Shown piece by piece: positions 1 to 64,000 of a stretch of DNA of 64,000 nt (position 1 is its first letter; every line of letters begins with the position of its first letter). The notes beneath the pieces were generated by a model. That model was not told where the DNA came from. It ran no database searches and worked only from the letters and a program-made list of their open reading frames with translations. Origin of the DNA: Salminus brasiliensis (Eukaryota > Chordata > Actinopteri > Characiformes > Bryconidae); the NCBI RefSeq assembly GCF_030463535.1, contig NC_132880.1:28663987-28727986 (forward strand), written 5' to 3'. The translations under genes were made by a program, and so were the position numbers.

Positions 1-1190
1 AATATTTCCACCATAAAATTGGCACAATGTAAAGTGCAACGGTTTGATTCAAATTATATCAAATAACTGAAAACAACCGTAAAAAACGAAAAATTTGAAG
101 ATGCAAGGTCAAACTGCGACAATGTTAAAAAAATAATATTAATAATATAGTGAATATTGGTAAAATGGGTCATATCTTTTTTATCACAATGTCATATTAA
201 ATTGGCATACTTTGATACTTTTATTAAAGCCTTACAATCTCATTTACACTTTTCTAATAAACTATATAAATAATAAATACTAAACTTGGACAGAATATCT
301 CTTCTTAGTTGACCAAATGCTGGATTTCTTTATGTGGAACACTTTTACTGTCAAACTCCTCTTTGACAGTTTTTCACTCAAAAAATCTGGTTGGGGTTAA
401 TACTTTAATCAGCAGATTTAAACGATTTGTTCTATTTGAAATATAAATATAGAGTATAAATAGCAAATAGCATCCACTGCTAAACAAAAGTTGGATTTCT
501 GCTTATGTGAATGTAAAGTGAAGTGCACATTTTAACAAGTAAATACAACAGTTAACAGTCTAATACAAATGCTTTAGTTTTAGCTGCATTATAAGGACAT
601 ATAGAAAATATTGATCCTAAAATTATAGTATTTACTTCCGTTTCCCATAGATTAGGCTTCTTTTCCCCCATGTGCTCTTTGATATTGTATTGTTCAGTGT
701 ATTATCACAATTATTACAATGACCATATGCTTATGCAGTGTTGGCCATGTGAGCATCAGCAAAATGATACTAATAAAAATGAAAACACTGTAACTCTGTG
801 GATAAGTTTCCTGTTTTATTATTTAACATATCACCTGCTCAATTGCTAAAAACACTTAGTCTCTTTCTCTAGATCTGAGAATAGCACTTTTTAAAAGGCT
901 CACTGACAAAAACAGTAAGCCATATATTAGTCACTTTATAACTAGTGATTTGTCTCTGCTGCATTGTCTGAATAGAAAATTGCCTGGCAATTATATGTTA
1001 CGAAATAGCTTTGGCTGGCATTTATCATTGTTTGCGATTGTTGAGGATTTATGTATTCTGTAACTCAAAGAAAGAAAAATGTGAACAATAAGGGCCCAAC
1101 TTATTTAACCTCAAACTCAAACTTTTTTTTGTTTTGTGACATACTACCTTATACTGGGTATGTGAGAATGAGCCAATTACAAAGCTTACT
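1..1190. other. AT-rich gene-free DNA
   Basis: No reading frame with gene-like composition, splice structure or recognisable domain is visible on either strand. The sequence is AT-rich with short homopolymer runs. It is probably upstream intergenic DNA of tac1. Confidence 0.6.
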
Positions 1191-1195
1191 TATTT

Positions 1196-1480
1196 ATACA
1201 TGCACTCACCATTCACTTTATTAGAAACACCTATATTGTGCTTCCACTCACCGGCCACCATAAGCCCCACTACTGTATACAGGTGTAAAATGACAAACTG
1301 TAGTAGTAGTCTGTAGTTGCTGCACAGGCATTATTATTCAGATATTATTTGGGTGGTGGTTTATTCCCAGCCCAGCAGTGACACTTATTCTCTTATTCCC
1401 AGTGACACTGATGTTGTAATGTTCTCAGTAGTATATGTGGTGCTGGTATGGGGTATTATGCACAACAGTGCTGAAAATAA
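1196..1480 (+). mobile_element. Decayed dispersed DNA-element relic (TTAGAAACACC family)
   Basis: The stretch has the landmarks of a repeat family I know from many ostariophysan sequences: 'ttattagaaacacct' near the left end, 'cagatattatttgggtggtgg' in the middle, then 'cagcagtgacact' and 'gtggtgctggtatgggg'. A better copy lies at 14585-15030. Further pieces of this family seem to lie at 2365-2490 ('caccagcaaggtggag') and 47585-47780. It is heavily diverged, with no coding capacity. The family assignment is from memory of the consensus, not a database search. Confidence 0.55.
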
Positions 1481-2359
1481 AAAAGCTTAAGAAGGCTATT
1501 TTTCCATCAAAGCATTTTGTAATAACATATTTAATGTAATGACATAATTTCCTGCAAAAATGTGTTGGTGTGTTAGTTTTGCTTTATCAGTATAAAAAGT
1601 TGTGTTTGATATGTTTCCATCTGTAATTTCACGTGTCGTTAATTCCGTACTATTGGCTTCTGTGCCATCCTCATGATCTACTGATCGGGACAGTATTTTG
1701 TTTGTTTTATTAGTTTTTTTTGGAGATCCCATTTCTTTGTCATATACAGAATGGTATAAATGTGTCAGAATGTGAGTTTTTTTATTTGTACACACATTAT
1801 TAATATTTTTTTAATTTTATGCTAAATTGTATGTATATAAACAGGGACTTTTCAAATTAAGAAAAATTATCAAAAGACAAATTAATTAAGGGTTTGGTCC
1901 TTTTTTCTTATCTTTAGTAAGCAAGGCATTAGCTTTGCAACCTTCAGATGCAAAAACCAACCTGCCACCCTCTACCTCAGATAATGCAACTCAATTTATT
2001 GAGAAACAATGATCAGTAACCAGTCTGAGGGCTTCAGTTAATAACCAGCCTAGATTTGGGCCAGCCATGTTTAGTCGAAATCTAACTTAAGCTAAAGTCA
2101 GTTGTCAATTTTCATGACTGAACCATCAGAAAAAAAAACACTAGACAAGAACGATATTCCTGGCAGAACAGCATGGCAGAAAACATTGTTGACCAAGAAG
2201 ATTATAAATGCTTGTCTCAAGTTACACCTAGATGAGTTCGGGCCAATGTATTATGAAAAGATGACTCTAAAGACAATTGATGGTGGCATCGGGATCAGAA
2301 TGTCATGCTGCCACTGAGGGAACTATAAGTTCTGCTCCAAATAAAACAACCTACAGCAT

Positions 2360-2495
2360 TTTCTGGAGCTGAAAAGTGACAACATTCCTTATAAAAACAC
2401 TGACCACTGATGAAGGACTAAAGGCAGGCCAGTACCTAACTGTACACCAGCAAGGTGGAGCTATGAGAGAGTGGTGTTTTCAATAAAGAGCCCAG
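2360..2495 (+). mobile_element. Fragment of the TTAGAAACACC-type repeat (3' part)
   Basis: It contains 'actgtacaccagcaaggtgg' followed by 'gagtggtgttttcaataaag'. This corresponds to the right part of the copy at 14585-15030 ('actttacaccagcaaggtgg', 'ggggttctaataaaaagtgg'). The copy at 1196-1480 ends about 900 bases upstream, so the two pieces may be one element split by a later insertion. Confidence 0.45.
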
Positions 2496-3296
2496 GGAGT
2501 TTATGTTGTACTACATATGACTACATTTTACAATGTATATGTATATTGTATATTGTCTATTGATAACCATGTGGCACTTTAGAGGAATATCAGGTGATAT
2601 TTAGCAATAGTGTGAGCATACTACTTACACAAAAGACTACTGATCAAAGATCTCCCCATGCCGCATGTTCCCTTTCATGATGATGATGCCCAGGATGAAT
2701 TCAAATTTAAAAGAAAGGAAGGGCCACCATAAGGGTCAAAGCTGAGGGAGCTCATTCTTGTCAAATGTAAATGTCAGTGTCACCAAAACCTTATTTACAC
2801 TTAATATTTACAAGACCTCTTTTCAACTGAAATGACCCACTGCACCTGCATATTAACCTAAGACCCAGCTGTGAAATTGCATAAGGAATTTGCACCTTTA
2901 ATACAGACAACCTACATTTTATGTTGAATTTTCTTACACTTTATTTTAAATCATTGCGGCATACACAATTCTAAGAAGATGGAAATCCCCTACACTGAAT
3001 AAAAAATGTCTTTTACTCTTAACTGCTATGTTTCCATCCTGTGAGCGTAGGCTTTTTGCCATAGCCACACTCGCAAGGTCTAGGCTAAAAACCCACTCAG
3101 GTTTATGGACAGTGGAGAGGTTGGATGGTGGTGTTTTAGGGTACTCCCAAGTCTGTGTTACCTTCTGGCTCTCTCCTTTAAAGTTAATCTATTATGGTCA
3201 GATCTGCTGGAGATGCTAGTCACACTATGATAATGTTCACATTCTCTGTACTCCAAAAATCCAAAAAGAACTAATTCAATCTCTATACCTTCTAAC

Positions 3297-3297
<1 letters not shown>

Positions 3298-3330
<33 letters not shown>
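3298..3330. repeat. (ATT)n microsatellite
   Basis: About eleven uninterrupted ATT/TTA units are read directly from the sequence. Confidence 0.95.
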
Positions 3331-3778
3331 GCCATCACTACTATGACTATATTGGTACATCTGAGCATGACAACAGACTTTTCATCAATAATTTATAAGT
3401 GATTTTGACCAGAGGAGGATGGATACCCTCTTGTAATTCTTGTTACTATTCTAGACAAAAACATTAATTGGAACAAAGACTTTACATAATGCAAAGGGTA
3501 TTTATTGATTTATGAAAAAGGCCTGTACATTTACAAAATGTTATTTCACCACTCTAAATAACTAAAAACACAAAAATGATAGGAAAAATATAGCCATTGT
3601 GTTGAGAAATATAATCTAATCTTTAACCACTCAGATAAAAGTAAAAAGAACATATTTTAAAATGTTTGTATAGACAAGATAAAGACATTTATAAAACAAA
3701 CACTAGATTAAAAATGTAGAAATGTAGAGCAACCCCCTAACTCTGTGAACCCAGGACATATTTTGTTATTGTATTGTT

Positions 3779-4050
3779 AAGACTTATTATACACTAACTA
3801 CTTTGAATTCATTAGTGTCAACTATAATTAATTCTGTAATTATGGTAAATTCATTAATACACACTATGAATCATTCAGTAACAACTATAAATTCATTAGT
3901 ATTTACTATGAATCATTTAGTAACTACTATAAATTAACTAGTGTCCACTATGAATCATTTAGTTATGACTACAAATTCATTCATATCAACTATGAATCAT
4001 TTGGTAACAACAATGAATTAATTAGTGTCCACTATAAATTAGTTCAATAT
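3779..4050. repeat. Degenerate AT-rich minisatellite, about 21-bp unit
   Basis: Imperfect units of the type 'actatgaatcatttagtaa' and 'actataaattcattagtgt' alternate, which gives a higher-order period of roughly 43 bases. A related array with the same 'cagtaactac...aattatt' flavour sits inside an asns intron at 31190-31520. Confidence 0.75.
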
Positions 4051-7000
4051 TGAATACTGACAATTCACAGAACCATTTGAAGATTAAACAGTTCTTTGCC
4101 TACTCATATGGTTCTTCTCTATGATGGAAAACTTCCAGTATATGGTTTGTTGAGGAATGTTTTTTTTTTTTTCAATTGATTCTATGCAGCAACAAGAAGG
4201 GTTCCAGTCAGATAACCTCTTTTTAGTACTATACAAAGATCTTTTGGTTAGAATCAATGACTTTGTCAGGGTACGAGTTTTAAAATGCTATTTAAGGAAA
4301 TTACATTTACTCTATAAATCCAACTGCAGTAATCTAATAAATATGTCCACTACCTGGTGACTTACTGGCCAGTCCACACACAAAATAATAAACATTTGAA
4401 ATACTTGCTTTCAGGTAGTGCAGAAAGGCCTATGTTTTAAAATAAATGAAAGATGTAATGTCTAAAAAGACAATCAACTTGAAATTTTGTGATAAATTCA
4501 GACATACAAAAATGAGTTGTCAGTTATTTACTCTACACTGAAACAAGAATCGTGATGCACCTTTATTATAGTCGTTCTTTCTGTCTCTCAAATTCTCTCG
4601 TTCTGTCTAGCAATCTTTATTTCTCTTTCATTAAACTCTAAGCTAAAAATGATCTTGACTGTGATAAAGTCACAATATAAATGTGATAATATGATTATAA
4701 TTCTTGTGATTGTTCTTTTTCTTCTTCATCTTATTAATAATATTATTATTCATTCTCTGAGTTCTCAGATACAGACCAGCAAACTTAAAGCACAGAGAAA
4801 CTGTGCAGTGACAAATGCAGAAGTACTGCAGTTAAATCTGATTTGAGAACTAAAATGTTTTTCATTTACAATAAATAGGAGTATAATGGCAGGAGCTACT
4901 CATTTATACACAATTTATAGATTATGATTTCAGATAAATGTGGTGTAGACATAGACCTAACTTACTTACTTAATATCACACATAAAGAATATCCAGGGAG
5001 AAACATAACCACTGCTCAATGTAAATAGCTCACTAATTGTGTATGTGGTCATATGTTATATAGAAAAAAATGTAGATATTTTTCTTCTATAGGTGCAATA
5101 TTCCGTAGGCTTGTGATTTAATGAGGCCCTTTCAACAGAGGCCAAGGCTGGAGCCATGACTGGTACTGGAAAATTGAAAATATCCTTGATACTGAGTGCT
5201 GTCATTTGACATATGAATATGGTTGCACTAAGAGCCTTGTGTAAGATGTTTGTTAACACAAGGCCCTGGTAAATTCCTCAAGCTCACCACAAAAGGGCCT
5301 CATAACTGTGAGAGCTCTTACTTTATAAGGCTTTTCAACTGTGAAGGTAAAACATCTCAAGAACAAATTCCTTATCAAAAGCAAGGACATGTTTAAAAAG
5401 CATTCTTCCTACAGCTCTGCAGGAGAAAGATAGATCATTTAAAATATCTTCCAATAAGATGTAAATATCTTTCATTGTGAATAAAAGAATAAAAAGTTGG
5501 GCTTGTTGCAAATATTTCCATTTTACTGATTTTGTACATGCTGTATGGATAGCAGTCCCTGACAGTCATTGGCAATCCATAGCCTACAATGTTAAAAAGA
5601 GTTCTTTTTACAATGTCGGAGGAACTACTTTTGGCAACCTAAAGAATCTTTCAGTGGGTGTCTCTCAGAGAATTGCACTTATAAATGAGGTGTGTGATTT
5701 TTTTTTTGTGTTTGTGTCTTTTTATGATTCGAGAAAATCTCCACATAACCCTTAAGCTGGTATAGAACAGTTACATTACATGGAGGTTTTTCAAGTCTTG
5801 TAAAAGGTCTTGCTTGCTCACTTGCCATTAGGACAAGATGTTTACCCGTCATCAAGAGATAGGGAGGTCAATCCCTGCCATCCATGGTCAAGTGTCGAGA
5901 GAGTGTAACAGGCCTAGCTCTTTCCATATGGGGCCCGCAGCCAGTACAGGAATGAAAATATAAAATGCCCTGTAAATGTTTACAATTACAGCATGAGGGC
6001 CCCCTTTATACCATTTGTGGGATTCTACAAAATAACATATTCACTTACTTAACCATTCTTATAGTATATTAAAGACGTTATTTTGTTAGGTAGATTGATG
6101 CTATGCAGTCTATCCTATACAGTAACTATACACTGATTTGTTATTGTTTGCAGGCTGTCTGTAATTGGTCTAAATCATTCTTTATATTATCCATGCAGTC
6201 AATTTAACGTTCTAGAAATACTGATGATACCCATCATACACTCAGAAAAGGGCGTTCTAACAATAATCTATCACAACAGTGACAACATTTCAAGCCTAAC
6301 CCCATCTACAGTCTCTAACTGGATTCCACAAAGGTGTTTCTGATAAATTGGCCTGCGAGACATAATTAACATATAAGAAACATTCATCATTACATCATAC
6401 CGATGTCGTGCTGTGCTGCACGATCTTGTCCAAAGGGTCGGGAACATCCTGATGTCACTCCTGTTTTTTCATGGAGTGCGTAATTGGTCCAGATTAACGT
6501 CTACCCTTGGTTTCCCCCCTCTCCTAATGACGCAAAGAAGAGTAATGAGCCAATCCCCTATAGCTGCAGGATGAGACAGAGATGCAGACACACCCTCCTC
6601 TGCGCCCCCATTCAGGAAATAAGCTCCACACAATCGTACTTGCAGACAGACTGATGGACACACACACACTCACAATCCCCACCCCACTCTTGCTGAGGCA
6701 GTAATGTCGGAAGGATCTCCTGCGCAGTTTGTTTGGAAGTGATTGATGGCGTTCTCCATTCAGGACAGCAAAATAGTCCCTCCCTTCATTAAAAGTGACA
6801 GTGACTTTATTTAATCACGCAAGCCTCCACTTGAGCAGGGGACAATGACATCATATCAAGTCCCAGGGGACGGAAGAGTGGCATCAACCCCCACTCAAGT
6901 TAAAGTGATGCTATTTTATTAAAACAATGACTCAAGTACAAATAAGCCAAAGTACCAAACTAAGTTTCTCTCTTAAAGGGTCAATATCATTGAATACCTA

Positions 7001-7150
7001 AACTGTCCAAAGTAAAAAAAAAATATTTGTAGTAGCTATAAACATAGCTACAATTTTAAAAACAGTTCATGTCGTCCAAATATGGAATATAAACTGCAGA
7101 AATGGCAGCCATGCAATAAAAGATCCACTTTGTATATTTTAGTAGATCAA
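4051..7150. other. Gene-free intergenic DNA
   Basis: No convincing gene is visible; open frames here are under 95 codons and have no recognisable product. The part at 6380-6900 is less AT-rich than its surroundings and contains several homeodomain-type TAAT cores and a TGACATCA motif near 6845. This makes it a weak candidate for a regulatory region, but nothing firmer can be claimed. Confidence 0.5.
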
Positions 7151-7152
7151 GA

Positions 7153-7691
7153 CTGAGGGCCCTATCTTACACCCTGCACAAGGCATGTCACAATGCTTAT
7201 TGCTCATCTTACACCTCGCCAACAACCTATTTTCTTGCCTTTCTTCTGCATTGTTTACTTAGCAACGGTGCTTGTGAATATATCTATGCCGATTGGCGTG
7301 GTGGTCTCCAAATGAGGTGTGTTCAGGTACATTTCTGGCATATTGCTATCTTGGCTACGGAAAACATATGTGACCACTGACTGAGTCAGACGTTCTTTGC
7401 TATCTTGGCAGTGGATTGTCAACACAGGCGTGTGCCCAACGCACGTACACCCCCTGCTTTGCACCTCTGAAATAGCAATCCGCCAAAGTCTGAGGGCACC
7501 TGGCTCTTAAAGGGAATGGTTTATTGCATGTTACGCCCAAAACACACCCATGATTAATTAAGAGACTTAGTACATGCCTTCTGTGAGTTTCGAGCCGCGT
7601 AAGGCGTACTTTTCCTGTTGTTGCAATAGCAAAGACAAACTGGTGCCCTAAATCAAGCTGCGCCAAAAGATCACTAAAAGAGGGCCCTGAG
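7153..7691. mobile_element. Non-autonomous DNA transposon with GGGCCCT ends
   Basis: The left end reads 'gagggccctatcttacacc' and the right end 'ctaaaagagggccctga', an inverted pair around AGGGCCCT. The interior carries 'ggtttattgcatgttacgcc' and 'caaaacacacccatgattaa', landmarks of a short element found in many teleost genomes. The two open frames inside on the minus strand are accidental. Length is about 540 bases, with no transposase. Confidence 0.7.
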
Positions 7692-10600
7692 TAAAGATTT
7701 TTTTAGGAACCTCTGTTTTAAGATTGTTGAATGAAATCTCCTCCAGCTTTATATAAATGCAGTCCATCTAGCATCTATCAGCACAGGAACTGAACTGTGT
7801 AAATGAAAATGCTAAAGCTTCAAGTGAGAGGTGTAGAAGTAGCATAGAAGTAGATTATCATGTTTGAAAAAGAGATGTAAATGTGAAGAACATTAAGGGT
7901 TCTTCCTTGAGCCATTATGTGAAGGATCTGTAGACCCTATAAAGGTTTCTTACTTGCACAGAAACAATTCCTATAAAGCTTTATTTATTGATTTAGGGAA
8001 CCACACCTGGATGATGGGAACCAAAACTTCTGTGGCATCACTCAAAGAATCATTTTGGCACCAATATCTTTTAAGAACTCCCATAAAAAAAACATGAAAA
8101 TATTGTTTCAAGAATCATAGACATCCAAGTGGTCGTATGAGTTGTCAGGGTTCTATACTGTGTAATGGCCTGCACTAAAGAATCCCTGAATAACCTTATT
8201 TTAAGAATGTGTTAAAAAGGGTGTATACCAGCAGTGCTTTTAAGGAAACCAAACAGAACACTGTATGCAGGTGGGCTTGTGACCATTCTATCCAGTCTCA
8301 AGTGAGAGTATGAGCAAAACCAATTGACATGTTGTCAATGCAGTTAAAGGTATTAGGAACAAGCTTTTGGAATTCAAGCCTCAATAGATTAGAAAGGACC
8401 TTTAAGCTCTACTGTGCTGAGAACAAACACATTCTGTAACACTAGCGTATGGCCCACCGATTACTTTATCAGTGATTGTTACAGATATGTGTGAAAAGAT
8501 CCTCAAAGTAGCATTTTTAAAAGCCCAAGTGCTCTGTGCTGGTTTATCATTTGCAAGTTTAATTTCCCTCACACAGATAAACAGACCCAAATGAGTCTAT
8601 CATGAGGCTTTCCTTTTGCATAATTTGCCATAGCTGTGTTCTCTAGGTATTTTAGTAGTTTTGATGAGCCTGATCAGTGAATCACTCTGGTTAGTATATG
8701 CTTCAGAGATAGCCTTTATCTTTATCTTTAAATGTAAAGTTAGCAAACATTTAGTTGAGCTTTGAGCTTAAATTGCCATAGACTATCAAAATGTAGGTAG
8801 TGACTAACTATTTTTAAAATAAGCTCCACCATATTTAAGAGTATTTTATCATTAGAGGAACAGTTCAGCAAAATAAATTTAATTTACATAATTTATCAAG
8901 GCATGTTTGGTATTTTACCTGAGCTTGTTTAGTTTTGATTAGGAAATGCTAGGCTACCACTGCGACATTGCAATAACTTCTTTTTTCTCAAATAAATTGT
9001 GTCTGTTGTACATAACGCTGGATATATCCCACATATTACTCAACTCATTTGTGTAAGCAGAATATTTGTGATCATTTTCCAAATCCTTAACTAATAATTG
9101 ATTTTAGTCTGTCAACATTAGCAAATGAATAATGATTGGCCCATGCAAGCTTTAAAAAGCACATTTTAAAAGAGAACAAACTGCAGTGATGTTGGATTGG
9201 CTAATTTCTTTAATATTGATGTTTCTCAACAAGTCCAGTAGCAGAGTCAGTTATGGAGTTCAGTAATGTACAGTGGGTCTGTGTGTGCAATACAACCTGA
9301 GTAAAACGTACACCTTTACCATTGGCTTCTGACACCATATATTTGCATACTGGGGTGTCCCCCCTCCCCATTCTCTTATGCAGTTTTATGTTATGTTTTT
9401 GTAACAGTTGACTGCCTGGCCTCATTGTTGTAGGCTGTAAGAGCAAGTTGCCATTTTCTGTAGTGCTGAGTGTGACTCTGACTGGTTGAGTACTGCTATG
9501 TTCACTCTTGCATTACCACAAGATGCTTTCAGTGTTTTTGGCAGATTAGTAATACTCAAGTAATACTCGATTTTTTTTTAATATTTAAAAAGTTTTCCTT
9601 TGGTCAAGATTTTAGGTCAACCCAAAAGATTCAATTCAAGTAATAAGGATGTAGTTATTCTAACCTAATGTATTTGAGTTGTTCTTAACTTAACTGAATC
9701 TTAACTAAATTCAACAAAACGGATTGCCTTAAATAATTAAAGTGAACTTATCCAGGTTTACAGAATTGCTTAAAGCTTTGTGTCCACTGTAATTCTAGGA
9801 TCTCTTTCAATAAATAACATATAATAAATAATAAAGTAATAATATATAATAAATCATAATATATAAGTTATAACATATAATAACTAATACAGTTTTTGAT
9901 AAAGAGTGTAATATTCATATTAGACACATTCAGCCCCTGTCCTGGAGGGTCTTTTCACACACCTGCATTGCAGTTGCTGACAGAGTCTATGGTGGTTTAT
10001 ATGGTATTGCTACCGTTCTGATGTAGAAGAAAGGCTAAATGAAACCATGCCAAGACACTCATTACACTTGGCACAGTCTGCTGCCACTGTGCCGCCACAA
10101 GCAATGCTGTTAGAGTGGACCGTCTTAATTAAAATCCGGCTGAATGGCACTGTCCATGGTGCTGAATGGTAACGGGGGCTCCCCTGCCTCTCCCAGAGGA
10201 CATGCGGAATAGAAGCCACTAGGCAGGCGAGTCAAAGAAAGTCTGGGAAGTACACAGTGTCTGAATAACATGATTGTTCAGAGGACAAAGGACATCTTTT
10301 TTTTAAAGAATTGTTTTGGTGCATTCAGCTTGGTTATATTATAAACCCTTTGTGCTAACTCAAAGTCACTCCCTGCTGTAGTCATCAGGCAGACGATCGA
10401 TTGATTGAAGTTTTAGCTTTGTGAAAATGTTGAATAGTGAACACAGCTGCAAAAGACAGCTTGGGAGAGATAAAAGTAAATAAAAAGTGATAAGAAAAGA
10501 AAAGTGCTTTTTTTGTTTTTGTGTGTATTATTGTATATGAAAACTTGAAGAGCAAATGCTAGTGGAGGTTGATTTATTGTGAAATAATGGCTGACAGAGG

Positions 10601-10770
10601 CTGAGAAAAGCTGAAAAATCATCAACTATCAAGACTACTCACTCTGATTGGGTGTTTGTTAGGGCTAAGGTTTACTATTCAACAATATTCCCCTTTGGAA
10701 GCTTTCAGAATCTTCCTGGCTCAATTATTGTGCAACTCCTGTTTAGATACTTGGTTTGACAGTGGCAAAC
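7692..10770. other. Gene-free intergenic DNA
   Basis: It is AT-rich with no supported gene. Short low-complexity tracts occur, for example the ATAATA-rich stretch at 9815-9890. Nothing else is recognisable. Confidence 0.5.
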
Positions 10771-10774
10771 ACTA

Positions 10775-11475
10775 GCAGATATTATCAATCCTGATTCTTC
10801 TTGACCTGCCCGGAGCCCTAGACACAGTCAACCACAAGGTTGTCTTGCTCAAACTGGTGGGGTACTCTTTTCAGGTAACTTCAAGGGGATCCACACCTGT
10901 ACCTTGTAAACTCTCCACCGGTGTTAGGCCCTCTTTCCTGCTTCCTCTATACTCTCCCATGGCAATATAATGTCCTCTCATGGTTTCCTCTGCCACTGCT
11001 AAACTGATATCCCTCAACTCAAGCCTTCCTTTCCACTCTAATGACAAATGGTCAAAACCCAATTCATAATGCGGCATCAAGTATGACTTTGTGTATGGCT
11101 TGACCCACCATCCTTCAAGACATTGCGCCGAGACATTTCTCTGTCCTGGCACAGAGCTGCTGGAATGTATTTCTCCCTGGTGTCCAAACATCAGCCTACA
11201 GAGTCTCTTGCTGTCGTTACCCATCTCTTTCAAGAGTTCTTAGGCATACACTAATCTTGTGATTACACTTACATTTTTTGGCACCATGTACTGTATTTAG
11301 GCATCAGGTACAATATATTGTATTTATCTAACCATCAAATATTTGGTATATTTGTAACTGCTTAGTAATACTAAAACTATGTCTGGGATTATGTTAGCTC
11401 TAGCCTATTCATCATAACTAGGGAGATGCCTGGATAAGAATTTCTGCTAAATGTCATAAATGTAGTGTAAATGCA
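10775..11475 (+). mobile_element. Truncated non-LTR retrotransposon (LINE), 3' portion
   Basis: On the plus strand 10790-10862 translates to a peptide like 'ILLDLPGALDTVNHKVVLL', the conserved reverse-transcriptase block with the DTVNH motif of L2/Rex-type LINEs. Downstream, 'gttaggccctctttcctgct' and 'tctcatggtttcctctgcca' match the later RT region, out of frame and internally deleted. 11160-11230 ('cagagtctcttgctgtcgtt') and 11425-11470 ('ggataagaatttctgctaaa') resemble the 3' tail of the same elements. It is inactive: there is no intact frame and no 5' end. Confidence 0.75.
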
Positions 11476-13285
11476 AATTTGTTGTGGTTGATTAGAGGGC
11501 TCATTTCAACACTGTAGTCTTATATCAGCATTACAAAGGCCAATCATGTGCTTATAATTAGCAACCATATTGTGCAGCCCTTGTCTTCTAAGAAGACTGC
11601 CCTGTTTATCCAATCCGATTTTAAGTGGCGGTGAATTACAGTGTGTAATTGTGTTTAGTAACATCCTTTGGCACTGATTGTAGTTCAGGAGGTGGGTGTG
11701 AGCAGGGACTTTCTGACCCCTATTACAACTCTAGACCTTGCATGAGAGTACAGAGCATGAGGAGGAATTGGACGCATTGAATTAGCCTTTAAACTGACCT
11801 TATAGTAGTAGTGGAGTTAGAGTTAGCTGAACATAGATAGCTATATAGCTTCCTGCAAACAGTGACAGGAGTTTTGAGGGACTATATCAATATTACAGCA
11901 TATTTCAGTACATTTAAGTGGCCATCTGCTTGGTTTTACTTACTAATTCTCACACCCAAGAGGTTGCTTGGGTGAACCCATACTTGTACCTTGCTTATGC
12001 ACCATTACTGAATGAACTACTTATTTCGGCTTTGTTTACATTGCAGGGCAAATAATTTAGAATTTACTAATGTACTAAATAATTAATCATATATATATTT
12101 TTGTAAATGTATGCTTGTGTGCATTCTTTTCCATCACAAATGAAATATGAAAAAAACATTAATAAATAGACCCAGCATTATTACAAAAATAATAGGCTTG
12201 ACTATTATATATTATACCTAGCCTCATCACTTTGAACATGCATGAAGAACTCTATTGGTGTCTTGATTTACCTATAGGACCAGTATATCAATAAAATGTA
12301 TGAATTACTAATATAATACTTGAGAGCTTGTTGCTTGTGCTCTTTATGTGACTTACCTTGTATTTCAGCAGCTACCTACTGCTGTAAAAACGAAATTCCC
12401 ATCACCTTGCGCTCACTTAAAAAAGACACATTCATTCACTATGTAAAAAATAACCATTTTCTTTATGCAACTGTGTGCTTGTACTCCTCTGCCTCCACTA
12501 CAAATTACAGTACAGGTACTACCAATCTAATTCTGCTGTGAAAAAGCAAAATGGGTAAATGGATGAATAATTTATTATATCCACTGATGTTCAAACACAG
12601 AAGAGGTTTGTTCAGTTTCTTCTAAACTCCCAGTTCTTACACCACCCTCTAGTACCCATAATTACATATTTTTACAATTATGAGAATTGTCAATTGGGCA
12701 TTCTAGCGCTTTATTGACATTCAAAATGGTCTTCACCCGAATAACAATGAAATGATGAAGGCGGGCTCGACTTTAATCATGTGGGCATATCAAACTGAAT
12801 GCTGAAAAGAGGGCTGGCTTTGTGTTCATAATTGTAACATTTGGTTTGACTGCCAAAACATTGACTTCTGATCTTTCAATCCAGTTGTTTTTTGTATAAT
12901 TGCTTGATTATTCATGTTGTACTGCTGACAGGTGTTGACTATTTAATTAAATGAAGTGCTAAGTCCTGCACCATTCACCACTCAGGCAAAAATATTGAAA
13001 GAGATTTTCTAATAATACAAATAATATCTGTTTAATGTAGGCTGGCCCTAGAAATCTTCACTTAGTGAGTTTGCTTAAATAATCTTCACTGCAATGATAA
13101 TAACTGTTTTTATGCGTTCTTATGTATCCTTGTGTTCTCAGGTTCTTCTACATCATCGTCCACAAGTTTCAAATAAAAGTACTATGAACAGTTGTTCTGA
13201 ATGTGATCCTTGGTGAGTGACTTGTTAACAAGAACGGCCCCCATAATTTACTATGGTGTCATGGCTAGCCGATGCTGCCCCAGCC
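11476..13285. other. Gene-free intergenic DNA
   Basis: I see no supported gene, RNA or intact mobile element. The region is AT-rich with scattered short inverted motifs such as 'acccaagaggttgcttgggt' near 11956. Confidence 0.5.
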
Positions 13286-13287
13286 AA

Positions 13288-13470
13288 CATGTCCATGCGG
13301 ACCCACATTGGTATTAACTGGGCTGCATGGATTTTACATGGGCATAGTGGCACACAGACACCAGCAAGGTTACAGCTGTGGGCCCTGGTTAGGTTACAGT
13401 CATGGGTCCCAGTTAGAACAAAATGGTGGACTCCAGTTGGGTTTAAGTTGTGGGCGCCTGAATGGCTATT
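13288..13470. repeat. Diverged G-rich minisatellite
   Basis: Imperfect units built on 'gtgggccctggttaggtta', 'catgggtcccagttagaac' and 'ttgggtttaagttgtgggc' repeat with a period near 27 bases. The repeat explains why open frames occur here on both strands. It resembles the 'GGGCCCATGTGGG' type of fish minisatellite and is not a gene. Confidence 0.55.
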
Positions 13471-14584
13471 TTTGTAGGTCAGAATCTTGGCAGTACATTT
13501 AACCAACCAACTCACTAGTGAAAGCTTTTATAGCTTCATGGCTTCAACCCTAATAAAACACATCAGCCATTTCTGAAGAAAATGTGGTACTTTTCTTGTC
13601 CCTATGGAATGAGATCTGTTCTAACTCAAATAAATGTTTTCAACTTGCTAACTGCACACAGAAACACCATCTAGTAAGACTCCAGTAAGACTAATCCGCT
13701 ATTCAGTAAGACTAATTACAAAAATAATGACGTACAATGTTCTTGTTACTGTGCTAAAAACAAAGCTATTCTATGCAATGTTACAATCAATCCAATCCAA
13801 TGTCAGTCAATGTTTTCATAAGGTAAAATAACAGGCTTGTAAAACTGCATCTAAGCATTTTTGCACCAACCATGTCACATACTTACTATTTATACATCAA
13901 AGAACAACTTATAAATGAATACTAATTAATTAATTATATGGCACATTTAAATTACTTCTTAAGTAATGAAATAGATTTATTGATTTGGACTATTTAGGCT
14001 TTCCCTGTGTGTTTCCTGTTTGTAATTTCGGTTTGTTAGCCCCCTAATATTTAAAACACCTTAATGCTCAGAGCATAAAGCAAAACATTACATGCCTGTA
14101 TTGATGCATTAGGTTCAAATTGTGATTAAATAAATATCTATTTATAAGGCATATTATCTTCCTTTTGCTCTCTGCCATACTACAGCCAAAGATAAGAGTC
14201 ATTGTTGTTGGGTTGTTGGGTTGTCTGCCGATAGATCAGCACCTCAGCTTGCCAGCTCCTCACCTTTAGGTTAGAAATTCCTGCAACGACGGCCACAGCC
14301 AGCAACATTTCAAATGTAATTATCTTGCTTTTTCCTAACCATGTAGAAATGTACAGGTGTTTTAATTTCTGTTCTACCAAGATGAGTGTTTAGATTACAA
14401 CCCAAAGAGGTTCTGAAGCTCTTTGAAATGGTTCTAATTTGGACTGAAGGACGAAGCTGTGCTCAACAATTTCCCTGAGATTTTCCTAGAAGTTTGACCT
14501 GAATATAAACAATGCAGCATGTACTGCAGCTTTAAATAATGTTAACAGCATTCAATTTGAGTTTATTTTAGGGTTTGCATACTC

Positions 14585-15030
14585 AGTTACCTCTTCATTA
14601 GAAACACCTACCTTGTAGCTGCACTCAACAGGTCAATTTATTATCAGGTCCACATACCTTTAGGTCCAGGATATTCATGTACAGCTGCATAATTTATCGC
14701 CCCCTCTGCTCCATTTATCATTTGTCAGTTTCTGACCACAGGCATACTTTTGAGCAGATATTATTTGGGTGGTAAACCATTCTTAGCACAGCAGTGAGAC
14801 TGACATAGTAATGTTAAGTGTAGTGTGTGTGGAGCTGGCAAGTGTATCAGGTACAGCAGTACAGCTTGGGTTTTTACACATGTCCAGTGAAACTGTGGTC
14901 AGAAAATGAGCATTCATGAAGACCTGGAGGATGCCTAACAAACTGTACATCAATAGGTGGGCTGTCTGTAACTTTACACCAGCAAGGTGGAGGTGATAAT
15001 AAAGGTGGGGTTCTAATAAAAAGTGGCTAA
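14585..15030 (+). mobile_element. Dispersed non-autonomous element (TTAGAAACACC family), best copy in window
   Basis: Landmarks in order are 'cattagaaacacctacctt', 'gagcagatattatttgggtg', 'cagcagtgagactgacatag', 'gtgtgtgtggagctggcaag', and 'caccagcaaggtggaggtg' near the right end. The order matches the relics at 1196 and 2360. It has no coding capacity. It is probably a MITE-type DNA element; the superfamily is not determined. Confidence 0.6.
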
Positions 15031-15179
15031 ATATACTTTGGGCTTCATCTTCATCTTGCTCAACTCCCCATCACATTTGGCCAGCAGTGCACTCCTTAAT
15101 TCTGCCTAATTCAGTTTTCCTCCATATCGATTCTTCCTCTGGTCTTTTTTTCATTGTTCTTCTTTCATCATGATTTTCT

Positions 15180-15365
15180 GGCTCTCCGCTCCACTAATTG
15201 AATGAGTAGTCGTGGTTGTGTAAATGAGTCATTTAAACCAGACCCTTAGGCCTTGGGCCCTATCACTCTGATGACCAAGATGATTAGCATTGCAAATCCA
15301 GCACCTTTGACATTCACTGGTGCATCAGTTCCTTTATCAGAGGATAATACTCACACATTGCATGT
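15180..15365. other. Possible conserved non-coding element
   Basis: The segment is compositionally unlike the AT-rich DNA around it and has dense homeodomain and bHLH/bZIP-like cores (TAATTG, GATGATTAGC, TGAGTCA near 15225, ATTTGCAAT inverted near 15290). This is a judgement from texture only; conservation was not tested. Confidence 0.25.
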
Positions 15366-15414
15366 TACTGTGAAACTCTAAATAGATTGATAGATATGTA
15401 TATAAGGAACAAGG

Positions 15415-15480
15415 TGAACAGACAGACAGACAGATAAACAGATAGATCAACTTTCAATTCTGTATAGCTAGATAGACAGT
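15415..15480. repeat. Imperfect (GACA/GATA)n tetranucleotide tract
   Basis: 'gacagacagacagataaaca' is followed by 'gatagat' and 'tagatagacag'. A few units of GGTA type also occur at 15638-15650. Confidence 0.8.
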
Positions 15481-16254
15481 AAACTCACACACCGCATACA
15501 TATATACAGACAGTAAGAACACATGCCCAGAGTGTTCCATTTAAAGTAAGATTATGTTCTGCTGATTGAGAAAAGGCTAGCGGCATGGTACAATGACCAC
15601 ACTGCTCAAGGTTTGGCCCCAACTAAAGCTGTACTGGTAGGTAGGTAGGTGGTTGAATGGTCAGAAAAGATAAACCAATGCTAAAATAACTTAAATCTAT
15701 GATAGATAAATAGGGCAGTTAAATAGGTTGGTATGTAGGTGAAAAGATGGACCGACTAATTGTACCATGGTACAATAATCACACACATACTCTCAAACAG
15801 GATCCTCTAGGTTCTTCTCCAACTACAGCTGTGTTAGTAGATAAATGTCCCACCAGCTCCCCATCAGCACAGCCAGAGTACTTTAATCGAATCAATGAAA
15901 ATGACTTAGATTAATGGGCTTGTCAAAATCTTATTCATGTATACTTGATTCAGTGCCAACACACAGTCATTTAAACAGATCTTACCTAATGTCATTGAAC
16001 AATTGCTTACCATAGTTAACTCATCCATTAGCATATATATGGACATATATGCCATATAAGTCTTTGGAACTAGCAACCATTGAACTCATGATAAAAAAGT
16101 GATCTTGATCATCTTAAGCTCTTTAATTTCAGACACAATTTTCCCTTTGTTCTCCAAAATCTTAGATAAAATATTAGAAAGATCAAAATGTACAGTTATA
16201 ATTTAAGAGACTAACTCATACTATGGACTACAGACTTCTGCTGAGGTAATACCT

Positions 16255-17262
16255 CAGTATAATTGTAAATTGTAAAGCTCCAGTTAGTTTAGAATGCAGC
16301 AGAGTGAACATTCTACCACATTACTCCAGTTAACCCTAAACTCTACATTGGTTGCCTGTTAAATTATGCATTGATTATGAAAAACTCTCTCTAACATATA
16401 CATCTCTCAATGGTTTGGCTCTGCAGTGTCATGATGATCTCATTGAATCCTAACCCATAACATACTCTTTACTCACAAAATGCTGACATGAGTTCCTCCA
16501 ATTAGAAAAGCACCACAGATGAAAAAGCATTTCCTCATAAAGCTCCACAACTTTGGAATAACCTTACGGTTACTGTTTATAGTATCACACTCTATCTGTC
16601 ATTTCAATTCCTGTTTAAATCTATCATGTCTCTCTACCATGTTTTAAGCTGCTGTACTTCTACTGTTTACTAGATACTAGTGCATGTTTTATATTGCCTA
16701 GGTGCTGCTGCCTGCTTGTTCTCTGGATCAGTTTCTACCATCAGGAATTTACTTGTATTTAATGTAATTTAATGTAATGTAAACCTCTCCATTTTTTTCT
16801 TCCCTTCTGTTTACCTCTCTTTCTATCTCCCATGTATTAAAATGTCTTGTTCTTGCTTTCTGCTTTACTGTTGCCCCAACCCAAATATCCACTTCCTTGC
16901 TGCCTTGCTTTGATGTTGTCCTACTCTGGGGGTTTGCTGTGTACTTGTTCATCAAACTGTTTAGCCTTCATACTATACTAGTTTCATCTCATCTTTCTTT
17001 ACAATAGTACTCAGTGTCCCACTCACATCTTCATAAGACATGGCTTGCTCTTATACTAGTCATGGCGTCTGTTTTTTTGTTTTTTACTAGACTTGCTGTC
17101 TTGTATTTTGTTGCACTATGCAGTTTCAACCAAAGGAGAATTGGTTCTCTTTTTCTCTTTTTTCTCATTTACTCAAAAGAGGCTTGAAATTGCATGCTGG
17201 AAAGCTGCTTTAAGACAATATCCGTTGTGAAAAGATCTATAGAAATGAATGAATAGCATTGA
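16255..17262 (+). mobile_element. LINE 3'-end relic (L2/CR1-like)
   Basis: The plus strand has 'gtttagaatgcagcagagtg' and 'ctctacattggttgcctgtt', DNA-level signatures of the C-terminal RT region (QNAAAR ... LHWLPV ... YKIL) of fish LINEs. These are followed by 'atgctgacatgagttcctcc' and 'agctccacaactttggaata'. The far end, 'aaagctgctttaagacaata' then 'gtgaaaagatctatagaaat', matches the usual 3' terminus before an ATTGAAT tail. Frames are broken throughout. A second 3' end of similar type is at 49800-50015. Confidence 0.7.
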
Positions 17263-17519
17263 ATTTAATATTTTGAGTACAAGACACAGAAACTGTGAGA
17301 AATTATACCTCTAATAGATATACACTCTGCTACCTCTAATAGATATACACTAAGAGCTGCTGTTTCAAATGTTCTTTAGTAAAAGTAATTGCTACAAATA
17401 GAACCACGAGAGACAAATTTTATAAAATGATTCTTTACCACAATTAAAACAGTGATGCAGTGAAAATGTAATTCAACACTGTCTTTTTTGTAGATATATA
17501 GCTCACTTTAACCTACATA

Positions 17520-17860
17520 AGCACTGCAACAGTGGAAAAATTAAAATCCATCTCAAAACCCATCCATCATTCATTAGAATAACGACATTAATGGCTACTT
17601 CAGAAGTGCTGGGCTACTCTACACAGAAATAACATTAGCATATAGCATTAAGACATGATTAAATACAGGAACATCACTGCCGCCCATAAAGGCCCTTGAG
17701 CTGGGGACATGCCTGTTGAGCAGCAGTCTCTTTTGTAATGGAAATCAGTTTTTTTTGTAGGTCATCCACCTCTTCTTCTTCTTCTTCTCAAGCTGAAACA
17801 TTATTTGCGGCTGAATCAAAACCACTAGAAGCTGATGAGTCTATCACACTGTACAGGTGA
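17520..17860. other. Gene-free DNA with (CTT)n tract
   Basis: It has no gene. A CTT/TTC trinucleotide tract lies at 17770-17789. The rest is moderately complex sequence that could be regulatory, but nothing specific is visible. Confidence 0.35.
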
Positions 17861-18504
17861 GAAAAACCTCAGGTGAAACAAAACCAAACAGCGAATGCGA
17901 ATGAAGATATGCATTTAACTTCACCTAATCATTTCCTCCTATACCCTAATGAACATTTTTAGCTAGTTTAATCTAAAAATTAAAAAATCAAATGGAAAAT
18001 GAGGCACTGAGTGAGCTTTATAGTGTTGACTTACATAAAATGCTGAATCAAAACACCTTCCAAACACTTGGTGTTAATGTAATGCCTGCACTATTTGTGC
18101 CTACACAAAATTTTGTGTTAATATATTAACTTCCATTGAGATACAGTGTTAAATTTAATGATTTAGTCTTAAGCTTACATGGTGGAGATCAGTCTATAAT
18201 GCCGAATCAACCAGTCTTAAAATTAGGTGCCACAAAAGGTGAGCAATGTCTTGAATACAAGAATATGTGAATATAAATAGGTTTTAAATAACCTTCACGT
18301 AACAAAAAGGTTGTTTACAAATTGGATATTGGAATCTTCCTAGAACCTTTAGATTAATTGGAGGTTGTTTCTTTAAAAATACTTCTCACTCACATTTCAA
18401 TTACAAAAATGGTTCTGTAAAGAATGATGTACTGTCTTAGGGACCAAAATGTGGTTATTCTACACATGAATGAAAAGTATTACCACAAAGCACTCTTATT
18501 TTTA

Positions 18505-18825
18505 AGAGTGTAGGGCCAATTTCCCAGACCAAGATCAAGTATAAGCCTGAACTAAAAGAATGACCAGTGATGGATTACCTTTGACATGACTGTTTAGTGT
18601 TAATTCATGTTTGGGAAACTGGCTGACAGCAGTCAACTAAAACACCTACAACCACAACTGTACAGTTTTTAGTTGGCTTTTATAGGCCTGATGTCCCAGA
18701 CCCAGATAAAACTCTAACTAAAAAGGCTAAAAAGGCTTTTCAATGATAAATCACCCATTGGCATCACAATTTAGTCCTAAACTGGGCTTAATGTGAGCCC
18801 AGGAAACTGATCAAAAATCCTTTAC
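18505..18825. mobile_element. Foldback MITE pieces ('TTTCCCAGACC' family)
   Basis: Two adjacent half-elements are present. 'ggccaatttcccagaccaag' begins near 18513 and 'catgtttgggaaactggctg' ends it near 18626. 'gatgtcccagacccagataa' begins near 18690 and 'gtgagcccaggaaactgatc' ends it near 18813. Each has opposed GGTTTCCCAGAC-like ends and TAGTCCTAAACT-like interior arms. Similar copies occur at 51735-51810, 58452-58583 and 58605-58740. Confidence 0.6.
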
Positions 18826-19573
18826 TCTCTATAGATCTGTATGTGACCACCACTTCTTACCTTCAGTTCCTTACTCACTAATCTAGATAAACGGCACAGA
18901 TTAATTCCTTGTAGATACGAAATAACCTAAAGCAGTTACTTAGAAAGTCTACTAATTCAAGAAAAAAACCTAATAATGAATAATGTCATATAATAATATG
19001 AAATATTATAATAAGTCTTGAGATGAACACCTGCACAATAAACCATGGGTTTAGGGAGATAAATGAACTCTTACAGTGTAATTCTCTTACAGTAATGCTA
19101 CACTGGGGATTTGCTGATTAGAAACAACTTTAATGATTTAATAAAATGATTTCGGTTGGTTTTGTATCGTTTCCCTCTGATTCTTACTTTGGCTCAAAGG
19201 CCTGTGGGTGCAGACTCTTCGTGCCTCTTGACGCAACTCTGAACTTCCTGTGTTTGCCCTCGTGTTTAACTTGAGGACCCTTTTGCATTCCCTGCGTAAA
19301 ATGTGCCTCTCGGTGCGTCACGCGCGTCTGCGTCTTCCATACAGATGAGCTGAAGGAACCTTCCATCTCCAATCACCTGAGTAAGGGGTCGAAAGAGAGA
19401 GAGAGGGGGAGAAAGTGAGAGGAGGAGGAGGTGGAGGAGGGCAGTACTGGCCGTATGCAAAATATTATAAAGGACATTAGTCATAGGAAGTTTTGGGAAG
19501 ACATCTGGCAAAGCGCATCGGATCGACTCGTTTTTTATCGATTTATGCTCACAGTCTCCTCCTGGTCGCGCGC

Positions 19574-19580
19574 TATAAAA
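19574..19580 (+). promoter_or_regulatory. tac1: TATA box of tac1
   Basis: TATAAAA lies in a GC-rich context (cgcgc on both sides) 254 bases upstream of the tac1 start codon. It predicts transcription start near 19605, so the 5' UTR would be about 230 bases if no intron interrupts it. A purine-rich GAGAGA/GGAGGA tract precedes it at 19395-19445. The GC content rises sharply here compared with the intergenic DNA, as expected for a promoter. Confidence 0.7.
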
Positions 19581-19834
19581 CGGAGCGCGCACTGGAGTTT
19601 TGGTGACGAAGACGCAGCAGGAACCGGGAGCGCAGTGGACACACACACACTTACACTCTCTCTTGCACACATAAACGCACTCACCGCTCCTTTACGCACA
19701 TGTGGAGGATACTGCTCGGTGAAGAAAGAAGGCCACAGGCACAGCAAGACTTCCACTTCTGAAGAAGAGAGACACTGAGACTCTTTGCTGCGTAAAAATA
19801 AAGGGAAAGGAGGCGTTCGTTTCTGCGCTGCATC

Positions 19835-21913
19835 ATGAAATTACTCTTATCGGTCGTAGTGCTTTGTTTCCTCGCTTTGTCTCAAGTTTTTGGGGAGGAA
19901 TTTGGTCCAAAAGAAGACCTAGATTACTGGACAAATGGCAACCAAATACAGGTGAGTTTCCAGCCTGGCATTCGTGCCTCAGGTATGCAACTCTAGATTA
20001 TTAGACGTTTGAAAAATAAAATAAGGCTTGCCTAACCACCTAAACAACAAGAACAAAGAGCTTTTATTAAATCAGACCAGTCTAATACTCCAGGCTTTAC
20101 TGTAATACTGTATACTGTAATACTAATGGTGAAGGTAGAGTAAGTCACATCAAGTCCAATCAAATCAAACATTCATATTTATAACATGTAACATGCATTC
20201 GCTTTACAGGTGCTTTACAGGTGGACACGTGGTTAGAAAATGAGGGAAACCACATTAAACAAAGATCCTCCTTTATATTTAAGACTCCATGACATCAATT
20301 ACATAATTTTGCTTACCAAACAGGTGGAAATAAGTTATATCTAGCTTAGTATTATAACTAACGTTGCCTATATCATAGCTGCGAGAATGTAAAGCATGAA
20401 GTAGGTCGCTGTCCAGTGCTGAACCACTGACACGCCACTGGCCATCATTTCAAATGGAGAGCACGATTTTCCGTTTGACATTGCGGACTGGAAGACAGCC
20501 AAGTGGCCGGATCTCCCCAAGCCTAATGCCCAACAGAGTCCCCAGAGCTGAATTAACTCTTACAGCATTCATATCATTCCCCGGCAGTGCTCATTTCTGT
20601 CCACCTGGACTAGCGTTAATCGAGATTCACTGTAAGGTGGGATCAGGTAGATGTGTGCCTCATCTCTACATGATTAAAATACACCACATCAACATGATTA
20701 ATGCCAAAAATGGTATTATTGCTACCTTAACTATTGCCCATGTAAAGTTTAAGGTAAAACTGTATTAATATGGTGTATTCATGTGGAATTCATGTGGCAA
20801 AATATTGAAATTTCAATTTACATATCACATGTCCTGAAGGATACAGCTTCACTCAATTCTACTCAATTTCCCACTAAAATGACGTTTGCAGTGAAACTGG
20901 ACTAAAGCAGAGAATCTGAAATTGTCCCAATTAACTGAAAGCCCAGAATATCTGCATCCAGTCCAGGTGTCAGTGTAACACTGGGGTGGGTGTTTGTGTA
21001 AATGAATTCACAGGAGTCCTTTAAATGAACAACTATTAATGGAAGTTAATCATTTATTGTGTGTTTTCTAACCTTTGGAAAAAGTTGTGAAGTGCTGCTG
21101 ATGATTGTTTTTTCTCTGGTAATCTCAAACTCAGCAGAATGAAGGACACAACTAGGCAAATGTCCATCCAAGACTGTTGTTTTCAGCTTCTCTTGATTGT
21201 GCCAAGAGCCTGCTGGCCCATATTCGTTCCTGCAATCTTATATTACACTAATGGAATAATCCTTCACAGGACGAGTGGCTGCAGGCTGATCCCTTCAGAG
21301 AGCTCCTGAGACGGATGACGAGAAAACCTCGACCACACCAGTTCATCGGCCTAATGGGGAAGCGCTCCTCTGGTAAGACCACTTCAGCCTTTATCTGCAC
21401 CTCACTCTCTCCTCTCAGTCCTATCTAAATAGATTAATGAAATAATACTCAGATGAATTGAGGCTAATGGCTTTATAATAGTAACTAACTCACATTCCCT
21501 TTGTCTTTACAGCAGCTAATGCACAGATCACAAGGAAAAGTAAGAAAATGCTTTTTTTATTATATTGAGATTCATCTACAGACAAGTAGTGGTAGAAATT
21601 AGCACAAGTGACATATATGCACTCATAACCGTACAGCATCACTGTTATGCAAAAACCTTATATCTGTAAAATGGCAACTTTACAGGTGAAGGAAAAAAGT
21701 TTAACTTTCAGTGGAAGTCAGTGTACATTTTTTTGTCATTTTAGTTATTTCTGGTCTATTGGCTGATTCATCATGACAGGAATAACTGTCAGATTCACAT
21801 TATGTAAATGTGAAACACATTGGTGTTGCAGTGATGATATATAGATACATCAATATGTATAACTGAATAGATTTGCTGGTATATAGCTGTTAGTGCATTT
21901 TGAAAAAAAAAAA

Positions 21914-21949
<36 letters not shown>

Positions 21950-22095
21950 CTGCTCAAGAGTTTGTCCTGCTTTTGTTGGAGTGTTGGAGTAACAGTCTTG
22001 CATAGATGGATTTCCTACAAAAGCAGGATAAAATGTTTTAAATACTATTGATTTTGGAAGAAACAATGAATGAGCAGCCCCAGTTAATTTTTTCA

Positions 22096-22144
<49 letters not shown>

Positions 22145-22692
22145 CAGCTTGTCTTTGTGGGAGTTTTGACCTCAACTATTTTTTATTTAACTGGGAGAAG
22201 TGCACACACCCACATCTTATTTAATTTATAGTGCATGACATCATGAGTACAACTCTGGCAGTGGTCCACTTTCATGGTTTTCAGAGGCAGTGAGTTTCTT
22301 TTTCAAGAAACCTTTTTATTAAGGAAGTCCTTGAAGTACAGTCCTACTTTAAACACATTTTACTCTGTGATTTCCAAAGAACTTGAACATTCAATGTAGC
22401 ACAAAATGTAGAATTCAACTGTTGACTACTAACTGAAAGGGCTCTCTTCTTTACCTTTCAGGGCATAAAATTAACTCATTTGTGGGGTTGATGGGGAAAA
22501 GAAGCCAGGAGGAACCAGGTAAAACCAGATCCAAACCATTATAAATCTTCCCTTACAATAACCAGTCATGTGCATTGAAGCATTTTGTCTAGTTCTCAGA
22601 TAGGAAGTCAGTCATATACCTGATTATTTTCTCTCTGTTTTCCAGAATCGTACGAATGGGCCACGCTACAGAACTACGAGGAAAGGCGCTAA
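19835..22692 (+). CDS. tac1: Protachykinin-1 (substance P / neurokinin A precursor)
   Basis: Secreted neuropeptide precursor with five coding exons: 19835-19951, 21270-21372, 21513-21539, 22462-22518 and 22646-22692. All have GT/AG borders and the phases join to 116 aa. Residues 1-20 form a signal peptide (MKLLLSVVVLCFLALSQVFG). Exon 2 encodes substance P as KPRPHQFIGLM followed by the amidation and cleavage site GKR. Exon 4 encodes neurokinin A as HKINSFVGLM-GKR. A short basic C-terminal tail ends in EERR. The 27-nt exon 3 joins the two peptides, so an extended neuropeptide-gamma-like form ending in the neurokinin A sequence is possible. It resembles goldfish carassin. No counterpart of the mammalian 45-nt exon encoding the neuropeptide K linker is visible. 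The exon 3 acceptor is a CAGCAG tandem. The peptides act on G-protein-coupled tachykinin (NK) receptors in brain and gut. Convergent with asns downstream, as in human. Confidence 0.97.
20405..20720 (+). promoter_or_regulatory. Candidate enhancer-like block in tac1 intron 1
   Basis: This part of the 1.3-kb first intron is GC-balanced and free of repeats, unlike the rest. It has several TAAT/ATTA cores, E-box-like CATCTG/CAGGTAG strings and paired GATTAA motifs near 20670 and 20696. Mammalian TAC1 intron 1 is known to hold conserved enhancer sequence. The assignment here is inference from texture and position, and no conservation was tested. Confidence 0.25.
21914..21948. repeat. (TA)n(CA)n microsatellite in tac1 intron 3
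   Basis: About eight TA units are followed directly by about nine CA units. Confidence 0.95.
22097..22139. repeat. (TA)n microsatellite in tac1 intron 3
   Basis: About twenty-one perfect TA units, next to the previous TA/CA tract. The sequence between the two tracts (21950-22090) has no obvious element. Confidence 0.95.
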
Positions 22693-22819
22693 CACACAAA
22701 GCAACCTCCATCGTGTTTGCTTCTGACGTTCTTCATGCTCAACACTGTGGAGAAAGCTCATCTCATGCCATTTTTTAAAGGAAAACAAACTTATTTAGAT
22801 GGTTTTTGTTCTGAAGTCC

Positions 22820-22825
22820 AATAAA
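22820..22825 (+). terminator. tac1: Proximal poly(A) signal of tac1
   Basis: AATAAA lies 128 bases after the stop codon, followed by a GT-rich stretch ('gttctgttttcacctcgtgg') suitable for cleavage. Confidence 0.65.
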
Positions 22826-23194
22826 AACGTTCTGTTTTCACCTCGTGGTGATGTAGCAGTACCTGTGCCAATTTATGTTTGTAGTAAGAAGGGAACAAGC
22901 ATTTTTACACTGTCCAACTGTGATCAAATATGTCAACCTATTGTCAGTCAGTGTCCTTAAGACAACTGGACTATTAAAGTGGAGCTCGACCTGTGGGGTT
23001 TATGAGAAACTTGCACTGCCAACCTCTCTGCATAGTGCCTCATGTTTGAAATCACAACTGATTGTTCTGTAAATACATTTGAAACACCCTGAACATCTCC
23101 TGTCAGTACGATAATCAATGTGACTGTGGCATAAATATTAAAATTATTTTCCTTATTGGTGGAATCTTTGAATTCTATATTTTATTATTGAGCC

Positions 23195-23200
23195 AATAAA
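23195..23200 (+). terminator. tac1: Distal poly(A) signal of tac1
   Basis: A second canonical AATAAA lies about 500 bases after the stop. It would give a longer 3' UTR. Both signals may be used. Confidence 0.55.
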
Positions 23201-23807
23201 CACTGTTCAAAACCTCAGCCATGGTTCTGATTATACGCTGAACAAAAACAGTGCCTTGAATTTGCATGATTCATGTGCCACGTGTAACCAATTGACTCCT
23301 TTGAACGTAAAAACCCCAAAAGAGAGCAAAAGAAAACGAGAACGGCTGTATATAATAAGGCTGAAAGGACCAAGAAACAAGAAACCTCAACAACAACAAA
23401 CTAACGGAGAGGAAAACTGTGAGTGGAAAAAGGAAGTTTAAGTAGTTGGTCTGTGTAAAGAGCTGGAGAAGGAACAGCAGGCTGTGCAGTGAGTGGAGTT
23501 CGCGACCAGCTGCTCGTTAAAGAACTAGCTAACTATAATTTGGCGGAAGGAAACATATTAAATTAAATTTAACAATTTAATTATTTCTTATTTTATTTAT
23601 TTTTCTTGTTTTATAAGTGTTTTATAAGCTATAGAACACTTAAGGCCACGCGCTCTCTTCCGCTCCTGTCCGCTTCATCACAGCTGTGCTGTTGTTTGGC
23701 GGTAAACACGCTCCCTCTCGTGATCTTTTGCTTTACTGCACACCTAAATGGATATTTCACCAGTGTTTCAACAACATTATATATATATTGTATGATTGAG
23801 TGGCTGA

Positions 23808-24044
23808 GATGTAAACAAAGTCATTCGGAGTAGTTTGGTGTGAAACGGGTCAATGTAGACATCCAGTGAATCTGCTTCTCTAGCTTTTCGCATGTCTACA
23901 GCTTTTACAGGCATTAAACCCTTCAGACATCTGGTTTCATTCACCACCACTGTAAACCATTCTGATTTGGTAGCTACGCTTCTCATGAACTGAGCACTTC
24001 ACACCAAACCACTCTGATTGACTTTGTTTACATCTAAACCATTT
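23808..24044. mobile_element. MITE with about 39-bp terminal inverted repeats
   Basis: The left end 'agatgtaaacaaagtcattc' then 'ggagtagtttggtgtgaa' is the near-exact reverse complement of the right end 'ttcacaccaaaccactctga' then 'ttgactttgtttacatct'. The body is about 160 bases, with no coding capacity. Related copies with the same ends lie at 26935-27422 and 52570-53092. Confidence 0.85.
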
Positions 24045-24714
24045 ATGTGTGCAATTTGTGCAATTCCTCTTTAGACAGATGTGATAACAGCAGCCGTGTC
24101 AAGTCTGAGTATGGATTGTAAGAAGATTGAGGGTGGATTCTGCCGGGCACCCCTGTGATGAACAGATGCAGGGCTGAGAGATGGGACTGAAGAAAGGTAG
24201 AGATGGAGATTGTAGTGGTAAACTTCAGGTTTGGTCTGGTCTGGTCTGGTGCTTCTGTCAGACATAGCTGTTTTTACTGTACAGAAAACACAATATGTGT
24301 GTAGTTTATTAACACCACTTCGGAGAGTGCATAAACCTGACAGAGCGGGTGAGATAGATGAACATATACAACACAGGATTACACACAACTCACCCCAAGA
24401 GTTTTGTTGTGTAGATTCAAATATTATTCATTAGAAATCAGAGGCATGTCTGGAATGGCAATGTCTGGAAATGTGAAGCCCAGTAACATTAGTTGTGCTT
24501 GTGCAGCCCCTGGTGGTATAAGGCAGAAACGACGGCACACTGTTGGACGTGAACTGCATGAACTTTTACTGGGGTTGATTCAACGCAATAATGTATTTAA
24601 CTCAATAATATTCAGTTAATTCATTCAGTGTTTAATTCACTCTTGTGATGTTTATCTCTGGTCAACATTCATGGAGCTGCACGGTAAGGTGGGTTCAGGT
24701 TACTAGAACTGCAC

Positions 24715-25165
24715 TGAATATACATTACATGACAAAATGTGGACACCCCGTCTAATGAATGCATTCAGCTCATCTAAGTTTCACACATTGCTGATGAAAA
24801 AGTGTGAAAGTTAAAAAAAAATACAGCTTGTCTAATCACTATAATAGAGCAGAAAACCACGAACCTGTTGGCACCATGCCTAATGCCATATGTAGGCTAG
24901 AGGGGTGTAAAGCCTCCCAGCAATGAGCTGTGGAGCAGTGGAACTGTGCTCTCAAAAAGTGGTGCTCCATTCAATAATTTTGGGATGATTTTGGAAGTTG
25001 AGGGATGAAGCGAACGCAATCAGGTCCTCACAGCAATGCTCCAAAATCTAGCAGAAAGCCTTCCTCCGGACAGTAGAGACAGTTACTTTTTAATACATTT
25101 TAATTTAGGAAGAAGCCATTCATGATCAGGTGTCCGAATACTTGAGTTCTATAGCATACTTGATT
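24715..25165. mobile_element. Short DNA-transposon relic with GTGGACACC ends
   Basis: The left end 'catgacaaaatgtggacacc' is imperfectly inverted at the right end as 'caggtgtccgaatacttgag'. The interior has 'ggcaccatgcctaatgccat', 'gagctgtggagcagtggaac' and 'tggtgctccattcaataatt', landmarks of an element frequent in catfish and characin DNA. No transposase frame. Confidence 0.65.
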
Positions 25166-25639
25166 GAGATGTGCACCTTATACACATAAACTGTTGCCAA
25201 GAGAGTACTATTACTGCCTTAATCAAGTAAAGTATAATATTAAACTGTGCTTATATAATTCATTCATGTGGAGGTGAAGCACACTTTTTAACCCAATTTA
25301 GTACATTCAGACTTGGGGAACCTAGATCACAGGCCCTATATTATAAAGATGCAGGTTCTGTATCTCTCAGTGTGTGAAAAGCACTTCCTTAAGGGGTGGT
25401 TTAAAGTGTGAATTTGGGAGGGGAGTCAGAAATTCTAGCATTTTCTATCTGTTTTAATTCAAATTCTAGCAAAAAAAAAAAGAACTGTACACATTTCCTA
25501 GTGACAAAATGTGCCTGTTTGCTGGTCAGTTGCTTGAATGGGCAGTGCCTGGAAGAAAATCCACTGAAAAAGTAGTCATAGTTTTTCTTTACTGTTACAC
25601 CATGACCCCCTTTAGTAGCTTCATTTTTAAAAGTCTGCC

Positions 25640-25795
25640 TGACTTGTAGATGGAGAGAGTTCTGGCGGAGGGCAGGTCCAGCAGAGCATTTAGAAATGGG
25701 TGGTCCATTTACAGTAGCTAGGGTAATGCTTCTCAAAGTGCTTCTCAGATAAAGAAGGTTTCGTGTGTAGTAGAGGGGCTGTAAGGGACTTTGCA
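25640..25795 (-). pseudogene. Decayed copy of the last asns exon
   Basis: The minus strand matches the final asns exon (30370-30579) over about 150 bases. Shared blocks include 'gagaagcattaccc', 'tggacc-cccatt' and 'agaac-ctctccatctacaag'. A gap of roughly ten bases and many substitutions destroy the reading frame, and the exon's invariant tryptophans are lost. Weak similarity seems to run past the exon on both sides: 'tacacatttc' on the 3'-UTR side near 25489 and 30310, and 'aatagaga-aaag' on the intron side near 25840 and 30588. This suggests a DNA-level duplication rather than a retrocopy. It lies about 4.6 kb downstream of the real gene in the same orientation. No other asns exon copies were seen nearby. 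Confidence 0.85.
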
Positions 25796-26223
25796 AACGC
25801 TCAACCAGTGCTTTATCTGTGAGCTTTCAGTCTGCAGCAATAGAGAAAAAGAAAATGCATTTTGTTGTGGGTTTTGTGTGAGTGTAATCAGCATTCCAGA
25901 CAAGTAGTCCTTCACACCAGTGGAATGTGACAGAATAAAAACGAACGTCAAGATGTTTATTAGTAACATCACAAAATTCTGTAATATACGAGAGCCTGAA
26001 TGTGACTCATAGTGAAGGACAATGTTCTTACGCATGGCATGTTATATAACCTGTGGAGTCATCAGCTGAATTCTCTTCCACACATTACAAAAACCTCTGC
26101 CCAATCAAAGAGGAGAGAGTTAGGTAGTTAACTAGCACACAGTTAGCTGCTGAACTTATTTCAGAATGTGCGTAAAACGTTCAGAAAACAGTGCCATAGT
26201 GCCTTATAGACAAAGTAAAGTAC

Positions 26224-26640
26224 ACTGATCAGCCACAACAATAGCACCACATGCCAATATTAAATATTGAGTAGATTAAAGGTTGAGTAGGCCACCACAA
26301 CAGATGTCACCAATCGAGGCATGGACTCCACAAGACTTCTGAAGGCGTCCTGTCAGCAGCAGATCCAGTAAGTTGTGAATTACCCTAACCCTTTCATGGA
26401 GCACTTTTGGTAGTAACTCGCCACTGCATACTGGGAACACCTCACAAGACCTGCCTGATGTTTTAGGATGCTCTGACCCAGTCATCTAGCCATCACAATG
26501 TGGAGGGGCTCAGATTCTCATGCTTGCCCATTTTTCCTGCTTTTAACTCATCACCTTCAGAACTGACTAATCACTTATTGCCTAAAATATCCCGCCCCTT
26601 GACAGATGCCACTGTAGATAAAGATAATAATCACTGGAAA
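26224..26640 (-). mobile_element. Internally deleted Tc1/mariner-like element relic
   Basis: The left edge reads 'actgatcagccacaacaata'. The interior keeps 'cgaggcatggactccacaag' and 'cttctgaaggcgtcctgtca'; after a deletion come 'ctgggaacacctcacaagac', 'gctctgacccagtcatctag' and 'tgcccatttttcctgctttt'. These correspond to the two ends of the transposase gene of a widespread fish Tc1-like element read on the minus strand; most of the catalytic part is missing. The frame is broken and it cannot be active. Confidence 0.75.
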
Positions 26641-26815
26641 GTAAAATAGTATGTGGAGGACTACAATTCCAGCTCAACACCCAAACCAGACATCCCACCT
26701 GCCCCGCAACACACAAGAATTCTCTCACATATTGATAGCGGCTGCCTGTTGCCCACACATTACAAATAGTATCACAGAAATCAGACTTCTGTGTATAGGG
26801 CTCACTTGTGCACTT

Positions 26816-26830
26816 TGAGTGAGAGAGTGA

Positions 26831-26872
<42 letters not shown>
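26816..26872. repeat. (GA)n microsatellite
   Basis: GAGAGTGA units grade into about twenty perfect GA units, followed by an A run. Confidence 0.95.
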
Positions 26873-26876
<4 letters not shown>

Positions 26877-26934
26877 AAATCCTCATTGGTCTTTCCTTTT
26901 GCTCAGTAGACCTATTGTTTTTTTGTTTTTTTTT

Positions 26935-27420
26935 TTGAGTGGGAGTAGTTTACAGTAAACCACTCTCATTCATCGTGCATCAGTTCGGTTTAGTGTCCTG
27001 CATCTCCGTGGCAGAGTGTTTAAATTAGAACATAAGGCACTACCCCTTCCTATAGGGTCAAAAGAATTCAGTGTTTCTGTTGTGTTTACAAAAATGAAAT
27101 TTTTTTTGCCCATGTTGGTTAAATGGTGACTAAATTGTGAGTTAACGTTTTTTTTGGGAGGGATTGGAGGGGGGTTGTTTATTATTGCTTATTATTAGCC
27201 ACAATAATTAATGAGAGTAAATATGTACTTGATAATGATTAAAGTGGAAAAAGGAAAGATGGTAGGAATAATATCAATAATATAAATAAAATTCCTATAT
27301 TTGTGCCGTAGTCATGCCAAAAACCTGGTTCATATCAGTAAAAAAAAATGTTGAGTTTTGAACTCGGTAAATTTGTGTACAATTACCCATTTCACACCAA
27401 ACCCACTCTCCATATCTCAC

Positions 27421-27422
<2 letters not shown>
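26935..27422. mobile_element. Degraded MITE related to the copy at 23808
   Basis: The left end 'gggagtagtttacagtaaac' corresponds to 'cggagtagtttggtgtgaaa' of the better copy. The right end 'catttcacaccaaacccact' is the inverted counterpart. The right edge abuts an A-run of about thirty bases at 27423-27452. Confidence 0.5.

Positions 27423-27452
<30 letters not shown>
27423..27452. repeat. Poly(A) tract
   Basis: About thirty consecutive A residues on the plus strand. It may be a retroelement tail or slippage product; no element body is recognisable beside it. Confidence 0.9.
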
Positions 27453-27454
<2 letters not shown>

Positions 27455-30369
27455 ACAAAACTTTTTATGTATTGCATGTAGTATTGCTCTCAGGATACAT
27501 GCTGTTGTATTATTAAACACTTAATATTTATTTTAAAAAAAGATCAGTGGAATCACTAATCCCTACCTGAAGTAAACAATTGTTAGTTCTATCATTGCAG
27601 CCAACAGTGTTGATCCCCTGAACTCAGTGGCTGCAGTTTCCTTTCAACTGAAAGAACTGAGGCACTAAACTGTCCAGCGGTCCAGAGCTGGCTAAGCAAT
27701 TTTAAGAGCAGCCTTTTGGAAAGCCAGCTCTAACTGTTAGGAATGTACACTGAGCCAGTGGGAATGAAGTGGGAATGAACTCATTTGGTCAAGGTCAGTG
27801 TGGGGGTAAACAAGAGATGGCAATGACAGCCCATATGGAAAAGTACTATAGCACTATATGGGTATGTATTTCTTTATATGTGAGAGAGGATTGCAGTATG
27901 TTAAGTATATTACTGTACTGGCTATTATCATACGTTTATTTATATATATTTCTGGAGACCAATTAAGATAAATAACTGAATCCTGAAAGAGGATACAATA
28001 TGCATTTGTAGCATGTTATTGGCAAACAATTTAGCATCTATATTTTTCTATGTAAATGCAGATAGTCACAATAGAAAAATACTACCTGACTATAGTATGT
28101 AGTATAATCTAGTGTGATCAGTAAGTAATAAGCTAATTGGAAATAAACCCAATATTTGCAAAATTACCTTTAGCTTTAAATAACAATTAAAAATCTGATT
28201 TGGTTCCTAACATTGCATTTTTGATTAAATTGCAGTTACATCTTATAAATAAATTAAATTGAGCTCAATCAAGCTGCAGGGCCACCCTGCCATTCTCAGC
28301 ACTCCTCTCTAAAAGGTTCTTTGCGTAGTGCCAGAGTTAGTTAATAGTTCCTCACATTCACAAATCCCTTTCTATAATAGAATATAGAAGAACTACTGTA
28401 TCTGGACACAGACTAGTGTGAAACCCAGTAACCTCAAGCTAGTTGTGCACAGTCACCTCCTGGTGGACTGTGGAAGAATTGCCTTGAGGGACACAAGAAG
28501 ACAATTCAATGGGTTTAGAGTTGAACAAACAGACAGAAATCAAGCACACAAAAAATACTTTATTCTCAAGCATGAAGTTCCAACCTTTCTACAAGTTTAC
28601 TTTAAGCCGAATTAAAGGATAATAAGCAGTGCACTAGGTCTATTTGTGTACTGGTCACTATGGAATGAGCAGCAAACTTTACTATAGGTATAGCTTGCTT
28701 TGGTAGTGCTACAAGTTATAACAGCAGGTTTACCTTTAATTTAACCACTACTGCAAACCCCCCACCACACACTTTTCAGCATAGATTAAAGCATCGAAGA
28801 GGATGTTCAATGCCACCTGACTGGCATAGATCAACTCACTCACACAACAACAAATAAATTACATACTTATCTGCATACTAATACACTGGCAGCCAAAAAG
28901 AACTGCTCAAATGTAAATAATGTTGCACACTGATTTTTAGCAGCTGTGCTGGACGTTTTTTGTTTTTAAGGGTAAAGGAGTAACTTGATCTGCTATAGGC
29001 TCCATAAAAAGTAACTTTAACTGCCAGTAAGATTTTACACCACTCATAAAGGGGTGGGCTGAGGGGTGAGGAGGTATGGGTGATGTCATGATCACCAGAT
29101 TTAAACCCAACTTCTGGGATTCTATCACAAACCTACACAACCATGATAGTCTAGTTTGTATTGTGCATATCCGTGATCATTAGAAAAAGACATCTGAGCA
29201 CTTGTATTAAACTGTCAGTGTAAAGATTAGTGTAGACCATTTAAGGCAAAGTGGGCTTTGTTAGAATAAACCTCTCTAATGAACCATTCTCCTTACAGAG
29301 CTACCACTGCAATTGGCCATGGAAGCTAAGAAAGCAATTAGAGCTATACAGCCTTATCACCACAGCTGAGCTTTTTATTTAGGAGAGCATGATGTTGGTT
29401 CTCTAAGAGTTAAGCTGACACGAAATGATCCATTCACACAATGTTTGTAGTGTACAGTCTAAATCTTTCCTTAACCCCCTAACATTCACTTCTGCTGCTC
29501 CTCAATCTTATACATTTATAGTAACTGAATTATTTTCCAGGCTGTTCCATGCGATTCTAATAATAAGGAATAAAAAAGAGGTGAAAATAAAAGAGGTCAA
29601 TACCATTTAATATTAAGAAGTAAATAGCAAGTGCAGAAATGTTTTACTAAGAATTGAGTTATTATAACCATACGTATATACCTGTTAAATTCATAGGTCT
29701 CAGAAAAGTTTTGAGTGAAGCTATGGCGGTATTAGGCAGCTCAGGGAACAGCAGAAAAGTGCCGAATTGGGAATGTAAAGCCACACTTAGTCTACCTAGC
29801 TCTTGGTGCATTTAGGAGGTGGCCTCAGGAAAACAATTCTCTGATAGACCATGTGCGGTAAACGTAACTACACTGAAAGAAGTGATGCATTGAATTGGTC
29901 TGATTTAAAGTGGCACCATGGCCAGGACACGTAGGAACCCTGATAAATTCTGTTTTTATGCTGAAATTTAACTTTAGATGTGTAATTATTTCCACATGAA
30001 AAATATTGCATCAACAGAATTCTATTTTTCAATAATTTTTGGCATTAACTTTGTATGTGCTATTATATTCATGTGCGAATGAAACATCTGCATTTTCTAA
30101 AACGAATATAGCAAATAATTTTCTGTAGATGTATTAAATAGCAGTATCATCGTTTGTGTTGGCTGAACACAAACTGCCTAGAACGCCAGCAAAAGCAACA
30201 CTTTTACTATTCTGAGGCACAGTTAAGCAGAAAAGAAAAATGAATATGGTTTTAATTTTGCTGTGAGCAAAAACAGAATCATAACAAAAAAATAAAAAAA
30301 GAAACAGCAGTACACATTTCAAAGGACATTCTGAAGCATTGGCCAGTACTGCTGACTTCATCTGCCTGG
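27453..30369. other. tac1-asns intergenic DNA and asns 3' UTR
   Basis: No gene is seen between the two convergent genes. The part just below 30370 should contain the asns 3' UTR on the minus strand. The only nearby poly(A)-like hexamer I can see is ATTAAA (minus strand) at 30256-30251, a weak variant. The rest is AT-rich without recognisable repeats. Confidence 0.5.
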
Positions 30370-33300
30370 TTACTGGTCCTTTTCTGGCTTGTAGATGGAG
30401 AGGGTTCTGGCCGAGGGGTCAGTGGCTTTGATCCAGCGGGGCATCCAGTAATGGGGGGTCCAATCACAGCGGCCGGGGTAATGCTTCTCAAACACTTGCC
30501 TGATGAAGAAGCCTTCTTTGGTAGTAGGGGGGTTGTAAGAGAACTGCTCAGCTGCCTTTTCTAACTGGGCGTCATTAATCTACATAAATAGAGAGAAAGG
30601 AAGTGAGAGAAGCAATTAAAATCTTTTGAAATGGATTTTTTCTACTTTTTCAGAGAATGAAAAACATGGTGAAACGAGGCGTCTATTCATCAAGAATCCT
30701 GACTTTTATGTCCCGTATTCCAAGCATATGCTCTTCACTTCACAGTGAGCTCTGTATCAAAGATTTTAATGTTTTGTGGCCCCTGACTGTTTTCATGCAC
30801 ATATCAAGTGATTTTTCTCTGAGAATTTCTTTGAGAATTTGTAAGTGTATTAGATGTGTGTGTATGTGTGTGTGTATGTATGTATTTGTGTGTACCTTAG
30901 ATTCAATGTGCTCCTGCAAGAAGGTATACCAGGACTTTTTCATTGAAGTCATTCCATCACTGAAAGCCTCTTTTCGTCTCCACAGTATCTCATTTGGAAG
31001 CAGATTCAGCCCACTGAACGCATCCCTCAGCAGATGCTTCTCCACTCCATCCTGTTTCGACAAACCATGTTTTTTTATAGCCCCGGAATAACAGGCAGAA
31101 CTCTACAAATTCTCTACAATTCTACAAATAAACCCTGCCATTTGTTTTAATAAATAGGTTTACTGATGTTACCATTATGCAATATTCAGGACCTACTATT
31201 CATTATTCAATAACAACTATAAATTATTCTGTACCTTCTACAATGTATTTTGTAATTACTTAGAACTATTCTGTATTTACGACTAATTATTCATTTACTA
31301 CTACACATTAATATCTACAATTAATTATTTAGTGACTAAAATTAGTTATTTAGTATCTACAATTAACTATTCAGTAACTGCCACAATTGATTCAGTAACT
31401 ACATCTACAATGGATTTAGCATCTCCAACAAATTATTTCGTACCGACTATTGAATATTAAGTAACTATTAGCAATTACTCAGCATCTTATACAAACTATT
31501 CAGTAAATACTATGAATTGTTCCATCAAGTATACTTGTGGCTCCATACTTCCATAATTTACTTGAGTAAGACTGATATTTCACAACAGTACAGTTCTTCA
31601 CTTTTTACTTAAAAATGGGGAAAAAGGAGGAAATTTTTCTTCACCTTTGGTACCCGCATCTCCTCAGGCAGGGAAAGATAGTAGGCAGTGAATCTGTGGT
31701 CCAGAAAAGGCACTCTCAGCTCCAGTCTAATGAGAGAAGACAGGACAGAGAATTCAGAGGACAACTCAAATAGGACAAAAACAAAACAAAACAACTACAA
31801 TTAAACAAAACAAATAGAAACCAGACATTTTTCCTTACCCGTGTGCAGCTGTAGTCCTATCTGCTCTCAGCGCATCAAACAGATAAAGCTCCTTCAGCAG
31901 ACGCACACTTTCCTCCGCACCGGCCTTTGGTGATGGAGCCTGGAATAAGCCAAGACTGACTTACTACAAGAAGTTGAAGACAAATGAGTATTAAACAGAT
32001 AAAACAAGCTAGTTCTGAGAGATGAGATGTACCTTATGGAAGTAAATGTAACCCTGTGTGAGTTCATCAGATCCTTCACCAGAGAAGATCACCACACTGT
32101 CGGTCTTCTCTTGGATATACTTAGAAACCAGATACATTCCTGGAAACAAAAGCAGAAAGCAGATAATTACATGACCTATTTTACAAGTGTTTTACCTGAC
32201 TTTCAACATGGAACAATAGCCAGTGGCTAAAAGGGACAGGGGCTGTCATGATTAATGATCTCAACCTGTTCACCATCTTAATAAAAGGTATGTTTATCTT
32301 ATTGCTGAACTGTCAGAGATTACATGTCAACTGTCATGATCACAAAGTATATTTTAATGGGCCCATATCATAGAAGATGATGTAATCTGTAAAGTTTGAT
32401 AAAGTTTCTAAATGGACTACACAGTTCATACAGTCCATATGTGGGAACTAAAGTCATGACTTTCTGTCAGGAAAAGTCCATATTCCATATTTCCACCTCT
32501 TCACCCCCGCACCCTGTCAATGTACGCTAAAAATATAAGGTGTGTTCCAGTGGATTGTTTCTGGAATGAGGCACAGCAACAAAAGAGCAGCCAATCAGAA
32601 TGGAGGTTATTTACAATGTTTACAGAAGTCCTTGAGGTACAGACACAAAACAGCTTCATTTTAAAGAAGGCTGGAAAGTAGCTAGTGTGTATTTGTGTGT
32701 GACTTTTATAACTGAGACACTAGACACAATGTGCCATGTGCAACAGACTTTAAACTCCGTTTCTGGACTAGGACATAAGTAAACAGCCACCGGGGCCAGT
32801 TTTCACTTCTTTTCAGTTAAAGAAATTATGCACAAAATGTTCCAGCTTCCCAGAGCTGACCCAGCAGTTGTAAGACCAGCCTTATGGAAGTTCATTCTCT
32901 CTAATTCAAAGGAATTTACACCGATTCAAATCATCAAATCAGCTTAGTTAATTCCCCTAGGGTGTACCAGCTACCTCAGGGGGGCTATATCACATTAGGT
33001 CTGTTTAAAATAAATGAAGACTAGATTAGTCTTACACCTCTTTGGATGGGTTGGCTGCTTTTTTCCTGTCATCATACTGAACCGTAAAGCCTAAACCATT
33101 GTGATAACCTAACCATGACTTTAGTGTACCATTACACCCCTAATACACACACAATCCTGTACTCACCAACAGAAGCGCGGACTGTGGTGATGTCGTAACT
33201 CTCAAGATGGATAATGACGTCCTCTATAGCCTTGATAGCCTCCTCTGGGGTAAAGCTTACCTCATGGTGCTCACTGCCTATGTGGGCTGCTACCTACAGA

Positions 33301-36300
33301 ACAACATGACAACATTAAGAACAGCGCTATACCAAGACAAGCTGTAATTGTTCTCTGCTGAAAAGACACTGACTTTGCGTGCAGCAATAATATCTGGACT
33401 GTCTTCTGCTCCGATGGCAAACGTCTGAATAGGGTACTGCAACTCCTGCTCCTTGGCCAGCTTGACAAGCGTGGCAGCCACTAGGCTAGAGTCAAGTCCA
33501 CCTGCATAAGAGAGTTTTGTTGGCGTCTATTGTTTACTTAGCCGCGGTCAGTTAGTATTCTCTTCTATAAGACAATACAATAGCATACGAGAAAGGCACC
33601 ACCCAAACTAATCGTGGTACCTGAGAGGAGGCAGCCGATTCTCCTGTGGGCCATCAGCCGTTTCCTCACAGCGTTTTCAAACAGGATCCTGATGTTGCTC
33701 TTCACTGTCTCCAAAGCAAAACCTAAACAAACACACTGTACTAAGCCAGTTTCTACAGCAGTGCTTAATGCAAAATCAGACAATCTTAAAATAATTAACT
33801 TCAGTTTTTCACCTTACTTAATTTATATTCCCTTCTGTTATTACATTAATAGTTAAAAGTAGCACATAGCCATTCAAGTTATGACACTAAAGCCCACAAG
33901 ACACTAAAAGCATTTTGGATGCTGTTTGAAGGCAGAGATCTATGGAAGATTTTATTACAGCGGATTCTAATCATTATTATCAATAGCTGATATATAGGCT
34001 ATTTATTATTAATGATCTCATGTTAAATAGCATTGCCACAAATGTTAATTAGCAGGTATTCTCTTAAGGAATATAGAGTTTTATTCGGTCTTCAGTTATT
34101 GTTGAATTCTCAGAGAATTCCTCTTACAGTTTTGTCTACAGACCCGATTACAGCTCTTAATGCCTTATTGTGCATTTTGCATGTGCACTAATTACTAAAA
34201 GATAGCTCCATATATATAAAAAAAGGCAACTTTGAATGGAAATGTGGTCTGTGATATATCTGAGATGCCTACCTTTGCCGAGCTCCTCAGCATCGTCATA
34301 CTCAGCATGTTTGGGTTTATCTGTGCAGGAATGGAAACGGTCCAACAGGGTGGATTCTACCTTTCCATTCAGCTTCAGGTCAAACACCTCATAGTGGCCT
34401 GGTGGGAAGGGGGTGATCTTTGCTGGTTCAGACATGCAGTGTGTAATCTCTGTTAGACCTGAGGACAGAAAAAAATGTGGACAATAAAGTATCAGGGTGT
34501 CGTTCAATGGTGATAAAAAAAAAAGTCTTTGAGCTTGTTTACACCCGGTATTAACATGCGTTTTTGATGATCGGATCACATTCGGACTTACCCACATAAA
34601 AAGCCAGGTGTACACACCCAGAGTGAATTGTGATTGGATTACAAATGCATCGCTTGAGGTGGTCCACATTTAATAGAAGTGTAAAGGCAGAATGCCTTTT
34701 TTGTGATCGGATTCAGTCAGCCAAGCAGGAAGACATCACTCAAAAAAATATTAGTTATTATTACTGTGAATTTTCTTTTTTGTGTGTGTGTGCTCATGCT
34801 GGTGCTTCTTTACTGGTAGATAATGGCAGTAGTAGAGTGTTTGTTCCCTTGCAGTTAATGTAGTCCTTCGCATTGTATGATATGGAAATGTGAGAACCAT
34901 CTATTGATCTACCACATTGTAGAAACCCATGGCTCCTTTAAACTGCTCATGGCCTCTCAAAGCTGGACCACCTCTGATGAGAAAAGTTGTGGAACAGTTT
35001 TTTTGCACAGGAAAGTAAATTCAGAAGTATATACAGATACAAACCAGATACTAAACACATGTTAATGCCAGGTGTAACACACACACACCACATACAAATT
35101 TAACAAACATGTAATCTGGGGGAAATCTGGGTTTCCTTGAGGAGCGATTTGAGAACTACATCATACGTGATAGTGATAGACAGTGATACTGCTGATACTG
35201 TGTCTGAGTCTTCAAGCTGGTTTAGTTCAAAGTTCCCATAGAACGATCTACGAACCACAGTCTCAAAAGATATTTTAAATAGTTCAATGAATACATCGAC
35301 AAATATGGGTTTGAATTATCTGTCAATTAAAAACATCTCTTCAATGCTGATATGTCTTGCGTAATTACATGTACAGAAAACAGGTATATCATGGCAAGGT
35401 TTTTTTAATATACTGAACATATTGCAAAAGCTTGTCCAGTTAAAAGCAATCCAGATCCTGAGAATCCTTTCCAGTACCTTTGGCCTCTGAGCAGACAGCG
35501 AGGAAGCCGTTATCGGTCAGCAGCTTGAACATGGGCCTCACACCATATGTGTCCCTTCCCAGGAAAACTTTCCTATTGGCGGTATCCAGCAGGATAAAGG
35601 CAAATACACCGTCCAGCAGGGTGGCCATCTTTTCGATGCCGAAGCGGTCGTACAGGTGAAGCAGGATCTCTCCATCCACTCTGGTCTGATAGTCAAACCC
35701 AAAGTGCTCTTTCAGCTTTAGGTGGAAAAACAATGTGCAATAATGTTAGAGAAAAAACACAATCTCAGAAAGAAAAATATAGCACAAGCTTCATGTTTCC
35801 AACACAAGTGCTAAAAAATGCAACATAGATACATACATGTATACATACTCTCTTTATAATCTTTATGGAGAATTCAGTGTAGCTTTTTGTATAAAGTAAT
35901 ACTATAAATAAACTTCTTTATTAATCTATTGACCTTCCTTGCGTATAGAACGTCTGTTTGCACTCTGTAGTACTATGATAACTGAGAGAATTCTAGCATG
36001 ACTATATATTTGCGTTATGGTATGTCACAGGTAATGTGTCAAAGTTCCCATTTTCAGTTTATTAGCATTTAACATTAGAAATTCAACATCATTTACATTT
36101 ATGGAATTTAGCTGACACTCTTATCCAGAAAGGGTACTTATATTACAGAGGTGGGCCAATGTAGTGTTAGAAGTCTCTTAGTAGAGTCTTAGTAGGACTC
36201 TTATTGATGTAGTGCAGCATAGTCACTCTGATCCTTTAGATTGCCATTTTAAAAACACAGAAACACTAAAGTAAAATCAACAAATTCCAATGTGGAGCAG

Positions 36301-36781
36301 TTTAAGTTCTACTGACTCAAAATCGAAACATGACCTGATGTGACAGCCAGCGACAATGGCTCCCTGTCAGAGACATTTTGTTCAGTACTAAATTTAATTT
36401 TCCTCTCAGCTGATGCCTTAGGGCGTCTACCAAGACTACAAAGCTGCCAATGTTCCTATGATCTTAAGAGCCTCGAAGGTTTGGTGGTTGGCCCGTTAAT
36501 GCGGCATAAATGTGGTCAACAGCAACACGTACACGTTTGTGGTTGTAGATTTCGCCGTTGTAGCAGAGCCAGAGGTAAGGGAACTTCTTCACTCGCAGGG
36601 GCTGCATGCCATACAGCTGGTCCACGATGGCCAAGCGGTGGAAACCGAAGCAGCAGTTGGTAAAACCATTGACGTTTTCGAAGCGAAAAGCATCTGGACC
36701 CCGATGTGCAATCTTCATAGCATTGGTGCACTGAACCGACAGGCACTCATCGCTCCCAAATAAGGCCCATATACCACACAT
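30370..36781 (-). CDS. asns: Asparagine synthetase (glutamine-hydrolysing)
   Basis: Cytosolic enzyme making asparagine from aspartate, ATP and glutamine. Eleven coding exons on the minus strand: 36781-36533, 35715-35478, 34458-34273, 33722-33621, 33501-33374, 33293-33167, 32139-32033, 31939-31839, 31726-31645, 31051-30896 and 30579-30370. All splice borders are GT/AG and all phases agree, giving 561 aa, the same length as human ASNS. The N-terminus MCGIWALFG supplies the class-II glutaminase nucleophile Cys2, with HRGPDA and CYNGEIYNH following. The synthetase domain shows the PPi loop SGGLDSS across the fourth/fifth exon join, then [12 protein letters not shown], and [10 protein letters not shown] near the C-terminal third. 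The start is fixed by the invariant MCGIW. An acceptor at 36788 precedes the ATG, so transcription starts upstream in a noncoding exon. No lesion is seen; this looks functional. Confidence 0.97.
31190..31525. repeat. Degenerate AT-rich minisatellite in asns intron 9
   Basis: Imperfect units of about 20-22 bases, such as 'acaattaactattcagtaac' and 'actatgaattgttccatcaa', fill most of the intron between the 31726-31645 and 31051-30896 exons. The consensus is very like the array at 3779-4050. Confidence 0.7.
34531..35072. mobile_element. MITE with GTTTACACC ends in asns intron
   Basis: The left end 'tgtttacacccggtattaac' then 'atg' is matched in inverse by 'catgttaatgccaggtgtaa' at the right end. 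The interior contains 'gatgatcggatcacattcgg' and 'tgtgatcggattcagtcagc'. It lies in the intron between coding exons 2 and 3, outside splice signals. Another element with similar ends is at 58914-59681. Confidence 0.75.
36085..36235 (-). mobile_element. LINE/SINE-type 3' tail fragment in asns intron
   Basis: 'catttacatttatggaattt' then 'agctgacactcttatccaga' is the reverse complement of the common fish retroelement tail ending in 'ctggataagagcgtctgcta'. Nearby 'cttattgatgtagtgcagca' extends the match. Copies of the same tail occur at 49137-49185 (+) and 61912-62060 (-). Confidence 0.6.
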
Positions 36782-36834
36782 TTTGCTTCTGGAGAGAAAA
36801 AAAGATATTTGTCTCTGAATAGTACATCACAGCA

Positions 36835-37197
36835 TTTAAAGCAACTCTATGAAAAATGGCATTTTCTTGCTCCTGGGCTCCCCCTATAGTCGGGAAGTGT
36901 AATTTGTGCTTAGAGCCACCATTAAAGGACGTATTTCACTGACAAGCCGAGAGATACAGAACCGTCACTGAAAGTGAAATAAGCATGTGGACTGTTGTAG
37001 TGATATTACAGGATTTTACAAAAATATTACTGGGTTTATGCAGCACTATGCAGTTCTGCCCACTTTACCAAAGTTACATACTGCATTTAGCAGTGAGACG
37101 AGCCTGGGGTAGCAATGATAGCGGTGCTATTCTCCCCATAACAGGTCTGTGGAGCATCAGCATAATTTTAAAAAATGCAACATAGTGTTGCTTTAAA
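36835..37197. mobile_element. MITE with TTTAAAGCAAC ends in asns intron 1
   Basis: The left end 'tttaaagcaactctatg' and the right end 'catagtgttgctttaaa' are inverted repeats differing at one base over 17. The body is about 330 bases, with no transposase. It sits just upstream of the first coding exon, outside its splice acceptor. Confidence 0.8.
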
Positions 37198-37716
37198 TTT
37201 AGTAATGCTTTATATAGTTTAGCATACTGGTATTAATACCAACCAATGGTACGGGAATGACTGGGAGTGACTGGCTCAAGTGCTGGCGACAGAACCAAAT
37301 ACAGTTTCACCAGGGGTCAGCTGTGACAAGCTGTCAGAGGACCAAACGATGTTTAAAAGTAGTCACTGACCCAGAGAATCTGATAATGCCATCCAGTTTG
37401 TTCACACTCTAGAGGGCACTCCTGAGCAGGCCCAACAAGTTTTTACTGATTTGTTTTTGCCATAATTTCTTCTGCTCAGGTACACAGATGGTAAGGTCAG
37501 AATTTCTAGCCAACTGGAAATATATACGACGATATACAGTCATACTATCCTCATTCGCAGCGTGTTACCTAGTGTATTGGGCTGAAAAAGAACGCTGAAT
37601 GGTATAATGCACTAACATTTACTATACACAACTTGCAGAGGCCTTTCTATCACATCAGTGCCATTCCAGTGCCATTGGAACGCCCCCAGCATCACTACTA
37701 CCACTGCCGCCACTGC

Positions 37717-37739
37717 TGATGCAACTTAACTGATGCAAC
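37717..37739. promoter_or_regulatory. Tandem TGATGCAAC motifs (candidate C/EBP-ATF sites)
   Basis: TGATGCAAC occurs at 37717-37725 and again at 37731-37739, within a 14-base tandem repeat. Each fits the C/EBP-ATF composite consensus (RTTKCATCA on the other strand) bound by ATF4 complexes. They lie in intron 1 of asns, about 0.7 kb downstream of the main candidate element. The same pair recurs in copy 2 at 39611-39619 and 39625-39633. Function is inferred only. Confidence 0.35.
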
Positions 37740-38348
37740 TTAACTGAATGGAAAAAACATAAAGCCAGATCTCAAAGACAAATCCCCACATAGATCTCCA
37801 GTCTTCACGTACAGGATACACATGGAGCAGAAAGCGAGCTACATCACGGCGTACACAGTTATTCCTATAATACATTATCAGTAGACATTTTTAAAGTCAT
37901 TAATAAGGGAGATATCGCCGCTATGACCTGGAGAAAAATACTTTAGTCGACAGAAATGAAAATACTCAGCAATACTAACATAAAGAATACTCATACCGGT
38001 AAGGAACTACTTGTGCTCCACTGCCCACATAACGACTAAAGCTGAAATGTAAGCCACACAGTTTGGGAAGATGAAATTTGAAGGGTGGAGATGAAGGTGT
38101 TCAACAAACCCAGAATTACAAAGCAAGTCAGAACCAGACCGAAAGCTAGCTATAACGAAGCTGTCTGGATCAGCTCTGGCAATATTTCGCCATGTGCCGG
38201 TGTTGACACTCAGGATCAGAAGCAGACCAAACTGTGTGATAATTTAACGGATTAGAGGTTTTCTGATCTCCTGTCTAGTACAGAACAATAGGAACGAGAT
38301 AACTGCTCGAGTACGGACACAGGAAGTTTCAATTACTCTTACTTTTAC

Positions 38349-38395
38349 CTTCCAGCAGAGACAGGCGTACAGGTCGAGCACGTGCTACAGTAGAC
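38349..38395 (-). other. asns: asns noncoding first exon (5' UTR), 3' border at 38349
   Basis: On the minus strand 'ctgctggaag' is followed by the strong donor GTAAAAGT at 38348. The coding-exon acceptor at 36788 requires an upstream noncoding exon, and this one lies just after the response elements at 38414-38442. The upstream boundary (transcription start) is only estimated from the spacing known in human ASNS. A CACGTG E-box at 38379-38384 falls in or at the edge of the exon. Confidence 0.55.
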
Positions 38396-38413
38396 TGGAG
38401 CAGACTGTCGTGG

Positions 38414-38442
38414 TGTAACATGAAGCACACGGCTGATGAAAC
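38414..38442 (-). promoter_or_regulatory. asns: asns nutrient-sensing response elements (NSRE-1/NSRE-2-like)
   Basis: The motif TGATGAAAC (plus strand 38434-38442; minus strand GTTTCATCA) is identical to the human ASNS NSRE-1 core bound by ATF4 and C/EBP factors. GTTACA, the NSRE-2 core, follows on the gene's own strand at 38419-38414, 14 bases downstream. In human the two are about 11 bases apart. Here NSRE-1 is inverted relative to the gene, as far as I recall the human orientation. Position just upstream of exon 1 supports a role in induction by amino-acid limitation and ER stress. Confidence 0.65.
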
Positions 38443-38716
38443 TGCGCTCTCAGTGTACTCACTTCCACTCACTACCCGACAGCAGCGCAGCTACAGACTG
38501 TCAAAATAAAAGTCCCTAACGAGAGACACACGACACATGGGGACTTCCGGTCTAAGTTGTCTTTCTCAATGAGAGGGGAAAATAAAAACGGTCGTTATAG
38601 GTCATAAGGACATTTAGAGTTTCAGCTTAAAATAATTCTACATGCAAAATAAAGCTGCCGTCACACCAAATCTAAATGAAAAATTAAACAAACAAAACAA
38701 TTGTTCACTTGAAAAA

Positions 38717-39164
38717 TAATTAAGGTAATCTTCATCTTAATCTCCTCAGGCCCCCAGTGTAAAACTACAAAGTTGGACTTCTAAATATCTTCCTTCAGTT
38801 TTGCTCTCCTCTCTGTGTAGAACAGTCCTTAAAAGTGGCCATGCTTACATCAGCATACCCCTGATCAATCACAAGGCTAGCATGGCTCTGCCCTCTATTC
38901 GAGTCAGCACGACCTGGAACCCTAGACTGGAGCACCAAGTTAAAGCTAAATCTAAACCTAAAGTGCCACGACTTTGAGAGTGGCTGCCCCTTCGATGGAA
39001 GGTCCCAACACAGCAGCGTATCTGGAGAGATCCGCGGCCTAATCCCCACGCATTGTGTATAAATGCCCCGGTGATGCGCAGAGGGCTGAAAGGGATGTCG
39101 GGGCGCACGGGACAGTCGCAGCTCAAGCTTGGGTCTATACATGGACTGATAACTCTGTTATAGA
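38717..39164. repeat. Duplicated block B, copy 1
   Basis: The 448-base block matches 43917-44364 base for base in length; differences are confined to the first 80 bases. It is GC-richer than its surroundings and carries a 115-codon open frame on the minus strand in both copies. The encoded sequence (MYRPKLELRLSRAP...) is Arg/Ser-rich and matches no family I know. It is treated as non-coding repeat DNA. Confidence 0.9.
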
Positions 39165-39359
39165 GATATATAATATAGTATATACAACAGTATACAAAAC
39201 ACACATATCCAACAGTACAAAAGTTCTGAAACATTGTATATGCTATGTTTTATTCCTTACTAATATGTTAAATTCACTCAGTAAATAGAAATTGTACTAC
39301 TTTGAGTAGTAGCTCTGCAGTAGATGCCATATTTCAGTACAAACAAGCATGTACTTGGA

Positions 39360-39385
39360 ACAGGGGTGTCCAAACTTTTGCTTAT
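39360..39385. mobile_element. Transposon-end remnant at the block A2 junction
   Basis: 'caggggtgtccaaacttttg' is a terminal sequence typical of short fish DNA elements. It stops exactly where copy 2 of block A begins at 39386. No second end is seen. Confidence 0.4.
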
Positions 39386-40614
39386 GACGATATACAGTCA
39401 TACTATCCTCATTCGCAGCGTGTTACCTAGTGTATTGGGCTGAAAAAGAACGCTGAATGGTGTAATGCACTAACATTTACTATACACAACTTGCAGAGGC
39501 CTTTCTATCACATCAGTGCCATGCCCTAGACAGCAATACACTATGTAGCTAGGGAACTAGGGGTGGATTTGGAACGCCCCCAGCATCACTACTACCACTG
39601 CCGCCACTGCTGATGCAACTTAACTGATGCAACTTAACTGAATGGAAAAAACATAAAGCCAGATCTCAAAGACAAATCCCCACATAGATCTCCAGTCTTC
39701 ACGTACAGGATACACATGGAGCAGAAAGCGAGCTACATCACGGCGTACACAGTTATTCCTATAATACATTATCAGTAGACATTTTTAAAGTCATTAATAA
39801 GGGAGATATCGCCGCTATGACCTGGAGAAAAATACTTTAGTCGACAGAAATGAAAATACTCAGCAATACTAACATAAAGAATACTCATACCGGTAAGGAA
39901 CTACTTGTGCTCCACTGCCCACATAACGACTAAAGCTGAAATGTAAGCCACACAGTTTGGGAAGATGAAATTTGAAGGGTGGAGATGAAGGTGTTCAACA
40001 AACCCAGAATTACAAAGCAAGTCAGAACCAGACCGAAAGCTAGCTATAACGAAGCTGTCTGGATCAGCTCTGGCAATATTTCGCCATGTGCCGGTGTTGA
40101 CACTCAGGATCAGAAGCAGACCAAACTGTGTGATAATTTAACGGATTAGAGGTTTTCTGATCTCCTGTCTAGTACAGAACAATAGGAACGAGATAACTGC
40201 TCGAGTACGGACACAGGAAGTTTCAATTACTCTTACTTTTACCTTCCAGCAGAGACAGGCGTACAGGTCGAGCACGTGCTACAGTAGACTGGAGCAGACT
40301 GTCGTGGTGTAACATGAAGCACACGGCTGATGAAACTGCGCTCTCAGTGTACTCACTTCCACTCACTACCCGACAGCAGCGCAGCTACAGACTGTCAAAA
40401 TAAAAGTCCCTAACGAGAGACACACGACACATGGGGACTTCCGGTCTAAGTTGTCTTTCTCAATGAGAGGGGAAAAAAAAAAACGGTCGTTATAGGTCAT
40501 AAGGACATTTAGAGTTTCAGCTTAAAATAATTCTACATGCAAAATAAAGCTGCCGTCACACCAAATCTAAATGAAAAATTAAACAAACAAAAAAAAAAAA
40601 TTCATTTGAAAAAT
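39386..40614 (-). repeat. Duplicated block A, copy 2 (second asns promoter/exon 1)
   Basis: Near-identical to 37528-38717. Relative to copy 1 it carries 'ccctagacagcaatacacta' and following bases near 39530, replacing 'tccagtgccat'. It has its own NSRE-1-like TGATGAAAC (40328-40336), TGTAAC (40308-40313) and exon 1 donor (exon end 40243), all intact. Transcripts could in principle start here and splice to 36788. Confidence 0.95.
40308..40336 (-). promoter_or_regulatory. Second copy of the asns response elements
   Basis: TGTAAC (minus GTTACA) and TGATGAAAC are unchanged from the copy at 38414-38442, with the same spacing. It lies 1.9 kb further upstream of asns inside block A2. Whether it drives transcription is unknown. 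Confidence 0.5.
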
Positions 40615-40870
40615 CACCAACGCAAAAGTGGAATTTGTTTTGCTGAGATCCAGGTCAATTTTAACCCCGAGAATAAACAAACTTTGGGATTTGAGCAAAT
40701 AAAAAAAGGTTGGGCTAGGCTTGCATATGTCTCGGAAAACAAACAAACAGACAAACAGACAAACTGAACTGTCTAACCATAAAACTAGCTGGTTACGTTC
40801 CAATAGATCTTTAACAGATGACAGAATTTATTTTGGGTTAAACCCCATTTTGGAAGTATTCTGTTGTGAA

Positions 40871-41070
40871 GGCTGTTAGAGATCAAATTACTTTCTGTTT
40901 GTTTGTTTCCTTGTATGGGTGAAATGGAGTGATGCATGCACAATCAGGTTTTGTCAGTCTCATATTTGTTGTCTTTGATGTCTATGGCTACAACAAATTC
41001 ATCAATTATTGAAACGAATACGTGATTATTCTGATTGAGATTATCAGATTTGCTCCAATGTTACCAAATA
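40871..41070. repeat. Duplicated block D, copy 1
   Basis: Two hundred bases matching 42796-42995 with three mismatches seen by eye. It starts at 'ggctgttagagatcaaatta' and ends at 'ttaccaaata'. AT-rich, no gene. Confidence 0.9.
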
Positions 41071-41089
41071 AGAGTAAAGATGTGTAAAT

Positions 41090-41137
41090 GCCCCCAAGTG
41101 TAAAAGTACAAAGTTGGACTTCTAAATATCTTCCTTC
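41090..41137. repeat. Short piece of block B fused to block C
   Basis: 'gtgtaaaagtacaaagttgg' through 'aaatatcttccttcag' also occurs in B1 (38752-38798) and B2 (43951-43997). There it continues into the B body; here it joins block C1 directly. This marks a deletion or rearrangement junction. Confidence 0.85.
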
Positions 41138-42582
41138 AGAGCCACGAGCAGCAGCGGCTCCGCATCATCAAATCACAGCATTTGACAGACTGTTAATTTA
41201 GACACGCAGGTGAAAACAAGATCAGTTGAGCAACCGTGGTGTTAATTGTGCAAAAAAGATCTTGAGTGCTGGGAAAAAAAAGGACCAAGATCATTAGGAC
41301 AACACTATAAAACTATACAAGCCTAAGTAAAAACCCCAGAAACTGACACTCATTTGATGACTGCCAGCGTGCTCTCTCTCATTCAGACAGGTGAACTTTA
41401 ACGACCAGTTTCCAGGAGAGGCACTTTAAACAAAATATGTTCTTTAAAATAAAAATGTTTTTGGTTATAAAACTAGCTGCCGTCAAACAGTCTACTAAAA
41501 TAGCACTTGGCTGTGATCTGGTGCTGTTAGATTAAACGCAGTGTTCTTGAGTACCGTGTTTATATTGCTGTTGAAGGCAAGTGTCCGTCTGACAGAGCAG
41601 TCATTGCAGTCTACGCTGGACTGCGTCTCAGTCCGGTTCTGACCTCTTGACCCCCCCTGAGGTCAATGCTACAGTCGTTGTAGTCACTGCGCAGGGTGAG
41701 AAGTAAAGTAATCGTCAGTCCTGAATACGGTGGGAAGCTCTTGGTGCTGCTGCGGTGCTCTTTTAGGGCTGGCAGGCTTCTGAAAAGCAAGAAGAACAAA
41801 GGTCAACCACCTAACCAAGATCATGGGACAATATTATGCCAGCACAATCTGAGGTACAGATGCAGACAGCACCAGCATCTCGAATTCTGTCCCCATCTTG
41901 TTTATAGATTACATACAAGTTAATCAGCTGAGTGTCGGTACACACAGAATGTGCTGATCTTCCTGTGTGACCATATTTGAAAACATAGAACAAATAAAAA
42001 AAGAAGGGCTATCAAGCCACATCAAAACTGTAATAAATCATAATTTCATGCCTTGAATCCTTCAAATCCACATATATGGCCTGCTCAAGCCTGCCACAGT
42101 GAGTGTGAAAAAGTAGCTAAACCTTAGCAGAAAAGCCACTGTAAGGGACAGGGAGGGTGTGGTCTGAATATGCGCCACAACACAATAAAGCTGAAACAAA
42201 AGAAGTAAATGAAGTTTAGTTTGCTTTACGGTAACATTCCATTTGCTCTCCATAGAAGATCCTGAACTTCCAGTTCTCAACGAACATCTGATTACGGTAC
42301 CGGTGTGGAATCACTGCCAGGCTAATTGCCTAAGGTGCCTAAAGTACAGCATGTTCACTGTGCACTCCTGTGAAACTTTTAAACTATCTAACAACAGGAA
42401 TTAGTGAATTTGACTGTGAAGTTGAACAGCACGTCATCTGTGAACGCAAGGAGAAAATCAAGCTCCTCTCTCACTTCAGATACTCCTTAGGAATTTGGTG
42501 TTTTCCGGCACTCAGTATTACTGAGTATTACCATAAAACTACTGAATGTCAATACACACCTAATATAATAAAGTCATCTGGA
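41138..42582 (-). repeat. Duplicated block C, copy 1
   Basis: About 1.44 kb nearly identical to 45024-46471 at a constant offset of 3886-3887 bases. It contains a full second copy of the last bloc1s4 exon (41684-41779). Near its right end it departs from copy 2: 'gtatta' replaces 'aagccaggg', then the sequences re-align for about 50 bases. Confidence 0.95.
41684..41779 (-). pseudogene. Extra copy of bloc1s4 terminal exon
   Basis: Same 96 bases as the exon at 45570-45665, with an intact acceptor (TTTTCAG at 41786-41780), reading frame and stop. It encodes KPASPKRAPQQHQELPTVFR then TDDYFTSHPAQ. It lies downstream of the first copy, so bloc1s4 transcripts should use the proximal exon. It is not decayed, so it may be a recent duplicate or an alternative terminal exon. 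Confidence 0.8.
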
Positions 42583-42795
42583 CTTGTTTTTGAGAAAACA
42601 TTCTCAAAAAGTTCCATAAATACTGAGCACCTGTTGGCTGCTCAGATTCATTATTGAAGGCTTTGAGGGGTAATTGTTTATTTTTCTTTTATTACAGTTA
42701 GCTTTGCTCCACATCATGAGTACAGTGGAATGTTTAAACAGTTTGGACTGGACTAAACACTGTTTTTGGAGACTGGTGTATGGTTATGTGGTGTA

Positions 42796-42995
42796 GGCTG
42801 TTAGAGATCAAATTACTTTCTGTTTGTTTGTTTCCTTGTATGGGTGAAATGGAGTGATGCATGCACAATCAGGTTTTGTCAGTCTCATATTTGTTGTCTT
42901 TGAGGTCTATGGCTACAACAAATTCATCAATTATTGAAATGAATACGTGATTATTCTGATTGAGATTATCAGATTTGCTCAAATGTTACCAAATA
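42796..42995. repeat. Duplicated block D, copy 2
   Basis: Partner of 40871-41070. It is followed by unique AT-rich sequence (42996-43916) that is missing after copy 1. Confidence 0.9.
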
Positions 42996-43916
42996 ACTCT
43001 TATGTAGCTATTAGCTTTTAAATTGAGCTTTAGATTGGTTTATGCATTTGCCAACTAACAATGAAGACAGTAAAGATGAACAACTTATTTATTAATTTAA
43101 ATAAACTTTCCTGTGTTCTTTTGCCTCTCTAAATTTAAAACCAAGGATGTACAAAATAGCAGCAATAATATATGACAAAAGTAAATTTACTTGGTTTTCT
43201 CATAATTCTTTGAATCAGGAAAAATGTGAGACAAATATCAAAGTAATTAGCAAGCTTTCAAATGTGCTACTGCTACATTTGTTTCAGACAAATGTAGATA
43301 TTTTGATACAATTTCTGTTATGTATTGGTGACTTTTATTTTGACACAGCCTGAAATGAAGGGGTTGTGTGGAGTGTGGATTGCATCACGCTCCCTTTTTT
43401 CTTTTTTTTTTCCATTGCTCATTAAATGTTAATAGTGACTTAATTTAAGATTAAAGATTGTTTTTACACTCCGCCCATGTCCATGTGATGCTCCCACAAA
43501 TATAACTCTGCTCTGCACTCACACACCAAAGTGATGAAGCTGCAGACTGTGGCCGTTCCTGATGTGTTGCCTTATGGCCCCTCCTGACTCTGTATTTACA
43601 AACCGTTACAGTTTAATCCACACACTTCGTTCCTGAGAGACAGCAGCTCAGTCTGTATATTTTCACTGCAGCCCTGCGACCAGATTAAAGCAACTACTAA
43701 CCATTTGTTCCGAATTTTCCTTTAACTTTAGAAAGCAGAATGATGTATTTTACAACAAACACAAATAAAACCTTTAAATATTTCAATTTTCTATCACAGT
43801 AAACATGTTTTTGGGCAATAGCTTATGCTGGAGCAACCAGATGTAGCTTGGCTAGCTTGGACTTCTGATTTTTATGTAGCACTAAATTATGAGGGTTATA
43901 GAAAGAGTTTTCATTC
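42996..43916. other. Unique spacer between blocks D2 and B2
   Basis: Single-copy in this window. I see no gene, no splice-like exon and no recognisable mobile element. Confidence 0.5.
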
Positions 43917-44364
43917 TAATTAAGGTAATCTTGATCTTAATCTCCTCAGGCCCCCAGTGTAAATGTACAAAGTTGGTCTTTCAAATATCTTCCTTTAGTT
44001 TTGCTCTCCTCTCTGTGTAGAACAGTCCTTAAAAGTGGCCATGCTTACATCAGCATACCCCTGATCAATCACAAGGCTAGCATGGCTCTGCCCTCTATTC
44101 GAGTCAGCACGACCTGGAACCCTAGACTGGAGCACCAAGTTAAAGCTAAATCTAAACCTAAAGTGCCACGACTTTGAGAGTGGCTGCCCCTTCGATGGAA
44201 GGTCCCAACACAGCAGCGTATCTGGAGAGATCCGCGGCCTAATCCCCACGCATTGTGTATAAATGCCCCGGTGATGCGCAGAGGGCTGAAAGGGATGTCG
44301 GGGCGCACGGGACAGTCGCAGCTCAAGCTTGGGTCTATACATGGACTGATAACTCTGTTATAGA
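43917..44364. repeat. Duplicated block B, copy 2
   Basis: Partner of 38717-39164 at an offset of exactly 5200 bases. The identity ends at 'ctgttataga', after which the two diverge. Confidence 0.9.
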
Positions 44365-45023
44365 TATCAAAACCTCTGTAACTCCTAAAGATCTTAAAGT
44401 AAAAAGCTAGAAAACACAACTTCTCTGTCTAAAGGCAGGGTGTGTTGCCATGGTAACAAACTAAAATTGTGTTCACTCATGTTCATTATAATGTTAAACC
44501 AATGTCCAGACTGTTCTCAGAGAGGTCAGAGGAATGCATTTTGGCGATTCTCGAGTGTTTTAATCATATTTCTGCTTTGCGTTTTCTATTTAAGTGAAGC
44601 GTTCAGCAAAGTTTAACACCCAACATTAGTATTACATGGAAAAACCAACAAAAAAAACAATAACAAAAAATAGAATATCAAAATGTGTTCCCAGGGACTT
44701 TAATGTCTCAGTACCTGATTCAGCAGTAAATCTTTAAAGACATCTTTTGGATGTGGATGAAAAACGAATGAATTGTGGTTTAGTTGCAAACACACCTCCC
44801 CCGACTGAAACAACTACTGAAACTTATGATTAAACAAAGCTACATCAGTTTTTTACAATATTTTTGTATTTTATTATAAATAAACAAACATTAGTTACAA
44901 ATCAGTTGAAGTAAATACTGATTAGGTTAACTGGTTAATGACATTGATGTATAAAAGGACATGGTTCACTCAATATACGTTTCAAAGCCTGGACAGCATA
45001 GCATTAAATGTACATTATGATGA
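44365..45023. other. Unique spacer between blocks B2 and C2
   Basis: AT-rich single-copy sequence; nothing recognised. Confidence 0.5.
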
Positions 45024-46471
45024 AGAGCCACGAGCAGCAGCGGCTCCGCATCATCAAATCACAGCATTTGACAGACTGTTAATTTAGACACGCAGGTGAA
45101 AACAAGATCAGTTGAGCAACCGTGGTGTTAATTGTGCAAAAAAGATCTTGAGTGCTGGGAAAAAAAAGGACCAAGATCATTAGGACAACACTATAAAACT
45201 ATACAAGCCTAAGTAAAAACCCCAGAAACTGACACTCATTTGATGACTGCCAGCGTGCTCTCTCTCATTCAGACAGGTGAACTTTAACGACCAGTTTCCA
45301 GGAGAGGCACTTTAAACAAAATATGTTCTTTAAAATAAAAATGTTTTTGGTTATAAAACTAGCTGCCGTCAAACAGTCTACTAAAATAGCACTTGGCTGT
45401 GATCTGGTGCTGTTAGATTAAACGCAGTGTTCTTGAGTACCGTGTTTATATTGCTGTTGAAGGCAAGTGTCCGTCTGACAGAGCAGTCATTGCAGTCTAC
45501 GCTGGACTGCGTCTCAGTCCGGTTCTGACCTCTTGACCCCCCCTGAGGTCAATGCTACAGTCGTTGTAGTCACTGCGCAGGGTGAGAAGTAAAGTAATCG
45601 TCAGTCCTGAATACGGTGGGAAGCTCTTGGTGCTGCTGCGGTGCTCTTTTAGGGCTGGCAGGCTTCTGAAAAGCAAGAAGAACAAAGGTCAACCACCTAA
45701 CCAAGATCATGGGACAATATTATGCCAGCACAATCTGAGGTACAGATGCAGACAGCACCAGCATCTCGAATTCTGTCCCCATCTTGTTTATAGATTACAT
45801 ACAAGTTAATCAGCTGAGTGTCGGTACACACAGAATGTGCTGATCTTCCTGTGTGACCATATTTGAAAACATAGAACAAATAAAAAAAGAAGGGCTATCA
45901 AGCCACATCAAAACTGTAATAAATCATAATTTCATGCCTTCAAATCCTTCAAATCCACATATATGGCCTGCTCAAGCCTGCCACAGTGAGTGTGAAAAAG
46001 TAGCTAAACCTTAGCAGAAAAGCCACTGTAAGGGACAGGGAGGGTGTGGTCTGAATATGCGCCACAACACAATAAAGCTGAAACAAAAGAAGTAAATGAA
46101 GTTTAGTTTGCTTTACGGTAACATTCCATTTGCTCTCCATAGAAGATCCTGAACTTCCAGTTCTCAACGAACATCTGATTACGGTACCGGTGTGGAATCA
46201 CTGCCAGGCTAATTGCCTAAGGTGCCTAAAGTACAGCATGTTCACTGTGCACTCCTGTGAAACTTTTAAACTATCTAACAACAGGAATTAGTGAATTTGA
46301 CTGTGAAGTTGAACAGCACGTCATCTGTGAACGCAAGGAGAAAATCAAGCTCCTCTCTCACTTCAGATCCTCCTTAGGAATTTGGTGTTTTCCGGCACTC
46401 AGTATTACTGAAGCCAGGGCCATAAAACTACTGAATGTTAATACACACCTAATATAATAAAGTCATCTGGA
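45024..46471 (-). repeat. Duplicated block C, copy 2 (holds the used bloc1s4 last exon)
   Basis: Partner of 41138-42582. It contains the terminal bloc1s4 exon at 45570-45665 and presumably its 3' UTR on the minus strand. Its right end is one arm of a 145-base hairpin. Confidence 0.95.
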
Positions 46472-48826
46472 CAGCTGCTCAGTATTTATGGAGCTTCCAA
46501 ATGACTTTATTAGATGTGTGTATTGAAATTCAGTAGTTTTATGGCCCTGGCTTCAGGGCTTCTGCATGGGCTGCTGTGGTAACGACGCAGGCGCCTTTTT
46601 TAAAGCCCTTATAGGCAAGTCTGCCGCAACGCCACGGGGCAGTTATTATCAGACACACAAAACCATGTTCCTAAGTCTATGAAGGGGGGGAGATCAAAAT
46701 ACTTGAAACTGAAGGTTATCGTTGTTGTGGCATAACACAGTGTTTATCCGTAATCGGATACTGCAACTAGTAACTGGTGTCCTCATTTATACCATCTGTA
46801 CTTTCATATGCAGAAGCAGGAGAGATGGAGGACGAATCCTCCACCTCCACCAGACTAAGATACACCTGTATAGATCCGATTCTATTCACGTTTCAGACCA
46901 CATCCAAATGCGGTTTGGATCTGATTAGCAAACATTGCATTTCATGTGGTTTTTGGCTGTCCAGACTATAACAAATCAATACAGTCTAGATAGGCCAGGA
47001 TTTAGGCTGTCACTCTGAAAGTCCCATTTTCTCTATTACTTTAAAGTCCATCAAACTACTTCAGTTTTAACTACCCCCCCATTCTGTTATTGAGCATGTA
47101 CCATTTAAAATGTACCCTGCATTTATTACATACTACAATGCAACAAAAGCACATAATGAAATTTACTGTTCAAAAACACGTCAGTTCATTATTAGGAGAG
47201 CCAAGGGACTGATCAACAGCCATTTTAATACTTGAATATATAAATACAAAGGGTTTCCATTATGCAGCTGTTTTATGCACAGTGATGCCTACACAGGGGG
47301 GGGGGGGGGGGGGGTGACTGGGGGGGGGGGTGACATTTCAAAACAAGGCTTTCTAAAAATTGATTTCTTTTTTTTTTTTTACAGCTGTCAGTTTTGAAAG
47401 TCCCGTTTGCCATCAGGAGCTTTGCCTTGGCATTAATCTGCTATGGATGTCAGATATGGTCGATTTTGGTTCGACCATATCTGACTTTTATTCGTCTCTA
47501 AAATGCCTTCTGATTTTTGATTATGTCATGATGCACCAGCAGGAAGGACAAAATAATATTACCTAATAATATCCCTTATTATCTTAAGCAGATTTTTAGA
47601 CACTGTGTCCAATGACTGTCCACTCTATTAGACATCTGTATTTCGTTGGTCAACCTTGTAAATGTAAAGTCAGAGACTTTATCTGTTACAGTTTATCTGT
47701 TGCTGCACAGTTTGTGTTGGTTATCCTCTAGTCCTTTATTAGTGGTCAAAGGACACAGTACACAGGACGTTATTTCTGATCATAATGAGACATTACTCAC
47801 GTTTAAAAATCCAGGGACACTCATTGTCCGGAAAATCTTTTTGAAAGCGCCTGGTAAGGTTTTGACTTCCCCTTCTGCCTGGGTAACCTGCTCCTCCATG
47901 GCACTCACGTTGCCTGCGACTATCTTCACAAAAGCCTTTAGATAATGTAGATAAAATATATATGTAATAAACAATTGAGTTATAGAAATAGCACAGATTG
48001 TTAGATATCGGCCACACTGATCATATAGCAGATAATGTCATATATATGAATACCTCCAACTTATCAATTTTTCTGTAAATCTCTCTCATGTCTTCAGATT
48101 TTTGGTGAATCTGAGGCAGGTTGATGTTCACTATCTGAGAGGTGTCGTTTCGAATCTGTTAAAAAAGGAAGAATTTGTGAATTAAGTTGCTTTAATTACC
48201 AGCGATGTTCAATTCTTATTACAAGCATTTAGGGCTGGGAGTATTTATCCACATGTAGAAGTAATTTTTTTTTTATGTTATTTTATTATGTATGAATGTT
48301 AATTCAATGTTTATTTATCATGACTTCTTTTCACAGTGGATTTCCATGGATGAAAAAAGCAGATTATAGCCAATTACCCGATGTCACCCTCCTCTGGTGG
48401 CAAAGGGAAATGTCCAGAACATAATGCATATGCAAGTGTAAAATACCAGGGGTTCAAAATAATGCATTTATCAATAGTTATAAATACTTTGTCCCAATTT
48501 ACTGATTTTTCTAAATTGCTTATTGTCCCAGCCCTACTAGGAACACCATCTCTCGAAATATGTTTATCAGTGAATAATTCTACATGTCAAAAAAAGGTGA
48601 AAAGAACACATCAGCTTACCATGTCCAACATCCCCACAAACTCGTCCACTCGAGTGAGCATTTCTTCTAGACTCTTCTCCAGGCAGAGGATCTGCAGGGT
48701 CAAAACACAATATTGAGACCTGTGGGAGACGCTCTCCTACAGGTGTGGTGGGGGAATCTGAAACTACAACACTTTTGATAACAAATAAACTGCCTCTGAG
48801 CATTAAATAGAACTCTAAATGCATGA

Positions 48827-48885
<59 letters not shown>

Positions 48886-50675
48886 CCTTCTGAAATATTG
48901 TGAATATAGCAGTTGTTCTTTGCATCATTACAAAACTTCATGGACCAATAGAAATGCTCCAAATGACTTGGAATAAAATCTTTCTCCACTGAAAATGAGG
49001 AAAGTTGCCAGAAGATTGTAAAGTTGCCATTTTAGTGATACAAGTTTTTTTTTTTTTGGTTTGTTAGTTTGGTTTGGTTTGGCAGGGTCACAGGTAAAGC
49101 CGAATAATGACTTGGTGATGTGTTGGTCGGGTCTTTTGTAAGTCGCTCTGGATAAGAGTGTCTGTTAAATGCCTTAAATACAGAAATATATTTCATCAGG
49201 TGACAGAAACTGTCCTGCCAGATAGTAGTTGGATTGTCTTGTTAGTTGCATTTAAACATATATATAACATATATAAACTATTAATGATCCTTCTTGAACT
49301 CAGTACAGACTAATAACCTAGAGGTTGATCCCTGATTAGTGCTGTTTTTTTCAAATATGAATATTTACTCATTCAGATGTTCTATCATGAAGTACAGAAA
49401 GCTAACTGTGCTGATGCTGGTTAACATAATCACAACTGTGTAAATTGTCAATTTAAGAAAAATACTTCACTAGTGTGTTGGCTACGAAGTAAATAAATAG
49501 ATGGCATGAAATCCTCTACAGTCTGTACATCAGTCTATTCTTCGAACCCCTTGTGTTTTTCCCTCCTTTCTGTTTTCTTCCTGTCTCCTTCACATGTATT
49601 GAGATGCCCAGTTCCAACTGCTCCATCCTGGTTGAACTAGCTCTCCACCACCCTCCTGCTCGCTGTCCTGCTCTGGGTGACTGTTTCTCTGCATGAATAT
49701 TAATATTAATATACTTTATCATCTCACTCACACTTTCATCTTGTATAGCTTTACACCACTTTTACCATTTTTTTTTTTCTTAATTCAGTTTTGTTTTATT
49801 ATTGTCTTCATTCCTGTTTTGATTTTTATTATTTTCTGGTATCAACCTGAGGAGGATGGGATCCTCTTTTGAGTCTGGGTTCCTCTCAAGGTTTCTTCCC
49901 CTCGACCTGAGGGAGTTTTTCCTTGCCACTGTCGCCACTGGCTTACTCAAAAGAGGCTTGGACCCGGATCTCGGTTAAGCTGCTTTGCACTACAGAACTA
50001 AAATTGAATTGAACTGAATTGAAATTGATACGGAAAATATTTGGTATTATAATAATCCATAAACCACAAACTATTGCTATAGAAAAGGACACTGAGACTT
50101 CCTCACTGCATGTAAGGAAAACGGTTGGATAGTCAGGATGCACGAGTGTTCCTCGTTTAGGGGCCAGTGTTGCCCCAGTTATGTCATTTTTATTAATATC
50201 AATATCAATAAAACCTCAATAAACCCGGCAGCTGTTCCAATCCACTCCCCTGTGCTGTCTGTGCTGCTTCTGCACTCATTTAGAAGTGTGGTGTCTGACA
50301 GCTAACTGCAGTCCTGCTAGTGTTCCTCACCTCCTCTCCAGCACTGGCACAGATATAGGAAGAGAAGCTCAGTGCCGTGCGCTGCAGCATCTCCTCGTCT
50401 TGCTCGTTGGGCTCCAGAGCTGCCTGGGACTCCGGCACTGCACCCGGGCCGAAGCTAGGGCTCTGGGGCACGGCGGGGCCGAAGCTCGGGCTCTGGGACA
50501 CATTTCCCGCGAAGCTGGGGCTCTGGGACACGGCCCCGCTGCTCAGGGCCTCGCTGACCATCGACAGGCTGCTGGCGCTCTGGGACACCACGCCGCTGTC
50601 CCGGCTGACCTCCGCGCTGGATTCCTCCAGAGGAGACAGCGCCGCTCCTCTCTCAAACCGCGGCTCCATGGCCAT
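45570..50675 (-). CDS. bloc1s4: Biogenesis of lysosome-related organelles complex 1 subunit 4 (cappuccino)
   Basis: Subunit of BLOC-1, the cytosolic complex that sorts cargo to melanosomes and other lysosome-related organelles. Five exons on the minus strand: 50675-50331, 48691-48620, 48155-48054, 47935-47801 and 45665-45570. All are phase 0 with GT/AG borders; 249 aa in total (human about 217). The conserved core LTRVDEFVGMLDM, then an IYRKIDKLEAFVKI stretch, MEEQVTQAEGE and AFKKIF-RTMSVP match the family's coiled-coil region. The end FRTDDYF matches the family C-terminus. Two in-frame ATGs (50675 and 50669) are possible; the second has a better GCCATGG context, so the start is uncertain by two residues. 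Residues 45-85 hold a tandem SQSPSF repeat not typical of the family. The N-terminal half is Ser-rich and probably disordered. The mammalian gene is intronless. Confidence 0.93.
46410..46554. repeat. Long imperfect hairpin in bloc1s4 intron 4
   Basis: The left arm 46410-46471 begins 'gaagccagggccataaaact'. The right arm 46496-46554 ends 'agttttatggccctggcttc' and is its reverse complement with a few mismatches. The loop is about 24 bases. The left arm is the end of block C2; in block C1 the loop motif appears in the opposite orientation ('ccataaatactgagcacctg', near 42613). Confidence 0.85.
46840..46975. mobile_element. Possible MITE fragment
   Basis: 'cagaccacatccaaatgcgg' followed by 'tttggatctgatta' resembles interior sequence of GATCGGAT-type short fish elements, as at 34570-34600. 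No terminal repeats were found. Confidence 0.3.
47296..47330. repeat. Poly(G) tract, possible G-quadruplex, in bloc1s4 intron 4
   Basis: Nineteen G, then TGACT, then eleven G on the plus strand. bloc1s4 is transcribed from the other strand, so its RNA would carry poly(C). Confidence 0.95.
47585..47780 (+). mobile_element. Fragment of the TTAGAAACACC-family element
   Basis: 'tgtccactctattagacatc', 'cttgtaaatgtaaagtcaga' and 'cctttattagtggtcaaagg' follow the order of the family's right half as I remember it. The fragment ends just short of bloc1s4 exon 4 (47801), so the element inserted very close to the splice donor. Confidence 0.6.
48829..48881. repeat. (TA)n microsatellite in bloc1s4 intron 1
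   Basis: About twenty-six perfect AT/TA units. Confidence 0.95.
49137..49185 (+). mobile_element. LINE/SINE 3' tail fragment
   Basis: 'gtaagtcgctctggataaga' then 'gtgtctgttaaatgcc' is the standard tail of a large fish retroelement family. No body is recognisable upstream. Confidence 0.65.
49795..50015 (+). mobile_element. Non-LTR element 3' end in bloc1s4 intron 1
   Basis: 'tctgggttcctctcaaggtt', 'gagggagtttttccttgcca' and 'gttaagctgctttgcactac' followed by an AATTGAATTGAA tail are the usual 3' terminus of a fish LINE. It is antisense to bloc1s4. Confidence 0.7.
50421..50540 (-). repeat. Coding 30-bp tandem repeat in bloc1s4 exon 1
   Basis: Units start at 50451, 50481 and 50511 (each beginning 'gaagct-gggctctggg' on the plus strand), with a degraded unit at 50421. 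Each unit encodes ten residues of the type (A/N)V(S/P)QSPSF(A/G)(P/G). The 30-base period keeps the frame, so copy number can change without a frameshift. Confidence 0.9.
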
Positions 50676-50830
50676 AAACTCCGCGAACACGACTCCTTCT
50701 GGTTACCTGCGAGCCGTGTAAATACAGCAGAGCCTTCCGCTGTAAAGCAGCCGCTGCTGGAGGACAGACTCAGATGTTTACCTCCCTCATCATGTGACTC
50801 TCTACGGGTCTCCGCGAGGCTCAGACAGAA
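50676..50830 (-). promoter_or_regulatory. bloc1s4 5' UTR and promoter region
   Basis: The GC- and CpG-rich stretch immediately upstream of the bloc1s4 start contrasts with the AT-rich flank beyond 50870. I see no TATA box, which would fit a housekeeping CpG-type promoter. The transcription start is not determined. Confidence 0.4.
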
Positions 50831-50889
50831 CGATGCGTTCTTACAGGGTTGCCAGTTGTCGTAAAACTCTTAAATGTTTGCCTCTCTCT

Positions 50890-50894
<5 letters not shown>

Positions 50895-50964
<70 letters not shown>

Positions 50965-50965
50965 C
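50895..50965. repeat. (TA)n(GA)n microsatellite
   Basis: About twenty-two TA units followed by about twelve GA units, just upstream of the bloc1s4 promoter. Confidence 0.95.
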
Positions 50966-51341
50966 TCTAATTACGTTTAATTATCACTGTAGCCAACCCA
51001 CACCCTTTCTTCTACAGTGACTATTGTAGACTGGGTTGCCAGATTCATTAATAATCCCCAGCCCAAATTGTGCTTAACCTAGCAGACGCTGAAAGTAGCC
51101 CAAAACCATCTGAACCCCCATAAAACCAACGTGAACCACGTAATGATGTAATATCACAAACAGATCCCAGTCAGTCGACAGAGACATCAGTTCAATAAAA
51201 GTATGTTATACATATATGAGGTTCATTCATGGCACTGTGATCCACAAATGAATGAAAACAATATATTCGCTCCCCTAAAGTGCTGAAATATAAATAATGC
51301 TACTGCCATATTCATGGGTGGACGATCCGGGTCCAGTAAGT

Positions 51342-51439
51342 AAAAATCCACTCCAGGATTTTGTTTCAACTGCATGGGTGTCTCAGCTGCAGCAGACCGG
51401 CCCACCCGGTTGAAACACAATCCTGGAGTGGATTTTTTT
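51342..51439. mobile_element. Foldback element with about 29-bp arms
   Basis: Left arm 'aaaaatccactccaggattt' then 'tgtttcaac'; right arm 'gttgaaacacaatcctggag' then 'tggattttt'. The arms are inverted and nearly perfect, with a loop of about 38 bases. The overlapping minus-strand open frame (51223-51504) is accidental. Confidence 0.8.
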
Positions 51440-51734
51440 AACTTTCCTGACATGGATTTCCCACCTCTGGCAATTTTACTGGCAAAGCATCCCGGCGACC
51501 ACATTTTGCTGAGGTCAGAATTATAATGTCAGTTTAATGGGCAATGAGCAGCGTTAGCGCGCATGTCGCAGCAGTCATCCCTACACTTTAATGACTTTGT
51601 AATTTATAGGAATCGGAAGATTGACAGAAAAACTAATTTATGAGTTATTATGATAATATAATGTAATATAATAGTGATAATATAACTTTATGTTTGAGTT
51701 AACTCTATGTGTTACAAAAATGTCTGAACACAAA

Positions 51735-51810
51735 GGGTCAGTTTTCTGAACATTGGTTAGGTCTAGTCTTGGACTAAATGGCAGTGTCAGGTGAATCTCT
51801 ATTTGATATA
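51735..51810. mobile_element. Half of a TTTCCCAGACC-type foldback MITE
   Basis: 'gtcagttttctgaacattgg' followed by 'ttaggtctagtcttggacta' resembles one arm of the family seen at 18505 and 58452. The other arm is absent. Confidence 0.45.
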
Positions 51811-52569
51811 GTTCACTGTATTGTACTAAACTGTTTGCTGAATTGCAGTAACTTCACTTTCCATAATGTAAAATAATTAGAATAAAATAATTAAAATAAC
51901 TCCCCCACTCATCTTAAAATCTCATTATTTATTCAAATTTAAAATTGGTGTACACAGAAAATGAACAAAGAAACAGAAAAAAAAAATATCAAGACAATGT
52001 TAAACTTTCAGAGACTTTGTACAATAAATATCCATTCTTGGTTCTGAGTTGATACTCGCAGTAAATTGGTAACTCCAAACTTGACCAGCTGATGGCGACT
52101 CTCTTCCAGAAAGCTACTGAGGTTCAAGTGAAGCCCTGATGCTGATGCTTTTTTATCAAGAGTTCAAATACGGATTTATATTGTCCATCCAGTGGCCAGG
52201 TCAGAAGGGACGAGCTAAAGGCCTTATATTTTGGGGGAACTGTGCCGGGAAAAGGGCAATAAGGCACATGTGATCTGAGGTTGGACAACAACAACAACAT
52301 GCAGGTAAATCACACCGTCTAAACAAAATGCAATTACCTTAGAAGACTCAAAAACAACAAAATAAAAAAGACCCACAGTACACACACACATTGTAAAGCT
52401 GTGAAAAAGCATAAAAAAAAGAACCGTCAGATTGTTCATACACACAAATAATGATTTAATTGCTAACCTTGTGCTTTCCAACATGATCTGAATGGATCCA
52501 GTGATGGAAATGCCCATCAAATGCATTAGAAGAACAGATTTCTCAAATCTTCTGCATAATTCAGTAGTG

Positions 52570-53092
52570 GAGATAAACAGTCATTCAAAGCGGTTTAGTG
52601 TGAAATTGTGTGCTTATTGTTAAAGATTTCTTTACGGTGGTGGCGATAGGAACCAGGGGTCGCCATGTCATCACACATACCTCAGAAATATAACCATTTT
52701 GTTAACCACTAAAACCACCAGTGAACCCTACACATCTTTAGAGTCTTATACATAAATGTTGAGAATGGTAAAATAGAAGGAATCCTGAAAAAACGAAGGG
52801 GACTATTTTGCCATACAACACCCTGCATGTATCCCTCCACCATGAATACACTGGAATAATCTCATGCCCTGAAACAAACAAACAAAAAAAAACCCAGTAT
52901 CTCCAGCATCAGGCATAACAATCTTGTGTAATAATAATAATGTGAGGGAGCTTCTGGGAGGCATTCAATTCTTTAGACGCCTGGATCCATTCACCACCAC
53001 CACCACCACGGTGAAACATTTTGACTGGGTCAGTGTCTGTAGAACTAAGCATTTCACACTACTCGGACCACTCTGAACGACTGCTCACATCT
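52570..53092. mobile_element. MITE related to the copy at 23808
   Basis: The left end 'cagtcattcaaagcggttta' then 'gtgtgaaa' is inverted at the right end as 'atttcacactactcggacca' then 'ctctgaacgactgct'. The interior has 'ttacggtggtggcgatagga' and a CAC trinucleotide tract at 52994-53009. Confidence 0.75.
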
Positions 53093-53352
53093 TATTAAGA
53101 TTGAACTATGCAGACATTTTGAGAAATTGGTGGAATTCCCCTTTAAGTGTGAAGGACCTTAAAGAGTGTTAGCACCTGCATGCTGAAGCTAAATAGGCTT
53201 AGCACTTCGCGACCGGACTGCTCTTAGGCTCAAAGCTAAGCATCTTGGGGACTGAGCCTGTGCACAGCTGTGTGGGTTTGAGTTTTGGCCAGAGCAGGAG
53301 GTCATTAGCAGTTAGCAGACAGAGTGTGTGCTTGTGTGTGTATTTGTGAGGA

Positions 53353-53373
53353 GGGGGGGGGGGGGGGGGGGGG
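53353..53373. repeat. Poly(G) tract
   Basis: About twenty-one G residues on the plus strand, after a GTGTGT stretch. Low complexity. Confidence 0.95.
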
Positions 53374-55056
53374 CGATAAAGCCATTGGTTCCATGGAGGC
53401 AGAAAGCTTTAAGCACTGTACAGCTTCCACTGTAATCCACTGCTATATTAAGGTACCTGATATAGGCCTTAAAGCAAAAGGAAAAAAGAGGAAAAAGAAG
53501 AAGAAAAAAAAAAAGTTAAGCCCACACCATTGCAAAAGCTAGATGAACTGTAAAAACGGATAATTCCTCGATCCACAGAATTACAGTGTATTCTCCTATG
53601 TAACCTTTAACGCTCACAATGTCCTGCGCATAAAGGAATTTGCTACTGGAATGAGATATATAAAGCCTTGAAACACAGTAGACAATTTCTGTCATTTCAA
53701 ATGAACAATAAAACAAAAGCTATGTAGCTTGATCCCATTTGGTGAAGTCCAACTCCAAGACTGTACACAAAAAAAAAACCATACAGAATACATCAGCCTT
53801 TTATTCAATTCCCCAAGAGTTCCAGTGATCACTATGAATCGTTGCGGTAGTGGCAGATCTTTTCAATTATAAACTGCTACGTGAATGAATAGAAAGGTAG
53901 AGAAGAAAAGGAAAAAGAAAAAAAAAAAAGAACAAAGGACAACACCGACCTAACCCTCATTGCTGGTCCAAAAGGAGACATATAGAAAACATGATTTAAA
54001 AAAAAAAATCGAAAACTTCTTAAAAAAAAAAATAATAACACATTCATGTTAAATTAGTGGCTCTGCCTAAAGGAAACAAACAAATGAAAAAGAAACCTGT
54101 ACCACATTATTCCCCATGCATCCCCGACAGTAAGACAGATAAGACATGGCAGCGTATGGAAGCAGACATCCTTTAAGAACAAGTAAAATTTCGAGACGAG
54201 AGCGTGTCTGTTAAATTAGTCTTTGTACAAAACCTTTTAAGAAAGCAGTGTGAGGTTCAACGTTGAGTCCATCATCCCAGGCTGTGAAGTCGAGTCTCTG
54301 GGTGGTCAGATTACATGACCCAATTGTGTGTGTGTGTGTAAATAAGTGATAGACTTAAGGTAATAGTTTGACAAAAACATCTAATTTACACATTTTTTCC
54401 ACCTTACTCCAAATCGACTCAATCAGCCAGGACATGATTTTGGAGTCAGAAGTTTGCTCCTTTTTCATTTTCAGACTATTTATATTATAGGTATTTGAGT
54501 GATGCCATAGACTAACACATGTTTGTAATGGAGATCCTTTTAAAGGTCTAAAGAAACTTCAATTCATGTCAAAGTTCTTTTCCAATTTACAGGTTCATCA
54601 CATTTCCACCTCTCTATTATAAACATGGTTCTTTATGGAAGAATAAAACAAAATACTGACACAACTCAGGCTTCATGGTGGTGCCTGCTGCTGCTGCTAA
54701 TAGTTAGACTGCAGAAATGCAATACTGTCAAGTACAATCATGTTAATCTATTAAACACTGTGACTGTCGTTACATGCTATAGATTACTCTTTAGTAATTA
54801 CATGACAAACATGTAAACTGACTGAGTTACAAGAGTGAGGAATTCAAGCCTGGAACCAGCAGTGGTTCAGTGGAGTTAAAAGGTTAAGGACAATGCTAAT
54901 TGGTGGGGTATCAGTTTCCATTATTTCTCATAGCTCCAGTGTAAAGCCTTGGCTGATCGACTCCATTTGGGGTGAGGGCAAAAGCTGTTTATTAAACGAG
55001 ATTTTTTTGACCAAACAATTGCTTTAAGAGAAAGTCTTAAGAGTTGAGAGTGAATA

Positions 55057-56045
55057 TTATAAGGTGATGACCATGCCGTCCTCCTCCACTCCTCCAGGGG
55101 GCAGAGCCAGGCTGTTTCGTGGGTCCGTTCTCAGGCTGCTGAGGATTTTGTGCAGGCTGCCGTTACTCTCTCTGGTGCCAATGCTGTGGTAGTGTGGCTG
55201 CTGCAGGTTCAGGTCCCTGTGGAGCCTATAGCTCAGGCTGCTGTGGGCAGTGCCGTTCAGGCTGGGCTGCGAGTGGAATGAGGCTGTGGAAATGACTGAA
55301 GGGGGTCTGGACTGGGGTCTGGTAGGAGGGCTAGGAGGAGACGGGGTGGCCGAGGACGTCTGGTGAGTGTGGGAGGCGTTGGAACGGCGAGACGGCCGGC
55401 TAACGCTGCTTTCGATGACGATGTCCGACTCTTCATCACTGTCCAAGTCGTCATGGCCATAACCGTGGGCAACAGTGGTCGTGGATGGCGAATTCGCGAT
55501 GGCCGGGAAGCTTCCTGACCCGCTGCTGTCGGAAGACTGGCCCGAACTGCCGGAAATCCGGCTGCTGCGGACAACGTTGTTGCGCTGGTTCACTGGTTTC
55601 ACGGTCACAATCAAGTTGTGGCTGTTGGCAATCATCATGTCCGTCACTTGGTCCAGGGTTTTGCCGGAAACTTCAATGCCGTTGACCTCCAGAACCTCGT
55701 CATTGACCGCTAGCAGGCCAGTGCTTTCTGCCAGGCCGCCAGGCACCATGCGGGAGATGAAAATGCCCGGTACTTTCTCCAGGCCGTGGGGGGTGACACG
55801 GACGCTGGTGCCGTCACGAATGTAGAAGCCCAGAGGCTTGTCCGAGCCGTGCCGGTACAACCGGACCCTGCGGTGTGACTCTGGCAGGATGTCCACATCA
55901 ATGATTGAAGACACAGGCCGGAAATCCTGAGGCATGCCGATGCGGATGTGCGGCCGCTTCCTGTTTAGGTCATTGCGAAGCGGGACGACAGCCTTCTTCT
56001 TCCGGGTCAGTGTGTTGGTGCCGAAGTTACTGTAGTCAACCTCCT
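55057..56045 (-). CDS. pard6g: Partitioning-defective 6 gamma, last coding exon (partial gene)
   Basis: Scaffold of the Par polarity complex, linking Cdc42-GTP, Par3 and atypical PKC at apical and junctional membranes. The exon starts at acceptor TTTTCCAG (AG at 56047-56046) in phase 1 and runs 328 codons to TAA. Early residues include the Par6 semi-CRIB with [20 protein letters not shown]. The PDZ domain follows ([53 protein letters not shown]). After a Ser/Pro-rich linker the C-terminus [20 protein letters not shown] then ends in VITL. That tail matches PARD6G rather than PARD6A or PARD6B; the teleost ga/gb paralog is not resolved. The N-terminal PB1 exons were not found downstream to 64000 and probably lie beyond the window. 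Confidence 0.93.
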
Positions 56046-58451
56046 CTGGAAAAGCGAGAAGACAGAAAGACATGACGTGAGGCCATAGGCTGTACATTTG
56101 ATGGGGGTTTTAAGCAGATGGGACTATGGTTTTTCCTATGAATTATATGTCTTTATTGTAAGGCTAGTTTTTAATACAACAATCCATCATTCAAAGCAAA
56201 ATAAAACTAGAAAATGTACTAATATATCAGAATACAGGGCTTTTGCTGATATTTTTGCGAATACACAGTCATCAAAACACCCTAAGAAACTCTGAAACTT
56301 TTATTCATTGACCAACGATGTGTCTGGGAATTCGCAATCACGAATCGCATACAAGCCCAATATTACGATATTGATCAACCATCATATAGCCCTACACCAC
56401 ACAATCGGAGCAGTGAATGTGCAAATGCACAGAGCAGCTCCAGGCAGACAGTCAGACCATTAAGGTGTGATTATGTGACTCAACACAGCTCTGTGGCATT
56501 TCAAAACATTACCTTTCAATACAAACACAAGCTTAGCTGAGATTACTGCACACTGCTGACTGAATGACCTTTTTTTAGAACCTATAGACACTGGACTGCA
56601 TCGTGTGCTGTGTGTTACAAAGTAAACAAACTGTGGGAATGAATCTATGCCTTTCTATATTAGTCTGCTCATGAACATGAAAGTAAATATAGTCCATATA
56701 GTAATGACCAGTCAACAGGTCAACTGACCCCAGACGCCCCATGTTTTTTTTTTCTTGTACAGTTAAAAGGTAAATTAATTTTTTTTTAACCATGTAAATT
56801 CTTATTTACCAAAAATAAACATTAGATTAAATAGATTCAAGAGTTCTCAACACATGTCTAAAATGAAAAATGCATGTAAATAGTTGATTTTTGCTTATCT
56901 CTGCAGTGCTGTGGCCTGGAAGGAACCCGGTATGACATGTGTTCATGCTCTCAACAAGACAAAAACAAATGCATACAAACATTTAAAAAATGTAGTCCAG
57001 AGCCAATCCATGGCCCTGCTGAATCTATATATTTTGATTCTGGTTAAGTAACATTACAGCACTACTATTTATTTATTAAACAATTCTTTCATAAGACACT
57101 TCCGCAAATCCAGGCCCTGATGCTTTAATAGACACAGGGATCTGATCTAACTGATCCAAATGTGTGTTAATTATCAACCCTAATCCCCAGCCATCATCTT
57201 ACGAAAGCGACACCATCTTTGTTAACAGTGGAGAAGCCAGAGCTGATGTGTGAAGGGGGAATGCAGTAATGGATAAACAGTTTACTGGACCAACACAGCC
57301 TGCTGACGGACGGCTTTCTGCTAATGATGGAGTTTCACTAGAAGACCTCACAGCAGTTTAATGAGACTTCACAAAGACTAGCAGCACCCAGGAAACATGG
57401 GCTCATTAACTTCATTAATGCAAGCTGCTATACTATGCCATGATATATTGGGGAAAATACTGCAATACTGAGTTTAATCAGTGCAGTCTGGCACTACCGC
57501 AACAGCAGCAGTCGCTTTAAACCTGCTTCAGACAACCACAGACGTACAAGGTACAATTCACCCCAAACCTCAGCTGGCCCCAGACTGGTCTGCTGCTCAA
57601 TTTGCATCGCCAGTTATAAGCAGTGCCCAGCGTGGGCTTTCAGGGGAAAGCAGTTTTGGACACTAGCCACCCTGCTGTTCAAATACTCCAGGATATATAT
57701 TCTAACAATGCTTGTATGCAGACTCTGAATTTCATCAAAGTGCTGCGTTGCAGTTATTCTTAGTCTGGGGCTGTGGCAGCATGCTTATTTTGATTGAGTC
57801 CAGACAGACTTTTATTATGCACTGGAATTTCAGCCGCAAGTGCAAGTCTCCTGATAGGAAACACATTGGAGTGTTGCTCTCTCTGGCCCTCATTAGGAGC
57901 ATACAGCACTCGCCAAGCCTCCACCCTCACTTCGGATCTATCTCAGACAAACTGGGTGCACCTCGCATGGCATTCTCTGCTGAAGGATCGGAAACTTCAG
58001 GTCTGCTAAAAAAACTGGGAAAGAAGAAAACTCTGGTGCGTACATTGGGTGTCTCCAATAGTCTTGCTTAAGTTTAGATCTCTGACACTGTTTTATCTAT
58101 AAACATAGAATAAAGTACAGATACAATTCATACTTCAACATGGCTAATGCCGTTTCAAGCTGTGCTAGTTAGCCTTCTAGCTCCAGTGCTAGACTAAATA
58201 ACTAAATAAGCAAACATGTCTTGGCTGATGAACTACATCTGGGGTAAGGGGAGATATTCTGCAAACGGGACTATCGCTTTAAGGCCAAATAAAACCGCTA
58301 GAGCCAGAACTGAAGCGACGGCGTGCACTTTTTCCACTGTACCTGGCAGAAACCAGCCCTGGCTATTTTCTTCTTCTGCTCAGACCAGTTGTCTGTGGAG
58401 TCCCACAGATTTAGAGAGGGTGGGGGTTATTTACCTTAGGTATGTAGTACC

Positions 58452-58583
58452 TTAGGGCCAGTTATCAAGCCTGAGATTAGGCCTAGCCACAAACTGTAAT
58501 TTCCTTTTTACTAAACAGAAAAATCAGCAGTTTAAATGTTGTCTAAAACTAGGCTTAATGCCTGTCTGGGAAACCAGGCCTTG
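58452..58583. mobile_element. Foldback MITE (TTTCCCAGACC family)
   Basis: 'gggccagttatcaagcctga' at the left and 'tgcctgtctgggaaaccagg' then 'cc' at the right, with 'gattaggcctagcc' and 'aaactaggcttaat' as inner arms in opposite orientation. Confidence 0.65.
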
Positions 58584-58604
58584 GTTGTATATTGTTATAC
58601 ACTT

Positions 58605-58740
58605 GGGGCTGATTTTGTGGTTAAGGGTTAAGCTTAGCCTGAGACTAAACAGCAATGTCAATTGTGTGTCATTAGAAGCAAGAACATTAAGAATCCTATT
58701 TAGTCCAGACTAAGTGGATCACAGAAACCAGCCCATAGGG
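58605..58740. mobile_element. Second adjacent foldback MITE of the same family
   Basis: 'ggggctgattttgtggttaa' at the left and 'gatcacagaaaccagcccat' at the right form degraded inverted ends. 'gcttagcctgagactaaaca' and 'tttagtccagactaagtgg' are the inner arms. It is more diverged than the neighbour at 58452. Confidence 0.5.
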
Positions 58741-58913
58741 TTTGTAGGCTCGGCAATGAGCAGTCTAGACTGCCTAGACTGGTTCTACTGGGCCGATCCA
58801 CACAGCAATACAGAAGTAAAAAAAAGGTAAGAAAACATCACCACCAATGATCTCTAAAACTGACATTTCTAGACAGCTATAAAAACAGCTACAGCCCGGC
58901 ATCTGCAAGAGCT

Positions 58914-59681
58914 TGTTTACACCTTGCATTACCATGTGTTTCATGTCCAGATAGTAGATGGATATACCTAGCAAGATTCCAAATTTACTTTCCAGCACAT
59001 TAATGTCATTTCCATTTTACCCACAGTCTGTACTGGGTTACCAGTGGGTTACCAGTCATCATCACTGTACATACTATTATATACGGTTACACCTAGGGCT
59101 GTGTATTGGTAAGAACCTAGCCATACTATACAGAAGTTACCATTCAATATACTGTGATATTAAAAGCAAAGCAAACTCTCACAGTATAAAGAAACAATCA
59201 CAAGCATAAAATCTGAGTAAAAGAAAAGTTTACTGATTATGCAATCAGAGCAGTGGGATCTGAAGAAGAAGAAGTCCAGCACTGCTATCTAGCAGGGGTT
59301 TAAACACAACACAAAAGGAACCACTGTCTGCCACCAATTGCCACCAAATGTAAACCACTCATTAAAAAGTTTGATACTGTGTTTTGAAGAACCTATATAG
59401 TAATATTGTGCTACTTCAATATATCGATATTTTCTTACACCCCTTGTTACACCAGACTTGCATTTATCCTATGACCTGCTGGCCAGCACATTGCTAGATG
59501 CATTTCCACCCATTTATGTGCTTGTACGCAGACATAGAAAACACATTCCTTTCAGTCTCTCTCTTTGAGTGATTCAATCACACATCCTGGATGTGTTTAC
59601 ACCTGGCTTTTCGTGCAGTCAAGTGAAATCTGCATGTGTTCAGAAACCAAAGAAAGCACATACTGATGCAAGGTGTAAACA
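58914..59681. mobile_element. MITE with TGTTTACACCTTGCAT ends
   Basis: The left end 'tgtttacaccttgcatta' is the inverse of the right end 'tgatgcaaggtgtaaaca'. A second internal 'gtgtttacacctggcttt' near 59596 and 'gttacaccagacttgcattt' near 59446 suggest nested or rearranged ends. No transposase. Related to the element at 34531-35072. Confidence 0.7.
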
Positions 59682-61139
59682 GAGGCAGGGAAATACACAG
59701 CTACTTGCTAACTGCCGAGCAGGAAAACTGCCAAACTTAAATGAGAAGAAAATAATTACAGCTGATCAACACGCTCGGCAAATGATCTCACCATCATGAT
59801 GCGTAAAGGCACAAGCTCATTTCTGAACAGCCCCAGAACACGAGCGCGATGGCGTTCCGATGCTTCTTCACAACAGCATTAAACAAACACGCATTAGACA
59901 GCGCAGAGCCAGAGGGAGAGGGAGAAGGCAAACGGAGCGAGTGGACGGGCCAAATTCTGCAAACAAACGGCAGACAACATCAATCATCACTCTCAGACAG
60001 CTCCGCAGAGCGTCACACACCGCTGTTAGTGCGCACACAATGAGAGATTCAAAGCCTCGCTGAAGAGCTCAGCCTCTTCACACAGTGCCAGGCACCCACT
60101 GCAGTCACCTGACTCAACTTATCCTGGTGGAGGGGCAGGGGCCAAAGGTCACGGGTTACTGGGGTGGGAGCACAAAGGAGGGAGGAACGTGGTCCCGCAT
60201 TCCAACGTGACGGAGGCTTAAACATTCAGGGAAGCCAGTGCAATACTGCAGGAACGGTACTAAGAGGTGAAAGGTACTAAAATAATAATAATAATAAAAA
60301 ACATCATACAGGAAAAAATCTTACAGGTTAATTAACATCTGAATTATTCACTTTTTAGCTTAATTAGCATCTAAAATGTAATTTAACAGCTATATTTACC
60401 TTGATCTGGACAATTAATTACATTTGTAATTTTATTGTTTAATTACTGTCTGAAATATATATAAATATGCATTTTAATCTATCAGATTCATAAATGTCTG
60501 AGAAATTCACAACTTTATACTAGCAGTTTAATTAATGGCTTATTTTGTTTGAAAAAAAAAATCATAATCCTATCAAATGTAGACAAACATAAAAGCAATG
60601 GGAAGAGTGTTTAGAAATTGTCTGATTAGGGCTGCCTGATATGGGACAACTACCATATTGCAGTTACACTGCAGTTGCAATACACCTTCCAGTACACTGA
60701 AAACAACTGAACTCTTGGTGTATAATGATAATGGGAAATACTAAATGGGAAATTTGCAGCTTTTCAAATATGTCAATCACTGAGAGGTCTCATTCAGAGT
60801 AGGTTTGCCATATAACTAGCATATTTTGTATTGTCAGCCTATTTTGCCATACAATACCCTGTGTGCATCTCACCACTCCTAAAGGTATTTCAAAAAACAG
60901 GTTTTAGATCCAAAACCTTTTTAAAAACAGTCATAAAACAGTACTTTCAGTATATCAGCCAGTGTACGTGCTACTATAAGTTTGCAGACATTTACAAAAA
61001 TCAGTGAAATTCTTAGAAAATTGTCAGTTAATACATGAAGCTTCACATCTTTCAAGCATAGCTTTCAAGCATAACCATTTAGCCTGAAGAATTGTTATAG
61101 TTAGGCCATTGTTATAGTTCTTTCCCAGTCTGTGCTAAT

Positions 61140-61445
61140 GGGACTGCACTGTGGGAACTGGAGGGTGGGAGTGCACACTGGCTTTTGTTCCGGCCCTCCC
61201 ACCTCTCCTTAACTTCCACAGTAAAAAAAAGCGGCCCCCCTTTCAAGTTATGCACAATTTTGGCTAATAAAAGCGGGGCAATCTAAAGGCCTCAACAGCC
61301 AGTCATTAGGGCTCCTAATGCAATTTACTCTGCTGTTTTCCCCGCGTTTACCCCGGCGTGTGATTGAAAAGTCCAAATGCAGAGAGAAAATCAACTAGCC
61401 CAGGCCAAAATCTTGCCGGCTATACACTTCACTCTGGCCAAAATC
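61140..61445. other. Possible conserved non-coding element
   Basis: A repeat-free, compositionally even stretch with many homeodomain-like cores ('tattagaagc'-type aside): 'ggctaataaaagcggggcaa', 'agccagtcattagggctcct' then 'aatgcaatttac'. It stands out from flanking AT-rich and transposon sequence. No conservation test was possible; it is inference only. Confidence 0.3.
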
Positions 61446-61911
61446 TGCTCAGGGGAACACTGTAGCTAATTAGTGCAGCTGGTGTGCACTTTAAAAACTG
61501 GCAAATCTTCAGTAGCCTGGAAAAATCCTGCAGTAGATGAACGGGAACAGCACAGAGGTACCAGCAGTGAGAGCCAGGCAGGTGCCAGGATTGCTATGGT
61601 CCAGACTAAAGCAATCAAACAGTAAAACATCAGCAGAAATCCTTCACTTAAAAGATATTTTGAGCTTCTTCGATAACCCCCCACCCACCCACCCCTCTCC
61701 ACCAACCCCATCCTGGCAAGTCAAACATTAGGCTCCATGTAACTTCACTGAGCAGCATCACGGGCCTGGCATGAGAAAACAGGAATACTGCATTCCTCAG
61801 AGTGATTTAACACAAACCACCGAGCATGACTGAGCTACCAGAGATTTCAGACGAGCAAACTATGTGAATCGGCACGAGAGACAGAGGTGATGGAAGACTT
61901 AAACTTTGTGA

Positions 61912-62060
61912 ACATTTACATTTGTGGTATTTGGCAGCCTCTCTTGTCCAGAGCGACTTAAAATGTAATACAAAACGGATTACAGAGGCAGGCAAATGTA
62001 GAGTTCACAGTCCTGCTCAAGGACTCTTACTGGTGCAGTGTGGTGCTTTCACCAGTAAGA
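61912..62060 (-). mobile_element. LINE/SINE 3' tail fragment
   Basis: 'catttacatttgtggtattt' and 'cttgtccagagcgacttaaa' are the reverse complement of the 'gtcgctctggataagag' tail. 'cctgctcaaggactcttact' then 'ggtgcagtgtggtg' continues the match. Confidence 0.65.
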
Positions 62061-62471
62061 GGAACTAAACAAATAAGAAAATATGATACTGATAACTTTA
62101 ATCCCCAAATGATAAGAATTTGCATGTAGGTTCACAATACCTCAAGTATGGAGTTTGTGCTAAACGGCAACATCTCTTGCCTTTTAGTCAACTAAACTTC
62201 ACAATCTGATTTTTTTTATTTGCTTAATTCATGGTTTACATTGTTTTATCCATTTTCCTTGTTTTAGATGTTTATTTTATTTTATTTACTATATATTATT
62301 TGATATAGATCTATAGATTTTACAGATGCTTACTGTTGCTGCTAATCACTGATCTTTTTATATTATATAGTATGTTTGTTTTAAGATGTATTTCATATGT
62401 TTCTGTCTTTGCATGCTTCACTGATATATGAACAAGCACTTCAGGAGAAGGTACTCTCTTAATAAAATGTG

Positions 62472-62522
62472 ACAGTAGTAGTAGTAGTAATAGTAATAAT
62501 AATAATAATAGCAGTAGTAATG
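62472..62522. repeat. (AGT/AAT)n trinucleotide tract
   Basis: 'agtagtagtagtagtaatag' grades into AAT units. A short ATGA/GAAT tract follows at 62597-62616. Confidence 0.9.
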
Positions 62523-63167
62523 TTTGCTATATGTTTTAAAGCCCCCTGTTGTATATGACACCTTAGTCTCAGGGGTTTAGCTCCACCCTTACATAAATGA
62601 ATGAATGAATGAATACCTCCTCAAATGTACACATTAGCTTCATAGTAGCTACTAGATAATACATCATTTCTGAATTATAAGTCATGATTAGTAACTAAAA
62701 GTACTCAAATAACAACTACAAGATTGAGGCTGCATTTTATTTTTACTTTCAGCATCATATTAACCTGACCCCTTCCCTTTTTTGGCCTTCTTACACATAA
62801 ATGGTTTAAATAATGGGTTCAAATTAGTACTGATAAAGGATATTTGAAAAGATATAGGTTGTTATTGTAAATGACTCATCCAATTCTTAGGCATGGCCCT
62901 GCTGCTTGTTACTGGTGCTGAGAGGGGAATGCTGTTTAAGCCTGATGAGTCGGTCTAATCTTTCACACTTCTAGAGACCACCTGAGTTAGTCCTCCCTCT
63001 TTCCCTCAGTTCCTCTCTGTGGGACTGTTCTTTCAGTAACTTTTGACAGTCTAGTGTTATCACCATGCTATACATGTAACTGTAACATTCTTATTTCTAT
63101 AGAATCTGAAATTGCAGAAGGTTTTCTCTGTATGATTCAATGAGCTGTGACTGACTAATAACTCAGT

Positions 63168-63588
63168 TTAACCCTCCAGTTATGTTCAGCTGTGAGGAAC
63201 CTAATTAATGTTTTTGGTCAAACTGACCTGGTGCAGAGTGAACCACCTGAAAGGAGGATGTTTGAGTCCATATACACTGTCTTTAGCTCAATTAATATTA
63301 ATTTAATCAATATTTAGTGTATTCGATTTTTTTTTTCAGATCAGGGTTTACTTATAATATTTAGGGACATTTTTCTGTACAGTTGCAAAAAAAGTTATAT
63401 TTAATTTTATTTTTAAGTAATATTTATTTAAAATAATTACTATTGGACTTTTTATTTCCGAATTGATCTGGTCTTGCAGACTTGGCACCTCCTGTATTTT
63501 TAAACTCCGCAATGGGTCAATTTGACCTGCAACATAACAGAAAGGTTAATATGATTGTGTGATCACTCTTGATAACTGGAAGGGTTAA
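63168..63588. mobile_element. MITE with TTAA target sites (piggyBac-like)
   Basis: TTAA followed by CCCTCCAGTTAT at the left and ATAACTGGAAGGG followed by TTAA at the right: inverted ends flanked by TTAA, the target duplication used by piggyBac transposons. Inner arms 'ggtcaaactgacct' and 'gggtcaatttgacct' are also opposed. 421 bases, no transposase. Confidence 0.75.
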
Positions 63589-64000
63589 CGATCACTGAAA
63601 GATCTGCTTTTTTTGAAAGATCTGGATCTAGATTGGTTTCTACTTGTCAGCTTCATGTAAAATATTTATTAAGCTTACTGTTATGAACATATATAAACAT
63701 CATATTCTGACATTAGTCATTAACACAAACATATAGTCCAAAAATATTAGCAGAGGGGCGCTCAGGGTTCCAATAATAGCTTGTCCATGAAGATATGAAA
63801 GAAGAAAAGAAGGGCCTCTCTACAGTTATACACCACAGCATTTCAGTTCAGTACCTTCATAGGCAAGGCAATATTTTGTAATGCTGCTGTGAAATAATGG
63901 CCATAAAACCAAACTGAAAAGCTTTGGTGCACGGATGAACAGTGACTCTGCTTTTCCCATCACATTAGTGTCCTCGTGGTCGGCTTATTCACTGCTGGAC

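Follow-up and report, generated by a model that had tools for sequence, protein, structure and literature searches.

How did the interval between asns and the predicted bloc1s4 gene of Salminus brasiliensis come to be a mosaic of near-identical blocks, and what has this left at the two gene ends? We studied a 64,000-nt window of NC_132880.1 (the whole stretch analysed, within which block coordinates are numbered), locating block pairs by self-BLAST and then aligning them pairwise. Block A (A1, 37525–38717; A2, 39383–40614) differs between its copies by 13 mismatches and 39 gap bases, 36 of which form one insertion in A2 close to its left edge. The B pair (B1, 38717–39167; B2, 43917–44367) is gap-free, with 8 mismatches and an offset of 5200. 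D (D1, 40859–41071; D2, 42784–42996) has 6 mismatches at an offset of 1925, and C (C1, 41138–42583; C2, 45024–46472) has 8 mismatches and 3 gap bases at an offset of 3886–3889. Self-BLAST E-values of 0 to 5e-99 exclude chance for these four pairs. A further 48-bp fragment, b (41092–41139), repeats the left part of B for a third time; its identity is 95.8% to B1 (E 2e-16) and 87.5% to B2 (E 6e-11). Read along the plus strand, the block order is A B A D b C D B C or, with spacers, A1 B1 u A2 p D1 b C1 q D2 B2 C2; counting b, only B is present three times, and A, C and D twice each. The near-identical repeat blocks of the original prediction are therefore real, and their coordinates, order and offsets agree with ours.

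Blocks A and C are each present as highly similar copies, in direct orientation, of sequence specific to this locus: a genome search, which skips very common words, finds each twice, both times at this locus, and nowhere else in the 1.07-Gb genome. On the minus strand A1, on the side facing the asns coding exon, carries the predicted promoter of asns with its non-coding exon 1 and a portion of intron 1, and A2 carries a second copy of the predicted promoter and exon 1. The asns exon with the start codon (36464–36788, minus strand; ATG at 36781, predicted acceptor just before 36788) has a single match in the genome and matches a solved human asparagine synthetase, 6gq3_A, at 2.1e-53. C2 (minus strand) holds the predicted last exon of bloc1s4 (coding part 45665–45570), adjoining a gene body whose exons 1–4 (47801–50675, minus strand) were predicted by hand; C1 (minus strand) holds a copy of that exon (coding part 41779–41684) with its flanks. 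An AATAAA lies downstream of the C2 exon at 44875, and a poly(A) signal search found none near C1. The bloc1s4 model is identical at 74 of 154 positions (E 4e-48, a single comparison) to a human BLOC1S4 sequence, with similarity across the conserved part. Against Pfam it gave seven matches up to E = 1, none above the family cut-off (a weak BLOC1_2 at 0.031), and against solved structures five matches up to E = 1, none convincing (best 0.0057; three engineered proteins, the LINE-1 ORF1 protein and a caveolae protein). Because C is predicted to hold the last exon of bloc1s4 and A the promoter and exon 1 of asns, the blocks would derive from the bloc1s4–asns intergenic interval. Ending within two genes, the duplication would thus have copied gene ends rather than whole genes. 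Most likely bloc1s4 carries two copies of its predicted last exon, normally ending in C2, with C1 as a spare.

The remaining blocks are partly made of dispersed repeats. B and b are fragments of dispersed repeat 1 (43898–44703, which contains B2), B1 being a truncated inner piece. The right 89 bp of D are an end of dispersed repeat 2 (42908–43699), its first 89 bp, and the other 124 bp have no dispersed match among those scored. The extents of both repeats are estimated from matches to other copies, and the repeat pieces have edges cut inside the repeats. Repeated insertion of mobile elements might produce blocks of this kind, given the dispersed-repeat matches of B, b, part of D, the spacer u and the beginning of the spacer that follows B2, but A and C were found nowhere else and carry predicted gene parts. 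B1, for its part a truncated piece, is 98% identical to B2 over 451 bp, against 72–89% over about 80–200 bp (at most 93–94%, over 33–59 bp) for the repeat-1 copies scored elsewhere. No copy came near the mutual identity of B1 and B2 among 40 scored of 469 candidates, or that of D1 and D2 among 40 scored of 583. We regard the mobile-element explanation as poorly supported and highly improbable. Ten regional ORFs (eight in or overlapping blocks, one in repeat 2 and one beyond C2, the bloc1s4 exon in C not being among them) matched no Pfam family at E-values up to 1, which leaves the minus-strand ORFs in B unsupported as genes. No RNA family reached its gathering score and no tRNA was found.

A-D-B-C is the only order needing no more than three passes, so that the copies follow one common order, as in a tandem duplication. 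Its end blocks fit the gene anatomy, with A on the asns side and the predicted end of bloc1s4 in C. Random block orders do equally well in 6.4% of cases if b is included and in 33% if it is left out; with A and C held at the two ends, the figures are 6.8% and 38%. Taken alone, the order pattern is weak evidence for triplication. The A-D-B-C triplication proposed originally thus keeps its unique three-pass order and its anatomically fitting ends, but is weakened by how often random orders do as well. Its three tandem copies are borne out by B and b, but not by the other blocks, and B, b and part of D are dispersed-repeat pieces; the count of three comes from B and the 48-bp b only. We consider it probable that the interval from the bloc1s4 last exon to the asns first exon was multiplied in tandem, most simply into three copies, and was then thinned, with its cores homogenised. 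Deletions would have followed the multiplication. Along the minus strand, the first copy, beside bloc1s4, would then hold C2, repeat 1, repeat 2 and D2, having lost A. The middle copy would have kept C1, b, D1, p and A2 but not the bodies of the two dispersed repeats, and the copy beside asns would have kept B1 and A1.

Divergence between the copies is a patchwork. Long cores are free of mismatches (0/904 in A, 0/368 in B, 0/917 and 0/426 in C), against 3/202 in D and 7/80 in the left part of B. Identity changes abruptly along the B pair, from those 7 differences in the left 80 bp to none in the core (Fisher 4.6e-6), at a boundary set afterwards; in A the left part differs at 3/143 positions against none in the core (Fisher 0.0025). 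The boundaries for these Fisher tests were chosen after the mismatches were seen, and the tests leave out, in A, the four mismatches next to the 36-bp insertion and the six nearer the right edge, and in B the mismatch at 39165. A conservative clustering test, with close mismatches merged and edges dropped, gives modest evidence (P = 0.035 for A, 0.011 for B, 0.086 for C and 0.54 for D). In the 48 bp that b covers, which exclude the core, comparison by eye shows B1 and b sharing two bases against B2 and most readable copies of the family. The identical long cores, set against the diverged left 80 bp of B where b seems to group with B1, suggest that the duplication is older and was homogenised afterwards. 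Gene conversion may have made the cores of A, B and C identical at a later stage, or these cores may have been copied more recently than the edges. Few mismatches had been taken to mean a single recent event, a reading that this patchiness does not support, and we rejected dating the event by mismatch count for the same reason.

The patchy divergence also speaks against an assembly artefact in which two divergent haplotypes were placed end to end. False duplications of this kind are described in PMC9516828 as widespread in older vertebrate assemblies and persisting in newer ones, and a genome search found no second haplotype contig of the locus, so that alternative alleles could have merged here. 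Such an artefact should give a collinear order, which the observed succession of blocks is not. The joining sequences p (40615–40858, between A2 and D1) and q (42584–42783, between C1 and D2) are each found once in the genome among the matches scored, and the blocks end within repeats, a pattern expected of deletions. We disfavour this explanation as unlikely.

A single replication-based event, in which template switching duplicated parts of the interval in jumping order without any full triplication, is an alternative that we consider clearly less likely than tandem multiplication. It would account for short homologies at the joins (T at A1/B1, AG at b/C1) and for the 20-bp filler between D1 and b (41072–41091), which shares the 10-mer AGTAAAGATG with 43069–43078 inside repeat 2, the only two places where it occurs in the window. 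An imperfect palindrome (46408–46556) spans the outer edge of C2, as such an event might leave, and its left arm is also present at the C1 edge. However, the left part of B and D diverge, unlike the identical cores, so that a single event would need later conversion, and u (39168–39382; 215 bp, found only between B1 and A2, and matching dispersed repeats over short lengths) matches neither of the parent edges. Within q, a 26-bp piece (42609–42634) is an inverted match to 46471–46496, with no further match among those scored. Plain duplication and deletion, for its part, explains neither u nor q.

With tandem multiplication as the preferred history, the consequence for asns lies in A. In A1 the predicted response elements and donor occupy 38349–38442 on the minus strand, their function being predicted: GTTTCATCA, the reverse complement of TGATGAAAC, at 38434–38442; GTTACA, the NSRE-2 sequence, at 38414–38419; and a predicted donor, GGAAG followed by GTAAAAGT, with the exon's last base at 38349. 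The same arrangement recurs in A2 (40243–40336, minus strand; exon's last base 40243), and the exons predicted in A1 and A2 do not differ in sequence. The asns coding exons thus have both TGATGAAAC and GTTACA upstream of them, but with TGATGAAAC inverted and 14 bp from GTTACA, unlike the 11 bp of human asns. In the window TGATGAAAC occurs twice, both times within A copies; as the chance expectation is a mean of 1.11 and 33 of 100 shuffles reach two, this count alone is no evidence. TGTAAC, a gap and TGATGAAAC occur twice against none in 100 shuffles, for a pattern framed after the site was seen, and with one per A copy they amount to one independent case. Judged from sequence, asns is most likely one gene with two nearly identical predicted promoters, and would start from either, splicing to the same coding exon. 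That the second promoter works and has been kept identical by gene conversion or selection, forming a dose-raising tandem amino-acid-response promoter pair, we think quite unlikely.

If real, the locus would be a natural example in which a stress-response promoter was duplicated but its gene was not. It would also show, on a small and legible scale, tandem copies that have lost pieces by deletion and had their cores homogenised, and it cautions against dating a duplication by the scarcity of mismatches in blocks of this sort. Judged by titles and abstract openings, none of the papers retrieved on bloc1s4 with asns, on tandem promoter or first-exon duplication in fish, and on asparagine synthetase tandem duplication or promoters in teleosts seemed relevant.

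A decayed tandem duplication is an ordinary kind of genome change and a known category. Like tandem segmental duplications with partial loss, the locus has direct-order, high-identity, largely locus-specific blocks with apparent deletions between them; unlike typical ones it is small (9 kb) and ends within two different genes. It also resembles interlocus gene conversion in segmental duplications, for which PMC3790853 names quartet and GENECONV tests: relatedness shifts along the sites, identical cores lie beside diverged edges, and on the left B1 seems nearer to b than it is to B2. Unlike the cases there, it offers only pairs and one short third copy. In PMC8619229, TGATGAAAC is the amino-acid response element of the promoter of asparagine synthetase and spans -68 to -60; A likewise carries this 9-mer, with GTTACA nearby and a donor-like site downstream. 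Unlike the promoter reported there, A has TGATGAAAC inverted relative to transcription and, through the duplication, the predicted element is present twice.

Window self-comparison and pairwise alignment recover all of the originally predicted blocks and offsets. Four pairs of near-identical blocks in direct orientation lie between two minus-strand genes, asns at the A side and bloc1s4 at the C side: A (37525–38717 and 39383–40614), B (38717–39167 and 43917–44367), D (40859–41071 and 42784–42996) and C (41138–42583 and 45024–46472). A 48-bp fragment of B, b (41092–41139, direct), is 95.8% identical to B1 and 87.5% to B2. B, with b included, is the only block present three times; A, C and D occur twice each, and a search of the genome (1.07 Gb, 103 contigs; the window is C3:28663987–28727986) places A and C nowhere beyond these copies. 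By its size, base composition and repeat content, the genome is probably that of a ray-finned fish. Elsewhere, related 21/42-bp tandem arrays of TTAGTAACTACAA-like units occupy two distant sites (3846–4039 and 31195–31403), and long G runs broken by TGACT (47304–47334) are possibly a sequencing trouble spot.

The blocks had been read as three tandem copies of an A-D-B-C interval with losses. This is the sole order, out of 24 tried by brute force, that gives three passes. The pattern by itself is weak, because in 20,000 trials random block orders match it 6.4% of the time when b is included and 33% when b is left out (6.8% and 38% if A is kept in first place and C in last), but it gains weight because asns adjoins A and bloc1s4 adjoins C. 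Among four mutually exclusive readings, we consider it probable that the bloc1s4–asns interval was multiplied in tandem, and that deletions later thinned the copies and gene conversion acted on them.

Two dispersed repeats, delimited by matches to other copies, lie within the interval: repeat 1 (43898–44703, about 800 bp, with other copies on many contigs) and repeat 2 (about 42908–43699). Repeat copy numbers are lower bounds, the searches having scored 40 of 583, 40 of 469 and 40 of 261 candidates. B is an inner piece of repeat 1, b is a 48-bp piece of it, and the right part of D is the first 89 bp of repeat 2. B1 is truncated within repeat 1, and D1 within repeat 2, which is what deletions would produce and new insertions would not; that the blocks are repeatedly inserted mobile elements is highly improbable. 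By eye, B1 (38717–38810) and B2 (43917–44010) lack up to about 30 bases at one point of repeat 1 that several of 10 aligned copies contain, and b ends close to that point.

The joins, read from sequence and alignment, have one- and two-base homologies, and the 20-bp filler between D1 and b has a 10-mer in common with repeat 2. These features fit end joining or template switching, and a single template-switching event is the main rival reading, unlikely but deserving serious consideration. False duplication of divergent haplotypes, described in one study as widespread in older assemblies (PMC9516828), is more doubtful: simple end-to-end haplotypes would be collinear, whereas the block order here is rearranged; the joining sequences p (A2–D1 spacer, 40615–40858) and q (C1–D2 spacer, 42584–42783) each occur once in the genome among the matches scored; and block edges fall inside repeats. 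A palindrome crosses the outer edge of C2, and one of its arms is present at the C1 edge. It is imperfect (46408–46556), spans about 149 bp and may be a miniature inverted-repeat element; its C1 copy consists of a single arm plus a piece of the loop, in inverted order.

The original prediction took the few mismatches as a sign of a recent event, a reading undercut by their uneven distribution. With edge mismatches and those next to the 36-bp A2 insertion excluded, there are mismatch-free cores in A (0/904), B (0/368) and C (0/917 and 0/426, separated by a single site) and diverged parts in left B (7/80), D (3/202) and left A (3/143). In the pairwise alignment of C, 7 of 8 mismatches fall within the last 102 bp. 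Fisher tests of clustering, with boundaries picked after looking, yield P values of 4.6e-6 (B) and 0.0025 (A). Under uniform placement the longest mismatch-free run is matched in 0/20,000 trials for A and for B (C, 0.0026; D, 0.086); with close mismatches merged and edges dropped, the values are 0.035 for A, 0.011 for B, 0.086 for C and 0.54 for D. By eye, two bases in left B are common to B1 and b and unlike most readable family members; at these sites B2 has the family base, and elsewhere B2 is the odd one. Left B would therefore group B1 with b, and in the core B1 and B2 do not differ at all. Gene conversion, which makes relatedness vary along duplications (PMC3790853), or later re-copying of the cores would explain this contrast; one recent triplication would not.

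Joined by hand, the bloc1s4 exons run on the minus strand from 50.7 to 47.8 kb and on to an exon in C. The model aligns with human BLOC1S4, with 74/154 residues identical; Pfam and solved structures gave no independent confirmation of it. From this alignment, block C holds the predicted last coding exon (coding part 45665–45570 in C2 and 41779–41684 in C1, minus strand). An AATAAA lies past C2 at 44875, and the sole AATAAA past C1, down to 40600, is at 40832, farther than D1, from which we infer that the last exon in use is the one in C2. What appears to be the neighbouring gene on the upstream side of bloc1s4 is a long minus-strand open frame (55057–56097) with a match to PAR-6 (partitioning defective 6 homolog beta) at 3.6e-89.

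The first coding exon of asns (36464–36781, minus) matches solved chain 6gq3_A at 2.1e-53, contains a glutamine amidotransferase Pfam domain and has a single match in the genome. An acceptor-like CTCCAG lies 7 bases ahead of its ATG, which leads us to expect a 5′ untranslated exon farther upstream. The minus strand of block A reads GTTTCATCA, 14 bases, GTTACA and then donor-like GGAAG/GTAAAAGT (38349 in A1, 40243 in A2). The 9-mer TGATGAAAC alone is no evidence (2 found versus 1.11 expected; 33/100 shuffles reach 2); TGTAAC-gap-TGATGAAAC occurs twice, once per A copy, and in 0 of 100 shuffles, a pattern framed post hoc with the site already seen and the two copies amounting to one independent case. 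Given this pair, the donor-like site and the expected untranslated exon, we predict that the asns promoter and exon 1 lie in block A. Both A copies have 2.3 units of a 14-bp repeat (37717–37747 and 39611–39641). This repeat contains TGATGCAAC twice, which also fits the C/EBP-ATF element pattern, and would fall within predicted asns intron 1.

Judged from sequence, the outcome would be two usable asns promoters and a spare bloc1s4 exon. For the asparagine synthetase promoter, PMC8619229 gives TGATGAAAC as the amino-acid response element; in block A it is inverted relative to that element.
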